Shown here piece after piece: positions 1-64,000 of a DNA stretch of 64,000 nt (its first letter is position 1; every line of letters begins with the position of its first letter). Made by a program: the position numbers and the translations under genes. Source of the DNA: Candidatus Wolframiiraptor gerlachensis. GTDB taxonomy: Archaea > Thermoproteota > Nitrososphaeria_A > Caldarchaeales > Wolframiiraptoraceae. The notes under the pieces were generated by a model that was not told the origin of the DNA, made no database searches, and worked only from the letters and a program-made list of their open reading frames with translations. The DNA lies in assembly GCA_021323375.2 (NCBI GenBank), contig JAJPCT020000016.1, forward strand, positions 62,001 through 126,000, written 5' to 3'.

Positions 1-187
1 CCTCGCGCCCCTTCTCAGCACTCCCAAGCGCCCCGAGTATCCCATCAGTTACACCGCTGAGCGCGGATACAACTGCGACAACGCGGCACCCGCGCTCGAC
101 ATAATCCCTGACTATCTCGGCGGACCTCCTCAGAGTAGACCCGTCCTTGACACAGCTTCCGCCGAACTTCATCACGTAGCTGGCCAT
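1..187 (-). CDS. Aspartokinase, N-terminal part (cut by window start)
   Basis: The reverse strand from 187 reads into an amino-acid kinase N-terminus: MASYVMKFGGSCVKDGS, followed by a VVAVVSALSGVTD segment. KFGGS is the nucleotide-binding signature of aspartokinase, which makes aspartyl phosphate at the head of the lysine/threonine/methionine pathway. The ATG at 187 follows a purine-rich GGAGGGCGGGAGG ribosome-binding stretch. Only 62 codons lie in the window. It is divergent from the ACT protein and homoserine dehydrogenase genes, which supports the assignment. Confidence 0.88.
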   Translation of the reverse strand, partial: MASYVMKFGGSCVKDGSTLRRSAEIVRDYVERGCRVVAVVSALSGVTDGILGALGSAEKGRE

Positions 188-245
188 GGCCTCCCGCCCT
201 CCAAGGATGTCTCGCCGCTGAATTCTCTCACCAAAGGAAATTTTC

Positions 246-265
246 CGGCTTATAGCCTTAAGCCG
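246..265. promoter_or_regulatory. Inverted repeat between aspartokinase and ACT/homoserine dehydrogenase genes
   Basis: CGGCTTA and TAAGCCG form a perfect 7-bp inverted repeat with a 6-base spacer. A TATA-like TTATAGCC lies inside it. It sits in the 144-bp divergent intergenic region, so it may be an operator and/or core promoter for threonine-pathway genes. Function is inferred from position only. Confidence 0.4.
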
Positions 266-331
266 AGCCTGTCTCTGCAGCGCTAGCCTAATTAACGGGT
301 TGGAGGGTAGGGGGCACGGGAGGCTGCTTGA

Positions 332-799
332 ATGAGGGTTAAGCTTACTCTAGCTCTTAGTGATAGGCCCGGCGTCCTCTTGAAGGCCTTGGAACAGATC
401 GCCTTGAATGGCGGTAATATTGTCTCGATAATTCATCGGAGGGATAGCATTACATCGGGCTATGTGCCCGTGAGCATTAACGTGGAGTTTCCTGATTCGG
501 CGAGCCTTGAGAGGGCTAAGAAGGGAATAGAGGCCTCGGGGATACCGGTGATCGAGGCTGAGACCCTTGAGAAAGCCATTTGCACGATACTATTGATAGG
601 TGCCGTGAAGATCGAGGATCTACTTAGAAGAGTTCATGAGCTCGGGTCTAGAGTTGCTGAGGTCTCCATGACCGGCGGCTTAACATCCCCATGCATCAAG
701 GCGGTTATCGAGGCCCCATCCGAGAAGCTTAGCACACTTCTCGCATCCTTAGAGAGCTTTGCCGAGGAGCAGGGAGCGCTCCTGATAACCGAGTGGTGA
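332..799 (+). CDS. Two-ACT-domain amino-acid-binding regulatory protein
   Basis: This 155-residue protein opens with a typical ACT fold: MRVKLTLALSDRPGVLLKAL, then NGGNIVSI. Residues about 80-155 look like a second ACT-like unit. Such stand-alone ACT proteins sit next to homoserine dehydrogenase in many archaea and probably sense a pathway amino acid, by binding the enzyme or a regulator. Its stop overlaps the GTG start of the homoserine dehydrogenase gene by 7 bases, which indicates translational coupling. The ligand cannot be told from the sequence. Confidence 0.8.
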   Translation: MRVKLTLALSDRPGVLLKALEQIALNGGNIVSIIHRRDSITSGYVPVSINVEFPDSASLERAKKGIEASGIPVIEAETLEKAICTILLIGAVKIEDLLRRVHELGSRVAEVSMTGGLTSPCIKAVIEAPSEKLSTLLASLESFAEEQGALLITEW

Positions 800-1791
800 A
801 GAGAATCATGTTGAGATGCATCATAGTTGGATACGGCTTCCTCGGGAAGAGGCTCGCCAAGCTAATAGCCTCTGGAGCTGTTAGGGGCATCAAGCTCGTT
901 GGGATAGCATCCTCCAAGGGATACATCTACAAGGAGGATGGATTTCTGCCAGGCGATCTCCCGGATGACCTACGATCATCCAGCATGCTGAGGCTCGCGC
1001 CCGCATCAGAGCTCATCGATAAGAGGATTGCTGATCTTCTGGTCGAGCTTACTCCAACAAATATTAGGGATGGCGAGCCGGGGCTGAGCCATATCAGGCT
1101 CGCACTCGAACAGGGCATGGATGTTGTAACGGCGAATAAGGGGCCTATAGCCCTCGCGTATAAGGAGCTGATGGGGCTCGCCGAGGAAAAGGGCGCGATG
1201 CTCCTGCACGAGGCCACCGTCGGCGGCGGGATACCGCTCATCTCCCTCAAGAACCGCTGCCTAGTAGCCGACGAGCTCCTATCAATCAAGGGGATACTGA
1301 ATGGGACTACCAACTATATTCTTAGCAGGATGCACTTCGAGGGGATGAGCCTCGATCTCGCGCTAAGGGAGGCTCAGATGCTCGGAATAGCCGAGAGGGA
1401 CCCCACGCTCGACTTGGAGGGCGTGGACACAGCGCTGAAGCTCGTCATACTCGCGAACAGCCTGATGAACATGAGTAAGAGACTGAGCGACGTGAAGATC
1501 AAAGGGATAACCGGGATAACGAGCGAGGCCATCGCGGCGGCGAAGGAATCCGGGATGACGATAAAGCTCATCGGGATCGCTGATGAGGATGGCCTCAGGG
1601 TAGCGCCCAAACTCGTAAGGCTGAATGACCCAATATGCGTTCATGGAACCCTGAATGCTGTCAGCTTCAATTTCAGGATCCTCGGGAGGCTCACGATAAT
1701 CGGGGAGGGTGCTGGCGAATCAACAGTCTCAGCCCTCATAAATGATATCCATGAGGTTGTGAAGACTAGGATGCGGTCAAATAGGATTTAA
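793..1791 (+). CDS. hom: Homoserine dehydrogenase
   Basis: This 332-residue protein reduces aspartate semialdehyde to homoserine with NAD(P)H. Residues 1-130 form the Rossmann domain, with GYGFLGKRLA as the dinucleotide loop and VTANKGPIA. HEATVGGGIPL follows, then the catalytic region with ERDPTLDLEGVDTALKL. There is no C-terminal ACT domain. That role may be played by the upstream ACT protein, whose gene overlaps this one. The start is GTG at 793; an ATG five codons later is an alternative. Confidence 0.93.
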   Translation: MVKRIMLRCIIVGYGFLGKRLAKLIASGAVRGIKLVGIASSKGYIYKEDGFLPGDLPDDLRSSSMLRLAPASELIDKRIADLLVELTPTNIRDGEPGLSHIRLALEQGMDVVTANKGPIALAYKELMGLAEEKGAMLLHEATVGGGIPLISLKNRCLVADELLSIKGILNGTTNYILSRMHFEGMSLDLALREAQMLGIAERDPTLDLEGVDTALKLVILANSLMNMSKRLSDVKIKGITGITSEAIAAAKESGMTIKLIGIADEDGLRVAPKLVRLNDPICVHGTLNAVSFNFRILGRLTIIGEGAGESTVSALINDIHEVVKTRMRSNRI

Positions 1792-1827
1792 GCGGGCTCG
1801 TGATCGGCTCTGTCCCCGGGAGCAGGC

Positions 1828-2733
1828 ATGCCTAAGATAGCTGTGGTCGGCCATCTAACAATAGACGAGATAGAGGTTGAGTGTGGAAGCTATACGAGTA
1901 TGGGTGGGGTCGCCTGCTACGCCTCCCTCGCCGCGAGGGTACTCGGCGCTGACGTGAAGATATTCACAAGGATTGGAGGAGACTTCCCGAGAAACTATCT
2001 TGAGGTGCTTGAGGATGCTGGAGTGGATTTGTCGGGAGTGGTTGTCGGCGAGGATGAGAGGAGCACCAAGTTCAAGCTAACTTACATGGGGGATCGGCGC
2101 TGTCTAAGACTTCTCTCAAGGGCCGGAGGCATAGAACTGGAGAAGCTTGCTGGCGAGCTCCAGTCGCTTGATGCGGTTTACCTCGGCCCAGTCGCATGGG
2201 AGGTGGACATAGAATCTATCAGCAAGCTGCTAGGCCGGGTTAGGAGGCTGGCTCTAGACCCACAAGGCCTGATGAGGACTATTGACGAGGCGGGCTTTAT
2301 CAAGCTCAAGAGGCTTGATCTCGAGATTCCCGGGCTCTGGATCCTAAGGTTATCGGGCGAGGAGGCCGAGGTGCTCACGGGATCCACCGATCCCATCGAG
2401 ATAATTGACCGCCTTAAGCGGGTTGGCGCGGAGATCACGATATTGACGCTGGGCAGGCTTGGAGGCATCATCGCGCATGGAGCCGATGTTATTAAGGTCC
2501 CATGTTATGAGACCAGCATCTTCGATCCGACCGGTGCTGGAGACGTATTTGGGGGAGCCTTCATAGCATCATATCTTGATTGCTGGGATCTCCGGTGGGC
2601 GGCGGCCATGGCATCCGCGATGGCATCCATAGTCGTGGAGGGGTCGAGCTTTAAGCCCCTCACCTCGCCCGGGGTAAGGGATGAGGCCAAGCGCAGAGCC
2701 GAGAAGATCTATAGGCTGATAGAGCCCCTCTAA
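1828..2733 (+). CDS. PfkB-family carbohydrate/nucleoside kinase
   Basis: This is a 301-residue ribokinase-fold protein. It opens with a beta strand and VGHLTIDEI, has GGVACYASLAARVLG early on, and ends with the PfkB signature FDPTGAGDVFGGAF. The GAGD in that signature supplies the anion hole and catalytic Asp. The substrate is not readable from the sequence; sugars and nucleosides are both known for the family. It follows homoserine dehydrogenase by 36 bp and may share its transcript, but that does not prove a role in threonine synthesis. Its stop overlaps a small convergent gene. Confidence 0.85.
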   Translation: MPKIAVVGHLTIDEIEVECGSYTSMGGVACYASLAARVLGADVKIFTRIGGDFPRNYLEVLEDAGVDLSGVVVGEDERSTKFKLTYMGDRRCLRLLSRAGGIELEKLAGELQSLDAVYLGPVAWEVDIESISKLLGRVRRLALDPQGLMRTIDEAGFIKLKRLDLEIPGLWILRLSGEEAEVLTGSTDPIEIIDRLKRVGAEITILTLGRLGGIIAHGADVIKVPCYETSIFDPTGAGDVFGGAFIASYLDCWDLRWAAAMASAMASIVVEGSSFKPLTSPGVRDEAKRRAEKIYRLIEPL

Positions 2734-2894
2734 TCCACCTTTATCCCATGCTTCTCCAAGGCCTTCTTTATCTTCTCGATCTCCGATCTAAGCCGAACCA
2801 GCTCTCCAACAATCATCTCAAGATCTGATGGTAGAGCATAGCCCAGCCTTCTAGCATCCCTCAACCTATCAAGCAGATCCTCAGGCAAAGCCAT
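2730..2894 (-). CDS. Small helical protein (54 aa), unknown function
   Basis: An open frame runs from ATG at 2894 to TAG at 2730 and encodes 54 residues starting MALPEDLLDRLRDARRLGYA and ending KHGIKVD. It is mostly charged and amphipathic, with a likely coiled coil in the second half (RLRSEIEKIKKALEKHG). It converges on and overlaps the PfkB gene by 4 bp. The codon usage resembles its neighbours, which supports a real gene. Function is not known; DNA-binding or adaptor roles are guesses. Confidence 0.55.
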   Translation of the reverse strand: MALPEDLLDRLRDARRLGYALPSDLEMIVGELVRLRSEIEKIKKALEKHGIKVD

Positions 2895-2979
2895 TACCAC
2901 ATCCCAAGAGGAGTATGCATAGCTCCCTTAAAACGGTAGCTGGGCCCCCATGACGGGGTATCAAGCGATATCGTATTAA

Positions 2980-3309
2980 TTAATTCTTATGGAAGGCGCT
3001 TGGATCGTCTGATGCCGCGATTATCCTCCCCCACCATGGACAATAGCTTCTAACAGTCTCTAGCCAATAATCGAGCTCGCTTTCCACAAAGCTGGGGGTG
3101 CTGTCGCAGAGCTCGATGCTGACCTCAACCATCCTCACCGTCTCGGGCTTCAGGTGCCAGCTCCAAGGCTTGTTGAAGCCACCATCCCCGCGGGCCAACT
3201 CCCTCATCGGGAACAAGCTATTCTTTCCCTCAATGTTCTCGAGGGCAAGCCTGATAGTCTCTGGATCGGTGACATAGATTACAAAGCGCTCACCGTTCAC
3301 ATCCACCAA
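2980..3309 (-). CDS. BP74-N-like domain protein (main domain; gene probably frameshifted upstream)
   Basis: This 109-residue frame contains VNGERFVIYVTDPETIRLAL, then KPWSWHLKPETVRMVEVSIE and a Cys/Trp motif, YCPWWGRI. This order resembles the secreted BP74 N-terminal domain family, an inference from memory of that family. The frame is open for only a few codons upstream of the GTG used here. A membrane-anchor segment sits immediately upstream in another frame, so the intact protein was probably a membrane-anchored extracytoplasmic domain. Confidence 0.6.
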   Translation of the reverse strand: MVDVNGERFVIYVTDPETIRLALENIEGKNSLFPMRELARGDGGFNKPWSWHLKPETVRMVEVSIELCDSTPSFVESELDYWLETVRSYCPWWGRIIAASDDPSAFHKN

Positions 3310-3312
3310 GAA

Positions 3313-3460
3313 GGTATTTTCTATGAGGCTTCATGTATGGAGTTATGAAAAGTGTGGCCGCAATAGCCGCGATGACCACGAGCAAGATGATGACTAGTCG
3401 CCTACGAGGCTGCACAGCATTTCTTGATCCAAGTCGCATATGTAACTTCCCATTCGTCAT
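3313..3460 (-). other. Out-of-frame 5' part of the BP74-like gene: cytoplasmic tail plus transmembrane anchor
   Basis: Reading from ATG at 3460 gives MTNGKLHMRLGSRNAVQPRR, followed by a strongly hydrophobic helix (LVIILLVVIAAIAATLF). The frame then runs past the start of the BP74-like domain and stops. Removing one A from the AAAA run near 3322 would fuse this anchor to the domain downstream. It is therefore the broken first exon-like part of one gene, either a real frameshift or a base-calling error. Confidence 0.6.
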
Positions 3461-3560
3461 AGATCGAGCAGCCGGAGCCTAGGCCGCGTTTAGGAGCTAG
3501 TGATCTTGGAACAAGATTATTAAACACCATGATCTAAGGCGTGGTTTCGAGAAGAAAGAC

Positions 3561-4346
3561 ATGTCAATAGTGCAGGCTTTTCAGAGCATATCTGGCGGTG
3601 ATCCCGTGATCTTGGGCGCTTTAGCAGGCCTATTCACCTCGATTATGAATCTGTTGGGGGCTGTGCCAATACTATTCTTAAGGGGGCCTTTTAGGAGGAT
3701 TTCTGATCTTGGGCTTGGTTTTGCCTCCGGGGTCATGCTCGCGGCCAGCTTCACGAGCCTCATCCTGCCGGGGATCGAGCTTGGGGGCATAATGCCTGTG
3801 CTAGTGGGAATGATTCTTGGGGCTGCCGCGATCTCCCTGATGGATAAGCTGATACCCCACATGCATGCAATCATGGGTATAGAGAAGGGCTCCTCTAGGC
3901 TTAAGGCTGTATGGCTCTTCATCCTCGCGATAGTGATACATAATATGCCGGAGGGGCTGGCCGTCGGCGTTAGCATGGGGTCGGGCGACCTCGCGGCCGG
4001 CCTAGCCCTCGCGATAGCCATAGGGATCCAGAATATGCCGGAAGGGTTGTCCGTAGGCTTATCACTCATCTCCACGGAGAAGTATAGCAGGTCTAGGGCA
4101 TACATCATCTCCACGGCATCAGGGTTCGTCGAGTTCCCCCTAGCGATAATCGGCGCTGTGGCCGTCATGGTGATTCACCAGATAGTCCCATATGCTATGG
4201 GGTTTGCGGCCGGAGCTATGCTATTCGTGGTGAGCGATGAGATCATACCAGAGCTTCATAGGCTAGGGAAGGAGAAAAGCATAACCTATAGCCTGATAGC
4301 CGGGCTGATCGTGATGCTGTATCTAGACGTGTTGCTCTCGGCCTAA
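3561..4346 (+). CDS. ZIP-family divalent metal transporter
   Basis: This 261-residue integral membrane protein has about eight hydrophobic helices. The two ZIP signatures are present: HNMPEGLAVG near residue 130 and QNMPEGLSVG about 35 residues later. They supply the His/Asn/Glu metal-binding sites in helices 4 and 5. A His-containing loop (PHMHAIMG) lies between helices 3 and 4. It resembles the GufA/ZupT branch, which takes up zinc or iron. It is flanked by unrelated genes, so specificity is open. Confidence 0.9.
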   Translation: MSIVQAFQSISGGDPVILGALAGLFTSIMNLLGAVPILFLRGPFRRISDLGLGFASGVMLAASFTSLILPGIELGGIMPVLVGMILGAAAISLMDKLIPHMHAIMGIEKGSSRLKAVWLFILAIVIHNMPEGLAVGVSMGSGDLAAGLALAIAIGIQNMPEGLSVGLSLISTEKYSRSRAYIISTASGFVEFPLAIIGAVAVMVIHQIVPYAMGFAAGAMLFVVSDEIIPELHRLGKEKSITYSLIAGLIVMLYLDVLLSA

Positions 4347-4381
4347 CATGAATTACTTGACCGGATTATCTCTCGCGCCTT

Positions 4382-4969
4382 TTATAGGCCGAGCTCCCCA
4401 CTTATCCCATTCAATGCCCTGAGCGATATCTCGAGGAAATCATCTAGTGTTAAGCCTATTTGCTCGCAGAACATTATCCGCTCTCTGCTGACATTCCTTG
4501 CAAAGTCCTTCTGCTTGAACTTCCTCTTCAGTGTCTCAACGCTCACCTCAGCCAGCTTCTTATTTGGCATGACGAGGGCGGCGGCGATTATGAGCCCCGA
4601 GACAGCGTCAGCCGCGATCAGCGCCTTCTCCATATCACTCTCCGGCCTCACCCCAGTATTCTCGAAGTTATGGGACTTTATGGCCCTAATAATCTCCGGC
4701 GGCACGGAGCTTCCCAGAATCTTCTCAGCCTCCAATCCATGCCTGCTTGGCTCATCCTTCGTCAGCTCATAGTCTATGTCATGGAGGAGCCCCGCGAGCT
4801 CCCAGACCCCCTCATCCCGCCCTAGGTGCCGCGCAAGCTCCCTCATTATCGCGGATACAGCTATCATGTGTAAAACTATCTTATCATTCGCGACTTTCTC
4901 CCTGACAATTCTCAGCGCCTCCTCCCTATCCATCCAGCGCACCCCCTCATCCTCCAGATGCCTTAACAA
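4382..4969 (-). CDS. HD-domain hydrolase (COG2316-like)
   Basis: This protein of up to 195 residues has the HD metal sites: KIVLHM, GLLHDIDYE, and a later IKSHNFENTG and IAADAVSG. This is the pattern of small archaeal and bacterial HD hydrolases such as COG2316; the substrate is unknown. The first start (TTG at 4969) follows GGAGG and overlaps the aminotransferase stop. An ATG at 4933 after GAGGGGGTG is equally good and gives 183 residues. It is probably cotranscribed with the aminotransferase. Confidence 0.8.
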   Translation of the reverse strand: MLRHLEDEGVRWMDREEALRIVREKVANDKIVLHMIAVSAIMRELARHLGRDEGVWELAGLLHDIDYELTKDEPSRHGLEAEKILGSSVPPEIIRAIKSHNFENTGVRPESDMEKALIAADAVSGLIIAAALVMPNKKLAEVSVETLKRKFKQKDFARNVSRERIMFCEQIGLTLDDFLEISLRALNGISGELGL

Positions 4970-6273
4970 TATTCCTCCACTGCCTCGCGGATTCTTTTAC
5001 AAGCCTCTCTAAGGGGCTTCTCATCCAGAACAGCGGAGATTCTGATATGGTTGTTGTAGTTCTGCCCGAAACATGCTCCGGGCGCTATCGCGACGCTCTT
5101 CTCCTCGAGGAGCTTCCACGCGAACCTCCATGAATCGAAACCCTCCACGTTTATCCTCGGGAAGATATACATCGCGCCCTCCGGCGGCTTGACCTCTATG
5201 AGCCTAGACCTCGAGAGCTCCTCATAGAGTATCCTCAGCCTCATCCCGATGAGCTCCACGTTCCTCCTCGCCGACTCCTCGTCGTTTAGCGCTGCTAAGG
5301 CCGCCCTCTGGACAAACTCGGGTATACATGTTATGGCGGTGTTCTGGGCTCTCGCGATGCGAGTCACGGTCTCAGGGTCGGACACTACGTATCCAACCCT
5401 GAAGCCCGTCATGCCCCAAGTCTTCGAGAAGGAGTTGACCATTATCGCGCGCTCCGCCCCGAGCTTCAGAATGCTCTCGAACCCATCACAGTAGCAGAAG
5501 TCCATATAGACCTCGTCGCTCAGGATCCAGGCGCCATAATCCTCAGCGATCTCTATTATCGCTCTCATGCTCCTCTCATCGAGAACTCTTCCAGTCGGGT
5601 TATTCGGATAATTCAGGATTATCAGCTTGGTCAGCCTGCTAACCTCCTCCTGGATCGTGTTGACGGGGTCCCAGTTATCCTCGAACCTCGTCCTAATTAT
5701 CTTCGGCCTCCTGCCAAGCCATCTAACCTGATGGGCGTAGAGGGGCCAGGCCGGCTCTATCACAATAACCTCATCACAGAGCTCCGTCACAGCCTCTATC
5801 GATCCATATACGGCGAACGTCCCACCCGCCGTAACCGCGATATTATCGGGCTTCAGGTCGAGGCTGAATCTCTCGGAGAGCTTTGATGCTATCGCCGCCC
5901 TAAGCTCCATGATACCATTCGCCGGGCCATACTTGCTATAACCCTCCCTGATCGCCCTGCAGGCTGCCTCAACAGCGCTTGGCGGCGCGGTGAAATCCGG
6001 CTCACCAAGCTCCAGCCTATAGACCTCTCTCCCCATTCTCTGAAGCTCTAGGGCTCTTGAGGCAAACTCCCTCAGCTTTAGCCCACTCTCTGGTGTTCCG
6101 CCCCTACCGCATCTCTCCCTCTCCTCCAAGACTAGGGAGAAGATCTTTCTCGCGAAATCCCCGCTCAGCCCATGCTTGCTGAACTCCGAGATCATTGCAT
6201 CGAGCATTTCAGCGCTAAGCTCGGATCTAGCAAGTGATGCGCATATTCTGGATAGCTCCGCGAGCTCCCTCAT
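4963..6273 (-). CDS. Class I/II PLP-dependent aminotransferase with N-terminal helical extension
   Basis: This aminotransferase resembles archaeal aspartate/alanine aminotransferases. Motifs in order are GEPDFTAPP, YGPANG, NYPNNPTGRV, LSDEVY, and NSFSKTWGMTGFRVGY, with the PLP lysine in FSK. ATG at 6273 was chosen because a TATA-like palindrome lies 44 bp upstream and a GAGGAGAGGG ribosome-binding site precedes it. A longer frame reaching 6339 would run through that promoter. About 65 residues ahead of the core form an unusual helical extension. The amino-acid substrate is not determined. Confidence 0.85.
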   Translation of the reverse strand: MRELAELSRICASLARSELSAEMLDAMISEFSKHGLSGDFARKIFSLVLEERERCGRGGTPESGLKLREFASRALELQRMGREVYRLELGEPDFTAPPSAVEAACRAIREGYSKYGPANGIMELRAAIASKLSERFSLDLKPDNIAVTAGGTFAVYGSIEAVTELCDEVIVIEPAWPLYAHQVRWLGRRPKIIRTRFEDNWDPVNTIQEEVSRLTKLIILNYPNNPTGRVLDERSMRAIIEIAEDYGAWILSDEVYMDFCYCDGFESILKLGAERAIMVNSFSKTWGMTGFRVGYVVSDPETVTRIARAQNTAITCIPEFVQRAALAALNDEESARRNVELIGMRLRILYEELSRSRLIEVKPPEGAMYIFPRINVEGFDSWRFAWKLLEEKSVAIAPGACFGQNYNNHIRISAVLDEKPLREACKRIREAVEEYC

Positions 6274-6310
6274 CACAGCACCACCCTCTCCTCGCCGCCT
6301 TCTCCGAGAA

Positions 6311-6323
6311 TTAAGCCTTTTAA
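6311..6323. promoter_or_regulatory. Shared palindromic TATA element of the aminotransferase and uridine phosphorylase genes
   Basis: TTAAGCCTTTTAA reads as a TATA-like box on both strands. Its centre is 31 bp ahead of the uridine phosphorylase ATG (6348), fitting a leaderless transcript. It is 44 bp ahead of the aminotransferase ATG (6273), fitting a short leader with a ribosome-binding site. A closely similar AAAAGGCTTAAT lies before the LeuA-family gene. Confidence 0.5.
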
Positions 6324-6347
6324 CCATTGCCATGGCCATTTACCATT

Positions 6348-7181
6348 ATGAGGGCTGAGGAGCCTAGAGCCGGGGAAGCCTTCTATCACATTAGAGTTAA
6401 GCCCGGGGAGGTCTCAAGATATGTTCTTCTTCCAGGAGATCCGGAGCGCGTCCCATTAATCGCGGAGTTCTGGGATGAGGCTTGGGAGGTCTCGTGTCAT
6501 AGAGAGTTTAGGCTCTGGAATGGCAGGGTTGGCGGCAGGCCGATCTCGGCATGCTCTACGGGTATAGGCTCGGCCTCAGCCTCGATAGCTGTCGAGGAGC
6601 TCGCTAGGGCGGGCGCGGACACGTTTATCAGGGTTGGGAGCACGGGTGCGATCCAGCCGCATATAAGGCTCGGAGACCTCGTGATATCATCCGCTGCCAT
6701 CAGGCTCGAGGGCGCGAGCATGGATTATGCGCCGCCGGAGTACCCAGCCGCCGCGAGCTACGAGGTCCTCTTAGCATTAATTGAGGCAGCTGAATCCCTT
6801 AACATCACCTATAATGTTGGCGTCACCGCTACCACGGATAGCTTCTACCTCGGCCAGGGGAGAAAGGGGTTCCGCGGCTACTCATGGAGCAGGTCCGAGA
6901 ACCTCCTCGAGGACTTGAGGAGGATGAATGTCCTCAACTTCGACATGGAGACATCCACAATATACACTATAGCATCCATTTACGGGCTTAGGGCTGGATC
7001 CGTCTGCGCGGTCTTCGCCAACAGGGTTAGGGATGAGTTCGGGATAGCTGGCGAAAAAGATGCAGCTAGAGTCGCGGTCGAGGCCATCAAAATCCTCCAA
7101 GAATGGGATGAGCTCAAAGCGAGGCGGGGTAAGCCCCTCTTCTACCCCTCACTTCTAAGGGGGTCTAATCCAAAAATATGA
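6348..7181 (+). CDS. udp: Uridine phosphorylase (NP-I family)
   Basis: This protein of about 277 residues has the nucleoside phosphorylase signatures LLPGDPERVP, ACSTGIGSAS, IRVGSTGAIQ and a late FDMETSTIYT. The last resembles the uridine phosphorylase active-site strand, where Glu and Met contact ribose. It cleaves uridine with phosphate to uracil and ribose-1-phosphate. ATG at 6348 follows the TATA element by the distance expected for leaderless mRNA. A TTG at 6327 is less likely because it lies too close to the promoter. Confidence 0.9.
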   Translation: MRAEEPRAGEAFYHIRVKPGEVSRYVLLPGDPERVPLIAEFWDEAWEVSCHREFRLWNGRVGGRPISACSTGIGSASASIAVEELARAGADTFIRVGSTGAIQPHIRLGDLVISSAAIRLEGASMDYAPPEYPAAASYEVLLALIEAAESLNITYNVGVTATTDSFYLGQGRKGFRGYSWSRSENLLEDLRRMNVLNFDMETSTIYTIASIYGLRAGSVCAVFANRVRDEFGIAGEKDAARVAVEAIKILQEWDELKARRGKPLFYPSLLRGSNPKI

Positions 7182-7209
7182 GCTCGAGAAGCTCTCGTAG
7201 AGAGTTCCT

Positions 7210-7803
7210 TTGAGCGGCCTTCTCGATTCCCTGCTTGAGTGGGCTAGACTTCATCTCGTCCCACTGGGGATTCCGGGGCTGATTTTAACGGCCTTCACGG
7301 AGTCCAGCTTCTTCCCAATACCGCCTGATGTCATCCTTATCCCGCTTGCCCTCCTAGACCCCGGAAACGCTGTGCTCTACGGCCTCGTGGCCACGGTCAG
7401 TTCGACGGCTGGAGCCCTCCTTGGCTACTGGATCGGTCTTAAGGGCGGGAGACCCATACTCCTTAAGCTGGCTGGCAAGAAGTCTGTGAAGAAGGCTGAG
7501 GAGTTCTTCAACAGGTATGGCGCCTGGGCTGTTGGGGTAGCTGCCTTCACGCCGATACCCTATAAGGTCTTCACTATAGCCTCTGGAGTATTCATGCTTA
7601 GGAACTTGAAGGCTTTCATCCTCGCATCAATTCTGGGGAGGGGTGGGAGGTTCATGGCCGAGGCAGTGCTCATAATGCTCTTCGGCGAGGAGATATTGTC
7701 ATTTCTCAGCGCGCACTTCGAGCTCATAACAATTCTAGTTGGCGCGGCCGTGATATTTTTCCTAGCGGTATATAGCCTCCTCAGGAGGAGATCACGCTCC
7801 TGA
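7210..7803 (+). CDS. VTT/DedA-family membrane protein (YqaA-like)
   Basis: This 197-residue membrane protein has the paired VTT motifs: ESSFFPIPPDVILIPLAL early, with a re-entrant loop, and FTPIPYKVFTIASGVF in the middle. Then comes ILGRGGRFMAEA and a C-terminal helix with a basic tail. DedA/VTT proteins act in membrane lipid scrambling or transport. It starts 28 bp after uridine phosphorylase and its end overlaps the convergent ABC permease gene by 12 bp. Confidence 0.85.
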   Translation: MSGLLDSLLEWARLHLVPLGIPGLILTAFTESSFFPIPPDVILIPLALLDPGNAVLYGLVATVSSTAGALLGYWIGLKGGRPILLKLAGKKSVKKAEEFFNRYGAWAVGVAAFTPIPYKVFTIASGVFMLRNLKAFILASILGRGGRFMAEAVLIMLFGEEILSFLSAHFELITILVGAAVIFFLAVYSLLRRRSRS

Positions 7804-9108
7804 AGCCCTTCTTTTCCCAATCGTTATCCTCGCTGTTATGAGCCTCTCCCCCATGAAGAGCCATGAGCTTAGTAGGAGGAGCAGTGCCGCGAATCCCAGC
7901 ATCACCATTATTGATGTGATCGCGGATGTGATATCGCCCGCGAACCCACCCTGTATCGCGAGGAATAGGTGTGTGAAGGGATCTAGGAGGAGACCTATCC
8001 TGACTCCTATTGGGAGGCTCTCGAGGGGCGCGAAGATTAGGATGAAGAATGGGGGCATTAGGAGTGGGAATGTTATGACCCCGACGAGTTGCTGGGCGCT
8101 CCTGACATCGCTCCCGAGGACGCCGACAAGGAGCCCTATACATGTCATCATCACCATCGCGATGAATATCGCTGAGACGAGTATCGGGATGAAGATGGGG
8201 GATGGCCAGAGGTCGATAAGTGTTATGCTCACCTGCTGGCCTGCGGCAACCTCCTCGACCGGGATCCGCGCCATCATGCTCCCCGCGATCATCAGGCCGT
8301 AGACCCCGAAGCCGACCAGGAATGAGAATGTGCTTAAGAGGACTATAACAAATGTCCCCAAGAGCTTGCTGAGGAGTATTGTTATCCTCCTAGCCGGGAT
8401 CGTTAGGAGCAGCTCAAGGGTCTTGGACTCCTTCTCGAGGGCGATGCTTGTCGCCGAGACCGTGGATGCATAGCTCGCGACCATCACCGCGACTAGTGGG
8501 AGGCCGAAGAGCGTTGTCAGGAAGGTGGCGGCAACGGCGGAGGCAGGAGCCCTCAATATCCTGTCAAGATAAAGCACCATGGAATTCTCTAGGATCGGTT
8601 TCTCGAAGAACCTTGGATCAATACCTCCCCCATGAACTCTCTCAGCCAGAGACTTGAATATATCGAGTAGGATTGTTGAGATCCGCTGGCTCATGCTGAT
8701 CTCGGAGATCGAGGCGGATCTTATGGGGTAGATCGTCATGATCGTGCTCTGGATGCCGGATGTGAAGTTTCTCGTGAAGCCGCTCGGTATTATGATCACG
8801 GCATTGAGCTCCTTTCCGGCCGCCGCCCTGGCGCACTCATCCTCGGATGAGCACTCCACCTTGATGGTCCTAATCCCCTTTTCCCTGAGCAGCTCCGGGA
8901 GATGAGTAGATGTTAGCCATGTCTTTTCTAGGTCAGCTATCCCGATTACAAGGCCCACTTCAGCCCTCTCCATCGCCGCGCTCATCCCAAGGCCAGTCAA
9001 CGCGCCCATTATCGGGAAGACTATTAGCGGGATTATTATCGCGCCTACTAGTATGCTCCTCTCCATCAGGAGCTCCTTAACCTCCTTCTTAAGTAATGGC
9101 CCGAGCAT
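7792..9108 (-). CDS. ABC-2 type transporter permease (NatB/YhaP-like)
   Basis: This is a 438-residue permease. One N-terminal helix (ILVGAIIIPLIVFPIMG) is followed by a large external domain of about 150 residues, then five or six C-terminal helices. ESKTLELLLTIPARR is the typical coupling segment of ABC-2 exporters. The partner ATPase gene ends 1 bp upstream, so the two form an operon. The substrate could be a drug, ion or lipid and is not evident. Confidence 0.87.
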   Translation of the reverse strand: MLGPLLKKEVKELLMERSILVGAIIIPLIVFPIMGALTGLGMSAAMERAEVGLVIGIADLEKTWLTSTHLPELLREKGIRTIKVECSSEDECARAAAGKELNAVIIIPSGFTRNFTSGIQSTIMTIYPIRSASISEISMSQRISTILLDIFKSLAERVHGGGIDPRFFEKPILENSMVLYLDRILRAPASAVAATFLTTLFGLPLVAVMVASYASTVSATSIALEKESKTLELLLTIPARRITILLSKLLGTFVIVLLSTFSFLVGFGVYGLMIAGSMMARIPVEEVAAGQQVSITLIDLWPSPIFIPILVSAIFIAMVMMTCIGLLVGVLGSDVRSAQQLVGVITFPLLMPPFFILIFAPLESLPIGVRIGLLLDPFTHLFLAIQGGFAGDITSAITSIMVMLGFAALLLLLSSWLFMGERLITARITIGKRRASGA

Positions 9109-9109
9109 C

Positions 9110-9826
9110 TTAAGCCGCCTCCACCAGCTTCGCGAAGACCTCCTCGAGATTCTGGGCCCGGTGCTCAGCCTTCAGCTCATCAGGCCTGCCCTCCGCGATG
9201 ATCCTCCCGCCGCTCATGAATGCAACCCGGTCACAGAGATACTCTATCTCGAACATGTTGTGGCTGGAAACTATGACGGTTGCGCCGCTCTCCTCCACGA
9301 ACCTCCTTATCCTCCTCCTGATATGCACGGCGTGGATGACGTCTAGACCGGAGGTCGGCTCATCGAGTATCGCAACCCTCGGCCTCAGCATTAATATCGC
9401 TGCGAGGATTATCCTCCGCCTCATACCCTTGCTATAGGATCCCATGGGCTTCCTCAGTGCATCGCCGAGCCCCGCGATCTCCATACCCTCCTTGATGCAT
9501 TCCCGACCCCTGCCATGAACCTCGGCCATGAAGCTGAGAAACTCCAAGCCTGTCAAGTGCCTGTAAACCCCGGCATCCTCCGGCAGATATGCGATGATTC
9601 TCCTAACCCTGTCCGGCTCATCCCTGACGCTGTGACCCATTATGATAGCGTCACCAACATCCGGCCTAAGGATCGTCGCGAGAATCCTGAGAGTCGTCGT
9701 CTTACCGGCACCATTCGGCCCAATCAAGCCGAAGATCTCCGACTCATCAACCTCAAATGAGACGCCCTTCAGAACCTCGAGAGACCCAAACCTCTTAACG
9801 AGACCGCTGGCCACGACAGCCCTCAA
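9110..9826 (-). CDS. ABC transporter ATP-binding protein (NatA/CcmA-like)
   Basis: This ABC ATPase has Walker A GPNGAGKTT, signature YSKGMRRR, Walker B VAILDEPTSGLD and H-loop VIVSSHNMFE. The frame is open to 9937, but family alignment puts the start near the first beta strand (AVVASGLVKRF). The TTG at 9826 is preferred and a GTG nearby is possible. It pairs with the ABC-2 permease directly downstream, forming an exporter. Confidence 0.88.
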   Translation of the reverse strand: MRAVVASGLVKRFGSLEVLKGVSFEVDESEIFGLIGPNGAGKTTTLRILATILRPDVGDAIIMGHSVRDEPDRVRRIIAYLPEDAGVYRHLTGLEFLSFMAEVHGRGRECIKEGMEIAGLGDALRKPMGSYSKGMRRRIILAAILMLRPRVAILDEPTSGLDVIHAVHIRRRIRRFVEESGATVIVSSHNMFEIEYLCDRVAFMSGGRIIAEGRPDELKAEHRAQNLEEVFAKLVEAA

Positions 9827-9946
9827 GCATAAATCCCTTGAGGCTTGTAATCTTTTAGGATTTCTATTTTTCTCATATTGCTCCTTGCCTCTCAAATCTT
9901 CTACTAGGGCTAACTGGATTTTGCATGCATTATACATTACTTTACT

Positions 9947-10330
9947 TTAATATTCATAACTCATAATATCAGCCATCATAAGAGGCTTGACACCATCTCC
10001 CGAGTCTTGAATCTCCATCAACACGTCCGGAACTGCCTCGATCGTCCTATCTTTTCTTTATTGCTTCTATTATGGAAATTCCATGGAAGCATGGGCGGAT
10101 TATCGATGAAAAGAACTTGAAGAACTTGATAAAAAAATAGACCCTACTACAACCTCAAGGAACCATTAAGGCTCATAGGTAATGATGATGGGGAAGAAGT
10201 TTATGAGAAGACCTATAAAATCTTTTGGGACAAAAGGAGCGTTGAAGAAACTATCAAATTATATTGTCGATAGGGTTACCACTCCATTTGCTGGTAGTAA
10301 GGTTGGGGATTTCTGAGATGAGATCGATTC
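9947..10330. other. Decayed coding fragments, no intact gene
   Basis: The reverse strand from about 10055 to 9947 carries a 35-codon open tail ending KPLMMADIMSYEY. The forward strand from about 10080 has short pieces in successive frames (MEIPWKHGRIIDEKNL, then EVYEKTYKIFWDKRSVEE). The pieces join if one or two bases are added or removed. None is recognised. The region has lower GC than its flanks and leads directly into the transposase remnant. Confidence 0.4.
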
Positions 10331-10359
10331 TGGGTGGAGGTGGAGGGTGATGAGGGTGA

Positions 10360-10539
10360 TATACTCGTAAGTTAAGATCACATGTTGCGGCTATTGTAGC
10401 AAATCTTTACGCGTATGTTAGAAGGAATGTAAGCGTTTCGGATGAAATTGCCAATGTTGCTGAGTGTATGTCCAAAAATCAGGCGATAGTTAAATTGAGG
10501 CTGACGACTTTGGAGGCGTTAAGAAGAGCATACCCATGA
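10360..10539 (+). pseudogene. C-terminal remnant of IS110-like transposase (copy 1)
   Basis: A 59-codon open stretch without a start codon reads YTRKLRSHVAAIVANLYAYV and ends LTTLEALRRAYP. It aligns by eye with the C-terminus of the intact transposase at 25831-26691 (KLRANLSNIAANIYLNYKR to RILKALKRA) and with the relic near 55000 (LRTHLTKLAASIYLNNKR). The catalytic domains are gone. The structured noncoding segment follows directly, as in the other two copies. Confidence 0.65.
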
Positions 10540-10566
10540 CAAAGCCGCTGGCCAGCAAGTTCTCGT

Positions 10567-10712
10567 AGCCATAAAGGCCAGCAAGCCAAGCCTTAAACCA
10601 TCCATGGATTCATAAAGATAGAAATCCATCCTCCATGGTGGCAGCTTCCGCCAGCTCTACTGGCCTTTATGGCTTTTAATACCCGCCGGCCAGTCCCACC
10701 CTCCATTTTTGC
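10567..10712 (+). ncRNA. Putative structured RNA at the 3' end of IS110-like copy 1
   Basis: AGCCATAAAGGCCAG (10567-10581) and its exact complement (10660-10674) make a 15-bp outer stem. Inside, ACCAT/ATGGT and ATGGATT/AATCCAT form an interrupted inner hairpin. ATGGTGG follows the inner hairpin, CGCCGGCCAG is at 10684-10693, and a T-rich tract (CATTTTTG) ends the unit. The same architecture occurs at 26693-26820 and 55134-55260. Expression and function are inferred. Confidence 0.5.
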
Positions 10713-10908
10713 CTTAGCCTTAGTATGTTTAGATTGGATCCTAACTTTGTCTGAACATGTAAAAGAGCTTCTGTCAACTTAGCAAGTAATCTCTTCAAGT
10801 CCTTTATCTTGACGTATGCGCTGATATAAAGATGCTTTTCATCCCTAACTCTATTATCCTGATCCTTCTCAGAAATATAGCTGGTTATCAGCCTCGGCCA
10901 CAGGATCC
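10676..10908 (-). pseudogene. Unidentified gene remnant running into the element end
   Basis: The reverse strand is open for about 77 codons without a usable start. It contains RLITSYISEKDQDNRVRDE, then HLYISAYVKIKDLKRLLAKL. Its last residues are encoded by the shared CGCCGGCCAG element end. The sensible amphipathic composition suggests a real gene once lay here and was disrupted by the insertion. I do not recognise the family. Confidence 0.35.
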
Positions 10909-10962
10909 CAGACTATGGGTTTAGGCATTGGAGCTTAGCTTCCTCAACATATACCTTCTCCT

Positions 10963-11907
10963 CTAGATCTTGAGCTTCCGCCAGTCGCCCCTGATCTCGG
11001 GTTCGCCCCTAAGCCTTCTCAGGTAATTGTGTGCGGATAGTGCAGCTATCGCGCCCTGAGCTGCTGCTATCACGGCCTGCTTGTATGGCATATCGCAGAC
11101 GTCGCCGGCCGCGAAGACTCCCTCCCTGCTCGTTCTGCCAAGCCTGTCCGTTACAATCTCGCCGCGCTCGTTTAGCTCGATGAATCCCTTGAGCCACCCC
11201 GTATCCGCCGCGTATCCGAGCTCCACGAAGACACCATCAACCTCCAGCTCAATTCTCTCTCCCCTCTCAACTCCCCTCAGGATCAGCTTTCTAACCACGA
11301 TATCGCCGACCACTTCCTCCACCCTCACGCCCGTCATAACCTCCGCGCCTAATCCTCGCAGCTCCCTCAGGAGCCGATCATCCTCCCTAGGCCGCCCCGA
11401 GTAAATCACATAAACCATGTTATCGTAGTTTCTGAGTATCGTGGCAGCCTCATGTGCTTGATCGCCCCAGCCGACTACGGCCACCCTCCTGCCCCTGTAT
11501 AATGGCGCATCGCAGATGGCGCAGTAACTGACACCCCTACCCGCGAAGACATTCTCACCCGGAACACCCATCTTCCTCGGCTTCTTCCCGATAGCGAGGA
11601 TCAGCGCCCGCCCCTCATAGTCACCGCCCCTGCACTTGACCCTGAAGCCGCCCTCCACTTCCTCAACGCCAATCGCTTCATCATAGGATATCTCGGCCCC
11701 AAACTCTCTAGCCTGCTCGAGAATACTGTTCACGAGCTCGAAGCCCGAGACCGAGGGCGAGGCCGGGAAATTCTCTATTCTTGGTACTGTGAGAAGCTGG
11801 CCGCCAATATCCATCGTAACAACAAGTGTTCGCAGACCCTGTCTAGCGGAGTATAGCGCCGCGGTAAGGCCGGCAACACCGCCGCCCACAATCAGTACAT
11901 CATACAT
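10963..11907 (-). CDS. trxB: Thioredoxin-disulfide reductase
   Basis: This FAD/NAD(P)H flavoprotein of 314 residues reduces thioredoxin-like proteins. GGGVAGLTAALYSARQG binds FAD. The redox-active CAICD lies near residue 130, VVGWGDQAHEAA is the second dinucleotide loop, and FAAGDVCD is the C-terminal FAD motif. The start is ATG at 11907, because a TATA box (CTTTATAGC, 11932-11940) lies 29 bp upstream. The frame also opens at 11943, but that would run through the promoter. Confidence 0.93.
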   Translation of the reverse strand: MYDVLIVGGGVAGLTAALYSARQGLRTLVVTMDIGGQLLTVPRIENFPASPSVSGFELVNSILEQAREFGAEISYDEAIGVEEVEGGFRVKCRGGDYEGRALILAIGKKPRKMGVPGENVFAGRGVSYCAICDAPLYRGRRVAVVGWGDQAHEAATILRNYDNMVYVIYSGRPREDDRLLRELRGLGAEVMTGVRVEEVVGDIVVRKLILRGVERGERIELEVDGVFVELGYAADTGWLKGFIELNERGEIVTDRLGRTSREGVFAAGDVCDMPYKQAVIAAAQGAIAALSAHNYLRRLRGEPEIRGDWRKLKI

Positions 11908-11930
11908 CGCTAGCCTACTTATTCGGCGGA

Positions 11931-11940
11931 AGCTATAAAG
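11931..11940 (-). promoter_or_regulatory. TATA box of thioredoxin reductase gene
   Basis: On the reverse strand CTTTATAGCT is centred 29 bp ahead of the ATG at 11907. This is the spacing expected for a leaderless archaeal transcript, and it decides the start codon. Confidence 0.6.
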
Positions 11941-11964
11941 CATGCTCTAGAGCCTTGGAGAAGG

Positions 11965-12162
11965 ATGGAATTGAGCGCGCGAGCAATCCTCATCCCCAAG
12001 ATACTTTTGAAGCTCGCGGCCGCTGCAGCCCTAGCCATACTAGCATACTATGCTTATGAGGGCATATCAGCAGCCCTATCAGCCTCACCCATCTTCGCCG
12101 CCATATTCCTCACACTCCTCACAGCCGCAATAATCATAGGAATCATAAGCCTCCTCACATGA
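11965..12162 (+). CDS. Small two-helix membrane protein
   Basis: This 65-residue, almost wholly hydrophobic protein has two predicted helices (LKLAAAAALAILAYYAYEG and IFAAIFLTLLTAAIIIGII) and a basic N-terminus. It starts 57 bp from the divergent thioredoxin reductase start. Function is unknown, and the low complexity prevents a family call. Confidence 0.55.
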   Translation: MELSARAILIPKILLKLAAAAALAILAYYAYEGISAALSASPIFAAIFLTLLTAAIIIGIISLLT

Positions 12163-12305
12163 GAATACGTCGAGCAACAGCTATGCTTAACTACAAGCTG
12201 CGAAAGGCCCATACAAGAAAACAGTTAAACAACGTATTTGCATGCGTTCTACTAAAGACGTTGAGCATTTTTCGAAAAACGTAATAATGGTACCATATCC
12301 CTACA

Positions 12306-12365
12306 AATTGATGCGTCTTGCTGAGCGATTTTAAACACTTATTAACATCCCCCGACGCATTAATT
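12306..12365. promoter_or_regulatory. Long inverted repeat framing the promoter of the zinc-ribbon/phospholipase pair
   Basis: AATTGATGCGTC (12306-12317) and GACGCATTAATT (12354-12365) match as inverted repeats at 11 of 12 positions. They bracket a TATA-like GATTTTAAAC (12328-12337) and end one base before the ATG at 12367. A separate TTTTTCGAAAAA palindrome lies about 45 bp further upstream. This looks like an operator in a leaderless promoter; no binding protein is known. Confidence 0.45.
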
Positions 12366-12366
12366 C

Positions 12367-13248
12367 ATGAAGTATTGTCCGAAGTGTGGTAAGAAGCTTG
12401 AAATTCAATCACCTTACTGCCCATTTTGCGGGGCACTTCTTACAGAGCATCTTCAAGCACAGTATCATGCTGAGAAGAAGAATAGGAGAAAGGCGATAGC
12501 CGCGATCCTAGGGATCTCGGGCCTACTCGGGCTGGGGCTCATCGCATTCAGATACTATGGGGATGAGGTATACGAGTTGCTGAACAGGATTACTGGAGCC
12601 GGAGGGACAACTACGGTTACCAAGACCATAAAACCCACCGAGGCATCAGAGACAAGCCCACTCTCTACGACAACCTATTCAGCCGAGATAACCTCATCAA
12701 GCGCCTGTACCTCATTAACATCCTCACCAATGAGCACGACAGCAACTTCACCCTCCATATCAGGAAGTATTGGAACAACATCAACCGAGATAATATCGAC
12801 AACTAGGACTACTCGCACGACGGCTGTCCCAAGAATACCTGATAGAGACTGGGATCGCATAATATTCCCCTATATTGTGGTTGGTGGGCAGACGGCATAT
12901 GAGGGGTTTGAGGTTATGGTAGAAAATCGTGGAAACGCGCCATCATTCTACACTGTGATGGAGCTTTACAGTAGTTCCAGGGCGATGAACTTAGACCGCC
13001 CGCTGAACAGCTTCAGCCTAGTATGGCGCAGGGTTACAACCCTGAATGCAGGCCAGCGTATCGAGATCGATTTCTCAGAGCTACCCCTAAGCCATGAGGC
13101 CCTAGTATGGGTATGCTATGACCCGATCTTGGATCCGAAAAGCTTCAGAATGGATAGCGATGTCCAGCTCAGGAGCATCTATAGGAGAAGCTATGATAGG
13201 GATAGGCATGTGATGGCGCTTGGCAGATCAGGAATGGTGGAGGATTAG
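12367..13248 (+). CDS. Zinc-ribbon membrane protein with Ser/Thr-rich linker
   Basis: The 293 residues run as follows. A zinc ribbon (YCPKCGKKLE ... CPFCGALL) fills residues 2-26. A basic stretch and one transmembrane helix (AIAAILGISGLLGLGLIAF) end near residue 62. A linker of about 85 residues is dominated by Thr/Ser, probably glycosylated and outside the cell. A beta-rich domain covers 165-293. It lies 3 bp before the phospholipase-C-like gene, so the products probably work together at the membrane. Confidence 0.7.
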   Translation: MKYCPKCGKKLEIQSPYCPFCGALLTEHLQAQYHAEKKNRRKAIAAILGISGLLGLGLIAFRYYGDEVYELLNRITGAGGTTTVTKTIKPTEASETSPLSTTTYSAEITSSSACTSLTSSPMSTTATSPSISGSIGTTSTEIISTTRTTRTTAVPRIPDRDWDRIIFPYIVVGGQTAYEGFEVMVENRGNAPSFYTVMELYSSSRAMNLDRPLNSFSLVWRRVTTLNAGQRIEIDFSELPLSHEALVWVCYDPILDPKSFRMDSDVQLRSIYRRSYDRDRHVMALGRSGMVED

Positions 13249-13251
13249 AAT

Positions 13252-15090
13252 ATGCCGAAGACCGCCATTCACGTGATAGTTCTGGATGAGGTAATCAGAA
13301 GACTTAAGATGAGTGATAATGAGATCGAGAAAAAGCTCGGCATGCTCATGAGCCAACATCGATCCGCAGCAGTTCTAGGGGCTATTGGGCCCGATCTATT
13401 CTTCTGGGCGCCGGACTTCGAGGCCGCGAGAAAGCTCTACAACTTTTACAAGAACTGGAAGATGGTTGTGGACCTCTATAATGAGACCATAGGCAAGGTT
13501 GTGAGGGCTATGGAGGCTCTGGGGGATCCTGTGGAGGATGCTGTTGAGAGCTTAGCACCCTCGACGATAAGCCTCGTGAAGATGCTTATCGAGGAGGTTA
13601 ATGAGACCGTTAGACTCCTCAAGTCAGTAATCGCCACGACACTCTTCAGCGAAGTAATCGAGGGATATAATGCTTTGAGCGATATCTCCGGATCGCCGAG
13701 ACTTTTCCACGCGCTCTTCGACGAGCTCATGCCGCCGATGCAGAAGGGTAAGAGGGAGTCAGAGTGGTATTGGCTTGATATGCTCCATTACAGGGATACC
13801 GGGAGATTCGCCGCAAACCTCATCAACTCCGCGGAACAAGATCCCCAGATAGCCTATGCGCTTGGATATCTAACACATATCGCGACAGATATTGTCGGAC
13901 ACGGCTATATCAACCAGATCGTCGGCGGGCCATACAGAATGCATCTTCAAAGACACATTACAGTTGAGAACTTCATAGACTCGTGGAAATTCTATGAGGT
14001 GTATAATGCTAGCATAAACGAAAAGCTTCACAGCATCTTGGAGCTTCCATCCTCCCTACCACCCGAAATCATCGACCTGATACATGACTCATTTAAGAAG
14101 ACCTATGAGGAGAGACCGCATCCAAACAGGATTAACAAGCCGTATAATGGCTTCCTGAGAAGGGAGGATATATCCGCGACATACGATGCCTATAGATTCA
14201 CCATCGAGGCATTGAAGAGCGTTAGTATAAGACCCCCAGAGGAGCCTTTCAGCGGGGTGATGGATGTCCTATCAGAGGCTTTAGGCGGGATACATGCGCC
14301 TCCATCCCCTCCGAAGCCCAAGAGGATGTGCGATATAGAGGATATACTCGCCATAGGCTTGACCGAGCGCTCAAGGGAGTGTTATGAGGAGTTTGCCAAG
14401 AGCATCGAGGAATGGCTCGAATATCTTGGAGAGCTACTTGAATGGACCCTCGAAACTATACTCGCAATAATAGACTTAATCACTGCCGCGCTTCTATCAT
14501 TGGCGATCATCACATTGATGGCAATACTATACGCCATCCAGCTATTACTATACATACTCCTAAGAAACTTCAGACAACTATATGTCCTAGCAGGCCTACT
14601 CTACCCAGAGCCAGATGAGCTAGAATCAGCCCATGCAAGAAACCTGATAACAAACTATCAATGCGAAAGCGTCGTTGGGCCAGGGGGATACCCACGACTC
14701 CACTCCTGCAATCTGAATAACCTCCAATGCCCCGATACAGAGATCGAACAACCTGGAACAATTCCAGCACTATATCATAGGGGCGCGGAGATAACACCCG
14801 ACTCATTTATAATCAAGGAGGAGTTCGGCCAACAAACAATAGACTCTATCATGCAGTATTCGAGAGCATCAACCCCGGAGAAGACTAGGGAGCTGGAGAT
14901 GGCGGGCCATGCTCTAGGCAATGCCGTAAGCCTCTCACGCTGGCTAATCTTGAACGCCTTCCTAAAGAACAACCTAGACATCGTCTACACGGACTGGAAC
15001 CTAGACTCGGATAGGGGCTATGGATACAAATGCTGGTACTGGGATCAGCAAACCGGTAAGGATGCCTATCTGCGAATAGTGTTCGTCTAA
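13252..15090 (+). CDS. Zinc-dependent phospholipase C-like membrane protein
   Basis: This is a 612-residue protein. Residues 1-310 resemble the zinc-dependent phospholipase C / S1-P1-like helical fold: TAIHVIVLDEV, LGAIGPDLFFWAPDFE, and YLTHIATDIVGHGYINQI supply the His/Asp metal ligands. A long hydrophobic section near 400-445 is a membrane anchor. A Cys-containing C-terminal region follows. There is no clear signal peptide, so topology is uncertain. It is translationally close to the zinc-ribbon protein upstream. The substrate is inferred only from the fold. Confidence 0.72.
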   Translation: MPKTAIHVIVLDEVIRRLKMSDNEIEKKLGMLMSQHRSAAVLGAIGPDLFFWAPDFEAARKLYNFYKNWKMVVDLYNETIGKVVRAMEALGDPVEDAVESLAPSTISLVKMLIEEVNETVRLLKSVIATTLFSEVIEGYNALSDISGSPRLFHALFDELMPPMQKGKRESEWYWLDMLHYRDTGRFAANLINSAEQDPQIAYALGYLTHIATDIVGHGYINQIVGGPYRMHLQRHITVENFIDSWKFYEVYNASINEKLHSILELPSSLPPEIIDLIHDSFKKTYEERPHPNRINKPYNGFLRREDISATYDAYRFTIEALKSVSIRPPEEPFSGVMDVLSEALGGIHAPPSPPKPKRMCDIEDILAIGLTERSRECYEEFAKSIEEWLEYLGELLEWTLETILAIIDLITAALLSLAIITLMAILYAIQLLLYILLRNFRQLYVLAGLLYPEPDELESAHARNLITNYQCESVVGPGGYPRLHSCNLNNLQCPDTEIEQPGTIPALYHRGAEITPDSFIIKEEFGQQTIDSIMQYSRASTPEKTRELEMAGHALGNAVSLSRWLILNAFLKNNLDIVYTDWNLDSDRGYGYKCWYWDQQTGKDAYLRIVFV

Positions 15091-15173
15091 AAATAAGCTA
15101 GCCAAACATTCACCCCCTTCAAAAGATTGCAGATAATATTTTTAATAGGAGGCAAGTTTGTTGGAAATTTTTG

Positions 15174-15246
15174 GGGCCGGTAGATCAGCTGGGAGATCGC
15201 CCGCCTCGCACGCGGGAGGTCGCGGGTTCAAATCCCGCCCGGTCCA
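15174..15246 (+). tRNA. tRNA-Ala (anticodon CGC)
   Basis: A complete 73-base cloverleaf has acceptor stem GGGCCGG/CCGGTCC, D-stem GATC/GATC, anticodon stem CCCGC/GCGGG with loop CTCGCAC, and T-arm GCGGG-TTCAAAT-CCCGC. G3-U70, the alanine identity pair, is present and the anticodon is CGC. There is no intron. A TATA-like ATATTTTTAATAGG lies about 30 bp upstream and an oligo-T tract follows. CCA is not fully encoded (A73, then CTAA). Confidence 0.95.
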
Positions 15247-15346
15247 CTAATTTTTCAAGGATTGATTCGCTGAATACTGTTTCTCCAGTGATTGCTTTGA
15301 TGAGAAAACTGTTGGTGAGGAAAGTAGCATCATTCATCCGTTGATG

Positions 15347-17134
15347 TTATGTGGATAAGTAGTAGTATTCTCCTTGTTCTTTCTGGATTTTGTCGAGTTG
15401 TGAGCCCGGTTTGTTTGCTCTCGGTCTCCCGGTTTCTGGATCTCTTCTAAATGTTATGCCGACTTCTTTTAGGAACTGGTTGAATCCCGTTTTCAGGTCT
15501 GTTGGCGGATTCGCGATGCCATGTATCCCCGGCTCCCCTGTGAAGACCATTAGCCTTGTCGAGGCGAAGTCTAGGACCATGAGATCGTGTTCTACAAGGA
15601 AGATGTAGGCTCTTCTATCCCTTGCGATCCTTCTCAGGTATCTCGCTATCGAGTATCTCTCCTCGACATCTAGGTAGGCGCTTGGCTCATCTAGAAGATA
15701 TATTTCTGCTTCTCTTGATAATGCCTCGGCCACTGAGACCTTCTGGAGCTCCCCGCCGCTCAGCTCGCTCATGTTCCTGTCGAGGAGCCTCTCCAGCTGG
15801 AGTGGCTCGATCACTTCGCTCCAGTAAATCTCCGTCTCGAACTTCGGGCCGGCTGCATCCCTCAACGCCTTCTCCACGACTATGTCCCTAGGCTCAGGGT
15901 ACTGGGGCTTATAGCTCACAGACTTATACTCCAGTCTATAGCCGTCATCGCACTCCTCCACGCCCGCGAGAAGCTTGATGAATGTCGTCTTGCCTATGCC
16001 ATTCGGCCCCAGTATGCCGATGACCTCGCCTGGGTATATTCGGCCGCTTCTAACCTCCAGCCTAAACCCATCATACGTCTTCGTCATCTCAGGCCACTCA
16101 AGTGGCATACCGCCCTCAATGATCTCCTGCTGCGATGGTGGCCTAACCTGAAAGGTTATCCTCTCCGACCTGAACCTAACATTATCTGTCGGGATATAGC
16201 CATTCAGGAAGATGTTTATTCCCTCTCTAACGCCGAATGGTCCCGAGACTATGCCGAAGATGCCGGCTCTGCCATAGAGTATGAAGACCTTGTCCGAGAG
16301 ATAGTCGAGGACAGCGAGGTCGTGATCGCAGACGAGTATCCTGATGTTACTGCTGAGCATTGACCTTATCGCTGCGGCGGCTCTAAGTCTCTGCCTTATG
16401 TCTAGGAAGCTAGATGGCTCATCCACGATGAATGTGTTCGCGTCCCTGGCTAGGCATGCGGCGAGGGCGAGCCTCTGAAGCTCTCCACCACTAAGGGCTG
16501 AGACCTCCCGATTCAGCAGGTGCCCGAGCTCAAATAGCTCGATAACCTTCTCCAGCTTACCGGGGCTCGCAACGCGCCTAAGAACATCTCCAACCTTCCC
16601 CCGGACTACCTTTGGTATCTTCTCGATATACTGTGGCTTGTAGCTTATCTTGATCTCACCTCTAGCTATTCTGGTGAAATAGTCTTGGAGAAGTGTTCCC
16701 CTGAATTGCCTCGCAAGCTCCTCATAGCTCGGCTCACTCGAGTCAAATCTTCCTAGGTTCGGCTTCAGGATGTTGGCGAGTATCTGGAGGGCCGTGCTCT
16801 TCCCGGTTCCATTCTTACCGATCAGGCCGACGACTGCACCGGGCTCCGGATATGGAAGCCTATAAAGCCTGAAAGTATTTGGCCCATACTGGTGAACAAG
16901 ATCGGACTCGAGCTCCCGAGGAAGGTTGACGATCGTGATAGCCTTGAATGGGCACTTAGAGGCGCACAAGCCACAGCCTATACATAGCGGCTCGACGATC
17001 ACCGGGTAACCATCTTCACCCAGCTTGACGACCTCGATGCCGCTCCTCACCTTCGGGCAGAACCTGGTACATTCTAACCCACACTTCTTCGGGTCACACT
17101 TCTCCCTGTCAATGACCGCTACCCTAAGCTGCAT
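15347..17134 (-). CDS. ABCE1/Rli1 ribosome-recycling ATPase
   Basis: This 595-residue protein has an N-terminal two-cluster ferredoxin domain (CDPKKCGLECTRFCP; CIGCGLCASKCP) followed by two ABC domains. Walker A motifs are GKNGTGKST and GPNGIGKTT. Signatures are SALSGGELQRLAL and SELSGGELQKVSV. Rli1 splits 70S ribosomes after termination. The length and domain order match the family exactly. It lies 9 bp downstream of the phosphohexomutase gene, on the same strand. Confidence 0.97.
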   Translation of the reverse strand: MQLRVAVIDREKCDPKKCGLECTRFCPKVRSGIEVVKLGEDGYPVIVEPLCIGCGLCASKCPFKAITIVNLPRELESDLVHQYGPNTFRLYRLPYPEPGAVVGLIGKNGTGKSTALQILANILKPNLGRFDSSEPSYEELARQFRGTLLQDYFTRIARGEIKISYKPQYIEKIPKVVRGKVGDVLRRVASPGKLEKVIELFELGHLLNREVSALSGGELQRLALAACLARDANTFIVDEPSSFLDIRQRLRAAAAIRSMLSSNIRILVCDHDLAVLDYLSDKVFILYGRAGIFGIVSGPFGVREGINIFLNGYIPTDNVRFRSERITFQVRPPSQQEIIEGGMPLEWPEMTKTYDGFRLEVRSGRIYPGEVIGILGPNGIGKTTFIKLLAGVEECDDGYRLEYKSVSYKPQYPEPRDIVVEKALRDAAGPKFETEIYWSEVIEPLQLERLLDRNMSELSGGELQKVSVAEALSREAEIYLLDEPSAYLDVEERYSIARYLRRIARDRRAYIFLVEHDLMVLDFASTRLMVFTGEPGIHGIANPPTDLKTGFNQFLKEVGITFRRDPETGRPRANKPGSQLDKIQKEQGEYYYLST

Positions 17135-17142
17135 ATCCCGCG

Positions 17143-18510
17143 CTATGCTCCCCCGCTAAGCCTCCTTATAGTCTCCATTATCACGTTCTCCGCCTCGCCC
17201 ACTATCTCGCTCAGCCTCTTCTCCGTCCTCGCCTCTGCCGTCATCTTCACCTGGGGCATGGTGTTGGACTGTCTAACAAGGATCCAGCCATCATCGAAAT
17301 AGGCCTTTACACCATCTATAGTGCTCACCTTGAGGCCCTTCTCCCGATAGTATCTCGCGATTTCCTCCACGACCCTAGCCTTCAACTCATCCGGGCACTC
17401 GAACGTCTTTATCGGTATAGATGGATACTTGGGTATCTCATCAACGAGCTTGGAGAGCTTCTTACCCGTCCTCGCAACTATCTCCGCCATCTTAAGGGTC
17501 GCGTAAACCGCGTCATCAAAGCCCCAAATCTCCGGGAAGTAGAAGTGGTTACTCTTCTCGCCGCCGATGACCGCTTTCAGCTCCCTGACAGCGTTCAGGA
17601 GGAAAGCTCTTCCAACTCTCATCTCGACGGGCTCGCACCCCTTCTCGAGAATAATCTCCCTAAGAGCGCTGCTACTCGACACGTCATAGACAACCTTACC
17701 CCGTTTATCCAAATGCTTGACATAGATCGCGAGCGTGATGTCCCCTGGGATTATCCTGCCTAGATCATCCACGAAGACAACTCTATCTCCATCACCATCA
17801 AATCCAGCGCCAAAGTCTGCTCCTGATTCAACAACGATTCGCTGTAGATCCTTTAAGGTCTCCTCTGTGGGCTCGGGGAGGTGGCCCGGGAAACGGCCAT
17901 CTGGAACATCATTTATGCTCACGATCTCTATTCCAAGCCTCTCCGCTATCTTGGGGAATGGTATTGCAGCCGCCCCATTAGAATAGTCCACCGCGATCTT
18001 CATACGGGCACCTATCCTGAACTTTGAGACCATGAACTCGATATAGGGCGCGAGTATGTCAACCTTCTCAATCTTTCCCGGCCTCTCACCCTCCCTAAAC
18101 CTCCTATTAATGATCATGTCTCTCAGTTCCTCCATTCCGGCTCCGGCCGAGAGCGTCGCTCCTCCCTGCTTCACGATCTTAAACCCATTCCACTCGGGCG
18201 GATTATGGCTCGCTGTGACCTGAACCCCTCCATCAACTTTGAAATAAACCGTGGAGAAGTATAGCATGGGCGTCGAGACCATTCCAACATCCAGCACATC
18301 ACATCCAGCTCTGGTCAAGCCCCTCGCCAAACCCGCTACCAGCACCTCTCCACCTATCCTAACATCCCTACCAACAACAACCCTGCCACGATTACCGAGA
18401 AATGTCCCATAGGCTAGGCCGATGAGCTCGGCGACCACCTCATCCAGATCCTGACCATAGACCCCCCTAATGTCATAAGCTCTAAAGATGTGCGGCTTCA
18501 CGGAAACCAT
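17143..18510 (-). CDS. Phosphomannomutase/phosphoglucomutase
   Basis: This 455-residue alpha-D-phosphohexomutase starts with AYDIRGVYG. It has the phosphoserine loop TASHNPPEWNG, the metal loop GFDGDGDRVVF, the sugar loop GGEKSNHFYF and the C-terminal phosphate-binding VRQSNTMPQVKM. It interconverts hexose 1- and 6-phosphates for nucleotide-sugar synthesis. Mannose versus glucose preference cannot be told. Confidence 0.93.
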   Translation of the reverse strand: MVSVKPHIFRAYDIRGVYGQDLDEVVAELIGLAYGTFLGNRGRVVVGRDVRIGGEVLVAGLARGLTRAGCDVLDVGMVSTPMLYFSTVYFKVDGGVQVTASHNPPEWNGFKIVKQGGATLSAGAGMEELRDMIINRRFREGERPGKIEKVDILAPYIEFMVSKFRIGARMKIAVDYSNGAAAIPFPKIAERLGIEIVSINDVPDGRFPGHLPEPTEETLKDLQRIVVESGADFGAGFDGDGDRVVFVDDLGRIIPGDITLAIYVKHLDKRGKVVYDVSSSSALREIILEKGCEPVEMRVGRAFLLNAVRELKAVIGGEKSNHFYFPEIWGFDDAVYATLKMAEIVARTGKKLSKLVDEIPKYPSIPIKTFECPDELKARVVEEIARYYREKGLKVSTIDGVKAYFDDGWILVRQSNTMPQVKMTAEARTEKRLSEIVGEAENVIMETIRRLSGGA

Positions 18511-18718
18511 AATTATCTAGTATCAGAGTTGCTCAGCCTCAACTTTAACCCTTTTTCAAGGCCAAGTATGGCCAAAATGCACCAAAACATAGCTCAATAA
18601 TGGCGCAGCGCGGGGCTGTTCATCACCCCTAATATACCTTTCTCAGGCTTAGGGGCCGAAAAAACCCCGGAGTAAAGCTAAATTTATGGGCTTGAAAAAC
18701 ACGAATAATTGAGAAAAC

Positions 18719-18895
18719 ATGCCCCGTGAAAGGATCGTGGTTGAATCAAAGGTACGAGAGCTTCTGCCGGAAGGAATACGCCTCGCATCCGACGCTCTCG
18801 ACGGACTCGACCAAGCCGTTAGAGAACTGATAAACAAGGCCGTGCAAAGATGCAAAGCAAATGGAAGAAAGACAATAATTAAAGAGGACTTCTAA
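18719..18895 (+). CDS. Very short histone-fold protein (58 aa)
   Basis: ATG at 18719 opens a 58-codon gene starting MPRERIVVESKVRELLPEG and ending with INKAVQRCKANGRKTIIKED and a final F. The GRKT-x3-ED segment matches loop 2 of archaeal histones (AGRKTVKAED), and the preceding helix has the same pattern as histone helix 2. The third helix is essentially missing, so it is a minimal variant. A TATA-like TAAATTTATG lies 35 bp upstream. It could be chromatin protein or a DUF1931-like relative. Confidence 0.6.
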   Translation: MPRERIVVESKVRELLPEGIRLASDALDGLDQAVRELINKAVQRCKANGRKTIIKEDF

Positions 18896-18984
18896 CACTC
18901 TCCAACACACTATTTTCTATTCCTCCCAAAGATTTTTCCAGGATGAAAAAATGGAACGATGTGGAAATTGAACTGTTATCCTTA

Positions 18985-20169
18985 TTACCAGTACTTGATC
19001 CCCCTATTCTTAATGTAGTCGTAGACCTTTTTCGCGGTCTTCTCCATCCCGAAGGCCTTAAGGTGTAGAAGGGTCTCCGCATACGCCTTGCTCCTTATCG
19101 CGTTCTTAGTCTCGTCTGATATCTTGTCGAATTCGTTGAAGAACTGTTTTAGCGCGAACTTAGAGTTCTCGACGAATATTTCAGCCTCAGGCACCCCCTC
19201 CTTTCTATAGCTCTCAATAACCCACTTGTAGACCCTCCGGTATAGTTCTGGCTCGTAGATTCTCAAGATATCATAGACCATGAGCATATAGATTGTCGCG
19301 ACGTTGCCCTTACCTATCACCCCCTTCGGGAATTTTTCTGCAATGAGGTGGAGTGGTGTCCCGCTCACGCCATGCTGAGCAACTCTAGTTGGATACCCGT
19401 TATCCCATAATGCTCGAACTATCTCAACTGTGCGCTGGATGTTTATCCCGAGCTGTGGTATTATATTACCCTCCGCGTCCACCGAGACGCCATGTTTTGA
19501 GCCATTGTTTATCGCGAGCCAGTGGAGGTCGACTCCATTCTGCTTCATGCTCTTCACGTAGTGTAAGGCCTCCTCGACAGTTGTTAGCTCTGTCTTGCCT
19601 ATCTCGCCGACCTCGCCCTCCCTACCATAGTTCCTGTGCCCTATCAGCTCATCTAAGTACCTGAACATCTCTGTGCCAACCTCAATTATCCGCTTAAGTT
19701 GCTCAGGCACGGTATCCTTGGTTAGGTCGAAGAGGTATGAGGCGTCTATGGCGAAGCTTGTGAACCCTGCCTCAACCCTAGCGGCAAGCTCTCGCTTAAC
19801 GTTCTCGATCTCCTCATCGGTGCCCTTCCTGATCACGACGTGATCTGCGTGGAGGACGTAGCCATACCAGCCGACATTCTCCGCAGCCTTTCTCACGCGC
19901 TCGGCGAATGTTTTAGGTGTCAGGCCGGTATAACCTCCCTTCAAGTTCATCTCGGATAGGGCTAGCTCAAGGATCACCACGTTCTCAGTATCCTTGGCCG
20001 CCTTCAGAACCCCCTCAATCACCTCGAGGGTAACCCTTGGATTGACCGCGAGGACTATCTCCCTCGGCGGCGTCAAGGCCTCGAAGAGAACATTCCCCGG
20101 TATCGGGGGCTTGGGATCCTCGAAAAATGCCACATGCTCTGGTTTCATCCAGTCAGCCACCTCAATCAC
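18985..20169 (-). CDS. Class II fructose-bisphosphate aldolase-like protein
   Basis: This 394-residue TIM-barrel protein has class II aldolase landmarks in order: VLHADHVVI (zinc His and catalytic Asp), FAIDASYLFD, GEVGEIGKTE, NNGSKHGVSVD (second zinc His) and RVAQHGVSGTPLHL (third zinc His and phosphate loop). It may cleave fructose- or tagatose-bisphosphate. Most archaea use the unrelated class IA aldolase or FBP aldolase/phosphatase, so this is unusual. The start is GTG at 20169; an ATG seven codons in is possible. Confidence 0.75.
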   Translation of the reverse strand: MIEVADWMKPEHVAFFEDPKPPIPGNVLFEALTPPREIVLAVNPRVTLEVIEGVLKAAKDTENVVILELALSEMNLKGGYTGLTPKTFAERVRKAAENVGWYGYVLHADHVVIRKGTDEEIENVKRELAARVEAGFTSFAIDASYLFDLTKDTVPEQLKRIIEVGTEMFRYLDELIGHRNYGREGEVGEIGKTELTTVEEALHYVKSMKQNGVDLHWLAINNGSKHGVSVDAEGNIIPQLGINIQRTVEIVRALWDNGYPTRVAQHGVSGTPLHLIAEKFPKGVIGKGNVATIYMLMVYDILRIYEPELYRRVYKWVIESYRKEGVPEAEIFVENSKFALKQFFNEFDKISDETKNAIRSKAYAETLLHLKAFGMEKTAKKVYDYIKNRGIKYW

Positions 20170-20331
20170 AAGTTAGCGCTCCTATAATTTAACACTTTGC
20201 ATATAGGAAAAGGCTAAATACCATGCTCCAGCCGAGGGCGGCCATTTTAACATCGAAAAAGCATCCCCTACAGCCCCTTTTTAGCCCCCTCTCCTTAGAC
20301 TTAGAGGGCTGCATCGAGGGGTTAAGCCCTC

Positions 20332-21195
20332 ATGATTTTTATGGTGGATGGGCGTTTTGATCCTGAAATGGCTCAAGGTGTGGTCGTGATCGGCTTAGGC
20401 GAGGTTGGTAAGCCCATCTACGAGATCTTGAAGGAGAGCTTTGCAGAGGTATATGGTTATGATCTCAATCCATCCGCCCGGGTTGATGAGCTGGAGAACA
20501 TCCCCACCAGCATTGATGTGATCCATATAGCCTATCCATTTAAGGGATTTAATGACTTCGTGGACTCGGTGGCTGGTTATGCGTATAAGCTCGGGGCTGA
20601 GACCGTTATCGTGCATTCGACAGTAGCTCCGGGCACTACCCGAATCATCCAGTCGAGGATCGAGGCCTATGTAGCCTATTCGCCGGTAAGGGGCAAACAT
20701 CCGTATCTCAAGGATCATCTGATGTTCTGGCCCAAGTGGGTCTCAGCAGTGAATAAAGAGGCCTTGGAGCATGCTAGGATCCATCTCGAGCAGGCAGGCT
20801 TCAGGGTGAGGGTTGCCCCCGATCCCGAGTCTCTCGAGCTGGCGAAGCTCTGGGAGACGGTGTATAGGGCCGCGATGATAGCATGCTGGCAGGAGGCCCA
20901 TAGGATCGCGAGGATGTTCAAGGCGGATATCGGCGTCATCGCCGAATTCATCTCCGAGGTTCATGAGGTGCTTCGCGATAGGCCGGTCTACTACCCGGAC
21001 TTCATAGGAGGACACTGCCTAATACCCAACACCCGGATACTTCATGAGATAACAGGCTCGGATCTCCTAGAATTCATCCTCCAATCAAATGAGAAGCGCG
21101 CCGAAGAGATGCGTGACGAGAGTATCGCAAGAGAGGTGGAGAAGGTTAAGAGAATCTGGCTAAACCTTGCCCCCAAGGAGTATTATCGCATGTAG
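20332..21195 (+). CDS. Nucleotide-sugar dehydrogenase-like protein lacking the C-terminal domain
   Basis: The protein has 287 residues. VVVIGLGEVGKPIYEIL is a Rossmann loop, VHSTVAPGTTR matches the UDP-sugar dehydrogenase family, and FIGGHCLIPN retains the cysteine used by those enzymes (usual form GGHCIPVDP). The family is normally about 420 residues, and the nucleotide-sugar binding C-terminal domain is absent. The enzyme therefore probably acts on another substrate or needs a partner. A GAGGGCT/AGCCCTC hairpin ends directly before the ATG. Confidence 0.65.
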   Translation: MIFMVDGRFDPEMAQGVVVIGLGEVGKPIYEILKESFAEVYGYDLNPSARVDELENIPTSIDVIHIAYPFKGFNDFVDSVAGYAYKLGAETVIVHSTVAPGTTRIIQSRIEAYVAYSPVRGKHPYLKDHLMFWPKWVSAVNKEALEHARIHLEQAGFRVRVAPDPESLELAKLWETVYRAAMIACWQEAHRIARMFKADIGVIAEFISEVHEVLRDRPVYYPDFIGGHCLIPNTRILHEITGSDLLEFILQSNEKRAEEMRDESIAREVEKVKRIWLNLAPKEYYRM

Positions 21196-21243
21196 TTGGA
21201 ATAATTTAATTTTTGAATATACTCAGGGTGCGCGCCAGCATAT

Positions 21244-22254
21244 TCATACCTTTTTCATGTCCTTCATGTTTGCTAAGCAGTGGGGTGCGAATGTCTCAAC
21301 CTGTATCCCCCTTTCAACTATGGCAGCTGCGGGCGTGATTCCTCCAGCCATGGAGATCCCGAACCTATCTAGCGACACCGGGATCCCTAGAACAGGCTCA
21401 TTTGACCTCCCGATCTTTAGGATCCCACTCCATCCCTTCCTCACCATCTTGTCAATTATTTCGATGGTCTTTTCCTCAGCCTCCGCAGGTATCTCCCTCA
21501 TATTGGCTGGAACCATCCCTGAGCCAGTCTTTAGAACATTCAGTATAGATGTAGCCCGCTTATAGACGAATATCTCGAGGGGATGTATGGTTGTGTGCTC
21601 GTAGTCTAGAACGTCCACGAAGCGTATGGGCTTTCTCCTCAGGAATTGAACGAGACCGCCGTATTTCAGGAATATGGGTATGCCATTTTTCATCAAGACA
21701 CCGTCTATGGTTAGGTTACAGACTGTGAGTAGTGCAATCTTACCCTCGGGCGCACTGACGCTCCTATACTCCTCATTCTCTTCGATTATCATGTAGTAGG
21801 GCGCGGGTAGGAGCCCATTTTCATAGAGTGAGCGAATCAGATCTATGGCCTCCTCGGCATGGCTTTTATCTATGACTGTTATATTCGCCACGACATCCCC
21901 GGAATTGTTATCGGGGTAATAGGTCGTCTTATAGGCTAGCGACATGTATTTCGTCAGGATTGAGCCCATCCTCTCGTAGGCTAGAGCTCGGGTTAGCTCT
22001 TCCAAGCCCTTCTCCGTGATCCTTCTACCAATCCTCTCATGGCCCTCGACAAATCCCCTCTCCTCAAGGATCTTGAGATGATATCTAACGGCTCTTTCGC
22101 TGAGCAGGAAGCCCCGCTTAGCAAGCTCCCTCTGTATTATTGATGAGCCGATTGGCTCGACATGCTCGCTCAGGATTCTCAGAATCTCTATCTGCTTCCT
22201 ATCAAGCTCTTCAGCCGACAAGGGGGCGCTCCACCCTCTCCGAGAGATAGACAA
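21244..22254 (-). CDS. NrpR-like transcriptional repressor (winged helix plus one NRD domain)
   Basis: This is a 336-residue protein. Residues 15-85 are a winged helix (RKQIEILRILSEHVEPIGSS ... LSERAVRYHLKILEERGF). The rest matches the nitrogen-regulator effector domain of archaeal NrpR, with GLVQFLRRKPIRFVDVLDYE, MVPANMREIPAEA and GIPVSLDRFGISMAGGITPA. NrpR represses nitrogen-assimilation genes and releases DNA when 2-oxoglutarate binds. The divergent neighbour is glutamate dehydrogenase, a natural target. It has one effector domain where some species have two. Confidence 0.82.
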   Translation of the reverse strand: MSISRRGWSAPLSAEELDRKQIEILRILSEHVEPIGSSIIQRELAKRGFLLSERAVRYHLKILEERGFVEGHERIGRRITEKGLEELTRALAYERMGSILTKYMSLAYKTTYYPDNNSGDVVANITVIDKSHAEEAIDLIRSLYENGLLPAPYYMIIEENEEYRSVSAPEGKIALLTVCNLTIDGVLMKNGIPIFLKYGGLVQFLRRKPIRFVDVLDYEHTTIHPLEIFVYKRATSILNVLKTGSGMVPANMREIPAEAEEKTIEIIDKMVRKGWSGILKIGRSNEPVLGIPVSLDRFGISMAGGITPAAAIVERGIQVETFAPHCLANMKDMKKV

Positions 22255-22340
22255 CTGGAAGCAACGCGAGATAAGGTTTCATGGCCTTATCACAGTTTGC
22301 AGAGCATATCATAATCATAATATCGTATTGAGGTGGGGTC

Positions 22341-22372
22341 ATACGGTAACGTATTGCCGAAATTCTTATAAG
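22341..22372 (+). promoter_or_regulatory. Glutamate dehydrogenase promoter with candidate operator
   Basis: ATACGGTAACGTAT (22341-22354) is an inverted repeat with 5-bp arms and a 4-base spacer. It lies just before the TATA box AATTCTTATAAG (22361-22372). A second CGTATTG occurs about 25 bp upstream of the one here. The NrpR-like gene is divergent, so this is the best candidate for its binding site. The motif differs from the GGAA-N6-TTCC site known for methanogen NrpR. Confidence 0.45.
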
Positions 22373-22414
22373 TGATGAACTTCGAGAGGTGAGCCAGATT
22401 TGGAGGTGGAGTTT

Positions 22415-23674
22415 ATGAGCGGATTAGATCCATTTGAGATGGCTGTTAAGCAACTTGAGAGGGCTGCCCGCTACATGGAGATAAGCGAGGAGGCGCTTGA
22501 GTTCCTTAAGAGGCCGATGAGGATCTTGGAGGTCTCCATCCCCGTCGAGATGGACGATGGGTCTGTGAAGGTCTTCACCGGCTTTAGGGTTCAGCATAAC
22601 TGGGCTCTAGGGCCTACCAAGGGCGGTATAAGGTGGCATCCCGAGGAGACTCTCAGCACAGTCAAGGCCCTCGCGATGTGGATGACGTGGAAATGCGCAA
22701 CGCTCGGGCTGCCATATGGCGGGGGCAAGGGAGGAGTGGTGGTAGACCCGAAGAGGCTCAGCGACCGGGAGAAGGAGAGGCTGGCGAGAGGCTATATAAG
22801 GGCAATCTATGACGTGATAAGCCCCTACACCGATATCCCAGCGCCCGATGTCTACACTAACCCGCAGATCATGGCATGGATGATGGACGAGTATGAGGTA
22901 ATTTCTAGGAGAAGGGATCCATCATTCGGGATAATTACCGGGAAGCCTATTATCGTCGGCGGGTCCCTAGGGAGGGAGACCGCGACAGCTCAGGGTGCCA
23001 TATTCACGGTGAGGGAGGCCGCGAAAGTCCTCAAGATGAGCCTTGAGGGCAAGAGGGTCGCCGTTCAGGGTTATGGAAATGCGGGATACTATATGGCAAA
23101 GCTCGCTAGGGAGCAGCTAAAGATGAAGGTTATAGCTGTCTCCGACTCTAAGGGCGGGATCTATAACCCGGATGGCATTGACCCTGATAAAGTTCTCAAG
23201 TGGAAGCAGGAGCACGGCTCGGTCGTGGACTTCCCAGGCGCCACGAACATAACAAATGACGAGCTTCTAACACTCGATGTCGAGGTCCTAGCACCCTCCG
23301 CGATAGAGGGAGTGATTCATAAGGGCAACGCGGATAAGATCAGGGCCAAGATACTGGCCGAGGTCGCAAACGGCCCAGTGACGCCGGAGGCCGATGAGAT
23401 ACTCTTCGAGAAGGGCGTTCTCCAGATACCAGACTTCCTCTGCAACGCTGGTGGAGTGACCGTGAGCTACTTCGAGTGGGTCCAGAACATAACAGGCTAC
23501 TACTGGAGCGAGGAGGAGGTGAGGGAGAGGCTGGATAAGAAGATGACCGAGGCATTCTGGGGAGTATACAGCATCCACAAGGAAAAGAGGATACACATGA
23601 GGGACGCGGCATATGTGAGGGCCGTCACAAGAGTATACGAGGCGATGAAGGCACGCGGATGGGTGAAAAAATAG
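22415..23674 (+). CDS. gdhA: Glutamate dehydrogenase (NAD(P)-dependent)
   Basis: This protein of about 419 residues interconverts glutamate and 2-oxoglutarate plus ammonia. [17 protein letters not shown] and [14 protein letters not shown] carry the catalytic lysines. [17 protein letters not shown] is the dinucleotide loop and [16 protein letters not shown] the substrate region. ATG at 22415 is chosen because GGAGGTGG sits 5-6 bases upstream; a TTG at 22400 is the alternative. It is probably regulated by the divergent NrpR-like protein. Confidence 0.96.
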
Positions 23675-23728
23675 AAATCCCCAACCCCTATCTCTCAAAA
23701 TCATCCATCTTTAATTAGGAGAATCTCT

Positions 23729-24078
23729 TCAGACGAGCATCATTCGCATAGACCTAAGTTCCCGCTTAAATGGGTCTAGAATAAGCCCGAGAATCTCTAG
23801 CGTTACTGCACCTAGAACAGGCTGATCACCCTCCTCCCCCAATACTACTGGAGTATGCCCCTCGCCCTGCGGCAGGATAATATAGTACTCTGAGACCTTC
23901 CTCCTCATCCTTGTCCCATCCGCAAGGATAAATTCATGTTCTCGAATGGGTTTTAGCCCTATCTTCCTCCAGACATTGCGGGGAGAACAGTATACGTGGC
24001 TCCGCTATCAATGAGGAAAGAGAGTTCCTCCTCTCCCGTTGGTCCTCTTACGATCCCCTCAACATGTACTAGGCCTAA
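23729..24078 (-). pseudogene. Retropepsin-like (clan AA) aspartic protease, frameshifted
   Basis: The reverse strand reads GLVHVEGIVRGPTGEEE, then SFLIDSGATYTVLP with the catalytic DSGAT. It then breaks frame and resumes as VWRKIGLKPIREHEFILADG, ending VLGAVTLEILGLILDPFKRE. Adding one C to the CCCC run near 23980 restores a protein of about 115 residues typical of archaeal single-domain aspartic proteases. No start codon is visible at the expected N-terminus, so there may be a second lesion. Confidence 0.7.
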
Positions 24079-24120
24079 AGTTTCTCAAAGGCTCTTTTTG
24101 GAGTTAGGGGTATTAAAGCG

Positions 24121-24534
24121 TTACTTGAGTGGGACGTACATGCTGGATCTTGTCGCCCCCACTCCGGCTTTTCCATGCTTCACCTGTTTGCATGTTATCG
24201 CGAATTCTCCCAGCCTATGCCCTATCATCTCGGGCTTTATCTCAACCGGGACGAATTCCTTCCCATTGTATACGTGTATTGTTAAGCCGACCATCTCAGG
24301 CAGGATCACCATGTCCCTCGCATGTGTCTTGATAGGCTTCTTCGGCTTCTCACCCCTCTTCAGCATCTCATTCGCCTCTCTCACCTTCTCGAGAAGCCTT
24401 AGCTGGACGTGGTTCAGGCCGCGCATAAGGCTCCTCCTCATCCTACTTGGCAGTAGCTTTATGAACTGATCCATGCTCATCTGCCTAAGCTCATCCAGCG
24501 TGTAGCCTCTGTAGGTGAACTCCCGCCTTGATAT
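24121..24534 (-). CDS. rps19: Ribosomal protein S19 (uS19), apparent AUA start
   Basis: S19 features are clear: [50 protein letters not shown]. The first ATG (24480) would give 119 residues and lose the conserved N-terminus [16 protein letters not shown], which is encoded in frame upstream. Extending to the AUA codon at 24534 gives [10 protein letters not shown]. An AAGGTGA ribosome-binding site lies 5-6 bases before that AUA, and a stop sits just beyond. A non-canonical start or a sequencing error of AUG is implied. It lies 5 kb from rpl2, not next to it. Confidence 0.88.
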
Positions 24535-24608
24535 AGGGCTTCACCTTCCTTTTTATCAGCTGACATGTTAATAAAGATAATGGGGGTCTGCTAAGACGCT
24601 CATGTCCA

Positions 24609-24821
24609 TCAACCTACCTCCCAGAACCTCTTTCTACATGCTTCGCATACTACCTGAACAATCCGGCTATCTACTATGACCGCATAACTCCTAACCCTCT
24701 CCTTAAGCCCCCTCTTTGTTAAAGCTATAAGACTTCCACATAGATCACATACCGCCTCGTACCTCTCAATATGTAAGACCTCTCTGATCCTGCCTTTCTT
24801 ATCAACAGTCGTGATTATCAA
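24609..24821 (-). CDS. Small zinc-ribbon protein (70 aa)
   Basis: The 70 residues carry two CxxC pairs, EAVCDLCGSLIALTKRG and VVCEACRKRFWEV, which form a four-Cys zinc site. A frameshifted relative lies at 54395-54639 and a shorter fragment near 47640-47770. In both this locus and the 54-kb locus, the gene sits on the opposite strand just upstream of an IS110-like transposase. It may be a passenger or transcription-related zinc ribbon; function is unknown. Confidence 0.7.
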   Translation of the reverse strand: MIITTVDKKGRIREVLHIERYEAVCDLCGSLIALTKRGLKERVRSYAVIVDSRIVQVVCEACRKRFWEVG

Positions 24822-24895
24822 GAGGTCTTAAGGCGAATTCCTGAACCCTTGGGTCTCCATCAATAGGTGCTAGGATGATCATCCTAGCATCCATC

Positions 24896-25219
24896 CTAGA
24901 CCACTCCCACCACTTTATCCCCCTCTAGGATCACTGTCTCACCACCCCAGACACTCCTAACAAGGCTCTTGGTCTCCCTCATATTCTCACTTAAATACGC
25001 GGAGTCCCCATACTCGTTGAAGGCACTAATAGTGAAGATCTTAGACTTGGGGTCATAGACTACTGTAACGGCTATGCATCCGAAGCCCGGCCTGAACCTG
25101 CTCCTAAGCCTTCTTATCCGCCTATAACACTCCTCGTATACCTTATCATACGCCCGACACCTGACAAACAGGCCGTCTATGCCTTTTGGAAGGGGCTTCT
25201 CGGCTGGCCTGCCGCACAC
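24896..25219 (-). CDS. Hypothetical protein (107 aa)
   Basis: The frame starts at GTG (MCGRPAEKPLPKGIDGLFVR) and has a basic helical middle (YRRIRRLRSRFRPG). It ends in a beta-rich segment (VYDPKSKIFTISAFNEYGDS ... VILEGDKVVGVV). I do not recognise a family. It lies in the accessory stretch between rps19 and the IS110-like element and may belong to an integrated element. Confidence 0.45.
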   Translation of the reverse strand: MCGRPAEKPLPKGIDGLFVRCRAYDKVYEECYRRIRRLRSRFRPGFGCIAVTVVYDPKSKIFTISAFNEYGDSAYLSENMRETKSLVRSVWGGETVILEGDKVVGVV

Positions 25220-25221
25220 GT

Positions 25222-25446
25222 ATGCATGTTTTCGGCCTGCTGATACTGCTGACGATCCTAGCCGTCGCGCTGTACTCCTACCTGCTCATCTACGGGGCGA
25301 TTGCGGCATGAGGGCGTTGAAGAGGATTCTATCTAAGGGTCGCCGAGGCCGTCGGCGAGGCCCTGCCGTCGGGGATCATAGACCCCTAGATCCTCTGGTG
25401 GATCATCCTATCGCTAATGCTGCCATTTATTGCTGGCCGGAGTGAT
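25222..25446 (+). other. Broken small membrane-protein frames
   Basis: ATG at 25223 opens a 29-codon hydrophobic peptide (MHVFGLLILLTILAVALYSY). Further on, one frame reads EAVGEALPSGIIDP, meets TAG, then continues ILWWIILSLMLPFIAG. A tryptophan TGG changed to TAG would explain it. These look like decayed genes of a mobile element. Expression is doubtful. Confidence 0.3.
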
Positions 25447-25450
25447 GTGG

Positions 25451-25814
25451 ATGGCCGAGAAGGGATTTATAGTTTATGGAGGCTCCGACCTAAGGAGGCT
25501 GCTGAGGGATGTTGAGGATCGGTATGGCGGCGCGTTCGACGAGCTCGGGCCCGGGCGCCGCCCAGGACTTCAAGCATATGATCGACTGCGTTGACGGCTT
25601 TCTGGATCTCTTGGCGGATCCGAGGGCGGACTCCAGGGTCAAGCTGATAGACTATGCGAGGATCAGGGATGATGTCTTCGAGTTCTGCCGGTTCTACGCC
25701 GGGTGGCTGGGAAATCCATTGATGGAGAGGCTGAGGCATGAGATATATGAGCTGTTGGAGGAGGCCATAGAATGGTGGGGAGAGCAGGATGTCCTCGACA
25801 TCATGGGGTGCTGA
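25451..25814 (+). pseudogene. Frameshifted hypothetical gene upstream of the transposase
   Basis: From ATG 25451 the frame reads MAEKGFIVYGGSDLRRLL and goes on to AFDELGPG. A +1 shift in the GC-rich run near 25550 moves the frame to AAQDFKHMIDCVDGFLDLLA and an acidic helical C-terminus ending GEQDVLDIMGC. The combined product is about 120 residues. The family is not recognised. It ends 16 bases before the transposase start, which has its own GGAGGTGAT ribosome-binding site. Confidence 0.5.
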
Positions 25815-25830
25815 GGAGGAGGTGATATGA

Positions 25831-26691
25831 ATGGCCAGGGTCTATTATGTTGATACCGCCATTCCCAGCGACAGGAAGAAGAGAAGGAAGAATAAGACGC
25901 ATGTGGTCTTCGACGGGGATAGGACGTTTAAGGTGAATAGGCTGACAGAGCTGGAAGACGCCGGCGAGGTATTCATTGACACGTTATTCCCGGAGATCTA
26001 TGATGAGGTCGTGGAATTGTTGAGGAGGGGTGTTAGGGTGTATCTGCTGAAGGACGCCACCAAGCTGAAGAGGCTGAGAATGGAGAACAATTTGAAGAAG
26101 ACTGATGAGAATGATGCTATGCTACTTTCAAGGATTCCTCAATGCAGCTTCAAGCAGATCACATTCAAGGAAATGATACTGTTAAGACTAATCGAGGAGT
26201 ATGAGAGATATGTTGAGTGGCGGATGGTCATCCGGCGATGGTATCAAATCCACCCATTAAACTCCTTCAAAGAGTGTATTAGAGAACTCCGCTCCCTATG
26301 CGAGCGCCATGCCCGCAAGATTATTAGAGAAGTTAGGAATGATGAAAGCTATGGAACAATATATAGAGCGGCATGTGAAGCGCTGGGGATCGAGAATAGT
26401 GTTCATGTCGCGATATTAATAGTAAAGCTACCACTAAACTGGAAACTCGCCAAATTAAAGGGATTGCTGGGACTAACGCCACACAGCAAAAAACACAAAA
26501 AATATAACCATAAACTACGCGCAAATCTTTCAAACATTGCCGCGAATATTTACTTGAACTACAAGCGATTAAAGACTAAACCAGAGATTCTACAAGGACT
26601 CGAGAACCTTCCAATGAGGAAAACAATTTTTCGGTTAGAGATAAGGATACTGAAGGCATTGAAGAGAGCCAAAGTTGCCGGCGAGTGGTAA
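25831..26691 (+). CDS. IS110-like transposase (DEDD/serine recombinase), intact copy
   Basis: The 286 residues begin with a RuvC-like segment (YYVDTAI, first Asp), followed by LKKTDENDAMLLSRI. The latter corresponds to the KTDxxDA acidic motif of IS110 transposases. A helical linker covers about 110-200. The C-terminal Tnp part contains LKGLLGLTPHSKKHKKYNHK with a candidate catalytic Ser, then LRANLSNIAANIY. It is shorter than many IS110 enzymes (about 300-340). A GGAGGTGAT ribosome-binding site precedes it. Remnants of the same gene lie near 10.4 and 54.8 kb. Confidence 0.72.
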   Translation: MARVYYVDTAIPSDRKKRRKNKTHVVFDGDRTFKVNRLTELEDAGEVFIDTLFPEIYDEVVELLRRGVRVYLLKDATKLKRLRMENNLKKTDENDAMLLSRIPQCSFKQITFKEMILLRLIEEYERYVEWRMVIRRWYQIHPLNSFKECIRELRSLCERHARKIIREVRNDESYGTIYRAACEALGIENSVHVAILIVKLPLNWKLAKLKGLLGLTPHSKKHKKYNHKLRANLSNIAANIYLNYKRLKTKPEILQGLENLPMRKTIFRLEIRILKALKRAKVAGEW

Positions 26692-26816
26692 AAGCTACGC
26701 CAGTAGGTTGAGGTGAATTTCCGCCATAGACTTATAAGTCTATGGTGGTTGCGCGGGAGTTCCTACTGGCGTAGCTACTAGAACCGCCGGCCAGCCACCC
26801 CCTTCTCTCCCTTTTT
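25831..26816 (+). mobile_element. IS110-like insertion element with 3' structured region
   Basis: The unit is the transposase gene plus about 125 bp of noncoding sequence ending in CGCCGGCCAG and an oligo-T tract. The right end is fixed by comparison with two other copies. The left end cannot be placed, because the other copies are 5'-truncated and IS110 elements lack long terminal inverted repeats. It interrupts the region between rps19 and rpl2. Confidence 0.6.
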
Positions 26817-26820
26817 CCCC
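26693..26820 (+). ncRNA. Putative guide-type structured RNA 3' of the IS110-like transposase
   Basis: The stem AGCTACGCCAGTAGG (26693-26707) pairs perfectly with CCTACTGGCGTAGCT (26762-26776). Inside it, CCGCCATAGACTT pairs with AAGTCTATGGTGG, and the perfect 22-bp palindrome of this hairpin is at 26724-26745. Single-stranded flanks of roughly 13 and 16 bases lie between the two stems, giving a large internal loop. CGCCGGCCAG is at 26785-26794 and CTTTTTCC follows as a terminator. It starts right after the transposase stop codon. Confidence 0.6.
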
Positions 26821-26876
26821 ACCTAATGCATAAATGCTAATAGCAGTTGATACGTAGAAATAGTATATCTTAAAGA

Positions 26877-26968
26877 GGGCCGGTAGATCAACCAAGAGAG
26901 CTTCTAAGCCCCACCAAAACATCCACCTTACACATAGGAAGTCATAGGTTCAAATCCCGTCCAGTCCA
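26877..26968 (+). pseudogene. Degenerate tRNA-like sequence
   Basis: GGGCCGGTAGATCAACC at the start and AGGTTCAAATCCCGTCCAGT near the end copy the tRNA-Ala layout at 15174. The acceptor stem has one mismatch (C5-A68), the D-stem is broken and the T-stem has a mismatch. The middle is 19 bases too long, and if treated as an intron it still lacks U33. A TATA-like TATATCTTAAA precedes it. It is most likely a decayed tRNA or integration-site relic. Confidence 0.55.
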
Positions 26969-27153
26969 ATTTTAATCACCAGCCTACCCTATAATAAAAA
27001 GCTAAAGCTTTAGAAAATTCGCCCCCTCATTATTTTATCAAAGCTCATGTATGGCTAGAGTAAAAAAGATAACCAGAACTCCCTTGGCACAGGTCATTCT
27101 CAGCGAGCCCAAGATTTAAGGATATACAGCGCCCCCGGTGCTTTCCTAATGGC

Positions 27154-28110
27154 CTAGCTTGGGGCATCCTTCACCCCAGTTCTTCTCGAGAGTTGTGGGA
27201 GCATCTTCTCAACCGCCTTCACTACCAGCAGCGCTAGTATAGTCGAGAAGAGTGTTTGGCCGAAGACATCCCTTGCATAGGATATTATGGCGACTGGGAG
27301 CCCCTTTATGAAGACGTTTACGATGAAGTATATTGTCGCCATGTAAATGCCGCTCGCGAGGAGTATCGCCGCTTGCAGGGGCATACTTCTACCCTTACCG
27401 AGGCCTGCTATCATCCCCTCTCCCCCATGAGCTATTATCGTGATGAACCATCTCGGGTACCCTATTATCAGATCCGCTATCAGTGGGCCTATCGCGCCGA
27501 CGAGCCCTCCAACCCTAGACCCATAAAGGAGGGCTGCCGCGAATATTGCTGTATCGCCTATGTTCGTGTATCCGCCCGTAGGCGATGGGAAGAATGATCC
27601 GGTGAATGCCGTCAGCACGGCTGCCATTGCGGATAATGATGTCGCGGCCGCGAGCTCAACACTGGTAAACCTCAGGATCGGCTCTGCGCGGCCGAACCTT
27701 AAGATGATAGCCGCCTCGACTGCTAACATGATGATCGCGGGGGCTAGAAGCATGTCGCCGAGCATAGAAGATGGGTAATCGAAGGCGCGCGGTAGAATCG
27801 GCAATACAATCGTCGAGATGAGTGCTAGGATAGCAATATATCCACACCATTTAACACGCCTTCTGAGGAAGATGCTACTGGAAGAGATCGCGGCTAGGAT
27901 CGAGGTCGCTGAGAAAGCTAGGTAGAGCGGCACCCTGATCTTCTCCGCATCAGGCAGGGAGATCGCGGACAATATGTCGGAGACGCCGAGATGTTTCAAG
28001 ATTATTGAGAGCTGAATCCCTACGCTCGCCGCGATTAGAGACATGGTCAAGGCCATTATGATTATTATCGTCCATAAGATCCTCTTATCCAGCTCTAGTG
28101 TGGATTTCAT
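27154..28110 (-). CDS. ECF-transporter S-component-like membrane protein
   Basis: This 318-residue membrane protein has four or five N-terminal helices followed by a module of about 160 residues (AAATSLSAMAAVLTAFTGSF ... GPLIADLIIGYPRWFITII). The module resembles the S component family of energy-coupling factor transporters, which bind vitamins. The expected EcfA/EcfT genes are not adjacent. The ligand is unknown. Confidence 0.68.
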   Translation of the reverse strand: MKSTLELDKRILWTIIIIMALTMSLIAASVGIQLSIILKHLGVSDILSAISLPDAEKIRVPLYLAFSATSILAAISSSSIFLRRRVKWCGYIAILALISTIVLPILPRAFDYPSSMLGDMLLAPAIIMLAVEAAIILRFGRAEPILRFTSVELAAATSLSAMAAVLTAFTGSFFPSPTGGYTNIGDTAIFAAALLYGSRVGGLVGAIGPLIADLIIGYPRWFITIIAHGGEGMIAGLGKGRSMPLQAAILLASGIYMATIYFIVNVFIKGLPVAIISYARDVFGQTLFSTILALLVVKAVEKMLPQLSRRTGVKDAPS

Positions 28111-28207
28111 GCCCCAGCTACCTCAAGAAGTGTTTTTGCCGATATTTATCCGAAGCGTATGAAGCTCATGGTTAGTATTGTCGAGCGCGCTTCTGGTATA
28201 GGGGCGA

Positions 28208-29368
28208 TCATGTGCCTAGGATTCTTACAAGCCTGCTCGCGAGAATCACTGCTATGGCCGGGTAGATGCATAAGCTCGCAAATGCCGTGGAAAGCGGTAT
28301 CGCATTGAGTAGTAGGGCTATGATGATGGGTCCGAAGAGGTTTCCAACATCCCATGATGTCAGGTATATCGAGTTACCTAGTATCCTGAGGTTCGGTCTT
28401 ACGACATGGGCTGTTATCGTCGCGGTTAATGGAAATGTGAGGCCATGCGCCATCGCGATGAGGTAGAGCCCGATTATGAAGAGCAGCGTGCATGGTGCTA
28501 GGCCGGCGATCAGCGCGCCGATGGCGCAGGAGGCCATAGAGGCCTCGAGAAACCTGACAATATTGATCCTGCCCATGTATCTCGATAATATTGTCCGGGT
28601 TATGTATGTGATCAGGTAGTAGCCAGTGAATATTGCTAGGATGAGATGATCTGGGATTCCAAGCTCTATGCTCGCCTTCAACGGGCCATATGCGAAAATC
28701 CCTCCAATAGCTATTGAGTAGAGGAGGTATAGGAGTGTTGGGAGGAGGAGCGGCTCTCTGAGAACATCCTTGATCATGGATGATGTTATCTTCGAGTAAT
28801 ATGATTCCTCCCAGAGCGGCGGCCTAGTCTTTGCGAATACCGTTCCGAGGAGGACTGCGATCAAGCTGATCAACGCAGCGGAGGCCATGAGCATCCTCAG
28901 ATCCATTAGGTAGCTAAGGGCCACGCCGATTGCTGGCCCAGTCCAGAGGCCGAGAGCAACATAGGCAGTGTAATCCGCAACCGACTTCCGAGCCTCCTCC
29001 GGCGCCATTATCAGGCTTGCGAGCGAGAGAGTTAAGGTGTAGTTCAGGGCGAATGTAACTCCCTGCAGCACCCTGAAGACCCCCAGCATCCAAGATGTCG
29101 TGCTGATCGCGTAGCCGAGCAGGGCCACGGTATTCAACGTTATCCCGAGGACAAGTATCCTCAGCGCATTCCTCCTCACCGCAAGCATTGACGCAGGTAT
29201 CCTGCTGAGCGCGGAGGCCACTGCCGCTAAGGATACCAGTATTCCGACCTCGCTCTCCGACGCCCCTAGAACCGAGTATATGTAGACGGGCAAGATCGGG
29301 CCAATAATCTCATATGAGAGGGTAAACGTGAACGTTGTGTAATTGAGGAGCCTTTGATGCCATCTCAT
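28208..29368 (-). CDS. Major facilitator superfamily transporter
   Basis: The 386 residues are arranged as about twelve hydrophobic helices in two halves, starting with TFTFTLSYEIIGPILPVYIY. The loop between helices 2 and 3 has RIPASMLAVRRNALRI, close to the MFS motif A region. A cytosolic break follows helix 6 (KTRPPLWEESYYS). It lies between rpl2 and the ECF-like gene, where a ribosomal operon would normally continue. The substrate is unknown. Confidence 0.83.
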   Translation of the reverse strand: MRWHQRLLNYTTFTFTLSYEIIGPILPVYIYSVLGASESEVGILVSLAAVASALSRIPASMLAVRRNALRILVLGITLNTVALLGYAISTTSWMLGVFRVLQGVTFALNYTLTLSLASLIMAPEEARKSVADYTAYVALGLWTGPAIGVALSYLMDLRMLMASAALISLIAVLLGTVFAKTRPPLWEESYYSKITSSMIKDVLREPLLLPTLLYLLYSIAIGGIFAYGPLKASIELGIPDHLILAIFTGYYLITYITRTILSRYMGRINIVRFLEASMASCAIGALIAGLAPCTLLFIIGLYLIAMAHGLTFPLTATITAHVVRPNLRILGNSIYLTSWDVGNLFGPIIIALLLNAIPLSTAFASLCIYPAIAVILASRLVRILGT

Positions 29369-29433
29369 AATAGGTCGGGACTGATATCCTTAATATCCCC
29401 GATAATAAACCTTGAAGAATGGAGAATTGGGCA

Positions 29434-30159
29434 CTACTTCTTCTTCCTGCCGGTTCTCCTTGCCGCGATGTAGCCAACCTTTCTCCCAGGCGGCGCGTTT
29501 CTAGACACCGTCTCAGGTCTTCCAAGCTTCTTCCGAGTTCCACCGAATGGATGGTATGCGGCGGCCATCGCGACACCGCGGACCCTCGGATACGTTGCAA
29601 CTCTATGTTTCGCCACCATCCAGTGATGCTTCTTACCAGCCTTTAGGAAGGGCTTATCCCGTATCCCCCCGCCTGCGACAACACCTATCATCGCGAGACA
29701 CTTAGAGCTTAGCTCTATAACCTTCTTCGATGGCAGCGAGACTATCGTCCTATCACCAAGCTGTGATGTGACGGTCGCGTATGTCCCGGGCGCTCGGACG
29801 AGCTTGCCACCATCCCCTGGCTTATGCTCTATCATCGAGACCTCCGTTCCCTCGGGGATCTTGGCTAGCGGAAGGATGTTGCCCGGAGCTATCGTCGCCT
29901 GCTCGCCCATCTCGATAACCTGGCCCACATACATCCCCTCAACAGCCACGACCGGGAAAGTCTCGCCATTCTCCAAGGCGATTAGGGCTACTGGAGCGCC
30001 CCTACCGGGATCATGATCCAGCTCAACCACCCTGCCGAGCAGGAGCCCAGACTGCGAGATTAGCTGAGACGGGTAGCCGACGGCATACTTCCGCCTAAGC
30101 GATGCCCTGAAAGTCGGCGAACCCCTACCCAGCCTCTGAGCCCTAATCCGCTTACCCAT
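29434..30159 (-). CDS. rpl2: Ribosomal protein L2 (uL2)
   Basis: This 241-residue protein has uL2 features: MGKRIRAQRLGRGSPTFRAS, the OB/SH3-like middle (VVELDHDPGRGAPVALIALE) and the C-terminal VRGVAMAAAYHPFGGTRKKL near the peptidyl-transferase centre. A 238-bp gap separates it from rpl23. That gap holds an AT-rich TATA-like stretch (about 30208-30222) that may give rpl2 its own promoter. rps19 does not follow. Confidence 0.97.
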   Translation of the reverse strand: MGKRIRAQRLGRGSPTFRASLRRKYAVGYPSQLISQSGLLLGRVVELDHDPGRGAPVALIALENGETFPVVAVEGMYVGQVIEMGEQATIAPGNILPLAKIPEGTEVSMIEHKPGDGGKLVRAPGTYATVTSQLGDRTIVSLPSKKVIELSSKCLAMIGVVAGGGIRDKPFLKAGKKHHWMVAKHRVATYPRVRGVAMAAAYHPFGGTRKKLGRPETVSRNAPPGRKVGYIAARRTGRKKK

Positions 30160-30397
30160 CCCCCATCCACCGGGATCCTATCCAGTCCACCAGCCCAGAC
30201 CCCAATTTATTAAATATTTTCGCATCACATGAGCTTCCACTATTAAACCTCCTTTCAGCAAGTTTTCAGCATTGAGATGCAAGTTCTAGTTTACTCAGCC
30301 TTTTCATTTCGAGCATATTCCTTCTACAAGGGGATATAGTCTTTCAAGAGTTTGAGGAGTCCATCTTTTGAGGCCGTATTGATCCTCACCCGCCGGG

Positions 30398-30658
30398 TTA
30401 GAGTATTCCGAGTTCGACTGCGAGGTCCGCTGCCCTGTATTCTGGCTTTAGCTTGACATATGCCTTCTTCTCACCTCTTGGCGTTATCATCGTATTCACC
30501 TTCTCCACCTTCACGCCATAGAGTTCCTCGACTGCCCTCTTTACATCGGCCTTGGTCGCTCTCAAGTCGACTATGAAGGTGAGCTTATTCTCTTTCTCGA
30601 TTAGCGAGACTGCGTCCTGTGTTATCACGATCCTCTTGATTACTTCGGAGGCCCTCAT
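30398..30658 (-). CDS. rpl23: Ribosomal protein L23 (uL23)
   Basis: The 86-residue protein starts [20 protein letters not shown] and contains [40 protein letters not shown] and a short C-terminus. It lies at the polypeptide exit and docks the signal recognition particle. Its start overlaps the rpl4 stop by four bases, indicating coupling. Confidence 0.96.
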
Positions 30659-31491
30659 GCCAGACCACCTAGTATCCTTTCATCCAGCTTTTCTAGGGCG
30701 GATCTTGTCCAGATTGTAAGCCTGCCTGGCTTGGCGCCGGGCGCGAGGTGGAGAACGCTTAGATCCTTCAGCTTCACGACCTCGACACCGGGAATGTTCT
30801 CCGCTGCCTCCTCGATTCCGCGATCCTCGAGTATAACTATCAGCGGCCCGACCCTCCGCTTATATCTTCGGCCCCTCCGCTTACCCTTCCCAGCCCTAAC
30901 CTTCTTCTTGCTACATCTCTTGAGTTCCTCGCCAAGCCCTATCTTCTCCAAGAATTCTCGAACCCCCCTAGTCTTTGCGATAGACTGGAGCGCATCATCA
31001 ACGACTATTGGGAGCGGGAGGTCTTCCGGGATCTTATGCCCCCTAGCCTTAACCGCCTCTCTATCTGCCGTGAATGCTATCGCCACGGCGAGCGCCGCCC
31101 TCTTCTCCTTCTCATTGAGATCCTTGTGGATCTTCTTTTCCGGCACCGGTGGGTGTCCCGGTCTACCGCCTACGGCCGAGTTAATCATCCCGCCCGCCAT
31201 CGCCTTGCCAGTACCATGAGCTCTTATCCGGGATACTCTGGCTACTCCATAGCCCGCTCCAAGCGACTCAACCGAGTACTTGTGGCCCGAGCCCTTGAAC
31301 GTGCCCTTAGGCTGTAGGACATGGGTCTGGAGATGTATGAAGGCCCTCCAGACCAAGTCCTCCCTGAGCGGGGCCAAGAAGGTCTTGGGGAGCGTGATCT
31401 CGCTGACCCTGTTACCGGCTAGATCTAGGACGGGCACTCTCCTTTCGCCCACCCTAGAAGCATTCATCAGTAGCTCAACCAGCAGGCTCAT
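30655..31491 (-). CDS. rpl4: Ribosomal protein L4 (uL4)
   Basis: This 278-residue archaeal uL4 has [20 protein letters not shown] at the start, the extended loop with [20 protein letters not shown], and the C-terminal [19 protein letters not shown]. The basic region [20 protein letters not shown] is also typical. It is followed directly by rpl23. On its upstream side an antisense HEPN relic separates it from rpl3. Confidence 0.96.
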
Positions 31492-31620
31492 CCTAGGCTT
31501 CTAGCCCATAAAGCCCATATTTAAGGCTCTTCAGAGAAATGGTCCAGAAAAACATTCACGCCCCATAGAAATTGTTATATCCATATCTTGAGAATTTTCA
31601 TGAGAGCCGGGGCCCCTTGC

Positions 31621-32043
31621 TTAATGAGTTCGAGTATTCTCGGTGGATAGGGCTGCTTGCCAAGCCCTTGAGTCGGCGAAGGCTGATCTCTCGCGGGGAT
31701 TATAACTGGGCCTGCTTTAAGGCGGAGCAGGCTGCTGAATGCGCTTTGAATGGTCTTCTTAGGGGGCTTGGAATATTTTTATTATACAAATAGTCTAGTT
31801 AGCATGCTCGCCAAGCTGCCAAAAGACTTGGATTTATCAGGCATAATGCAGGCGACAAGCGAACTGGATAAGCTATTCCTGCCAACACGTTATCCTGATG
31901 CTTGGGTGGGGGGTGTGCCCTCCAACTATTATACTAGGCAAAATGCGAGGGCGGCGATAAGCTATGCTCTGATGATCATTAAGCGGGTTGAAGATTCCTG
32001 GAGCTCGCTTCGGGGGAGGGAGCAGCGTATAGCTAGAGTCTAG
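31621..32043 (+). pseudogene. HEPN-domain gene relic, several frameshifts
   Basis: Piecing frames together gives NEFEYSRWIGL, LESAKADLSRGDYNWACFKA, EQAAECALNGLLRGLG, then SLVSMLAKLPKDLDLSGIMQ and YYTRQNARAAISYALMIIKR. This is the HEPN pattern, although the RX4-6H site is not intact. At least three frame changes occur (near 31670, 31695 and 31780) and no start is clean. It lies antisense between rpl3 and rpl4 and its stop touches the rpl3 stop. No nucleotidyltransferase partner is present. Confidence 0.7.
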
Positions 32044-33020
32044 ACTGGTATCCCCGCATATAATAGCTGTGGCGGCTCGATCGGCGGCGGAGGCCTTGCC
32101 GGTATCCGGAGGACTATCGGCCTCTTCGGCGTCCCCGGGACGGTTCCTTCGAGAAGTATGCATGTTGTTCTTATGATTCCAAAGTGCGGGAACCCGCCTT
32201 TCGGAGTAAGCTTTGAGCCATCCTCCTCAATCGCGAGTATCCTCTTGTTATATTCCGTTCTTCTGTGGTAGCCGAGCTGACCCGGCCTCGGCACCGTATA
32301 TGGGACGTATTCAGGTGTTCTGCCGCCGATTGCCCCGACAACACGCCTTCCCTTCCTCTTCTTCCTCGGCAGGATCTTGACGCCCCATCGCTTCACCACG
32401 CCCTCAAAGCCCTTGCCCTTCGTCACAGCGATGACGTCTATGAAGTCTCCGGGCTTGAAGACCTCGCTTATCCTGATCTCCTGCCCGAGCTTCGAGACAG
32501 CATAGTCGATCGCCTTCTCTATGTCCCCACCGACCTTTATCTCTATTATATCCGGCTTCTTCTTCGAGAGGCCGGCTTGCTTCGGGAATGCCATGCCAAT
32601 TATCCTAACCTCTGTAATATCGCCTCGCAGAGCCTCCAGCTTCCTCAAATCCTCCTCATTCGGCCTCCAGCTCGGGATCTTCCTCCTAATCAGGTCCACG
32701 GGAACCTTGCTGCTCCAGACTCTCAAGAGCTCTTTGAGAGATTTGTTCTCCTCAGTGTATGCGACTATGCCGGCCGCGAGCATCGGCGGGGTGACTATCA
32801 CGGTGGCAACCTTCGCGACCTCCTGGCCCTGGGTCGGGGAGTTCGGCGTAGTGTCTATGTAGTATGCTGTGAGGTGGCCCGCCTTATAGCCCAAGAAGCC
32901 TAAGGGCTTCGGCTCGCCCTCATATAGAGGCCAATACCTTACCCTAGGGACGAGGCGACTGGCCCTGCCTCTAGGCAGGAATGCGAGTGAACCTGATCTC
33001 GGCTTCGAATCCTTGACCAT
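32040..33020 (-). CDS. rpl3: Ribosomal protein L3 (uL3)
   Basis: This 326-residue archaeal uL3 contains SLAFLPRGRASRLVPRVRYW, LGFLGYKAGHLTAYY, the loop GVVKRWGVKILPRKKRKGRR near the peptidyl-transferase centre and LRIPARPPPPIEPPQLLYAG. A TATA box (CTTATATCGT on the reverse strand, 33051-33060) is about 36 bp ahead of the ATG. Between them lies a perfect AGCCCTAGGGCT palindrome (33037-33048). The gene probably heads a transcript that once continued into rpl4. Confidence 0.97.
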   Translation of the reverse strand: MVKDSKPRSGSLAFLPRGRASRLVPRVRYWPLYEGEPKPLGFLGYKAGHLTAYYIDTTPNSPTQGQEVAKVATVIVTPPMLAAGIVAYTEENKSLKELLRVWSSKVPVDLIRRKIPSWRPNEEDLRKLEALRGDITEVRIIGMAFPKQAGLSKKKPDIIEIKVGGDIEKAIDYAVSKLGQEIRISEVFKPGDFIDVIAVTKGKGFEGVVKRWGVKILPRKKRKGRRVVGAIGGRTPEYVPYTVPRPGQLGYHRRTEYNKRILAIEEDGSKLTPKGGFPHFGIIRTTCILLEGTVPGTPKRPIVLRIPARPPPPIEPPQLLYAGIPV

Positions 33021-33123
33021 CCGCTATCTCCCGCATAGCCCTAGGGCTCGACGATATAAGCCTAATCCTTGGAAGTTTGTGGGAATCCCCTTAAATACGA
33101 GGCTGGCGAGTCTTAGTTTTGCT

Positions 33124-33609
33124 ATGGCTGCTCGGGAACTTCCCGTGACCCGTGAGATAATTGAGCTGATTAGGAGGCCGAGTGTGGTTGGCTTGGCGAC
33201 TCACCGGCATTTGCCACATGAGAGGGCGATATACATGAGGCATGGTAGATGCGGCTTCGCGATCGACGTGCTGGTGGAGGAGAATGGTGTTAGGAGGCTC
33301 TACTCCGTCCTCGTGGAGGCAGAGGTGAACATCGGCGATAGGAGGGAGTTTAAGTCATTCATGGAGCTCGGCGGCATAATCCGCTACCAGCTCTCCGAGA
33401 AGATCGGCGACACGTTCAAGATAACAAGGAAGGAGCTCAGCTACAGGGATGGAGAGGAGCTCTTCCATCAAGTCGATCTTGTTAGAGCCGCATTCTACGA
33501 GAAGTATCGGGAGCTCAAGGCCAAGGCCGGGGTTGAACCGGCGAAGATAGAGGAGGAGATCTTCCACCAGGTTGGAATCAGGCCCGAGGAGATGCTTCTC
33601 GGAGTATAA
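33124..33609 (+). CDS. Conserved hypothetical protein (161 aa)
   Basis: ATG at 33124 is 29 bp after a TATA-like TTAAATAC (33091-33098), which fits a leaderless start; a longer frame to 33013 is unlikely. The protein reads MAARELPVTREIIELIRRPS, has mixed alpha/beta composition and ends FHQVGIRPEEMLLGV. No catalytic signature is visible. The asparagine synthase-like gene follows within 5 bp, so they probably share a transcript. Confidence 0.6.
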   Translation: MAARELPVTREIIELIRRPSVVGLATHRHLPHERAIYMRHGRCGFAIDVLVEENGVRRLYSVLVEAEVNIGDRREFKSFMELGGIIRYQLSEKIGDTFKITRKELSYRDGEELFHQVDLVRAAFYEKYRELKAKAGVEPAKIEEEIFHQVGIRPEEMLLGV

Positions 33610-33613
33610 GCTG

Positions 33614-34876
33614 ATGATAGGGCTCGCGCTCGCGGAGAGGGCCGAGGATGCTAAAAGGATTGCTGAGAGGCTGGTGAAGTCTCAGGAGTATAGGCTCGTC
33701 AAGTCATTCAGGCTTATTGAGATTGAGACAGAGATAGGCTATGTCTCTGTGGCCGCTAGGGAGGATGAGTTCGTCGAGAGAGGCGATGCGCTGGCGGCAT
33801 GTATGCATTATCCGCGTGCTGGCATAAGGTTCCTCGAGAATCTCCTAGAGTCCGAGGATCTCGTGAAGACTTTGATGAATCTCGACCTCTTCCTTTCCGG
33901 CGCTATAGTTGATTATGAGAGGGTTGTCTTGTTCAGGGATCATGTCGGCCATATGCCCCTAGCATATGCTAGACATGGTAGGTCGCTCATAGCGGCCTTG
34001 AGTAAGTCGGCGATCGGGTCGGCCGCGAGATCTCTTGAGCCGGGCCATATGCTGATCCTAGACCGCTCGGGTTCAAGACTTGTCAGATGGTATCATCCCG
34101 GAAGATGGGTGATGGGCGATCCGGGAAGGGAGCTTGCCGAGAGGCTGATGCACGTCTCCGAGAAGTATCTCCCGGACACGGTCTTCCTCGGGTTCTCCGG
34201 CGGGCTTGATAGCTCCATCCTCGCTCATCTAGCAGCTCGAGCTGGCAGGAATGTTAGGGGGATCGCCGTGGCCATGAGGGGAAGCCTTGATCATGCTTGG
34301 GCCCAAGAGACAGCTGAGATCCTAGAGATCGGGCTAGAGATCCTAGAGCCATGCGATGAGGAGCTCATGGATGTTGTGAGGCTCTTGTCGAGCCAACTCC
34401 CGGGAGCGGGGCTAATGGATCTCTCGATAGCATCCCTCATGCTTCTGGCCGCGAGGAGGGCTGGAGGTGTTCTTGTGGTCGGGCAGGGGGCTGACGAGCT
34501 TTTCGGGGGCTACTGGAGATATGAGAAGATGCTGCTTGAGCATGGTATCGAGAAGGCCGCCGAGATTATGAGCAGGGATGTTGAGAGGATTGGCGAGAGG
34601 AATTTGGAGAGGGATGAGCTTGCTGCAGCCCTCGCGGGCTCGCAGCTTCTCGCACCATATGTTGCTAGGCCCATCTATGAGGCCGCTCTCTCAATAAGCC
34701 CAGAACTTAAGCTAAGGATGCTGGATGGCAGGGTTGTCAGGAAGTGGATATTGAGAAGGGCTGCTGAGATCCTCGGGGTCCCGGGGAAGGTTCTCGAGAG
34801 GCCTAAGAAGGCCGCGCAATATAGCTCGGGAATTCAGAGGAGGCTGAGGAAGCTCCTAGCGGAGAAAAAATTGTAG
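33614..34876 (+). CDS. Asparagine synthase-like protein (PP-loop), degenerate glutaminase half
   Basis: The 420 residues from ATG 33614 end in an asparagine synthetase domain: the PP-loop FLGFSGGLDSSILAHLA near residue 190 and GQGADELFGGYWRYE. The N-terminal part keeps a glutamine-amidotransferase-like VVLFRDHVGHMPLAYARHG. It has no N-terminal catalytic Cys, so it probably uses ammonia or another amine. It could make asparagine or be an archaeal paralogue with another substrate. Confidence 0.75.
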   Translation: MIGLALAERAEDAKRIAERLVKSQEYRLVKSFRLIEIETEIGYVSVAAREDEFVERGDALAACMHYPRAGIRFLENLLESEDLVKTLMNLDLFLSGAIVDYERVVLFRDHVGHMPLAYARHGRSLIAALSKSAIGSAARSLEPGHMLILDRSGSRLVRWYHPGRWVMGDPGRELAERLMHVSEKYLPDTVFLGFSGGLDSSILAHLAARAGRNVRGIAVAMRGSLDHAWAQETAEILEIGLEILEPCDEELMDVVRLLSSQLPGAGLMDLSIASLMLLAARRAGGVLVVGQGADELFGGYWRYEKMLLEHGIEKAAEIMSRDVERIGERNLERDELAAALAGSQLLAPYVARPIYEAALSISPELKLRMLDGRVVRKWILRRAAEILGVPGKVLERPKKAAQYSSGIQRRLRKLLAEKKL

Positions 34877-35011
34877 TTGAGGGGGTTTTATGGCGGAGAC
34901 TCCTTCTCCTTCTTCTTTTTCGAGGATCCTCCACGGCAGCAGGGAGCCATGGCGATGGTCTCGCGGCGCCTAGTGTTAAGCGTTTTCCGGGCTGGGGTGC
35001 ATGGATAATAC

Positions 35012-35599
35012 GTGGATTATCTCCTAACTCTCTCGATGAGTGTGGATAATGGCTTGGCGGTAATCTATGATGCTGTCCTGAGGCTTAAGGGGCTTAAGAG
35101 GACTGGCTGGCTCGAGAGGGGGGTGAGGGGTGCGGAGAGCGTGGCTGCTCATAGCTATGCCGTCGCCCTTCTCTCGATGATCTTGGCGGATATCAAGGGG
35201 CTTGATGTTGAGGAGGCTGTGAGGATGGCGTTGATCCATGATCTGCCAGAGGCCTTTATTGGGGATCTTACGCCCGGCGAGAAGGAGAGGATGAGGGATT
35301 TCCAGGAGAGGGAGATGGGGGCCATCATGGAGATGGCCAAAGCCCTCCCAGGCAGGGCCTCGGAGAAGCTCATCAGGACGTGGAGACGGTATTCTGAGGG
35401 GTCAAGCGATGTGGCAAGGCTCGTCAGGGACGTAGATAAGCTTGAGATGGGGCTTCAAGCCCTAAGCTATATCAGGTCAGGATACTCTGGAGCATGGGAG
35501 ATCTATGAGTCCGCGTTGAGGGAGATTAGGGATCCGGAGCTCCGGGAGCTTTTAAGAAGGCTTGGCGAGCGCCAACTTAATACATCGCATGTCACATAG
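35012..35599 (+). CDS. HD-domain phosphohydrolase (YfbR/HDDC2-like nucleotidase)
   Basis: The 195 residues carry the HD set ESVAAHSYAVALLSM, MALIHDLPEAFIGDLTPGE and ARLVRDVDKLEMGLQA. This matches the 5'-deoxynucleotidase/HDDC2 family that hydrolyses dNMPs. The start is GTG at 35012; an ATG at 35036 is possible. It is 10 bp ahead of the PriL gene, linking nucleotide clean-up and replication priming in one operon. Confidence 0.82.
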   Translation: MDYLLTLSMSVDNGLAVIYDAVLRLKGLKRTGWLERGVRGAESVAAHSYAVALLSMILADIKGLDVEEAVRMALIHDLPEAFIGDLTPGEKERMRDFQEREMGAIMEMAKALPGRASEKLIRTWRRYSEGSSDVARLVRDVDKLEMGLQALSYIRSGYSGAWEIYESALREIRDPELRELLRRLGERQLNTSHVT

Positions 35600-35609
35600 T
35601 TAGTGCTGG

Positions 35610-36785
35610 ATGGCGGCTATCCGGGAGCTCTCCATAACGGCTAAGTATCCGTTCCTTCCTGAGGCCCGGGGGGAGCTTGCGAAATACGGGATAACTCTTG
35701 AGAGCTTCAGTGACCCGGCCTACCAGAAGGTCGTTGAGAGGGCGAAGAAAAGGATAATTGACGCGATAGAATATGGTGATGACATCAGCCCCTCGAGCAT
35801 CTCCGATGATGATTTTGTGGAGCTTGCATCATTTCCACTCTCAATAGCCATGATAGCCGCGATCGGTGATAAGAGGCTCGCGAGGAGGTTCGCGCTCGCA
35901 ACATCCTCTCTCGCGATCAAGCTCCTTGAATCCGAGGATCCCGAGTGGAGGGATGAGATAGTTCTCAGGATCGCGCAGGATGTCTTCGGCATGGATGTTA
36001 GGAGGGAGAACAGGGTTGTCGGCGGCATCACATACGACTACTCTCTGGGGCTCAAGGATTATCTGAGAGGAGCGCTGGCGTTCAATAGGCCCGAATGGAA
36101 GCTCGTGAACCGCGTCGTCGAGCGTGGCAGGGTCTTGGTAACAGCCCATGAGCTCATTAGGCTTCTAAAGGATCGTGTGATGGAGCATATCCTATCCCTC
36201 GTGGAGAGGGCTGGCAAGATCGGCGCTCTCCCCAACCCGGTTGAGGAGGCGATTAGGGAGATTAGGGAGAGGATGCCGGCCGCGATACAGCTCGAGCTCA
36301 CCACCGTTAAGAGCGGGCCCGAGACATGGCCGCCATGCATGAGGGCAATAGCAGACAAGCTCATGGCCGGCGAGAATATCAGCCACTTCGCGAACTTCGC
36401 CTTCGCAGCATTCCTCTCAAACATAGGATTTGAGCCACATGAGATAATCAGGTTCTACGCGAATAGGCCGGACTTCAACGAGAGGATCGCGAGGTATCAG
36501 GTCGAGCACATCGCCGGCCTCAGAGGCAGCAGGACAAAGTACATGACACCAAGCTGCAGCACTATGAAGACTAACGGCTTATGCGTGAAGGATGGCGCAT
36601 TATGCGGTGGGATCAGGAACCCATTAGCTTATTATAGGAGGGCGATTAGGAGGATGAGGAAGATTGATAAGGATAAGGCTGAGATGGGAGGAGAACGCGG
36701 AGAGGCTGGCGGCGAAGCTATCAGAGATTCTGGCTCCGATGGGAATACTCCCGGTGATCAACAGGTCTCAGGTAATCTTGGATGA
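35610..36785 (+). CDS. priL: DNA primase large subunit (PriL)
   Basis: This protein has an N-terminal helical domain (ITAKYPFLPEARGELAKYGI) and the C-terminal Fe-S domain. Four conserved cysteines lie in WPPCMRAIADKL, PSCSTMKTNGLC and ALCGG. FANFAFAAFLSNIGF and HIAGLRGSRTKYM are typical. It partners PriS, encoded 20 kb away. The last 40 residues (after KIDKDK) overlap the next gene by 121 bp and look like out-of-frame translation of it, so the native C-terminus may be shorter. Confidence 0.93.
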   Translation: MAAIRELSITAKYPFLPEARGELAKYGITLESFSDPAYQKVVERAKKRIIDAIEYGDDISPSSISDDDFVELASFPLSIAMIAAIGDKRLARRFALATSSLAIKLLESEDPEWRDEIVLRIAQDVFGMDVRRENRVVGGITYDYSLGLKDYLRGALAFNRPEWKLVNRVVERGRVLVTAHELIRLLKDRVMEHILSLVERAGKIGALPNPVEEAIREIRERMPAAIQLELTTVKSGPETWPPCMRAIADKLMAGENISHFANFAFAAFLSNIGFEPHEIIRFYANRPDFNERIARYQVEHIAGLRGSRTKYMTPSCSTMKTNGLCVKDGALCGGIRNPLAYYRRAIRRMRKIDKDKAEMGGERGEAGGEAIRDSGSDGNTPGDQQVSGNLG

Positions 36786-37032
36786 TGATCTCGCTTATAG
36801 GTCACTAAGAATCGAGGAGATGGTCGAGCTCGCGGCGAGGACACTATTGGAGCTCGGGATAAGATTCCGCGGAATCACTGCCTCCGATAGAGAGATCATA
36901 ATCGAGGATGAGGAGCCGGAGAGGAGGGGGAGCCGCGGGCCGGGCTTCTTCATCTGTCCCCACTGCGGCTTCATAACACCATACGAGGAGGAGTATTGGA
37001 ATCACTTGAAGATTCATTATATCGGGGTCTAG
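36664..37032 (+). CDS. C2H2-type zinc-finger protein (122 aa)
   Basis: The frame from TTG at 36664 gives MIRIRLRWEENAERLAAKLS and a compact alpha/beta domain. A C-terminal zinc finger follows: FICPHCGFITPYEEEYWNHL, then KIHYIGV (two Cys, two His). It overlaps the 3' end of priL by 121 bp in another frame. A later start would remove conserved-looking sequence. A DNA-binding or primase-accessory role is a guess. Confidence 0.6.
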   Translation: MIRIRLRWEENAERLAAKLSEILAPMGILPVINRSQVILDDDLAYRSLRIEEMVELAARTLLELGIRFRGITASDREIIIEDEEPERRGSRGPGFFICPHCGFITPYEEEYWNHLKIHYIGV

Positions 37033-37529
37033 GGCCGTTTAAAGCCTGCGATGAGCCTCTTCCAGTAATCCCAGTCCACGAGCCCATAAACCCCCTTAAC
37101 CACGTTCTCGTCTATAGCGGCGGCAGCCATCTCGCCGAGCTTATCAATTGCGATGTTCGCAATTATTCTGAATGGGAGGCCGGCCGTCTTCGCTGCATAA
37201 ATAGCCACCGATGTGCATGATTTGACAAGATCCCAGTTCACTGCGCCAGCCTCCCCTCTAATCACCTCCACTAGGCCCCCGAGATCTGTGAAATAATCCC
37301 TCAAGTCCTTCTCCATATCGGGCACGCTTACAAGGGTATTTCTAGCCAGACTTAGAATCCTGTGAGCCGAGGCCTCCGCACGCGCTATCCTCCAAGTTAT
37401 CGAGATGATCCTCGAGAGGGAGATCGCGTCTTCAAGTTTCCTGATCCGCTCCTCGAGCTCCTGGAGCTTTCCCGAGATCTCCTCGAGAAGCCTCCTGACC
37501 TCCTCGAGAAGCCTCTCCTCGGATGCCAA
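37029..37529 (-). CDS. Coiled-coil hypothetical protein (166 aa)
   Basis: An N-terminal coiled coil (LLEEVRRLLEEISGKLQELE ... RIRKLEDAI) is followed by a helical domain with ITWRIARAEASAHRILSLA and NWDLVKSCTSVAIYAAKTAG. No known signature was recognised. It lies 4 bp after the SufBD-like gene on the same strand and may be cotranscribed with the Suf genes. Confidence 0.6.
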   Translation of the reverse strand: MASEERLLEEVRRLLEEISGKLQELEERIRKLEDAISLSRIISITWRIARAEASAHRILSLARNTLVSVPDMEKDLRDYFTDLGGLVEVIRGEAGAVNWDLVKSCTSVAIYAAKTAGLPFRIIANIAIDKLGEMAAAAIDENVVKGVYGLVDWDYWKRLIAGFKRP

Positions 37530-37533
37530 GCCC

Positions 37534-38739
37534 CTAGAATCCCTTGACCGCGAGGTCTATAATCTTTTTGATCGATTCCTCGAGGAAGCTTGGGAGGTTG
37601 AGGGGGGATACGTCTAGGAAGCCCCTGACTATCAGGGACTCAGCCTCCTCTCTCGAGAAGCCCCTTGACATGAGGTATATTAGCTGGTCCTCGGAGATCC
37701 TGCCTATCGCCGCCTCATGAGTCAGCGACGCGTTCATTCTTCTCGAGATCAGCTCCGGTATAGTGTATATCTCCGCCTCGTCAGAGAGCATTAGGCCCCT
37801 GCAGCTTATGTGACCGCGGCCATCATCCGCCTCACACTCTATCCTTCCACGCATGGTGAGCTTGGCCCTATTCAAGGCGACCGCGCTCGTGGTCAGCTCA
37901 GCTCTCCCACCCCTCCCCGCTATCAAGCAATCGCCACCCATATCCATCCTCGAAGAGCCGTCAAGATAGATGATATTACTCATGGATATCACCGCACTCC
38001 CTCCCTCAAGCCTCGCAGACGGCTTTGACTGGAAGCTACCAACAGAGCCGAGGAGGACATAGTTGTAGGATACCATCGCGCCCTCCTCGAGCACTATGCC
38101 GGTCCTCGGCCTTACGTGGAAGCTCGGCCCCCATCTATGAATCATTGTATAATTCAGCTTCGCGCCCTGCCTGACGAATATCTCTGTTACACCAATATGG
38201 AGCCCCCTCTGATCATGCCTCCTCATCGTGCAGCCCGTGATTATACATGCCTCAGAGCCCGGCTCAGCAACTATGAGGTTGTGAACGCTCTGGATTATCC
38301 CGGGCGAGTAGGAGAAGAAGCATGCCTGAATCGGCATGTGAAGCCTCCTACCCTCAAGTATCCTGAGGAAGAACCCGCTCGGCGGCTTCAAGGCATTATA
38401 TGCGGTATATTTGTCAGTATATGGGCTTACAAGGCTCCAGAAGTGATCCCGAGCCCATGGATACCTCTCAAAAGCCTCCTGTATTGGCATGAGCTCTATA
38501 TCTCCTTGGAACTGCTTCTGGACAGCCCTATACGCGATCTCATGATCGATCTGGAGGAATGTTGTGAGGGATGATGCTCTCCCCAGATCCACCCCAACCT
38601 CGAGGCTCCTCCTCCTAACATCCTCATCAACCTCGATCCTCTCTTTGGACTCCTGCTCGAACTCCTCAAGATCTAGATCCTCGCCATATTCAGCCGGCTT
38701 GCTAAGAGCCTCTCTCAGCCGCCTCTCATTAACCTGCAT
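37534..38739 (-). CDS. SufB/SufD-family Fe-S cluster assembly protein
   Basis: This 401-residue right-handed beta-helix protein has the family C-terminus: GHISCRGLMLSDEAEIYTIP, LTHEAAIGRISEDQLIYLMS and RGFSREEAESLIVRGFLD. Residues 100-250 form the repeated core (YTMIHRWGPSFHVRPRTG). It acts with the SufC ATPase as scaffold for Fe-S clusters. Only one SufB/D homologue is present, so it could act as a homodimer with SufC. Its start overlaps the sufC end by 25 bp. Confidence 0.87.
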   Translation of the reverse strand: MQVNERRLREALSKPAEYGEDLDLEEFEQESKERIEVDEDVRRRSLEVGVDLGRASSLTTFLQIDHEIAYRAVQKQFQGDIELMPIQEAFERYPWARDHFWSLVSPYTDKYTAYNALKPPSGFFLRILEGRRLHMPIQACFFSYSPGIIQSVHNLIVAEPGSEACIITGCTMRRHDQRGLHIGVTEIFVRQGAKLNYTMIHRWGPSFHVRPRTGIVLEEGAMVSYNYVLLGSVGSFQSKPSARLEGGSAVISMSNIIYLDGSSRMDMGGDCLIAGRGGRAELTTSAVALNRAKLTMRGRIECEADDGRGHISCRGLMLSDEAEIYTIPELISRRMNASLTHEAAIGRISEDQLIYLMSRGFSREEAESLIVRGFLDVSPLNLPSFLEESIKKIIDLAVKGF

Positions 38740-39461
38740 CTCTCACACCACCTATATCCATCCCTTATTATCCTGTTGAGTACCTGATCTGGATCCCCTT
38801 CACATGCTATCACGCCATCTATGAGGACATGCGCCTTCACGGGCTTCAGATGCCTGAGAATATAGCCATGATGTGTTATTATCAGGGCGGATCTACCCCT
38901 CAAGTTCTCCGAGAGGAATCTCCCAATCAACTCGAGATTCTCCACATCAACACCCGAGTCCGGCTCATCAAGGATTATTAGCCTCGGGTTTGATGCTAGC
39001 GTCTGTGCAAGCTCGCACCTCTTAATCTCCCCGCCCGAGAAGCCTACATTCACATACCGGTTCAGGTGCTCCTGTGATATGTTGAGCCTATCAACTATCT
39101 CGAGGAATCTCTCGCCGACGCCGTTCTCGGACGCTATTCTTGCGAGGAGGTCCTTCAGCTTTACCCCATGGAGCTTTGGCGGGTTCTGAAATGCTATGCT
39201 TATCCCCATTCTAGCCCTCTCATCTATCGGCTTCTCCGTTATGTCTTGGCCGTCGAATATTATCCTCCCGCTGACTATCCTGTAATCCGGGTGCCCGATT
39301 ATGGCCATCGCGAGCGTCGACTTCCCGGAGCCATTCGGCCCGAAGATCGCGTGAATCTCGCCATCACCGACCTCGAGGCTCACGCCCTTAAGTATCAGCC
39401 TATCCCTCACAGCGACGTGAAGATTCTCTATCCTGAGCAGGGCACACCACCTCTGAACCAC
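38715..39461 (-). CDS. sufC: SufC ATPase of the Fe-S assembly system
   Basis: This ABC ATPase has Walker A FGPNGSGKSTLA, Q-loop FQNPPKLHGV, signature VGFSGGEIKRCELA, Walker B LIILDEPDSGVD and the SufC-typical LIITHHGYILRHL. The annotated GTG (39461) adds seven residues before the usual first strand. A CTG at 39440 (LLRIENLHV) has GAGGTGGT placed 5-6 bases ahead, making it a plausible non-canonical start. Confidence 0.92.
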   Translation of the reverse strand: MVQRWCALLRIENLHVAVRDRLILKGVSLEVGDGEIHAIFGPNGSGKSTLAMAIIGHPDYRIVSGRIIFDGQDITEKPIDERARMGISIAFQNPPKLHGVKLKDLLARIASENGVGERFLEIVDRLNISQEHLNRYVNVGFSGGEIKRCELAQTLASNPRLIILDEPDSGVDVENLELIGRFLSENLRGRSALIITHHGYILRHLKPVKAHVLIDGVIACEGDPDQVLNRIIRDGYRWCERCRLMRGG

Positions 39462-39462
39462 T

Positions 39463-39831
39463 TTACGCGATCTTGAAGAGGAGCCAGCCCCTCCCGATGT
39501 TTATCATTGCATATCTTCCTCTTAACCTTGAGCCCATGCAATCGAAGACTATCTTCTTATCTTTTTCATATTCTACGAGCTTAAATTCACCCTTATCCCA
39601 AATCTTCACTAATCCAGCTCCGTAGCCTTCTTTTATTTCTCCCTCGAAATCCGCATACCAAAGCTCATGATCGGGCTGAGGAATTCCAAGCCTTTTTACT
39701 CCCTGCATAGTGGGAAGCTCTTTTCTGAAAGCCCAGGATTTCAGCACACCATCTATCTCGAGTCTGAGATCGTAGTGAAGCCCCGCACGCTTCGCATGAT
39801 GCTCATGTACGACGAATATTGACATAATCAT
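39463..39831 (-). CDS. LigD-type 3'-phosphoesterase domain protein
   Basis: This 122-residue single-domain protein carries FVVHEHHAKRAGLHYDLRLE, the His/Arg/Asp metal centre of the phosphoesterase module of bacterial LigD. KSWAFRKELP, GIPQPDHELWYADFEGEI and GYGAGLVKIWDKGEF follow. Stand-alone archaeal versions trim 3'-phosphates or ribonucleotides from DNA ends. The gene is more AT-rich than its neighbours and no Ku or ligase is adjacent. It may have come by transfer together with the ClC gene. Confidence 0.9.
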   Translation of the reverse strand: MIMSIFVVHEHHAKRAGLHYDLRLEIDGVLKSWAFRKELPTMQGVKRLGIPQPDHELWYADFEGEIKEGYGAGLVKIWDKGEFKLVEYEKDKKIVFDCMGSRLRGRYAMINIGRGWLLFKIA

Positions 39832-39910
39832 TACTTAAAACATCGAGGGGTTTAAATGTATGGGGAGGCTAGCTCTTGATTAAAGTGAAAGCTCCAAATA
39901 CCGTTTTTGA

Positions 39911-41728
39911 ATGGACTATTTTCCAGAAATGTTGCCGTTCTCGGTATATGTTGGAAAGCTTGAGAATGGATTCCGAGCTATAGTTGCTCGTCATTACTTC
40001 AGGAAATGGCTTCCATTATCGGTCATAATAGGCATAGCTGCAGGATTCTCAGCAATAGCCTTCCATGAAATGGTTAAGCATGCGACGGCCGCCCTATTGG
40101 TAGGAGTCGCGGGATATCATCCGCCAGCTCCCGTTGGAGAGGGAGAAACCTTATTTAAGTTTCCAGAAACACCTTATCTAATCCCGCTAATCACCTGTAT
40201 CGGAGGCCTGATCAGTGGTCTTCTAGTCCACTTGTTTGTTCCAGAAGCTGAGGGTGATGGATTTGATGCTGCAATCGACGCATTTCATAATAAGAGAGGC
40301 GAGGTTAGGGCGCGGGTTCCATTCATTAAGATGTTAGCGTCAGCAATTACGCTGGGCTCGGGTGGAAGCGCCGGGAGAGAGGGGCCTATTGCGCTTACCT
40401 CGGCTGGAGTCGCATCTATTGTTGGAAAAATCTTTAAGCTTAGTGAGAAGGACAGAAGGATAGCTGTTGTGGCGGGGATTGGGTCTGGTATAGGCGCGAT
40501 TTTTAAAGCACCTTTCGGAGGTGCAATCCTCGCAGCCGAGATCCTTTATCTACGCGATTTTGAAATCGAGGCTCTTGTGCCATCGTTTATAGCATCAGTA
40601 GTTGCCTATAGTATTTTCTCGATGGTCTATGGGTGGCAGCCGATCTTCGGGGGTGGAGGTCAATATATCTTCAAGGATCCCCTGAGCCTCGTATATTATG
40701 CCTTTCTAGGGGTTCTATGCGGGCTGCTAGGGATACTCTACGTAAAATCGTTCTATGGTGTGAAAAGTCTCTTCGATAGATGGAGGATCCCGAAAGTCTT
40801 CAAACCCGCGGTTGGCGGGCTTCTCCTTGGGATTATTGGGATCTGGGTTCCACATGTCCTCGGAACAGGCTATGGATGGCTTCAAAAAGTAATTTTAGGA
40901 GACTTCTCGGCTATGACGCTGAGTCTAATCATCGCAATAATATTCTTGAAGATAATTGCAACCGCCCTTACAGTAGGCTCAGGTGGAAGCGGGGGAGTAT
41001 TTGCTCCCGCTTTGGTGATAGGTGGAATGACCGGAGCTGCGACTTGGTTAATCTTCCACTCGCTAGGAGTAATTCCTGAAGCTTCTCCAGCGCCTTACGT
41101 TATCGTTGGAATGATGGCTTTCTTTGGCGGGGTTGGAAAAGTCCCGATAGCAGTTATCCTAATGGTTAGCGAGATGACTGGAACCTACAGCTTAATCGTT
41201 CCATCAATGCTCTCGACAGCGATAGCATACGTGATAACAGGAGATAACACAATTTACATTAGCCAAGTTCCGACGAGAGCTGACTCGCCCGCTCACATGA
41301 CCGAGTATTCAATTCCACTTTTCATGAAGATAAGGGTTAGAGACGCCATGACTAGGAGGGTCGTAACGGTCTCTCCCGAGGATCCTGTTATGAAGGCGGC
41401 GGAGCTTATGACGAAATATGAGATTAGAGGATTACCGGTCGTGAAGGATGGGATCCTAGAAGGGATAATAACTCTTTCAGATATCCTAAGGCTTCCAGCC
41501 GATAAGAGAGATTATGTGAAAGTTGGAGATGTGATGTCAAAAGATGTCATCGTGACCTATCCTAATGAATCCCTCTTAGAGGCATTTGAGAAAATGATTC
41601 ATTATCAGGTCGGCAGGCTTCCGGTAGTTGAGTCCCCGAAGTCTAGAAAGCTTATCGGGATAATCACGAGAGGCGATATTGGAAGAGTCTACGAGCTTAG
41701 AATGAGAGAGGTTGTGGCTGAGAGATAA
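39911..41728 (+). CDS. ClC-family chloride channel/transporter with tandem CBS domains
   Basis: The 605 residues carry the ClC anion-site motifs GSGGSAGREGPIALT, IGAIFKAPFGGAILAAE and GSGGSGGVFAPALVIGG in a membrane domain of about 440 residues. Two CBS domains (about 470-600) follow: VRDAMTRRVVTVSPEDPVMK and VGDVMSKDVIVTYPNESLLE. They probably bind adenine nucleotides. Base composition is AT-richer than the flanking metabolic genes. The proton-coupling glutamate position was not resolved, so channel versus exchanger is open. Confidence 0.92.
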   Translation: MDYFPEMLPFSVYVGKLENGFRAIVARHYFRKWLPLSVIIGIAAGFSAIAFHEMVKHATAALLVGVAGYHPPAPVGEGETLFKFPETPYLIPLITCIGGLISGLLVHLFVPEAEGDGFDAAIDAFHNKRGEVRARVPFIKMLASAITLGSGGSAGREGPIALTSAGVASIVGKIFKLSEKDRRIAVVAGIGSGIGAIFKAPFGGAILAAEILYLRDFEIEALVPSFIASVVAYSIFSMVYGWQPIFGGGGQYIFKDPLSLVYYAFLGVLCGLLGILYVKSFYGVKSLFDRWRIPKVFKPAVGGLLLGIIGIWVPHVLGTGYGWLQKVILGDFSAMTLSLIIAIIFLKIIATALTVGSGGSGGVFAPALVIGGMTGAATWLIFHSLGVIPEASPAPYVIVGMMAFFGGVGKVPIAVILMVSEMTGTYSLIVPSMLSTAIAYVITGDNTIYISQVPTRADSPAHMTEYSIPLFMKIRVRDAMTRRVVTVSPEDPVMKAAELMTKYEIRGLPVVKDGILEGIITLSDILRLPADKRDYVKVGDVMSKDVIVTYPNESLLEAFEKMIHYQVGRLPVVESPKSRKLIGIITRGDIGRVYELRMREVVAER

Positions 41729-41773
41729 TACCGTATCACCTATATATCATCGCTAGGTGTAAGTAATTGGAGA

Positions 41774-43078
41774 ATGAGCTTGAGAGATTTTCTCGAGGTC
41801 TTGGATAATGAAGGTCTTCTTGTCCATGTTAGGAGGCCTGTTTCAACGAGATATGAGGCTGCCGCGATAATGAAGAAGCTCGATCCGAAGCCTGTATTAT
41901 TCCATGAGGTGCGTGAGGCCCCGGACTTCAAGCTTCTCGGAAATCTCTGCGCCGATAGGAGGATCCTAGCAAGGGCTCTAGGAGTCTCGGAACAGAATCT
42001 GCTAAAGAGAATTGTTGAGGCGATGAAGCATCCTGGAAAGGGTGAGATCGTAGAGGATCCACCATGTCAGGAGGTCATGATAGATGACCCGGATCTTAGG
42101 AGGCTTCCCTTCCTCGTTTTCGGGGAGAGGGATGGCGGACCATACATGACTGCCGGGATAGTAATTGCCCGGGATCCAGAGCTGGGGCATAATGCGAGCT
42201 ATCATAGGCTCATGCTCTTGGATGAGAGGAGGGTTGCTGTGAGGATCCTGCCAAGGCACCTCGACGAGTTCATCAGGAGGGGTGTTAAGAGGGTTGCGAT
42301 AGCCGTGGGCAATCATCCAGCATTCATGCTGTCGGCAGCCGTTACTTGGAGGCTGGGCGTCAGCGAGCTCGATATAGCCGCCGCGCTCGCCCCGATAAGA
42401 TATGCCAAGGCCGTGACGAGCGATATCCTCGTCCCAGCCGACTGCGAGCTCGTCTTGGAGGGGAGGATAACGGATGAGAGGGCCGATGAGGGGCCATTCA
42501 TCGACATAACAGGGACATATGATATTGTGAGGAAGGAGAGGGTTATCGAGATTGATTGCATCACCATGCGGAGGAGCCCGATATTCCAGCAGATACTCCC
42601 AGCTGGCAGCGAGCATAGGAACTTGATGGGGATGCCGAGGGAGGCGGCGATATACGCTGAGGCATCAAAGGTCTGCGATGTTGTTGATGTGAGGCTTACG
42701 CCGGGCGGCTGCAACTGGCTCCACTGCGCGATAAGCATTAGGAAGAGGAGCGATGATGATCCGAAAAGGGTTATCGAGGCCGCGCTAAGAGCCCATCAAA
42801 GCCTCAAGCACGTCATAGTTGTTGATGATGATATAGATCTCTCGAACCCATATGACTTGGAGTGGGCGATAGCGACGAGGGTCCAGCTGGATAGGGATCT
42901 TGTGCTTAGGCCGAATGAGCTTGGATCATCCCTCGACCCGTCAGCCGATCAGGTTACTAGGAGGACTTGTAAGGCTGGCTTGGATGCTACGATCCCGCTC
43001 ACAGCCGATAGGAGTAAGTTCATTAGGGCCAAGATACCGGGTGAGGATGAGGTTAGGATAGAGGATTACGTGAAGTGA
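41774..43078 (+). CDS. UbiD-family decarboxylase, likely trans-anhydromevalonate 5-phosphate decarboxylase
   Basis: This 434-residue UbiD protein contains RDFLEVLDNEGLLVHVRRPV, DGGPYMTAGIVIARDPELG and RADEGPFIDITGTYD. The family uses prenylated FMN. The next two genes are the large and small subunits of phosphomevalonate dehydratase (AcnX). In archaea with the modified mevalonate pathway this UbiD enzyme decarboxylates anhydromevalonate phosphate to isopentenyl phosphate. The assignment therefore rests on context plus family. Six bases separate it from the next gene. Confidence 0.85.
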   Translation: MSLRDFLEVLDNEGLLVHVRRPVSTRYEAAAIMKKLDPKPVLFHEVREAPDFKLLGNLCADRRILARALGVSEQNLLKRIVEAMKHPGKGEIVEDPPCQEVMIDDPDLRRLPFLVFGERDGGPYMTAGIVIARDPELGHNASYHRLMLLDERRVAVRILPRHLDEFIRRGVKRVAIAVGNHPAFMLSAAVTWRLGVSELDIAAALAPIRYAKAVTSDILVPADCELVLEGRITDERADEGPFIDITGTYDIVRKERVIEIDCITMRRSPIFQQILPAGSEHRNLMGMPREAAIYAEASKVCDVVDVRLTPGGCNWLHCAISIRKRSDDDPKRVIEAALRAHQSLKHVIVVDDDIDLSNPYDLEWAIATRVQLDRDLVLRPNELGSSLDPSADQVTRRTCKAGLDATIPLTADRSKFIRAKIPGEDEVRIEDYVK

Positions 43079-43084
43079 GCCCGG

Positions 43085-44272
43085 ATGTATCTGACGAGCC
43101 TTGAGGAGAGGATGCTCGCGGGCGAGTATGGCTATGCGGCCCAGAAGGCCATGGAGATACTCGTTGCTCTGGGGAAGATCTATGACGCGGAGAGGATGAT
43201 AGAGATAAGGAGCGCGCAGATCTCCGGCGTCTCCTACAGCAATCTCGGAGAGGAGGGGCTCGAGTTCCTCCTCAAGCTCGCTGAGGATGGGCGCGTCAGG
43301 GTTCCTACGACCCTGAACCCCTGCGGGATGGACTTGGAGGAGTGGCGTGAGATGAGCGTCCCCGAGGATTTCGCGGAGAAGCAGCTGAGGGTTATCGAGG
43401 CCTATCAGAGGCTCGGCGTCGAGCCCACGCTCACCTGCACACCCTATCTAGCTGGCAACATGCCGGGGTTTGGGGATCATGTCGCGTGGAGTGAGAGCTC
43501 AGCCGTGATCTACGTCAACTCGGTCATTGGTGCGAGGACTAATCGTGAGGGCGGGCCGAGCGCCCTAGCAGCCGCAATTGCCGGCAGGACGCCGCTATAT
43601 GGCCTCCACCTAGATGAGGCTAGGAGGCCAACAATAATTGTGAGGGCGCCGAGGATAAGCGGAGAGCTTGACGCCTCAGCCCTCGGCTACCATGTCGGCA
43701 GGATAATCATGAGCGGCGTGCCGCTATTTACTGGTCTTGGAGCGGTCTCACGGGATCAGCTAAAGGCCCTCGGAGCAGGCCTCGCATCATCGGGTGGAAT
43801 AGCGCTCTTCCATGTCGAGGGCATCACGCCGGAGGCGCACATGTATTCTAGAGAACATGTTGAGGACGTGATCGAGGTAACGGAGAGCGATCTGCGGGAT
43901 GAGGTTGAGATGCTTGACGAGGGATTTGATGACCCCGACCTGATATTCATCGGCTGCCCACACGCATCCATCGAGGAGTTGACGGAGGTATACCTACTTC
44001 TCGGTGGCAGGAGGGTCTCGAGGAGATTCTGGATCTTCGCCTCCAAGACTGTAAGGGCTCAGGCCGAGAGGATAGGGCTGCTGGCGAAGCTCGAGGCGCT
44101 CGGCGTCAGAGTCTACTGCGATACATGCCCGATCGTGGCGCCGCTTAAGAGGCTAGGATTCAAGAATGTGCTCACAAATTCCATGAAGGCAGCATACTAT
44201 TTGAGAAATCTTCATGATGTTAGGGTTCGGCTTAAGCCTCTTCAAGGGCTCGTGGAGGATGCTGTGAGATGA
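43085..44272 (+). CDS. Phosphomevalonate dehydratase large subunit (AcnX, DUF521)
   Basis: The 395 residues match aconitase X large subunit: SAQISGVSYSNLGEEGLEFL, TTLNPCGMDLEEWREM and TLTCTPYLAGNMPGFGDHVA. The series AWSESSAVIYVNSVIGARTN and YCDTCPIVAP follows. The cysteines in NPCG, CTPY and DTCP are the likely Fe-S ligands. It dehydrates mevalonate 5-phosphate together with the small subunit, whose gene overlaps its stop by 4 bp. Confidence 0.88.
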   Translation: MYLTSLEERMLAGEYGYAAQKAMEILVALGKIYDAERMIEIRSAQISGVSYSNLGEEGLEFLLKLAEDGRVRVPTTLNPCGMDLEEWREMSVPEDFAEKQLRVIEAYQRLGVEPTLTCTPYLAGNMPGFGDHVAWSESSAVIYVNSVIGARTNREGGPSALAAAIAGRTPLYGLHLDEARRPTIIVRAPRISGELDASALGYHVGRIIMSGVPLFTGLGAVSRDQLKALGAGLASSGGIALFHVEGITPEAHMYSREHVEDVIEVTESDLRDEVEMLDEGFDDPDLIFIGCPHASIEELTEVYLLLGGRRVSRRFWIFASKTVRAQAERIGLLAKLEALGVRVYCDTCPIVAPLKRLGFKNVLTNSMKAAYYLRNLHDVRVRLKPLQGLVEDAVR

Positions 44273-44676
44273 AACTTCTCTTAGAGGGTAGGGTGATATG
44301 GGAGGGGCATGTTGAGGGAGAGGCGCTCGCAACGCGGCAGCCAATAAGCTTCTACGGTGGAGTTGATCCGGAGACTGGGAGGATAATCGAGAAGGGGCAT
44401 GAGCTCGAGGGAGTATCAATCAGCGACAAGATACTCGTATTCCCATATGGTAAGGGCTCGACCGTCGGCTCATATATTCTTCTCAGGTTGAAGAAGCGCG
44501 GCCTAGCGCCAAGAGCGATAATAAACCAGAAGTGTGAGCCCATAATAGCTGTCGGGGTGATAATAGCGGAAATACCATGTGTTGACTTGATAGATGTTGG
44601 CAGGATTTCGACGGGGGATATTTTGAGGATTGATGGGCCGAGGGTTGAGATCTGGAAGAGGATGCCCAAGCCCTAA
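44269..44676 (+). CDS. Phosphomevalonate dehydratase small subunit (AcnX, DUF126)
   Basis: This 135-residue swivelling-domain protein has FYGGVDPETGRIIEKGHELE, FPYGKGSTVGSYILLRLKKR and INQKCEPIIAVGVIIAEIP. The GKGS loop is the family hallmark. It overlaps the large-subunit gene, so the two subunits are coupled. Its 3' end overlaps the convergent secreted-protein gene by 4 bp. Confidence 0.88.
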   Translation: MKLLLEGRVIWEGHVEGEALATRQPISFYGGVDPETGRIIEKGHELEGVSISDKILVFPYGKGSTVGSYILLRLKKRGLAPRAIINQKCEPIIAVGVIIAEIPCVDLIDVGRISTGDILRIDGPRVEIWKRMPKP

Positions 44677-45143
44677 AGCTCGATGAACCCCTCCCAGAGC
44701 TTCTCAGCCGGCATATCCTCATACTCGACCCCATAGAGCTCGATCTTATATCGCCCCGGCTCAAGATCAGCTATCTTGATTGTGATCTCGTATTCGCAGA
44801 TACATCTGCACATCTCGCCGATATTCTTCTCAACGATCTTAAGCAGTATATGGTCTCCGCGATGCTCCACGGGCTCGAGGCTAATCACTATATCGGCGCA
44901 GCAGACATAACTTAGATGATGGATCAGGTTTATCGAGGAGGGACCTGTTGTGAGCTCAATCCTGCTTGTTGAGCCGTATCCGCGCGTAAGGCCATCATAG
45001 CTCATGCTGGAGCAGCCGCCCACACTATATGTCAGGGCGGGCTTCCCGGCCGGGGGTTTCCCAGTAGGGTAGAATGCCATGAAGAGTCCCGCGGTAAAGG
45101 CGATCACGAGGACGATAATAGCGATGTAGGTCAGCTTTCCCAC
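44673..45143 (-). CDS. Membrane-anchored cysteine-rich hypothetical protein
   Basis: One N-terminal hydrophobic helix (YIAIIVLVIAFTAGLFMAF) is followed by an extracytoplasmic beta-rich domain. Its cysteine pattern is GGCSSMS, YVCCADI, MCRCICEYE. The clustered cysteines suggest disulfides or metal binding. The final part (DLEPGRYKIELYGVEYED) looks immunoglobulin-like. Family not recognised. Confidence 0.6.
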   Translation of the reverse strand: MGKLTYIAIIVLVIAFTAGLFMAFYPTGKPPAGKPALTYSVGGCSSMSYDGLTRGYGSTSRIELTTGPSSINLIHHLSYVCCADIVISLEPVEHRGDHILLKIVEKNIGEMCRCICEYEITIKIADLEPGRYKIELYGVEYEDMPAEKLWEGFIEL

Positions 45144-45270
45144 TTCAGCACCTCGCCAATTATCATGAATTACGGTTAATCAGGCTTTCGGCCAAGGGGC
45201 GTTATGGCTAAATTCAGCCTCGCGGCGCAACATCTGGAGATATTTCATCCCACTCTTAGGGGGTGTGCTT

Positions 45271-45516
45271 ATGAGCCTGCCGATCCCAGTGGTTAGGAGG
45301 AAGCTTAGGGATGGCAGGATTATCGAGAGGGAGGGTAGGGGCTTTAGCTTGAATGAGCTCAGGGAGGCGGGCATAACAATTGATCAGGCGAAGAGGCTTG
45401 GGATCTACATCGATAAGAGGCGGAGGAGTTGTAGGAAGGAGAATGTCGAGGCGTTAAAGATACTTTTGAGAGCTTTGAGTGAGGCTGTGGGGACGGGCTC
45501 CGGGAAGAGCTCGTGA
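45271..45516 (+). CDS. rpl13e: Ribosomal protein L13e (eL13-like)
   Basis: The 81-residue protein has IPVVRRKLRDGRIIEREGRG, FSLNELREAGITIDQAKRLG and IYIDKRRRSCRKENVEALK. This is the short archaeal L13e, known from Thermoproteota and relatives but not typical of Euryarchaeota, so it is a useful lineage marker. An ATG follows GGGGGTG; a GTG two codons earlier is also possible. Confidence 0.87.
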   Translation: MSLPIPVVRRKLRDGRIIEREGRGFSLNELREAGITIDQAKRLGIYIDKRRRSCRKENVEALKILLRALSEAVGTGSGKSS

Positions 45517-45521
45517 ACAGG

Positions 45522-46115
45522 TTAGAGTTCCTCTGCCTTCGACTCCAGCACTTTGAAGAGATCTGCTTTCGTCACAATGCCGGTTATCCTGCCATCCTTC
45601 TGGAGGAGTATCGCTGGATACTCTTGGAGGAGCTGCCTGACGATATTTAGTGATGCCTCTTCGGGTATTATCGGGAAGACCTCATCCATAACCTCGCTTA
45701 CAGGCATATCCGTGGACTTCACCTTCTCGAGCTTTCTCATGATTGTTGACTCTGAGATGCTTCCAACCGGGTTTCCATTCCTGAGAACCGGTAGCTGCGA
45801 TATCCCATACATTCTCATCAGGCTTATCGCCTTGCTTAGTGGATCGGATGCCTCAACGCAGATGACATCCCTAGTGCAGATGTCTCTGGCCAAGAGCTTT
45901 GCACCCCTTTCAGCCCTAGCCATCTCAAGGGCCTGTAGGATGCGCCTAACAGCCTCATAGGAGGGGTTGATCCGGCCACGTTCTATCTTCGAGATCAGGG
46001 ACTGGCTTAGCCCCGACATCTTCGCAAGCTCCCTCTGTGTAAGGCCCAGCCTCTTTCTAAGCTTCGCGAGGGACTCAAGATCCCAGAGGTTTTCCAAGAA
46101 GATTATGGCACCCAT
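45522..46115 (-). CDS. HTH (XRE-type) regulator with two CBS domains
   Basis: In this 197-residue protein, residues 15-70 form a Cro/XRE helix-turn-helix (LRKRLGLTQRELAKMSGLSQ, SLISKIERGRINPS). The rest is a CBS pair (ARDICTRDVICVEASDPLSK, MPVSEVMDEVFPIIPEEASL). CBS pairs often bind adenosyl ligands. The divergent gene makes a sulfur-amino-acid enzyme, so the ligand could be S-adenosylmethionine or AMP/ATP. The start lies 25 bp from a TATA box, consistent with leaderless mRNA. Confidence 0.85.
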   Translation of the reverse strand: MGAIIFLENLWDLESLAKLRKRLGLTQRELAKMSGLSQSLISKIERGRINPSYEAVRRILQALEMARAERGAKLLARDICTRDVICVEASDPLSKAISLMRMYGISQLPVLRNGNPVGSISESTIMRKLEKVKSTDMPVSEVMDEVFPIIPEEASLNIVRQLLQEYPAILLQKDGRITGIVTKADLFKVLESKAEEL

Positions 46116-46116
46116 G

Positions 46117-46144
46117 ATTCCTATAGGAATATCTGATTATAAAT
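46117..46144. promoter_or_regulatory. Palindromic operator and shared TATA box between regulator and PLP enzyme
   Basis: ATTCCTATAGGAAT (46117-46130) is a perfect 14-bp palindrome one base from the regulator start codon. TTATAAAT (46137-46144) reads as a TATA box on both strands, 25 bp from the regulator ATG and 35 bp from the enzyme ATG. This is the layout expected for autoregulation plus control of the divergent gene. Confidence 0.6.
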
Positions 46145-46175
46145 GTTTATGAGCAACAGATTACGGGCAGAGGTG

Positions 46176-47348
46176 ATGCGGAAGCCGTCCACCGAGGCTA
46201 TTCACGGGCATGGCTATCGGGATCGGGAGAGGGGGGTATTTAAGGTCCCCATCTACCAGACAGCCATCTACGAATATCCCGACTCAATTACTGGAACACC
46301 TAGGCTTAGTGATCGGGGCCTGGATCTCAAGTATAGTAGGGAGGAGAATTACACGGTTAGGTCTCTTGAGAGAATTCTGGCTAGGCTTGAGAGAGGTGTT
46401 GACTGTCTCGCCTTCGGGAGCGGGATGGCCGCGATAGCCGCCGCATATCTCTCGAGGCTCAGCGCCGGGTCAAAGCTCCTAGTCCCCCTAGAGTGCTATG
46501 GGACCACTCAGGAGCTTGCTCAAAACCTCTCGAAGTTCGGCATCACATGTGTTCTCGCTAGATCGGATACAGGCGAGTTTCTTGAGAGGCTTGAGGATGG
46601 CATTTCGCTCGCCCTCGTCGAGACCATCACGAACCCGATGATCAGGGTTATTGATGTTAGGGAGATTGCGAGGAGATGTAGGGAGCTGGGGATACCTCTT
46701 ATCGTCGATAACACGTTCTCCACGCCAATACTCTATAACCCTCTCGAGGATGGTGCTTGGATAACGATCCACAGCTTGACGAAGTATATTGCCGGGCATA
46801 ATGATGTGGTGGGTGGCGCGATAATAGTTGGGAGTGAGGAGGATGCGAAGACCTTCTGGAACTGGAGGAGGAAGCTTGGATCGATCATGAGCCCGTTCGA
46901 CGCCTTTCTCACGATCCGGGGCGTGGCAACCCTCGAGGCGAGATTTGAGAAGCAGTCAAGGAGCGCCATGGAGATAGCCGAGTTCTTGGAGGATCACCCG
47001 AAGGTCTTGGAGGTTTATTATCCTGGGCTCTCAAGCAACCCGTACAAGGGCGTTGCTGATAGGCTCTTCAAGCGTCGGCTCTATGGCGGTGTCCTAAGCT
47101 TTAAGGTTAAGGGAGGCCAGAGAGAGGCCATAGAAGTTCTCAAGAGCACGGAGATTATCAAACCGACGCCGAGCCTAGGCGGTGTCGAGAGCCTCTTAAC
47201 ATACCCAATATGGACTGCCGCTAAGAACATGAGTAAGGAGCAGTTGGAAATACTCGGGATAGGCGAGAACCTCCTCAGACTATCAGTCGGCCTCGAGGAC
47301 ATAGAGGACCTGAAAGAAGACCTGGATAGAGCTCTCTCTAGAATCTAG
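46176..47348 (+). CDS. Cystathionine gamma-synthase/lyase family PLP enzyme
   Basis: The protein has 390 residues. VPIYQTAIYEYPD, KYSREENYTVRSLERILARL, the DNTFSTPILYNPLE strand and SLTKYIAGHNDVVGG (PLP lysine) define the Cys/Met metabolism family. It may be cystathionine gamma-synthase, gamma-lyase or O-acetylhomoserine sulfhydrylase; these cannot be separated by eye. ATG at 46176 was chosen from the TATA distance, since an earlier in-frame codon at 46143 overlaps the TATA box. Confidence 0.88.
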   Translation: MRKPSTEAIHGHGYRDRERGVFKVPIYQTAIYEYPDSITGTPRLSDRGLDLKYSREENYTVRSLERILARLERGVDCLAFGSGMAAIAAAYLSRLSAGSKLLVPLECYGTTQELAQNLSKFGITCVLARSDTGEFLERLEDGISLALVETITNPMIRVIDVREIARRCRELGIPLIVDNTFSTPILYNPLEDGAWITIHSLTKYIAGHNDVVGGAIIVGSEEDAKTFWNWRRKLGSIMSPFDAFLTIRGVATLEARFEKQSRSAMEIAEFLEDHPKVLEVYYPGLSSNPYKGVADRLFKRRLYGGVLSFKVKGGQREAIEVLKSTEIIKPTPSLGGVESLLTYPIWTAAKNMSKEQLEILGIGENLLRLSVGLEDIEDLKEDLDRALSRI

Positions 47349-47794
47349 GCTTCATGGAGCTATACCCGCATGAGACCCCGGGTATGATCCCCGCCTACAA
47401 CCGGACCTGAGGTTAAAACCTGATCTGGAGCATATTTGAGCGGCGGGGGATGGAAGCCGTCCTGAGACATTATATACCTTACTGCAAACCTAACACTCAT
47501 TTCAACAATCCTTCCTTTACCCATTTAGCTTTTCTTGCGAGACCATTTAAAGCAATGGCCTCATATAGTTCAATATTCCCTCGATAACCCTTTCAACACC
47601 ATACTTCTCTAATTCACTCCACCGAATGACTATCCAAGTGACTATCCAAGCTTACATTCTAGAATCCTCAGGACATCTATGCTCATTAAGCCCATCCCCA
47701 GAATCGTTTTCTACATCCTTCGCTTATTAGCATATAATTTAATTTCTCTCTATAAGAAGCTAATTCCAAGTAAGGCCCTCGCCGAGCCGGCTTT
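47349..47794. other. Gene-poor stretch with decayed fragments
   Basis: No intact gene is seen. The reverse strand near 47640-47560 has a 27-codon open tail (VIRWSELEKYGVERVIEGIL). Around 47660-47720 the sequence repeats that at 54356-54420 (shared TAGAATCCTCAGGACAT and CCAGAATCGTTTT). Read on the reverse strand it encodes CRKRFWG, a fragment of the zinc-ribbon gene at 24609. It is a graveyard of accessory genes. Confidence 0.5.
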
Positions 47795-48049
47795 TCACAC
47801 TTCGACATTAAACTCTATGGGCTCGCCGGTCTCCGGGCTAAGCCTCATCGCGACTTTGACGAGCCTCCTCCGCCCATCCCTGATCCGCAGATCTAGCCTG
47901 ACATTCCATAGGCCGCCATGGGTGCTCGGCTCGAGCGCTATCGAGTCCACCCAATATTTCTCGATCTTGGCTCCAAGCCTCTTCTCGGCCTCGCTTAGCG
48001 CCAGCCTTTCTGCCTCCTCCCAAGAGGATATCCTCATACCCGCCCACAT
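47795..48049 (-). CDS. Hypothetical protein (84 aa)
   Basis: The protein reads MRISSWEEAERLALSEAEKR (from the internal Met), then GGLWNVRLDLRIRDGRRRLV and a final beta strand. One helix followed by a three-stranded sheet resembles small PepSY-like modules, but this is only a shape argument. It follows the ABC permease gene by 18 bp on the same strand and may be cotranscribed. Confidence 0.5.
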   Translation of the reverse strand: MWAGMRISSWEEAERLALSEAEKRLGAKIEKYWVDSIALEPSTHGGLWNVRLDLRIRDGRRRLVKVAMRLSPETGEPIEFNVEV

Positions 48050-48067
48050 CCTCTTTTCTTGGATGGA

Positions 48068-49294
48068 CTACTCGGATCTTAAAGCTTGAACCGGGTCCAT
48101 CCTAGCTGCTTTCACCGCGGGGTATAGCCCCGAGAAAACCCCGACGAGGATGGCGAAGAAGAAGCTCTCTATGATGAGCTCCGGCGTGATCACAGGCGTG
48201 TATGAGATTTGGAGCGCTTGGCCTATAGGCGTGCTGGCCTCCCTCACTTGGAACATTCTCGCGAAGACGTCTCCTAGGAGGAGCGATGCCGAGATCCCCA
48301 GCACTATTCCGAGGATCCCTCCTATAGCCCCTATTAGGGCTGCTTCTGCTAGGAAGATTGCTGCTACGTGCTTCTGTGTGAAGCCGAGGGCCCTTAGCAC
48401 ACCGATCTCCCTAGTTCTCTCCATCACGGACATTATCATCGTGTTCATTATTCCTATGCCGGCGACAATAAGCGAGACGCTCGCAACAATAAGCATGAAG
48501 ATCGAGAAGTTGGAGATTATCGCCCTAACATTCCTGACTATCGTGAGGGGGCTTATTATCTCTATATCGCGGCCGTAAATATCCCTGAGCATCTTTATCA
48601 GGGGCTCGACGGCATCCGGGGAGCTCGCGACTATCACTATCGCTGGATAATATCTCGAGCCGAACATGTTCCTCGCCGCTTCCACCGTCGCGAGGATGCT
48701 ATTATCAACGTCTAGGTAGGGCGTTGAGCCGAACTCGTTGTAAATCGCGCCCACCATGAATGTTTTGGTCTTGACTGATTGGCTGCCCTGGAAGAGTATG
48801 GAGACGGATGAGTAGAGCCTTATGCTCTTGCTCGGGTCTTCAGGAGGGTATGCGACCTTATAGCCTAGGGCCACGACCGCGACATCAGCCGGCTGGAGCG
48901 GCTCGCCCTCAAGCAGCTCCAAGTCCGGAAGTATGAGCTTGATCATCCTAGGATCTGTTGCGAGGAAGTTAACCTGTCTCTCAATCGAGCCCGACTTCAG
49001 CATCACCCTCGTGAAGTAGAATGGCGCTGTGGCCCTTACTCCAGGGAGCCTCGAGAGCATGATCACATCTGTGTCCGTGAACTTTACCGAGCCCTCGACT
49101 GGTATTATCCAGATGTTATTGCTGCCGATCCTCGACAAGACCTCATTGAGGAAGTTGTCGAATCCACTGGTATTCGATATAAGTGTTATAATCGCTAGTA
49201 TGCCTATCATTATCCCGAGTATTGTGAGGGCGCTCCGCGTCTTCCTATCCTTGAGCCCCTTGAACGCGTACCATAGGATGTCACCCGGCCTCAA
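48068..49294 (-). CDS. MacB/FtsX-type ABC transporter permease
   Basis: The 408 residues show MacB topology. There is one N-terminal helix (TILGIMIGILAIITLISNTS), a periplasmic-type external domain of about 220 residues, and three C-terminal helices with NTMIMSVMERTREIGVLRAL, the coupling segment of FtsX-like permeases. The start overlaps the upstream secreted-protein gene. The partner ATPase is at 51211-51894. Confidence 0.88.
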   Translation of the reverse strand: MRPGDILWYAFKGLKDRKTRSALTILGIMIGILAIITLISNTSGFDNFLNEVLSRIGSNNIWIIPVEGSVKFTDTDVIMLSRLPGVRATAPFYFTRVMLKSGSIERQVNFLATDPRMIKLILPDLELLEGEPLQPADVAVVALGYKVAYPPEDPSKSIRLYSSVSILFQGSQSVKTKTFMVGAIYNEFGSTPYLDVDNSILATVEAARNMFGSRYYPAIVIVASSPDAVEPLIKMLRDIYGRDIEIISPLTIVRNVRAIISNFSIFMLIVASVSLIVAGIGIMNTMIMSVMERTREIGVLRALGFTQKHVAAIFLAEAALIGAIGGILGIVLGISASLLLGDVFARMFQVREASTPIGQALQISYTPVITPELIIESFFFAILVGVFSGLYPAVKAARMDPVQALRSE

Positions 49295-51236
49295 CCCTTC
49301 TCCGCCTCCTCGCGAGATACACTATGATCACGACCAGTATTATTATCGCGATTATCAGGATTAGTTGGTTCAGCTGGATCTGCGGTAGCTGTCCCCTCGT
49401 CGAGGACTCTACGAGCTGCGGCACCTCGACCACTCCTTCCAAGATTTCCTCACTCCTATTTCTTAGCGAGTCTAAGTAGCTCAGCCTGAGAACCACTCTC
49501 ACCTCGCCCTCTCCCTTCTCCAAGCGCTCGACGGGTATGTTGAAGAGTATTGGCGCGTTTGGCTCAACATCGCCGAGATAGCTTATCCGGCTTGATGTGA
49601 GGTCGCCGCCGACGATCTCTATCCTCGTGTATGACGCCTTCTCGGTTCCCTCATTCAATATCCTCCCAATAAGCAGGAGATCCCTGCCCATTCTTTCAAG
49701 CGATATCTCTTGGAGCTTGATGTCTATTATCCCCTTGACATACATTCCGATCAGGTGGTTCTCGCTCCTAATCCAGCCTCCGGACTCTTTGAAGCTCACC
49801 TCGACTCTCAGGTTGAATGGCTCCCCGATTGTTGAGCCTGATGCAGTTTCGGACGGCACATAGACCTTCAGACTTAGCGTCGTCCTCCCACCCTCACCCA
49901 GTTCAGGTATATTCCACGTCGTCGGCCCGATGAGAGTCACCCAGCCCATTGTCGGCGCTATAGTCACCATTATATCCCTGAGCCTCTCGCCCGAGATATT
50001 CTCTATCGTTATGTTTATGGGCTCTATCATCCCGCCCCGCACATACTCTCCAGAGTATATCCTCAGCCTATTCCTCCTACTCTCCTCGAGGATTGTTATC
50101 GTGATGCCTTTCTCGACAACATGCCTCCCCTCATCATCAGCATATGTTATCAGTACTGGTATGGAATAGGAGCCACCAGCAGCCCTCTCATTCACCAGAA
50201 CATCTATCGAGATCTTTTTCTCGGATCCGGGCCCGAGATCTCCAAGCTTGAGCGAGGTTGAGCCGCTTAGAACGGTGAGGGGTGGGCTGGCGAGCCTATT
50301 CAGCCCGATCTCCACGTTAATATCTCTCGCGGCCTCGTTCCCATTATTCCTCACAATTATATTCAGTGTCTTGGAATGCGCGGGCTCCATAATCGGGTCG
50401 TCAAGCAATACATCGAGGAGAACCCCGACGCCTCCGAGCGGCTTAACCCTCACCATAAGCTCATGCGTCTCTACAACCTGCTCTCCATAGGAGTTCTGGT
50501 ATCTCACCTCCGCGATTATGCTGGATGGGCCATCCGCCAGTGCCCTGCTCACAAACACCTTTAACGGGATGTTTATGGATGAACTGGGTGCTAAGTTTCC
50601 GATGATGTGCCTGCCGCCGCCCTCGAGGAGGGCTAAGCCAACTGAGGCGGATCTCACCCAGATCTCAGCCGAGGATGCATGGGCTGATCCCATGTTCTCC
50701 ACGGTTAGCTTGAGATTGGCCTCTGACCCCGGCTCAAGGATGCTCGGGCTAATGGATAGCTTGAGGTCGGCCCTGCCCGTGATCCTGAATCTAACCTTGA
50801 CTATCGTCAGGCTTATCGAGTCCTCATCCCACTCGACGTATCTAAGGGCGAGGCTTGCCTCATGCTCGCCTACCTTAACATCCTCGCCTATGTCTATGAG
50901 GAATGTTAGGTAGAAGCGCTCGCCCGATCTAACATGGCCGCTTGTTGATGGGCTTGTTAGGCGCTCACCGCTCTTGGAATCCCTGAACCCCTCCGGCAAA
51001 TATAGTGTCCCTTGGACATATCTGATGTCCTCATCCATCGTGTTTATGAGCTCGATAATGAGCTGCGCGTTCCTATCTCCTGGGGCAGCCTCCATCCTCT
51101 TGCTGATGCTCCCGAACCAGGCGTCTGAGAATATTATGTCGGGGACTGAGCCCGCTGAGGCTGTCAGTGGGATGGCGATTGCTGCCAGTAGTAGGCAGGC
51201 TAGGATTAGGCTAATTCTCCTCATAGGCAACACCAT
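49281..51236 (-). CDS. Large secreted CARDB/NEW3-like repeat protein with C-terminal anchor
   Basis: The 651 residues begin with a signal peptide (ISLILACLLLAAIAIPLTAS) and continue with about five immunoglobulin-like repeats (LEPGSEANLKLTVENMGSAH; PAHSKTLNIIVRNNGNEAAR). They end with a transmembrane helix and Arg-rich tail (LILIIAIIILVVIIVYLARR). This is the COG1361-like extracellular partner often found between MacB-type ATPase and permease genes. It overlaps both neighbours, so the three form one export or adhesion system. Confidence 0.8.
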   Translation of the reverse strand: MVLPMRRISLILACLLLAAIAIPLTASAGSVPDIIFSDAWFGSISKRMEAAPGDRNAQLIIELINTMDEDIRYVQGTLYLPEGFRDSKSGERLTSPSTSGHVRSGERFYLTFLIDIGEDVKVGEHEASLALRYVEWDEDSISLTIVKVRFRITGRADLKLSISPSILEPGSEANLKLTVENMGSAHASSAEIWVRSASVGLALLEGGGRHIIGNLAPSSSINIPLKVFVSRALADGPSSIIAEVRYQNSYGEQVVETHELMVRVKPLGGVGVLLDVLLDDPIMEPAHSKTLNIIVRNNGNEAARDINVEIGLNRLASPPLTVLSGSTSLKLGDLGPGSEKKISIDVLVNERAAGGSYSIPVLITYADDEGRHVVEKGITITILEESRRNRLRIYSGEYVRGGMIEPINITIENISGERLRDIMVTIAPTMGWVTLIGPTTWNIPELGEGGRTTLSLKVYVPSETASGSTIGEPFNLRVEVSFKESGGWIRSENHLIGMYVKGIIDIKLQEISLERMGRDLLLIGRILNEGTEKASYTRIEIVGGDLTSSRISYLGDVEPNAPILFNIPVERLEKGEGEVRVVLRLSYLDSLRNRSEEILEGVVEVPQLVESSTRGQLPQIQLNQLILIIAIIILVVIIVYLARRRRRVEAG

Positions 51237-51894
51237 CCCTCATTCTCACGATCCTCTTGGCTGGAGCAGCCGTCTCAGGGTTATGAGTTACGACTACTAG
51301 CGTTACGCCGAGCTCCCGGTTAAGCCTCGTGAGAAGATCCACGACCTCGGCTGCTGAGACTGAGTCGAGGTTTCCAGTCGGCTCATCCGCCAATATTATC
51401 CTCGGCCCCGTCACTATGGCCCTGGCGATCGCAACCCTCTGCTGCTCCCCGCCGCTAAGCTCCATCGGCCTATGATTCATCCTATGTGCTAGGCCAACCA
51501 TCTCCAACGCCTCTCCAGCCCTCCTCATCCTCTCCTCACCATCAACGCCCTTGATCGCGAGCGGGAGCATGACGTTCTCGAGAGCCGTGAGCCGGGGTAT
51601 CAGGTTGAATGTCTGGAAGACGAATCCTATGAGCTCGTTCCTCAGCCTGCTGAGCTCCACATCACTCATCTTGCTCGGATCCCTGCCCTCGATCAGGACC
51701 CTGCCCCTCGTCGGCCTATCGAGAGCGCCTGCCAAGTGTAGGAACGTGGATTTACCGCTTCCAGAAGGCCCCATTACCGCCACATGCTCGCCTCGCTTAA
51801 TCTCTATGTTGAGGCCCCTGAGTGCCGGGACCTCCACCTTGCCCAGCCTATAGATCTTCCAGACATTCTCAAACTTTATTGCCGGCTGCTCCAG
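51211..51894 (-). CDS. MacB/LolD-type ABC transporter ATPase, probable CTG start
   Basis: This ABC ATPase has Walker A MGPSGSGKSTFLHL, signature MELSGGEQQRVAIA, Walker B RIILADEPTGNLDS and H-loop VVVTHNPETA. The GTG at 51837 would remove the A-loop. In-frame upstream codons give AIKFENVWKIYRLGKVEVPA with the expected Tyr. The only candidate initiator with a good ribosome-binding site (GGTGAT, 5 bases away) is CTG at 51894. It begins the three-gene ABC operon. Confidence 0.85.
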   Translation of the reverse strand: MEQPAIKFENVWKIYRLGKVEVPALRGLNIEIKRGEHVAVMGPSGSGKSTFLHLAGALDRPTRGRVLIEGRDPSKMSDVELSRLRNELIGFVFQTFNLIPRLTALENVMLPLAIKGVDGEERMRRAGEALEMVGLAHRMNHRPMELSGGEQQRVAIARAIVTGPRIILADEPTGNLDSVSAAEVVDLLTRLNRELGVTLVVVTHNPETAAPAKRIVRMRDGVAYEEN

Positions 51895-51975
51895 AAGCCA
51901 TCACCCCAGCCAAGCTTTTTCAGAGCGCAATAAGTATTTTTTGTAACTCGCTGAGTATTATTACAGGTTTTCGCG

Positions 51976-52746
51976 ATGGGCCAGCAAGAGGAGCTCGTCC
52001 GCGCTCTGAGAAAAGATTGGGCTAAGCGAGTGTGAGGCGAGAGCCTATATTGCCTCTCGCTTGAGCTTGGCGAGGCGGATGCAGGTGAGATCTCGAGGAG
52101 GTCTGGCGTCCCGAGAACTAGGATATATGATGTCCTTGGTAGGCTTGAGGCGGCAGGGATAATTCAGAGAGTTCTCGGTTCTAGGCCGGCCATCTACTCC
52201 GCGATACCGCCTGATAAGGCACTGGAGCCGCTGCGAAGGAAGCTATTCGACGAGGTCTTAGAGGCGATTGATAGGCTGAAGCTCATGTATGCCTCGACAA
52301 AGACGATCTCAAGATTCAACATGATCCTGCTTAGGGGCGATAGGGCTTACAGGGCAATAATGGATCTTGTTGAGAGGGCGAGGAGGGATCTTCTCGCGAG
52401 GATCTTCTACCTGCCCTCACAAGTGCTGATGGAGCTTGTGGAGAGGCTTAGGGGGCTTAAGCAGCGGAACATCCAGACATACTTCTATGTCGATGCGCGT
52501 GTCCTGAGGAGGGAGGTTCCGCTAGATCAACTGGAGGAGATGTTGAAGGAGCTTAGAGGCAGCACCTTCACGGCCCTTGTCCCCCTCAGCTTCATATGCG
52601 CTGACTTCGAGAGGTTGCTGGTTCTATATGCCTCGCCGGAGAACCCGAGCGAGTGCTACGGCTTCCTAGTCCATGGATTTGAGGAGGTTGGGAAGATTAT
52701 CAGGGATCAGCTTGTCGGCGAGCGGGCCTCGTTGGAGAGCAGCTAG
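51976..52746 (+). pseudogene. TrmB-family transcriptional regulator, two compensating frameshifts near the 5' end
   Basis: ATG at 51976 starts MGQQEELVRAL. After a shift near 52010 another frame gives EKIGLSECEARAYIA. After a second shift near 52047 the first frame resumes with LELGEADAGEISRRSGVPRT and runs to 52746. Joined, this is a canonical TrmB winged helix plus effector domain (MILLRGDRAYRAIMDLVERA). The stop at 52033 would end an uncorrected protein. Either two mutations or base-calling errors are present. It is divergent from the ABC operon, its likely target. Confidence 0.7.
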
Positions 52747-52757
52747 CGCGCGTCGGC

Positions 52758-54341
52758 CTATTGCATGCTCCTCCTGGCCAAGAGCTTGTTAATCGCGTTT
52801 ATCATGGCCTCGACGCTGGCCATTACTATATCCTCCCTCGCGCCCCTCGCGGAGACGAGGTTCCCAGTCTCATCCTCAACCTTGACAATTACTTCGGCGA
52901 TGGCATCCGATCCACCCGTAACCGCCTCGATCCTAAACTCCCGAAGGCTTATCCTAGCGAGGTTCTGAATCACCCTCTGAATAGCCTTTAGCGACGCGTC
53001 GACAGGACCCACCCCAGTCTCCGCCGAGACATACTCCTTTCCGAGCACATTTAGCTTGACGGAGGATGTTGGTATGACGCCGGTCCCGGTGACGACGACG
53101 AGCTCCTCGAGGTTCACTGCCTTCATCCCCTCGATAGGCGCCTCTATCACGGATCTAGCTATCGCGAGTACATCGGTATCCGTCACGGTCTTGCCCTTAT
53201 CACCCAGCTCCTTAACCCTCCTGACTATCTCGTTGAGCTGGCTCTCCGTTGGCCTTAGCCCGACCTCCTCGAGTATAGTCTTTATCCCATGCTTGCCCGC
53301 GTGCTTGCCCGCCACTATCTTCCTCACCCTGCCGACGAGCTCGGGGCTGAATGGCTCGAAGGCGCATGGATCCACAACAACGCCCCTAACATGTATCCCT
53401 GACTCATGCGCGAACGCGTTATCACCAACTATCGGCTTATGGGGCTGAAGTTGAACTCCCGTTAGCCTTCTAACGAGCTGGGATGTCGCGTATATCTGCC
53501 TCGTATCTATATTCGTCTTCTTCCCGTATAGCAGGGTGAGGGCCATGACGACCTCCTCGAGAGCAGCATTCCCAGCCCTCTCCCCTATACCGTTCACCGT
53601 CACATGTGCTTGGATCGCTCCAGCCTCTATGCCGGCCAGCGTGTTTGCGACCGCGAGCCCGAAATCATTATGACAGTGAACGCTTATCGGGATCTTTACA
53701 ACCTTTCTCAGCTCCATGATTAGGTCATACATGCGCCTAGGTGTCATGATGCCAACAGTATCCGGCACGTTGATCCTGTCTGCTCCAGCCTCCTCAGCGA
53801 CCCGGCAGACCTGCTTCAAGAACCCTAGATCGGTCCTCGTGGCATCCATTGGGGAGAACTCACATATGAAGCCATGATCCTTAACATATGTTATGTATCT
53901 CGTGATCCTCTCTAGCGCCTCCTCCCTACTCATGCCAAGAACGCTCTTCAAGTGTATGTCGCTGGTCGAGTAGAAGACGTGGATGGAGTCCGGCTCGACG
54001 CTGATCGCCGCGTCCACATCCCCCTGATCAGCTCTTGCGAGAGCACATATCTCGGCCTTGAGACCAGCCTCCTTAATCAGCTTGAAAGCCCTCCTCTCGC
54101 CCTCCGAAGCGACCGGGAACCCGGCCTCAATCACATCAACACCAAGCTTGTCCAGCTGTATCGCTATCTCCAGCTTCTGCTCCGGCGTCAAGCTTACTCC
54201 CGGAGCCTGCTCACCATCCCTCAAAGTCGTATCAAATATACGGATAATCTCGCTCAACTCTGGAGACCGCCGAGGGCGGGGACTATTAAGCCTTTTTGAT
54301 CGGAATTGTAAAAACTTATTACCCATCATGAGAGCTTCCAC
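52758..54341 (-). CDS. 2-isopropylmalate synthase / citramalate synthase family
   Basis: The catalytic barrel has IRIFDTTLRDGEQAPGVSLT, SIHVFYSTSDIHLK, NVPDTVGIMTP and VHCHNDFGLAVANTLAG. The C-terminal regulatory domain has LNVLGKEYVSAETGVGPVDA. It condenses acetyl-CoA with 2-oxoisovalerate or pyruvate for leucine or isoleucine synthesis; the substrate cannot be decided. The frame opens at 54341, but a TATA-like AAAAGGCTTAAT at 54285-54296 and the family N-terminus suggest a TTG start at 54257. Confidence 0.9.
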   Translation of the reverse strand: MEALMMGNKFLQFRSKRLNSPRPRRSPELSEIIRIFDTTLRDGEQAPGVSLTPEQKLEIAIQLDKLGVDVIEAGFPVASEGERRAFKLIKEAGLKAEICALARADQGDVDAAISVEPDSIHVFYSTSDIHLKSVLGMSREEALERITRYITYVKDHGFICEFSPMDATRTDLGFLKQVCRVAEEAGADRINVPDTVGIMTPRRMYDLIMELRKVVKIPISVHCHNDFGLAVANTLAGIEAGAIQAHVTVNGIGERAGNAALEEVVMALTLLYGKKTNIDTRQIYATSQLVRRLTGVQLQPHKPIVGDNAFAHESGIHVRGVVVDPCAFEPFSPELVGRVRKIVAGKHAGKHGIKTILEEVGLRPTESQLNEIVRRVKELGDKGKTVTDTDVLAIARSVIEAPIEGMKAVNLEELVVVTGTGVIPTSSVKLNVLGKEYVSAETGVGPVDASLKAIQRVIQNLARISLREFRIEAVTGGSDAIAEVIVKVEDETGNLVSARGAREDIVMASVEAMINAINKLLARRSMQ

Positions 54342-54394
54342 CCCAATATTCCGCTAGAATCCTCAGGACATTTATGCTCTCAAGTCTACCCCAG

Positions 54395-54639
54395 AATCGT
54401 TTTTCTACACTCCTCACATATTATCTGGATAATCTTCCCATTCACAATGACTGCTAACCCCTAGTCCTTTCTCCTAACTCCTTCCTCGTAAGGGTTATGA
54501 TGCTTCTACATAGATTGCATACCGCCTCATGCTTCTCAATATAATTGAACCTTCCTGATTCTATCCCACCATGTAAACCCCATCTAGAAATTAGGTCTCC
54601 ACAGATTTGTTTGGTAGGGAGCCGGAATTCCGCCTCCAC
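54395..54639 (-). pseudogene. Frameshifted relative of the small zinc-ribbon gene
   Basis: The reverse strand encodes EKHEAVCNLCRSIITLTRKE and, after a frame change near 54460, VIVNGKIIQIICEECRKTIL. Both halves align with the intact zinc ribbon at 24609-24821 (EAVCDLCGSLIALTKRG; VVCEACRKRF). Like that gene it lies antisense just upstream of an IS110-like transposase copy. Confidence 0.65.
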
Positions 54640-54699
54640 AAACTCTCACAAAACGGAATTCGGGGAGGTAGGGAGGCTGAAAAAGTCTTAACTCCCGGG

Positions 54700-55132
54700 T
54701 TGAGAAGTCTGATGAGAGTTTGAGAATCCTCGATTATGGCCGCAAGATAATCGAGGAGGTTATGAGTGATAAGTATTATGCGGCGATATACAGGATAGCA
54801 TGCGAGGAGCTTAAGCTCAAGGATAGCGTTGAAGTTGCAATATCGGTGGTAAGGTTACCATTAAACTGGAAGCTTAGCAGGCTTAGAGGTTTGCTGGGCC
54901 TGACGCCGCACAAGGGGAAAAATATAATCACAAGTTGCGTACACATTTGACAAAACTCGCGGCATCAATCTATCTCAATAATAAACGATATGGAATCGGA
55001 ACGGGGCTCCTTGAAGGCATAAACTGCATGCCGTGCAGTAAAACGCTCTATAAATTACAACAACTAAGAATACTAAAGATATTGAAGAGGGCATGGCAGC
55101 AGAGACGACGTATGCTGGCCGGCGGGCAGTAA
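54700..55132 (+). pseudogene. IS110-like transposase remnant (copy 3)
   Basis: Two frames cover the C-terminal half. The first gives ILDYGRKIIEEVMSDKYYAA, then VVRLPLNWKLSRLRGLLGLT. The second gives LRTHLTKLAASIYLNNKRYG to LRILKILKRAW. Both align with residues about 150-280 of the intact enzyme at 25831. The N-terminal catalytic domain is missing and a frameshift lies near 54925. The structured noncoding end that follows is preserved. Confidence 0.75.
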
Positions 55133-55133
55133 A

Positions 55134-55260
55134 AGCCGGAGAGCCGGTGGCAGTGAGACACTACCCGCCACGGGATCATCCCGTGGTGGCTCCTCAGATA
55201 ATCCCGCCGGCCGGCTACGACGGCTCGCCGGCCAGCCCCACCCCTAACCCTTTTTCCATC
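55134..55260 (+). ncRNA. Putative structured RNA at the 3' end of IS110-like copy 3
   Basis: Two bases after the transposase-frame stop, an outer stem (AGCCGG with CCGGCT, imperfectly extended) encloses the hairpin CCGCCACGGGAT-C-ATCCCGTGGTGG (perfect 19-base core at 55168-55186). TGGTGG follows the hairpin, CGCCGGCCAG is at 55226-55235, and an oligo-T tract (CCTTTTTCC) ends it. The layout matches the two other copies although the stem sequences differ. Confidence 0.5.
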
Positions 55261-55321
55261 CCTAATATTTCATGAAAAGCTTTCTAAATAACATCTCCAA
55301 ATATAGAAGGGTTGGGTTGAC

Positions 55322-56707
55322 TTGATCCAGAAAATTTGTCTTCATTATCTGAGAGAGGATGTTGCGAGGGAGATCTCGAGATTCTGCTCTGGTAGATGGG
55401 TTGCCTTGGAGTGTAGGTCGAGTGGCGGGGGTCGAGCTTTTTACAGGTATTGGCCTGATGATGGGCCGCTCACGATTAGGGAGCCACCTGACATAAAGAG
55501 GATTATCAACAGGTTTGGTAATAAGATGCCGAGGACTATCTATGGCTCCGCGAATATCTATCGAAGGCTTGAGCGAAGGGAGGATGTCTCCGATCCGAGT
55601 AATATCCTCATGAGCACGCCGAGCTGGGATGTTGATGGATCATTGGAGGAGGTTGAGCTAATCAAGGAGGCTGCAAGGATACTTGTTGACGCTCTTAGGA
55701 GTGAGGGCGTCGAGAAGTCGGTATATCTCATCTGGTCCGGCCGCGGGATACATGTCCACCTGAATGAGAAGGCGATAAGTGGTGAGATTTGGGGGAGGGG
55801 GCCTCTAAGAGTCTCATTCGCGATAGCCGAGTATATTCTTGGGCGCGTGAAGGATGAGCTTGAGGCTGTATGCGAAAGGTCGAGGTCGCCTGATAGGAGG
55901 CTCAAGATCGAGAATCTCATGGATATTCAGAGGGTCTTTACGGCGCCTCTAAGCATTCATCGAGAGCTCGATCTCGTCGCAGTCACGATCAAGCCGGATG
56001 ATCTCGAGAAATTTGGGATAGAGTGGGCTAAGATTGATGGTTATAAGCACTGGAGTGGGTGGGATGAGTATGAGCCGGGCGAGGCTGATGATCTTGCGTT
56101 AAGGGCTCTCGCGGAGATCAGGGGAGACCTTAGGATGACGATAGGTGGGGAGGGGAAGGGGGGAGTAGAGGAGGTCAAGGACGTTCAGCAGGTTGCTCGG
56201 GCTGGCCAGATTGGCAGGTTTCAGGTCATGGGCCTCCTCCAAGCCGCGAGGTATTATGTGCTGAAGGGCGATCTCGAGCTCGCCAAGTCCTTCGGCCTCA
56301 ATAGGGCGATATTCTATGCTTGGGCTAAGAAGCGCGGCGTAACCGTGAGGAGGGCTGGAAGGGGCTTAAGATCCATCCAGCCATCCGAGAGGGAGGAGAT
56401 TGAGGAGAGGGTTGGTGATGAGGTCGCCTATCGGTCTCCACGTGGATACTTCATGATAGGTGGGCAGATTCAGAGACCCGTGGACTTCGACCGCATGATA
56501 GCCGCGAGGTTTGGGCGGAGCTTCGAGAAATTCTGGAACGCGGCCATAGAGTATGTTAAGAGCTTCCCGGAGAGCGTCCTCAAGAGCCAGCGAGAGTTCT
56601 ATGAGAAGGTCTATCTGCCGGTGAGGGATCAGCCTGAGAAGATCCTAGAGCGGAGGGAGCGTGGCCAAGAGGCCTCAAGCCTTGATCAATCCCACGACAT
56701 GTCATAG
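55322..56707 (+). CDS. priS: DNA primase small (catalytic) subunit PriS with extended C-terminus
   Basis: The catalytic core has TPSWDVDGSLEE (metal-binding Asp pair) and YLIWSGRGIHVHLNE (nucleotide binding). YKHWSGWDEYEPGEAD follows. It makes RNA/DNA primers with PriL (35610-36785). At 461 residues it is about 100 longer than usual. The extra C-terminal part (RFQVMGLLQAARYYVLKGDL ... RAIFYAWAKKRGV) looks like a helical DNA-binding module. The start is TTG at 55322. It overlaps the next gene's longest frame. Confidence 0.9.
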   Translation: MIQKICLHYLREDVAREISRFCSGRWVALECRSSGGGRAFYRYWPDDGPLTIREPPDIKRIINRFGNKMPRTIYGSANIYRRLERREDVSDPSNILMSTPSWDVDGSLEEVELIKEAARILVDALRSEGVEKSVYLIWSGRGIHVHLNEKAISGEIWGRGPLRVSFAIAEYILGRVKDELEAVCERSRSPDRRLKIENLMDIQRVFTAPLSIHRELDLVAVTIKPDDLEKFGIEWAKIDGYKHWSGWDEYEPGEADDLALRALAEIRGDLRMTIGGEGKGGVEEVKDVQQVARAGQIGRFQVMGLLQAARYYVLKGDLELAKSFGLNRAIFYAWAKKRGVTVRRAGRGLRSIQPSEREEIEERVGDEVAYRSPRGYFMIGGQIQRPVDFDRMIAARFGRSFEKFWNAAIEYVKSFPESVLKSQREFYEKVYLPVRDQPEKILERRERGQEASSLDQSHDMS

Positions 56708-56720
56708 CCTCGGGCCATGC

Positions 56721-57854
56721 ATGCGGGGCTCGCCTTTAATAGAGGGGCCGGAGCTGGCTCGAGCCGGGAGGCTGGCGTGGATGCAACATGATGACCTAGC
56801 CGACAAGCTCATCGAGATCTTCGGGGTCAGGGTTGATCTCACGGAGGATGTCGATGTTGAGGGGCTGTCTCCGGGGAGCAGGGTTTACAGGGTTAAGGGC
56901 TTCCCGAGTAACTGCGAGGTCTATATACTTGACTGCGAGGCTGGGAGGGAGATAGCATGCCATCCACATATAGTTGGTGAGAGGCTGGCCGAGCTAGCCC
57001 TCCTCTGCGCGAGGGATGCTGCTAAGGCGATTATCGAGTTAACCAGCATCAACGAATATGGTAAGGAGGCTATTGTCTTTGAGCACGTCTTGAGGGCGGC
57101 GCCCGGCTACAGGCTTCACGAGGCGCTTAGAGAGTCTGGTATCGGATTCAGGGAGGTCTGGATAAGGCCGCGCTATGTGATCCCATCATATCGGGCTCAT
57201 CATGCCGCGGATGAGAGGAGGATAGAGATAATCTATGAGGATTTCTCGGAGCTTCCAAGGAGAGAGCTATTGATGATCCTAAAGCCTGATACTGAGGCAA
57301 GCGGCAGAACTGGGAAGGCGTCGCTGGAGAGATTGGCCGAGGTCGCCGAGGAGAAGAACTCCGCGCTCGAGGAGCTCATAGTCTATGGATTCATCTCGAT
57401 CGACGGGCTCAAGACAATATATGAGACTGCATCGAGCATCGGGTTCAGGAGGACATACTTCTTCGCGATCGGTAACCTGACAGCCCTCTGCCACAACCTC
57501 TATGACATGCCATTATATGGCCCTGATGAGAGCTATTACTCGGAGAAGAGGGAGCTAAGGCTGCTCGGCGGGATAACAGATTATGAGACATTCACCCGGT
57601 ATATGCCCGAGTATATTCCTGGAGCTGATCAGCCTGGAGACTGGTCGGCAAGGCAGACAATCCTCTACACAGGATATGATTATGAGCCTGGCGACATAGA
57701 GAAGCACTTAACCAATAGCATCAACCTCATCGAGAGGCTCTGGAGTATCTCAAGGAACCAAGAATGGTTTTCTGGGATTCATGAGGAGGCGATAAGGAGG
57801 GAGCTCGAGAACCTGAGAAGCATGCTCGCCAGCTACCGGGAACAGAAAAAATAG
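56721..57854 (+). CDS. Conserved hypothetical protein, possibly phosphoribosyltransferase-like
   Basis: The 377 residues from ATG 56721 have an N-terminal domain with VYILDCEAGREIACHPHIVG. A central segment, LMILKPDTEASGRTGKASLE, loosely recalls the PRTase acidic-TG loop. A C-terminal part has YFFAIGNLTALCHNLYDMPL and TILYTGYDYEPGDIEKHLT. No confident family. The longer frame from 56661 overlaps priS by 47 bp. Tight spacing suggests an operon with priS. Confidence 0.6.
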   Translation: MRGSPLIEGPELARAGRLAWMQHDDLADKLIEIFGVRVDLTEDVDVEGLSPGSRVYRVKGFPSNCEVYILDCEAGREIACHPHIVGERLAELALLCARDAAKAIIELTSINEYGKEAIVFEHVLRAAPGYRLHEALRESGIGFREVWIRPRYVIPSYRAHHAADERRIEIIYEDFSELPRRELLMILKPDTEASGRTGKASLERLAEVAEEKNSALEELIVYGFISIDGLKTIYETASSIGFRRTYFFAIGNLTALCHNLYDMPLYGPDESYYSEKRELRLLGGITDYETFTRYMPEYIPGADQPGDWSARQTILYTGYDYEPGDIEKHLTNSINLIERLWSISRNQEWFSGIHEEAIRRELENLRSMLASYREQKK

Positions 57855-57869
57855 ATGTGGGTGCGCGGC

Positions 57870-58052
57870 CTATCCCATTATCGGGGCCGCTGAGGCCTCC
57901 TTAAGCTCCGCGCCCCCGCCACCTATCTTGAAGATCCGCCCCGAGGAGAGCTTTACTAGAACCGCTCCACACTCGAGGCACTTGAAGTAATAATTGTAAC
58001 CCTCATAAGCCTTCTGAGCACCAAGATAAATGAGACGAGTATGATTACACAT
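57870..58052 (-). CDS. Small zinc-ribbon-like protein (60 aa)
   Basis: The 60 residues begin MCNHTRLIYLGAQKAYEGYN, followed by YYFKCLECGAVLVKL. A CxH and a CxxC pair can bind one zinc. It ends in a glycine-rich and alanine-rich tail. It converges on the preceding gene with a 15-bp gap. Function unknown. Confidence 0.6.
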   Translation of the reverse strand: MCNHTRLIYLGAQKAYEGYNYYFKCLECGAVLVKLSSGRIFKIGGGGAELKEASAAPIMG

Positions 58053-58179
58053 CCCAATACATAGTATGCGAAGTCTAAGTTATATGCCTTGTGAGCACAT
58101 ATTCGTAAAAGTGACGGGCTGAAAAAGCTCCAAGGAGGAGGTAGATCTTATATCTCCCGCGGGCGAGTTGTTTCACGAT

Positions 58180-59106
58180 TTGAAAGTTCTAGTGACTGGT
58201 GTTGCCGGATTCATAGGCTCTCATCTCTGTCGAAGGCTTCTCGATCTCGGGATAGAGGTTCATGGATTGGATAATTTGAGCAGGGGGTTTGCTGAGAGAG
58301 TTAAAGATCTCGAGGATGCCGGCATGGTTTTATATAGGGCTGATGTCAGGAATTGGGCCATAGTGCATGAAATACTGCATCGCGTCAAGCCCGATGGCAT
58401 CATGCATCTAGCCGCGCTAATCAGCGTTGAGGAGAGCATCAGGATGCCGGGGCTATACATGGAGGTTAACGCCGAGGGTACTAGAAATCTCGTGAGGGCC
58501 GCGAGTAGGGCCGGCGTGAGGAAATTCATCTATGCGAGCAGCGCAGCGGTCTATGGCAATCCCGTCAAGCTCCCAATAACCGAGGATCATCCAACAAGCC
58601 CCCTCTCACCCTATGGCCTCTCAAAGCTGAAGGGGGAACGATATGTAGCATCTGAGTTCATAGGAGAGGAGAAGCCCGTGATACTTAGGATCTTCAACGT
58701 CTATGGACCTGGTCAAAATCCAGAGTACGCTGGCGTCATAACGAGGTTCATAGAGAGGCTGAGCAGAGGCGAGCCGCCGATAATATTCGGCGATGGATGC
58801 CAGACGAGAGACTTTATCCATGTTGATGATGTAGTTGAGGCATTCATAAGATCGCTCGACGTGTCTATCGATGAGGTGCTCGTGGCTAATATCGGGTCTG
58901 GCAGGCCAGTCAAGATCATCGAGCTAGCCCGCATGATGATCAGGCTATATGGCCTGGATCTTGAGCCGGTTCACGCGCCGCCGAGGCCGGGCGATATAAG
59001 AGATAGTTACGCCGACATATCTAGGGCTAGGAGGATTCTTGGCTGGAGCCCGAGGATAGGTCTTGAGGAAGGGCTGCAGAGAATCATCCATGGAGAAGAC
59101 CTATAA
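58180..59106 (+). CDS. NAD-dependent nucleotide-sugar epimerase/dehydratase
   Basis: This extended-SDR enzyme has KVLVTGVAGFIGSHLCRRLL (NAD loop), IYASSAAVYGN and the catalytic SPYGLSKLKGE (Tyr-x3-Lys), plus RIFNVYGPGQNP. It resembles UDP-glucose/GalNAc 4-epimerases. TTG at 58180 gives the canonical N-terminus and lies 29 bp after a TATA-like CTTATATCT; a TTG four codons earlier is possible. Confidence 0.9.
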   Translation: MKVLVTGVAGFIGSHLCRRLLDLGIEVHGLDNLSRGFAERVKDLEDAGMVLYRADVRNWAIVHEILHRVKPDGIMHLAALISVEESIRMPGLYMEVNAEGTRNLVRAASRAGVRKFIYASSAAVYGNPVKLPITEDHPTSPLSPYGLSKLKGERYVASEFIGEEKPVILRIFNVYGPGQNPEYAGVITRFIERLSRGEPPIIFGDGCQTRDFIHVDDVVEAFIRSLDVSIDEVLVANIGSGRPVKIIELARMMIRLYGLDLEPVHAPPRPGDIRDSYADISRARRILGWSPRIGLEEGLQRIIHGEDL

Positions 59107-59136
59107 TTAGTGATCTTGCTTACCATGCGCTAGGCT

Positions 59137-59709
59137 ATGAGGATTGGTGTTGGCTCGATGAACGAGGTTAAGATTGAGGCTGTGAAGATATGTTTTGAAA
59201 GGTTCTTTGGAGGCGCGGATATAGTTCCAGTCTCGGTTGAAGTTCCCCCTCAGCCCATCGGCTTCGCGGAGACTCTTAGGGGGGCGGTACTCAGGGCGCT
59301 GAAGGCCCTAGAGGGGGCGGATGCGGATCTTGGGATCGGCATAGAGGCCGGGCTTATTAGGATCCCGCATACCATAACTGGATACGCTGACCAGCATATA
59401 TGCGCAATAATAGATGCTGATGAGAGGGTTACGCTGGGCTTCAGCATGATGCTCGAGTTCCCCGAGATTGTTGTGAGGAGGATATTGAGTGGGCAGGCGA
59501 GGGAGGCTGAGGAGGTGATGGAGGAGATCTCGGGGATAAGGGAGATCGGGCGCAAGGGTGGGGCGGTCGGATACCTGACAAGAGATCATGTAAGGAGGAT
59601 AGATCTATGCATACAGGCCATTACATCGGCGCTCATCCCGAGGCTGAACCCACAGCTTTACAACATCAGCTGGCCGAGAGCCGGCGACATCCTAGGCAAG
59701 ATGCCCTAA
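59137..59709 (+). CDS. Inosine/xanthosine triphosphatase (DUF84/YjjX family)
   Basis: The 190 residues match the DUF84 NTPase fold: RIGVGSMNEVKIEAVKICFE, QPIGFAETLRGAVLRALKAL, DLGIGIEAGLI and GRKGGAVGYLTRDHVRR. These enzymes remove ITP/XTP from nucleotide pools. It follows the epimerase by 30 bp. Confidence 0.85.
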   Translation: MRIGVGSMNEVKIEAVKICFERFFGGADIVPVSVEVPPQPIGFAETLRGAVLRALKALEGADADLGIGIEAGLIRIPHTITGYADQHICAIIDADERVTLGFSMMLEFPEIVVRRILSGQAREAEEVMEEISGIREIGRKGGAVGYLTRDHVRRIDLCIQAITSALIPRLNPQLYNISWPRAGDILGKMP

Positions 59710-59819
59710 CCGCATCCCTCCCCGAGATATGTTGGAGGAGCTTGGAATAGGATCATGGATATAAACATTTGATCATAAGTATAATTTTTGGTTATTGGCA
59801 GCGGCTGCTAGGAGCTGGA

Positions 59820-60254
59820 ATGAAGAGGATAATCGTCATGTCGATTAAGCCGAAGTTCGGCTATAGGATTCTTAAGGGTAGGAAGAAATTTGAGCTCAGG
59901 AAGCATTGTAATCAGGATAGGATTCGGACTGGCGATATGATCTTCCTCTACTTCTCCTATCCTGTGAGGGCTATTCTCTGCATGTTTAGGGCTGGCAGGG
60001 TTTATGAGGGAACTAGGGATGAGCTTAGGAGCATCGCCGAGAAGTTCAGGAATAATGGCCTCGGCGATGAGGACTGGACATATCTTGATGCTAAGAAGCC
60101 TGGGATGATGATAGAGGTTAGGAGCCCGGTCCGCATCCGGAGGATAACCCTTGAGAGGCTTAGGGAGGGCTTCGGCTTCGAGCCTCCGGTGAGCTATAGG
60201 ATCCTCAAGCCTGATGAGCCCCTCTACAAGTATCTCGCAAGGCGCATCCATTAA
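59820..60254 (+). CDS. ASCH/PUA-like RNA-binding-type protein
   Basis: ATG at 59820 gives 144 residues starting MKRIIVMSIKPKFGYRILKG, then RKKFELRKHCNQ and MIFLYFSYPVRAILCMFRAG. The lysine/arginine spacing and beta-barrel pattern fit ASCH-type domains, which bind RNA or modified nucleotides. Earlier in-frame codons from 59769 add an implausible hydrophobic lead. It directly precedes the COG2401 gene by 34 bp. Confidence 0.7.
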   Translation: MKRIIVMSIKPKFGYRILKGRKKFELRKHCNQDRIRTGDMIFLYFSYPVRAILCMFRAGRVYEGTRDELRSIAEKFRNNGLGDEDWTYLDAKKPGMMIEVRSPVRIRRITLERLREGFGFEPPVSYRILKPDEPLYKYLARRIH

Positions 60255-60288
60255 CTCTTATCTATTAGCTTCTCCAAGCACTTATTCA

Positions 60289-62196
60289 ATGAGCCTTAAG
60301 GCTCATGTAAAGGAGGTTTTCATCGACGAGTATGCGTATAGGTGGCGGGGGCATCTTGTCATCGAGAATTTCACGCTCCTTCTCCCGGGCTTTATTGCTC
60401 AATGGTTTAAGCCCGGTGATGTTGTTGAGCTTGAGCTGCTTAGCGAGCCTCATAGGCTTAATGGCGTGAATTTGCTGACTCCACAGGATTTCAGGCTTAG
60501 GAGGGTTTGGGAGAATGATGTTATCGAGGTCTGGCCTCTCCATAGCAGGGTTTATGAGCATAGGGGTAGGAGGGTTCTCGCGAGGGAGGCTTACCTTGAG
60601 GAGGATTATGTAGCGATAGCCGAGCTTGAGCAATATCATTACGCCTCCGAGAAGGAGCTTGTCGCTATATGGAAGTGCCCGATATGCGGTGAGCTTGCTG
60701 AGGCGAATGCGCAGCCGAAGTGCCGCAGATGCAGCGCGGCCATGAAGATCCAAGAGATTAAGGGAAGCATACCGCCATCCAGGTTCCTCGTCCTCGAGCT
60801 CTTGGACGCGAAGCCCTATGAACCAAGAATCATAGGATATGTCAGGGTTGATACGCCGGTCCCATTAATGCATAGGAGGATCGAGACTGAGGGTGGTAAG
60901 GTCTTGGTCGAGAGGGAGGTTAGGGAGAAGGTCTTCCCCTTGAACTGGATTCATCCGACATTCTGGCCGAGGGCCTATAAGGACTTCGAGACCTTGATGG
61001 AGAGGTATCGGGAGCTTAGGATGCTGTATAGCCCTAGGCTCGCCAAGAAACTTGTCGCTGATGAGAGGGCCGCGATGATCGCTAACGTGGATACGGCGGC
61101 GGCGAGGATAGCTAGGGTCGTGATACACCCGGACTTCAGGGGCGATGGTATTGGTGTCCTGGCCGTGAGAGCGGTTGTTGAATGGATTCAGGAGCGTAGG
61201 ATACCGGAGATGAAGAGGAGGAAGCATCTTGTTGAGGCGATAGCTCAGATGGCTAGGTACAATCCATTCTTCGAGCGGGCTGGCTTCATCTACCTATGGG
61301 ATACGGCTGGTGGAAGACCAGTCCTCTTCTACCCATTATCAGAGGAGGCTCGGAAAAGGATTGAGGATTTCCTTTCGAGGGATAAGTATGCCTCGAGACA
61401 TGGTGGTAGGCTGTATAGATCGAGGATTAGCAGGGTTCAGCCCCTCTCAGGACCAATAGTTATTCGCAGGATCTCGAAGACCTATAGGAGTGTTCTCGAT
61501 CTCTCGGCTCTAAGCCCGGCTATGAGGGACGTCCTGAAGGCCTTCGGGGTTGAGAGGAGGATAATCGAGAGGGCGATAATCAGGGATCTCGATCTCGAGA
61601 TTAAGCCTGGCGAGATCGTCGCTGTTGTCGGGATCTCTGGGGCTGGCAAGACGACGCTCCTTAGAATATTGATAGGGGCATGTGCTAGGCTTGAGGAGGA
61701 GAGGTATAGGCCTAGTGAGGGCGAGGTGAGGGTGCCCGATAATGTTAGGCTCTCATGTATGCTTCCGGGGGAGATTGAGCCCATGTTCGGCGAGGAGACT
61801 ATTCTCGAGCATATAGCATCTAAGGCGGGTGATGTTCAAGCGGCTCTCGAGCTTCTCAGCATAATGGGGATAAGCGATGCTGTCCTCTATCGGGCTAGAT
61901 ATGGCGAGCTCTCCACAGGGCAGAAGGAGAGGGTTAAGCTAGCGAGCCTATTGGCGGAGATGCCGAACCTGCTTATCGTCGATGAATTTGCTGCACACCT
62001 TGACATGGAGACCGCTAGGAGGATAGCGAGGAGGATCACCAGGCTTGCTAGAAGCATAGGATTAACGATGATCCTGAGCATTCATAGGGCTGAGCTCTTG
62101 GAGGAGCTTGAGCCCGACAAGATACTCCATGTCGGCTATGGCAGGGTCTACGTGGAGGATAGGGGATCAGCTCCTCCCATCGCCCCCTCCTCATAG
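60289..62196 (+). CDS. ABC ATPase fused to a predicted acetyltransferase (COG2401)
   Basis: Domains of the 635-residue protein run in order. The N-terminal beta domain (1-120) includes FKPGDVVELELL. A zinc ribbon (CPICGE ... CRRC, about 128-147) comes next. A GNAT-like domain with IARVVIHPDFRGDGIGVLAV and NPFFERAGFIYLW covers about 265-350. The ABC ATPase has Walker A VVGISGAGKTTLLR, signature ELSTGQKERV, Walker B LLIVDEFAAHLD and H-loop ILSIHRAEL. The fusion is archaeal and uncharacterised; a role in RNA modification or ribosome work is plausible. Confidence 0.85.
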   Translation: MSLKAHVKEVFIDEYAYRWRGHLVIENFTLLLPGFIAQWFKPGDVVELELLSEPHRLNGVNLLTPQDFRLRRVWENDVIEVWPLHSRVYEHRGRRVLAREAYLEEDYVAIAELEQYHYASEKELVAIWKCPICGELAEANAQPKCRRCSAAMKIQEIKGSIPPSRFLVLELLDAKPYEPRIIGYVRVDTPVPLMHRRIETEGGKVLVEREVREKVFPLNWIHPTFWPRAYKDFETLMERYRELRMLYSPRLAKKLVADERAAMIANVDTAAARIARVVIHPDFRGDGIGVLAVRAVVEWIQERRIPEMKRRKHLVEAIAQMARYNPFFERAGFIYLWDTAGGRPVLFYPLSEEARKRIEDFLSRDKYASRHGGRLYRSRISRVQPLSGPIVIRRISKTYRSVLDLSALSPAMRDVLKAFGVERRIIERAIIRDLDLEIKPGEIVAVVGISGAGKTTLLRILIGACARLEEERYRPSEGEVRVPDNVRLSCMLPGEIEPMFGEETILEHIASKAGDVQAALELLSIMGISDAVLYRARYGELSTGQKERVKLASLLAEMPNLLIVDEFAAHLDMETARRIARRITRLARSIGLTMILSIHRAELLEELEPDKILHVGYGRVYVEDRGSAPPIAPSS

Positions 62197-62281
62197 CACA
62201 TGTGCTCGGAGAAGGACGTGCTCATCATCCCCATAAGGCTGAAGAATCTCGTCGGATAAAGAAATTATGCCTCGCCCGGGC

Positions 62282-63244
62282 TTATATCGCGAGCTTCTCC
62301 GCGAGCTTGAGTATCTCTATATTGAGCGGCTTCTGATTACTGCATGCCTCCTCCAAGCTTATCGAGGTTATCCTCCCGCCCTGTATCCCGACGACCCTGC
62401 TCCTCTCACCATCAAGTAGAAGCTCTATCGCCTTCTCAGCGAATACCGATGCGAGGTGCCTGCTTCTCGCGGTCGGGCTCCCACCCCTCTGAACATACCC
62501 GAGAATGCTCACCCTAACCTCCACCCCAACCTTCCTCTCTATTGCCTCGGCGAGCTCATGCGTCTTACCAACACCCTCGGCGATCACTATTATACTCGAT
62601 CTCTTACCCCTAGCCGCATCCCTCCGGAGCTTCTCGAGGACGGCGTCCTCATTATATGGGATCTCTGGGACAAGAATTACCTCCGCCCCGGCAGTCAACC
62701 CCACCTCGGCTGCGAGGAACCCCCTATTCCTCCCCATGACCTCGACGATGAAAGTCCTCTCGAGAGATACCGCTGTATCCCTTATCTTGTTTATCTCGGT
62801 TAGCGCTGTGTTCACAGCCGTGTCGAAGCCTATCGTCTCATCAGTCCCATAGACATCGTTGTCTATTGATGCTGGTAGGGCTATTATCGCCGCATCCGTC
62901 AGCTTGCTTAGCTCGAGCGCCCCTCTTATCGAGCCATCACCGCCTATTACGATTAGGCCGTCGAGACTGTCCTCGGCTAGGCTCCTCGCAGCCCTCTCGA
63001 GGCCCTCCCTAGTCTTGAACTCGGGGCACCTGCTAGTCTTCAGTATCGTGCCGCCTAGGTGAAGTATTCCGCTAACCGCCCTGGGATCAAGCACGATATA
63101 CTCGTTCCGTATCACGCCAGTCCATCCCCTCTCGAACCCGATTACCTCCATATTGTTCCAGGCCGCGAGCCTCGCAACAGCTCTGATGGCGGCATTCATA
63201 CCCGGCGCATCGCCACCACTCGTGACGACGCCGATCCTCCTCAA
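62282..63244 (-). CDS. pfkA: 6-phosphofructokinase (PfkA family, ATP-type by residues)
   Basis: The 320 residues include VTSGGDAPGMNAAIRAVARL, IGGDGSIRGALELSKL, LPASIDNDVYGTD (catalytic Asp) and VEVMGRNRGFLAAEVG. GGDGS rather than GGDDT, and Ala rather than Lys before the SIDND motif, favour ATP over pyrophosphate as donor. That is unlike the PPi-type enzyme of some Thermoproteales. The length matches the family. It catalyses the committed glycolytic step. Confidence 0.92.
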   Translation of the reverse strand: MRRIGVVTSGGDAPGMNAAIRAVARLAAWNNMEVIGFERGWTGVIRNEYIVLDPRAVSGILHLGGTILKTSRCPEFKTREGLERAARSLAEDSLDGLIVIGGDGSIRGALELSKLTDAAIIALPASIDNDVYGTDETIGFDTAVNTALTEINKIRDTAVSLERTFIVEVMGRNRGFLAAEVGLTAGAEVILVPEIPYNEDAVLEKLRRDAARGKRSSIIVIAEGVGKTHELAEAIERKVGVEVRVSILGYVQRGGSPTARSRHLASVFAEKAIELLLDGERSRVVGIQGGRITSISLEEACSNQKPLNIEILKLAEKLAI

Positions 63245-63268
63245 GCCATATCCACGCCTCCCCGGCTA

Positions 63269-64000
63269 CTACCTCTGCTGCTCACCCCTCCGGGTTCTCG
63301 GCGGAGCATATGGCGCCGGCACATACTCGACGCTCGGCCTGATCGCGGCTGGCTGTGGATAGAGCTCCATGAGCTGATAGACCTCGGCTGGGATCTCGGT
63401 CTTAACCGGTATCCCGAGGCTCCTAGCTTCCTCGACCGTTATCGGGTAGTCATGCGTCCATCTACCCTCAACCATGGTCCTCGCTATCTCCCTCGCCTTC
63501 TCCTCCCCAAACTTATCCCTTAGGAGTTTGTAGACGAGATCCTCCATTTGCCTCATGGCCTTCTCCGCGATATCTGCGAGGAGTAGATACTCCTCTCGAA
63601 CCTTATCCCTGCCCTTCTCATTCACGACCTTCAATATTGAGGCGGCCGGGATAGCGCCATGCCTCGGATCGCTTATCTGCGGGTCAACCGGGCCGAGCAC
63701 GGCATTCGCATCCATCCAGATCTCATCCGCCGCTAGGGCTATCAACGTCCCGCCACTCATGGCGTAATGCGGTATAATCGCTATCTTCTTCGCCTTATGC
63801 TCCTTCAGGGCCAAGGCTATCTGAGCCGCCGCGAGGACAAGCCCTCCAGGCGTATGAATTATGATTGCTATAGGCATGTCTGGCGGCGTCATCCTAATCG
63901 CCCTAAGCACATGCTCCGAGTCCTCGATATCGATATAGCGGTAGAATGGTATCCCGAAGAGGCCTATCCTCTCCTGCCTATGGATCAGCGTTACAACCCT
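63269..64000 (-). CDS. SDH/ClpP-fold serine protease, membrane-type (cut by window end)
   Basis: The frame runs off the window at 64000 with RVVTLIHRQERIGLFGIPFY, then LRAIRMTPPDMPIAIIIHTP and GGLVLAAAQIA. IIPHYAMSGGTLIALAADEI carries the catalytic Ser in SGG. VVEGRWTHDYPITVEEA-like sequence and a proline-rich tail end the protein. This is the serine-dehydrogenase-proteinase/SppA-like family, a membrane quality-control protease. The N-terminus, probably with a membrane helix, is outside the window. Confidence 0.85.
   Translation of the reverse strand, partial: RVVTLIHRQERIGLFGIPFYRYIDIEDSEHVLRAIRMTPPDMPIAIIIHTPGGLVLAAAQIALALKEHKAKKIAIIPHYAMSGGTLIALAADEIWMDANAVLGPVDPQISDPRHGAIPAASILKVVNEKGRDKVREEYLLLADIAEKAMRQMEDLVYKLLRDKFGEEKAREIARTMVEGRWTHDYPITVEEARSLGIPVKTEIPAEVYQLMELYPQPAAIRPSVEYVPAPYAPPRTRRGEQQR

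What the first reader, a model, noticed from the sequence alone, without database searches (positions are those of the whole stretch)
26693..26820. Nested-stem noncoding RNA candidate directly 3' of an IS110-like transposase
Seen: a perfect 15-bp outer stem and a 13-bp inner hairpin are separated by an internal loop with unpaired flanks, starting one base after the transposase stop and ending in CGCCGGCCAG plus oligo-T. Known: IS110-family recombinases use a bridge/seek RNA whose internal loops base-pair with donor and target DNA; in the IS1111-type subgroup this RNA lies 3' of the gene. Inference: this is a guide RNA of an archaeal member, with the internal loop as target- or donor-reading segment.
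Basis: partly seen in the sequence, partly recalled or inferred. Interest (0 to 1): 0.85.

Follow-up and report, generated by a model that had tools for sequence, protein, structure and literature searches.

The report
RNA-guided archaeal jumping gene
A mobile DNA element in a hot-spring archaeon carries a small structured RNA whose two loop strands spell out the spot where a copy inserted, and its enzyme lacks the key serine of the nearest known RNA-guided elements, so it may be a new type of RNA-addressed jumping gene.

Summary
The structure is real. The window copy is one of about 18 copies or fragments in this Wolframiiraptor-like (Caldarchaeales) genome. Most, and distant relatives, carry the same three-stem RNA at the 3' end of the effector gene, with compensatory changes. 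The RNA is longer than reported: a third stem pairs its 3' end with the last codons of the gene. The two internal-loop strands (about 14 nt each) are hypervariable. They match the two halves of the copies' insertion sites, seen uninterrupted in sister species (combined p=2e-12 over 11 sites, six individually strong; the window copy itself is weak, p=0.06). The window element is 24525-27075, flanked by an 8-bp repeat, GAACTCCC; three sisters have the empty site. So a target-guide RNA is supported. Donor reading is not, and 'IS1111-type' is only partly right. The effector folds like IS621/ISCro4 and TIGR-TasR but lacks the SG serine motif and Transposase_20. Copies have no conserved ends or inverted repeats, sit in either orientation, and leave up to 8-bp target repeats across the guide junction. 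This resembles TasR's published 8-nt staggered cut more than serine recombination. It looks like a new variant within the IS110/TIGR superfamily. Cleavage and integration chemistry are inferred.

The parts
24517..24524 (.). left 8-bp target repeat GAACTCCC
   Evidence: sister genomes L104, L102, L103 run uninterrupted across this point
24525..27075 (+). whole mobile element (2551 bp) inserted between rps19 (24121-24480) and the transporter genes that follow rpl2 in this genus
   Evidence: empty site in three sister species
27076..27083 (.). right 8-bp target repeat GAACTCCC
24609..24821 (-). small CxxC...CxxC (zinc-ribbon-like) ORF, homologues in other copies
   Evidence: role unknown
24896..25219 (-). 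107-aa ORF, DNA homologous to copy C7 (77%)
   Evidence: no Pfam match; role unknown
25509..25814 (+). small ORF directly upstream of the effector, similar ORFs in copies C3 and C7
   Evidence: no Pfam match; role unknown
25831..26691 (+). effector, 286 aa: RuvC-like DEDD domain + coiled coil + Nop/Tnp-like C-terminal domain, no SG serine motif
26675..26794 (+). guide RNA gene (three nested stems), overlaps the end of the effector CDS
26675..26686 (+). outermost stem P1, 5' arm (inside CDS); 3' arm is 26783-26794
26693..26707 (+). main stem P2, 5' arm; 3' arm is 26762-26776
26708..26721 (+). loop 1 (TTGAGGTGAATTTC): guide for the left half-site; shares AGGTGAA with left flank AGGTGAACTCC, rest by U-G wobble
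   Evidence: p=0.06 for this copy alone; the test is strong at six other sites
26722..26748 (+). inner hairpin P3
26749..26761 (+). loop 2 (TTGCGCGGGAGTT): guide for the right half-site; AACTCCC of its reverse complement matches the right flank
54735..55093 (+). decayed effector of second copy (W54)
55115..55235 (+). guide RNA of second copy (W54); reverse complement of its loop 2 occurs 126 nt downstream of the main stem
10547..10693 (-). guide RNA cassette of third copy (W10), inverted relative to its decayed effector (about 10080-10540, +)

Best explanation
It is the target-guide RNA of an archaeal mobile element. The effector protein binds the RNA made from the 3' end of its own transcript. 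One strand of the internal loop pairs with the top strand of one half of the target and the other strand with the bottom strand of the other half, about 9-11 nt each, with the two guides meeting or overlapping by a few bases at the centre. The element then inserts at that point, in either orientation, and leaves a repeat of up to 8 bp across the guide junction. Shown by comparison: copy structure and covariation, empty sites, guide-to-site match, target repeats, lack of the serine motif and of conserved ends. Inferred: that the protein binds this RNA, that the RuvC-like DEDD site makes a staggered two-strand cut about 8 nt apart, as published for TIGR-TasR, and that the element DNA is joined into that break. 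How the element DNA is copied or excised is unknown.
For: About 18 copies or fragments in the genome, with the same RNA 3' of the effector; covariation. Empty orthologous sites in sister species for the window copy, C1c and C4 and for C10, C22a, C3, C7, C25, C16b and C5. Guide versus empty site: permutation z=6.9, 0 of 20000; own RNA ranks first of 25 at 6 of 11 sites; loop-shuffle p<0.001 at those same 6, combined p=2e-12. Flank tests in the expected sense z=4.9, 4.7 and 3.9. Exact cases: C22a TTATGGCAGGAAACGCTAATA; C4 GGGAAATAGGTTTAAGCCT; C1c CTTAGCCGAGCTTCTTTCT; C10 TTTGAAAGTAGCCATAGTT; G003a CAACGGCGGGCTCA inside tRNA-Leu. Target repeats: GAACTCCC 8/8, ATAGGTTT 8/8, C(C/G)GAGCTT 7/8. Fold: AlphaFold pLDDT 90; best PDB hits ISCro4, TasR, IS621 at TM about 0.6. 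TasR cuts with 8-nt 3' overhangs guided by tandem 9-nt spacers (PMC12045711).
Against: No transcript or biochemical data. At 5 of 11 sites the match is weak or absent: C5, C25, C16b, C3 and the window copy itself (12 points, p=0.06). The target repeat is exactly 8/8 in only two copies; others are degraded or not definable. Some distant members have lost the first Asp of the DxxD pair, which argues against nuclease action in all members. The guide test in distant members is only suggestive (p=0.03). One extra upstream test (loop 2, nearest 400 nt) was also positive (z=3.1), although that stretch lies inside the elements. In one search the columns printed as wrong-sense were not a valid control (overlapping halves); one search replaces them.
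Confidence: 0.82

Rival explanations
1. It is an ordinary IS1111-type insertion sequence: a serine-dependent recombinase with a bridge/seek RNA that reads both target and donor, and the apparent 8-bp repeats are element-borne core sequence.
For: RNA 3' of gene; two guides on opposite strands in IS1111 order and overlapping in the target; fold similar to IS621 and ISCro4. Apparent duplications in IS110/IS1111 have been explained as one copy belonging to the IS.
Against: No SG motif in any of 22 aligned members, segment deleted; no PF02371 match in the window's genome; no inverted repeats or conserved ends; insertion in both orientations; the shared 8 bp differ from copy to copy and equal the local target.
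Confidence: 0.1
2. The effector is only an RNA-guided nuclease that makes the element home into or persist at its empty site (like TnpB for IS200/IS605 or a homing endonuclease); another enzyme moves the element.
For: No serine motif; TasR-like fold and 8-nt geometry; insertion destroys the guide target; small extra ORFs exist in several copies.
Against: No other transposase was recognised inside the elements; the shortest copy with known ends, C4 (1184 bp), holds little beyond the effector and RNA. Guides lie about 0.1-0.5 kb from one junction and 1-2 kb from the other, so they are not simply copied flanks as in TnpB RNAs.
Confidence: 0.3
3. The RNA is a terminator or regulatory hairpin of the transposase and the loop-site matches are coincidence.
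For: Lies at the 3' end of the gene and is followed by oligo-T.
Against: Six sites with 16-24 matching positions against 9-10 expected; loops hypervariable while stems covary.
Confidence: 0.02

Closest known systems
IS1111/IS110 insertion sequences with seekRNA or bridge RNA (PMC11187229, PMC11208160)
   Same: DEDD RuvC-like protein with RNA in the element; 3' position and guide order as in IS1111; two short guides read opposite strands of the target and overlap; fold matches IS621 and ISCro4.
   Different: No SG serine motif or PF02371; no inverted repeats or conserved ends; both orientations; target repeats up to 8 bp; one guide-bearing loop, no recognisable donor loop; RNA overlaps the CDS; found only in Caldarchaeales in our searches.
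TIGR-TasR (PMC12045711)
   Same: RuvC plus Nop-like fold (9mty, E 1.3e-6); tandem guides of about 9 nt on opposite strands; an 8-nt stagger agrees with the 8-bp repeats.
   Different: No TIGR array; one long three-stem RNA per copy; the locus is a dispersed mobile element whose own insertion site is the target.
IS200/IS605 and IS607 TnpB with omega RNA
   Same: RNA at the 3' end of a RuvC-type protein gene in a mobile element; guide matches the element's site.
   Different: There the guide is the flanking DNA itself; here guides are internal and two-part; protein unrelated in domain order. Comparison from general knowledge, not tested.

Membership tests
IS110/IS1111 family | DEDD_Tnp_IS110 catalytic domain (PF01548) above the family cut-off | tested here: inconclusive
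   15.4 bits vs cut-off 29; NCBIfam IS110 11.7 vs 140; acidic motifs visible and fold similar
IS110/IS1111 family | C-terminal Transposase_20 (PF02371) with G--P----SG serine motif | tested here: not met
   no hit, genome-wide none; SG segment missing in all 22 members
IS110/IS1111 family | guide RNA in the element; IS1111 position and order | tested here: met
IS110/IS1111 family | subterminal inverted repeats or conserved ends | tested here: not met
   ends of up to 8 copies only slightly more alike than shuffled controls; inverted-repeat score at control level
IS110/IS1111 family | single orientation at target, no target duplication | tested here: not met
   orientation I: C4, C1c, C10, C22a; orientation II: W26, C7, G003a; repeats 8/8 in W26 and C4
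IS110/IS1111 family | circular intermediate, serine-linked strand exchange | not testable with these tools
   needs biochemistry
TIGR-Tas | RuvC-Nop effector fold | tested here: met
   9mty, TM about 0.6
TIGR-Tas | array of repeat-spacer units processed to 36-nt RNAs | tested here: not met
   single RNA per effector, no array seen in the inspected loci
TIGR-Tas | tandem guides on opposite strands, 8-nt staggered cut | tested here: inconclusive
   guide arrangement and 8-bp repeats agree; cleavage not tested
Known Rfam RNA family | match at gathering score | tested here: not met
   only tRNA in the window

The most novel reading that the evidence does not exclude
A separate class of RNA-guided transposon: a serine-less RuvC-Nop effector with a two-part guide makes an 8-nt staggered break at an RNA-chosen 18-20 bp site, and the element is integrated there with a target duplication, in either orientation and without defined ends. 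It would be a mobile intermediate between TIGR-TasR nucleases and IS110 recombinases.
Probability: 0.45. Interest if true: 0.95.

Novelty: new variant of a known kind. Interest (0 to 1): 0.87.

Why it matters
Known IS110-type elements move by serine-based, RNA-guided recombination, and TasR is a guided nuclease of unclear biology. A mobile element with a TasR-like, serine-less effector and confirmed guide-to-site matches would tie the two together, and would show RNA-guided insertion that leaves target repeats. It gives natural guide-target pairs for direct testing and a very small (about 286 aa plus 120 nt), presumably heat-stable programmable system. It also raises the question of how so many copies in one genome come to carry different, well-matched guides.

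Tried and rejected
Rfam scan: no RNA family. Viral contigs: no relatives. Sequence search of PDB with the profile: nothing significant; only the fold search worked. HMM-HMM comparison with canonical IS110 proteins of the order: no significant alignment. tRNA genes as a general target: tRNAs or tRNA pieces lie near several copies, and guides match tRNA sequence in G003a, G001a and G001b, but most confirmed targets are not tRNA, so tRNA targeting was rejected as the rule. Terminal inverted repeats GGCTGGCC/GGCCAGCC suspected early were rejected: they are the RNA's own outer stem. The proximal internal loop as donor-reading loop: considered, but it is short and nearly invariant while ends vary, so a protein-binding role is more likely. 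In one search the III/IV columns are not a valid strand control. The alignment of the main stem's inner part is imperfect between subfamilies, so only 22 safe pairs were counted.

Full report
WHAT IS THERE. The RNA is larger: the terminal CGCCGGCCAG pairs with the last codons of the upstream gene, giving three nested stems over 26675-26794. The window holds two more copies. The genome holds about 18 copies or fragments of the upstream protein, mostly 40-60% identical to the window copy. Where the 3' end could be read, nearly all carry the same RNA. Stems covary: 95.9% of cells paired, 41 two-sided changes against 15 expected, collapsing when partners are slid. More distant members in other families of the order also have a long nested hairpin at that place.

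THE PROTEIN. The 286-aa effector is only weakly recognised as IS110. Its AlphaFold model is confident (pLDDT 90). The closest solved folds are the ISCro4 and IS621 bridge recombinases and the TIGR-TasR nuclease, all about TM 0.6. The acidic motifs of the RuvC-like site are conserved in near relatives, but the SG serine motif and its surrounding segment are missing in all aligned members, and the genome, which is about 89% complete, has no PF02371 protein. Relatives occur in 17 of 44 Caldarchaeales genomes and in none of the roughly 354 other genomes of the phylum that were searched. Named relatives are Wolframiiraptor sinensis, Geocrenenecus arthurdayi and an archaeon labelled Nitrososphaerales. 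The order name Caldarchaeales is my reading of those names. The window genome is placed in the same genus as the W. sinensis record because G003, listed as same genus, carries the same element locus.

IT MOVES. In three sister species rps19 and the transporter genes after rpl2 are joined without the element; the breakpoints place the window element at 24525-27075 with GAACTCCC on both sides. Sister loci without the element were also found for C1c, C4, C10, C22a, C3, C7, C25, C16b and C5, though for some the two flanks are separated by small gaps. Element sizes, where both ends could be placed, range from 1184 to 2551 bp with no conserved ends or inverted repeats.

THE LOOPS ARE GUIDES. The two strands of the internal loop, about 14 nt each, differ in every copy. 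Against flanks, downstream matches appear only in the expected strand sense. Against the empty sites of ten copies in sister species, and the rejoined flanks of the W. sinensis copy, own RNAs win: permutation z=6.9, 0 of 20000, first of 25 at six sites; with shuffled loops p<0.001 at six of 11 and 2e-12 combined. In C22a loop 2 and the complement of loop 1 together spell TTATGGCAGGAAACGCTAATA, the sister's intact sequence. In W. sinensis the element splits a tRNA-Leu gene; both halves are spelled by the loops, and the element's right end supplies a substitute 5' half of the tRNA. The window copy's own match is moderate (AGGTGAA and AACTCCC, more with G-U pairs; p=0.06).

HOW IT PROBABLY WORKS. 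One guide pairs with the top strand of the right half and the other with the bottom strand of the left half, the order reported for IS1111 seekRNAs. Copies sit in either orientation relative to the guides. The target repeats (8/8 in two copies, 7/8 in C1c, degraded in others) straddle the guide junction. IS110/IS1111 elements are reported to be orientation-specific and without target duplication, whereas TasR is reported to cut with 8-nt 3' overhangs under tandem guides. I therefore infer a staggered, RNA-guided break made by the RuvC-like domain, followed by insertion. The joining step, the source of the element DNA, and whether the effector alone suffices are unknown. Loss of one catalytic Asp in some distant members is a caution.

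VERDICT. Observation confirmed; guide-RNA reading supported; membership in IS110/IS1111 not accepted because three defining features failed. It works like a seekRNA-guided element with TasR-like geometry and is best called a new variant in the IS110/TIGR superfamily. No earlier description was found in the paper library, which lacks most subscription journals and all preprints.

Noticed in passing
window 10080-10693: Third copy: RNA cassette lies inverted relative to its decayed effector, between the arms of its own outer stem; its loops match flanks on both sides when read in the inverted direction.
   Followed up: partly
window about 26940-26968: A tRNA 3'-end fragment (GGTTCAAATCCCGTCCAGTCC) lies inside the element near its right end, perhaps captured from an earlier site.
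   Followed up: no
L076/L046 (W. sinensis), right end of element: Element in tRNA-Leu carries a different 5' half of tRNA-Leu that seems to restore a complete tRNA gene.
   Followed up: partly
L036 (C17) vs L122, L123: A tRNA gene next to this copy is inverted relative to both sister species, and the copy's loops resemble parts of the sister tRNA sequences.
   Followed up: partly
L085 (G001) vs L034 (C4): Sister site of C4 holds a few extra bases resembling the element's right end, like an excision footprint.
   Followed up: no
window 24121-30159: Ribosomal genes rpl2 and rps19 are separated by an MFS and a second membrane transporter in several members of the genus.
   Followed up: no
L043, L045, L058-L060, L069-L075: Many relatives sit at contig ends with the break just 5' of the effector, as if that part were a high-identity repeat.
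   Followed up: no
A2 alignment, effector Tyr225: A Tyr in a YN/YS motif near the lost serine segment is conserved in nearly all members.
   Followed up: no
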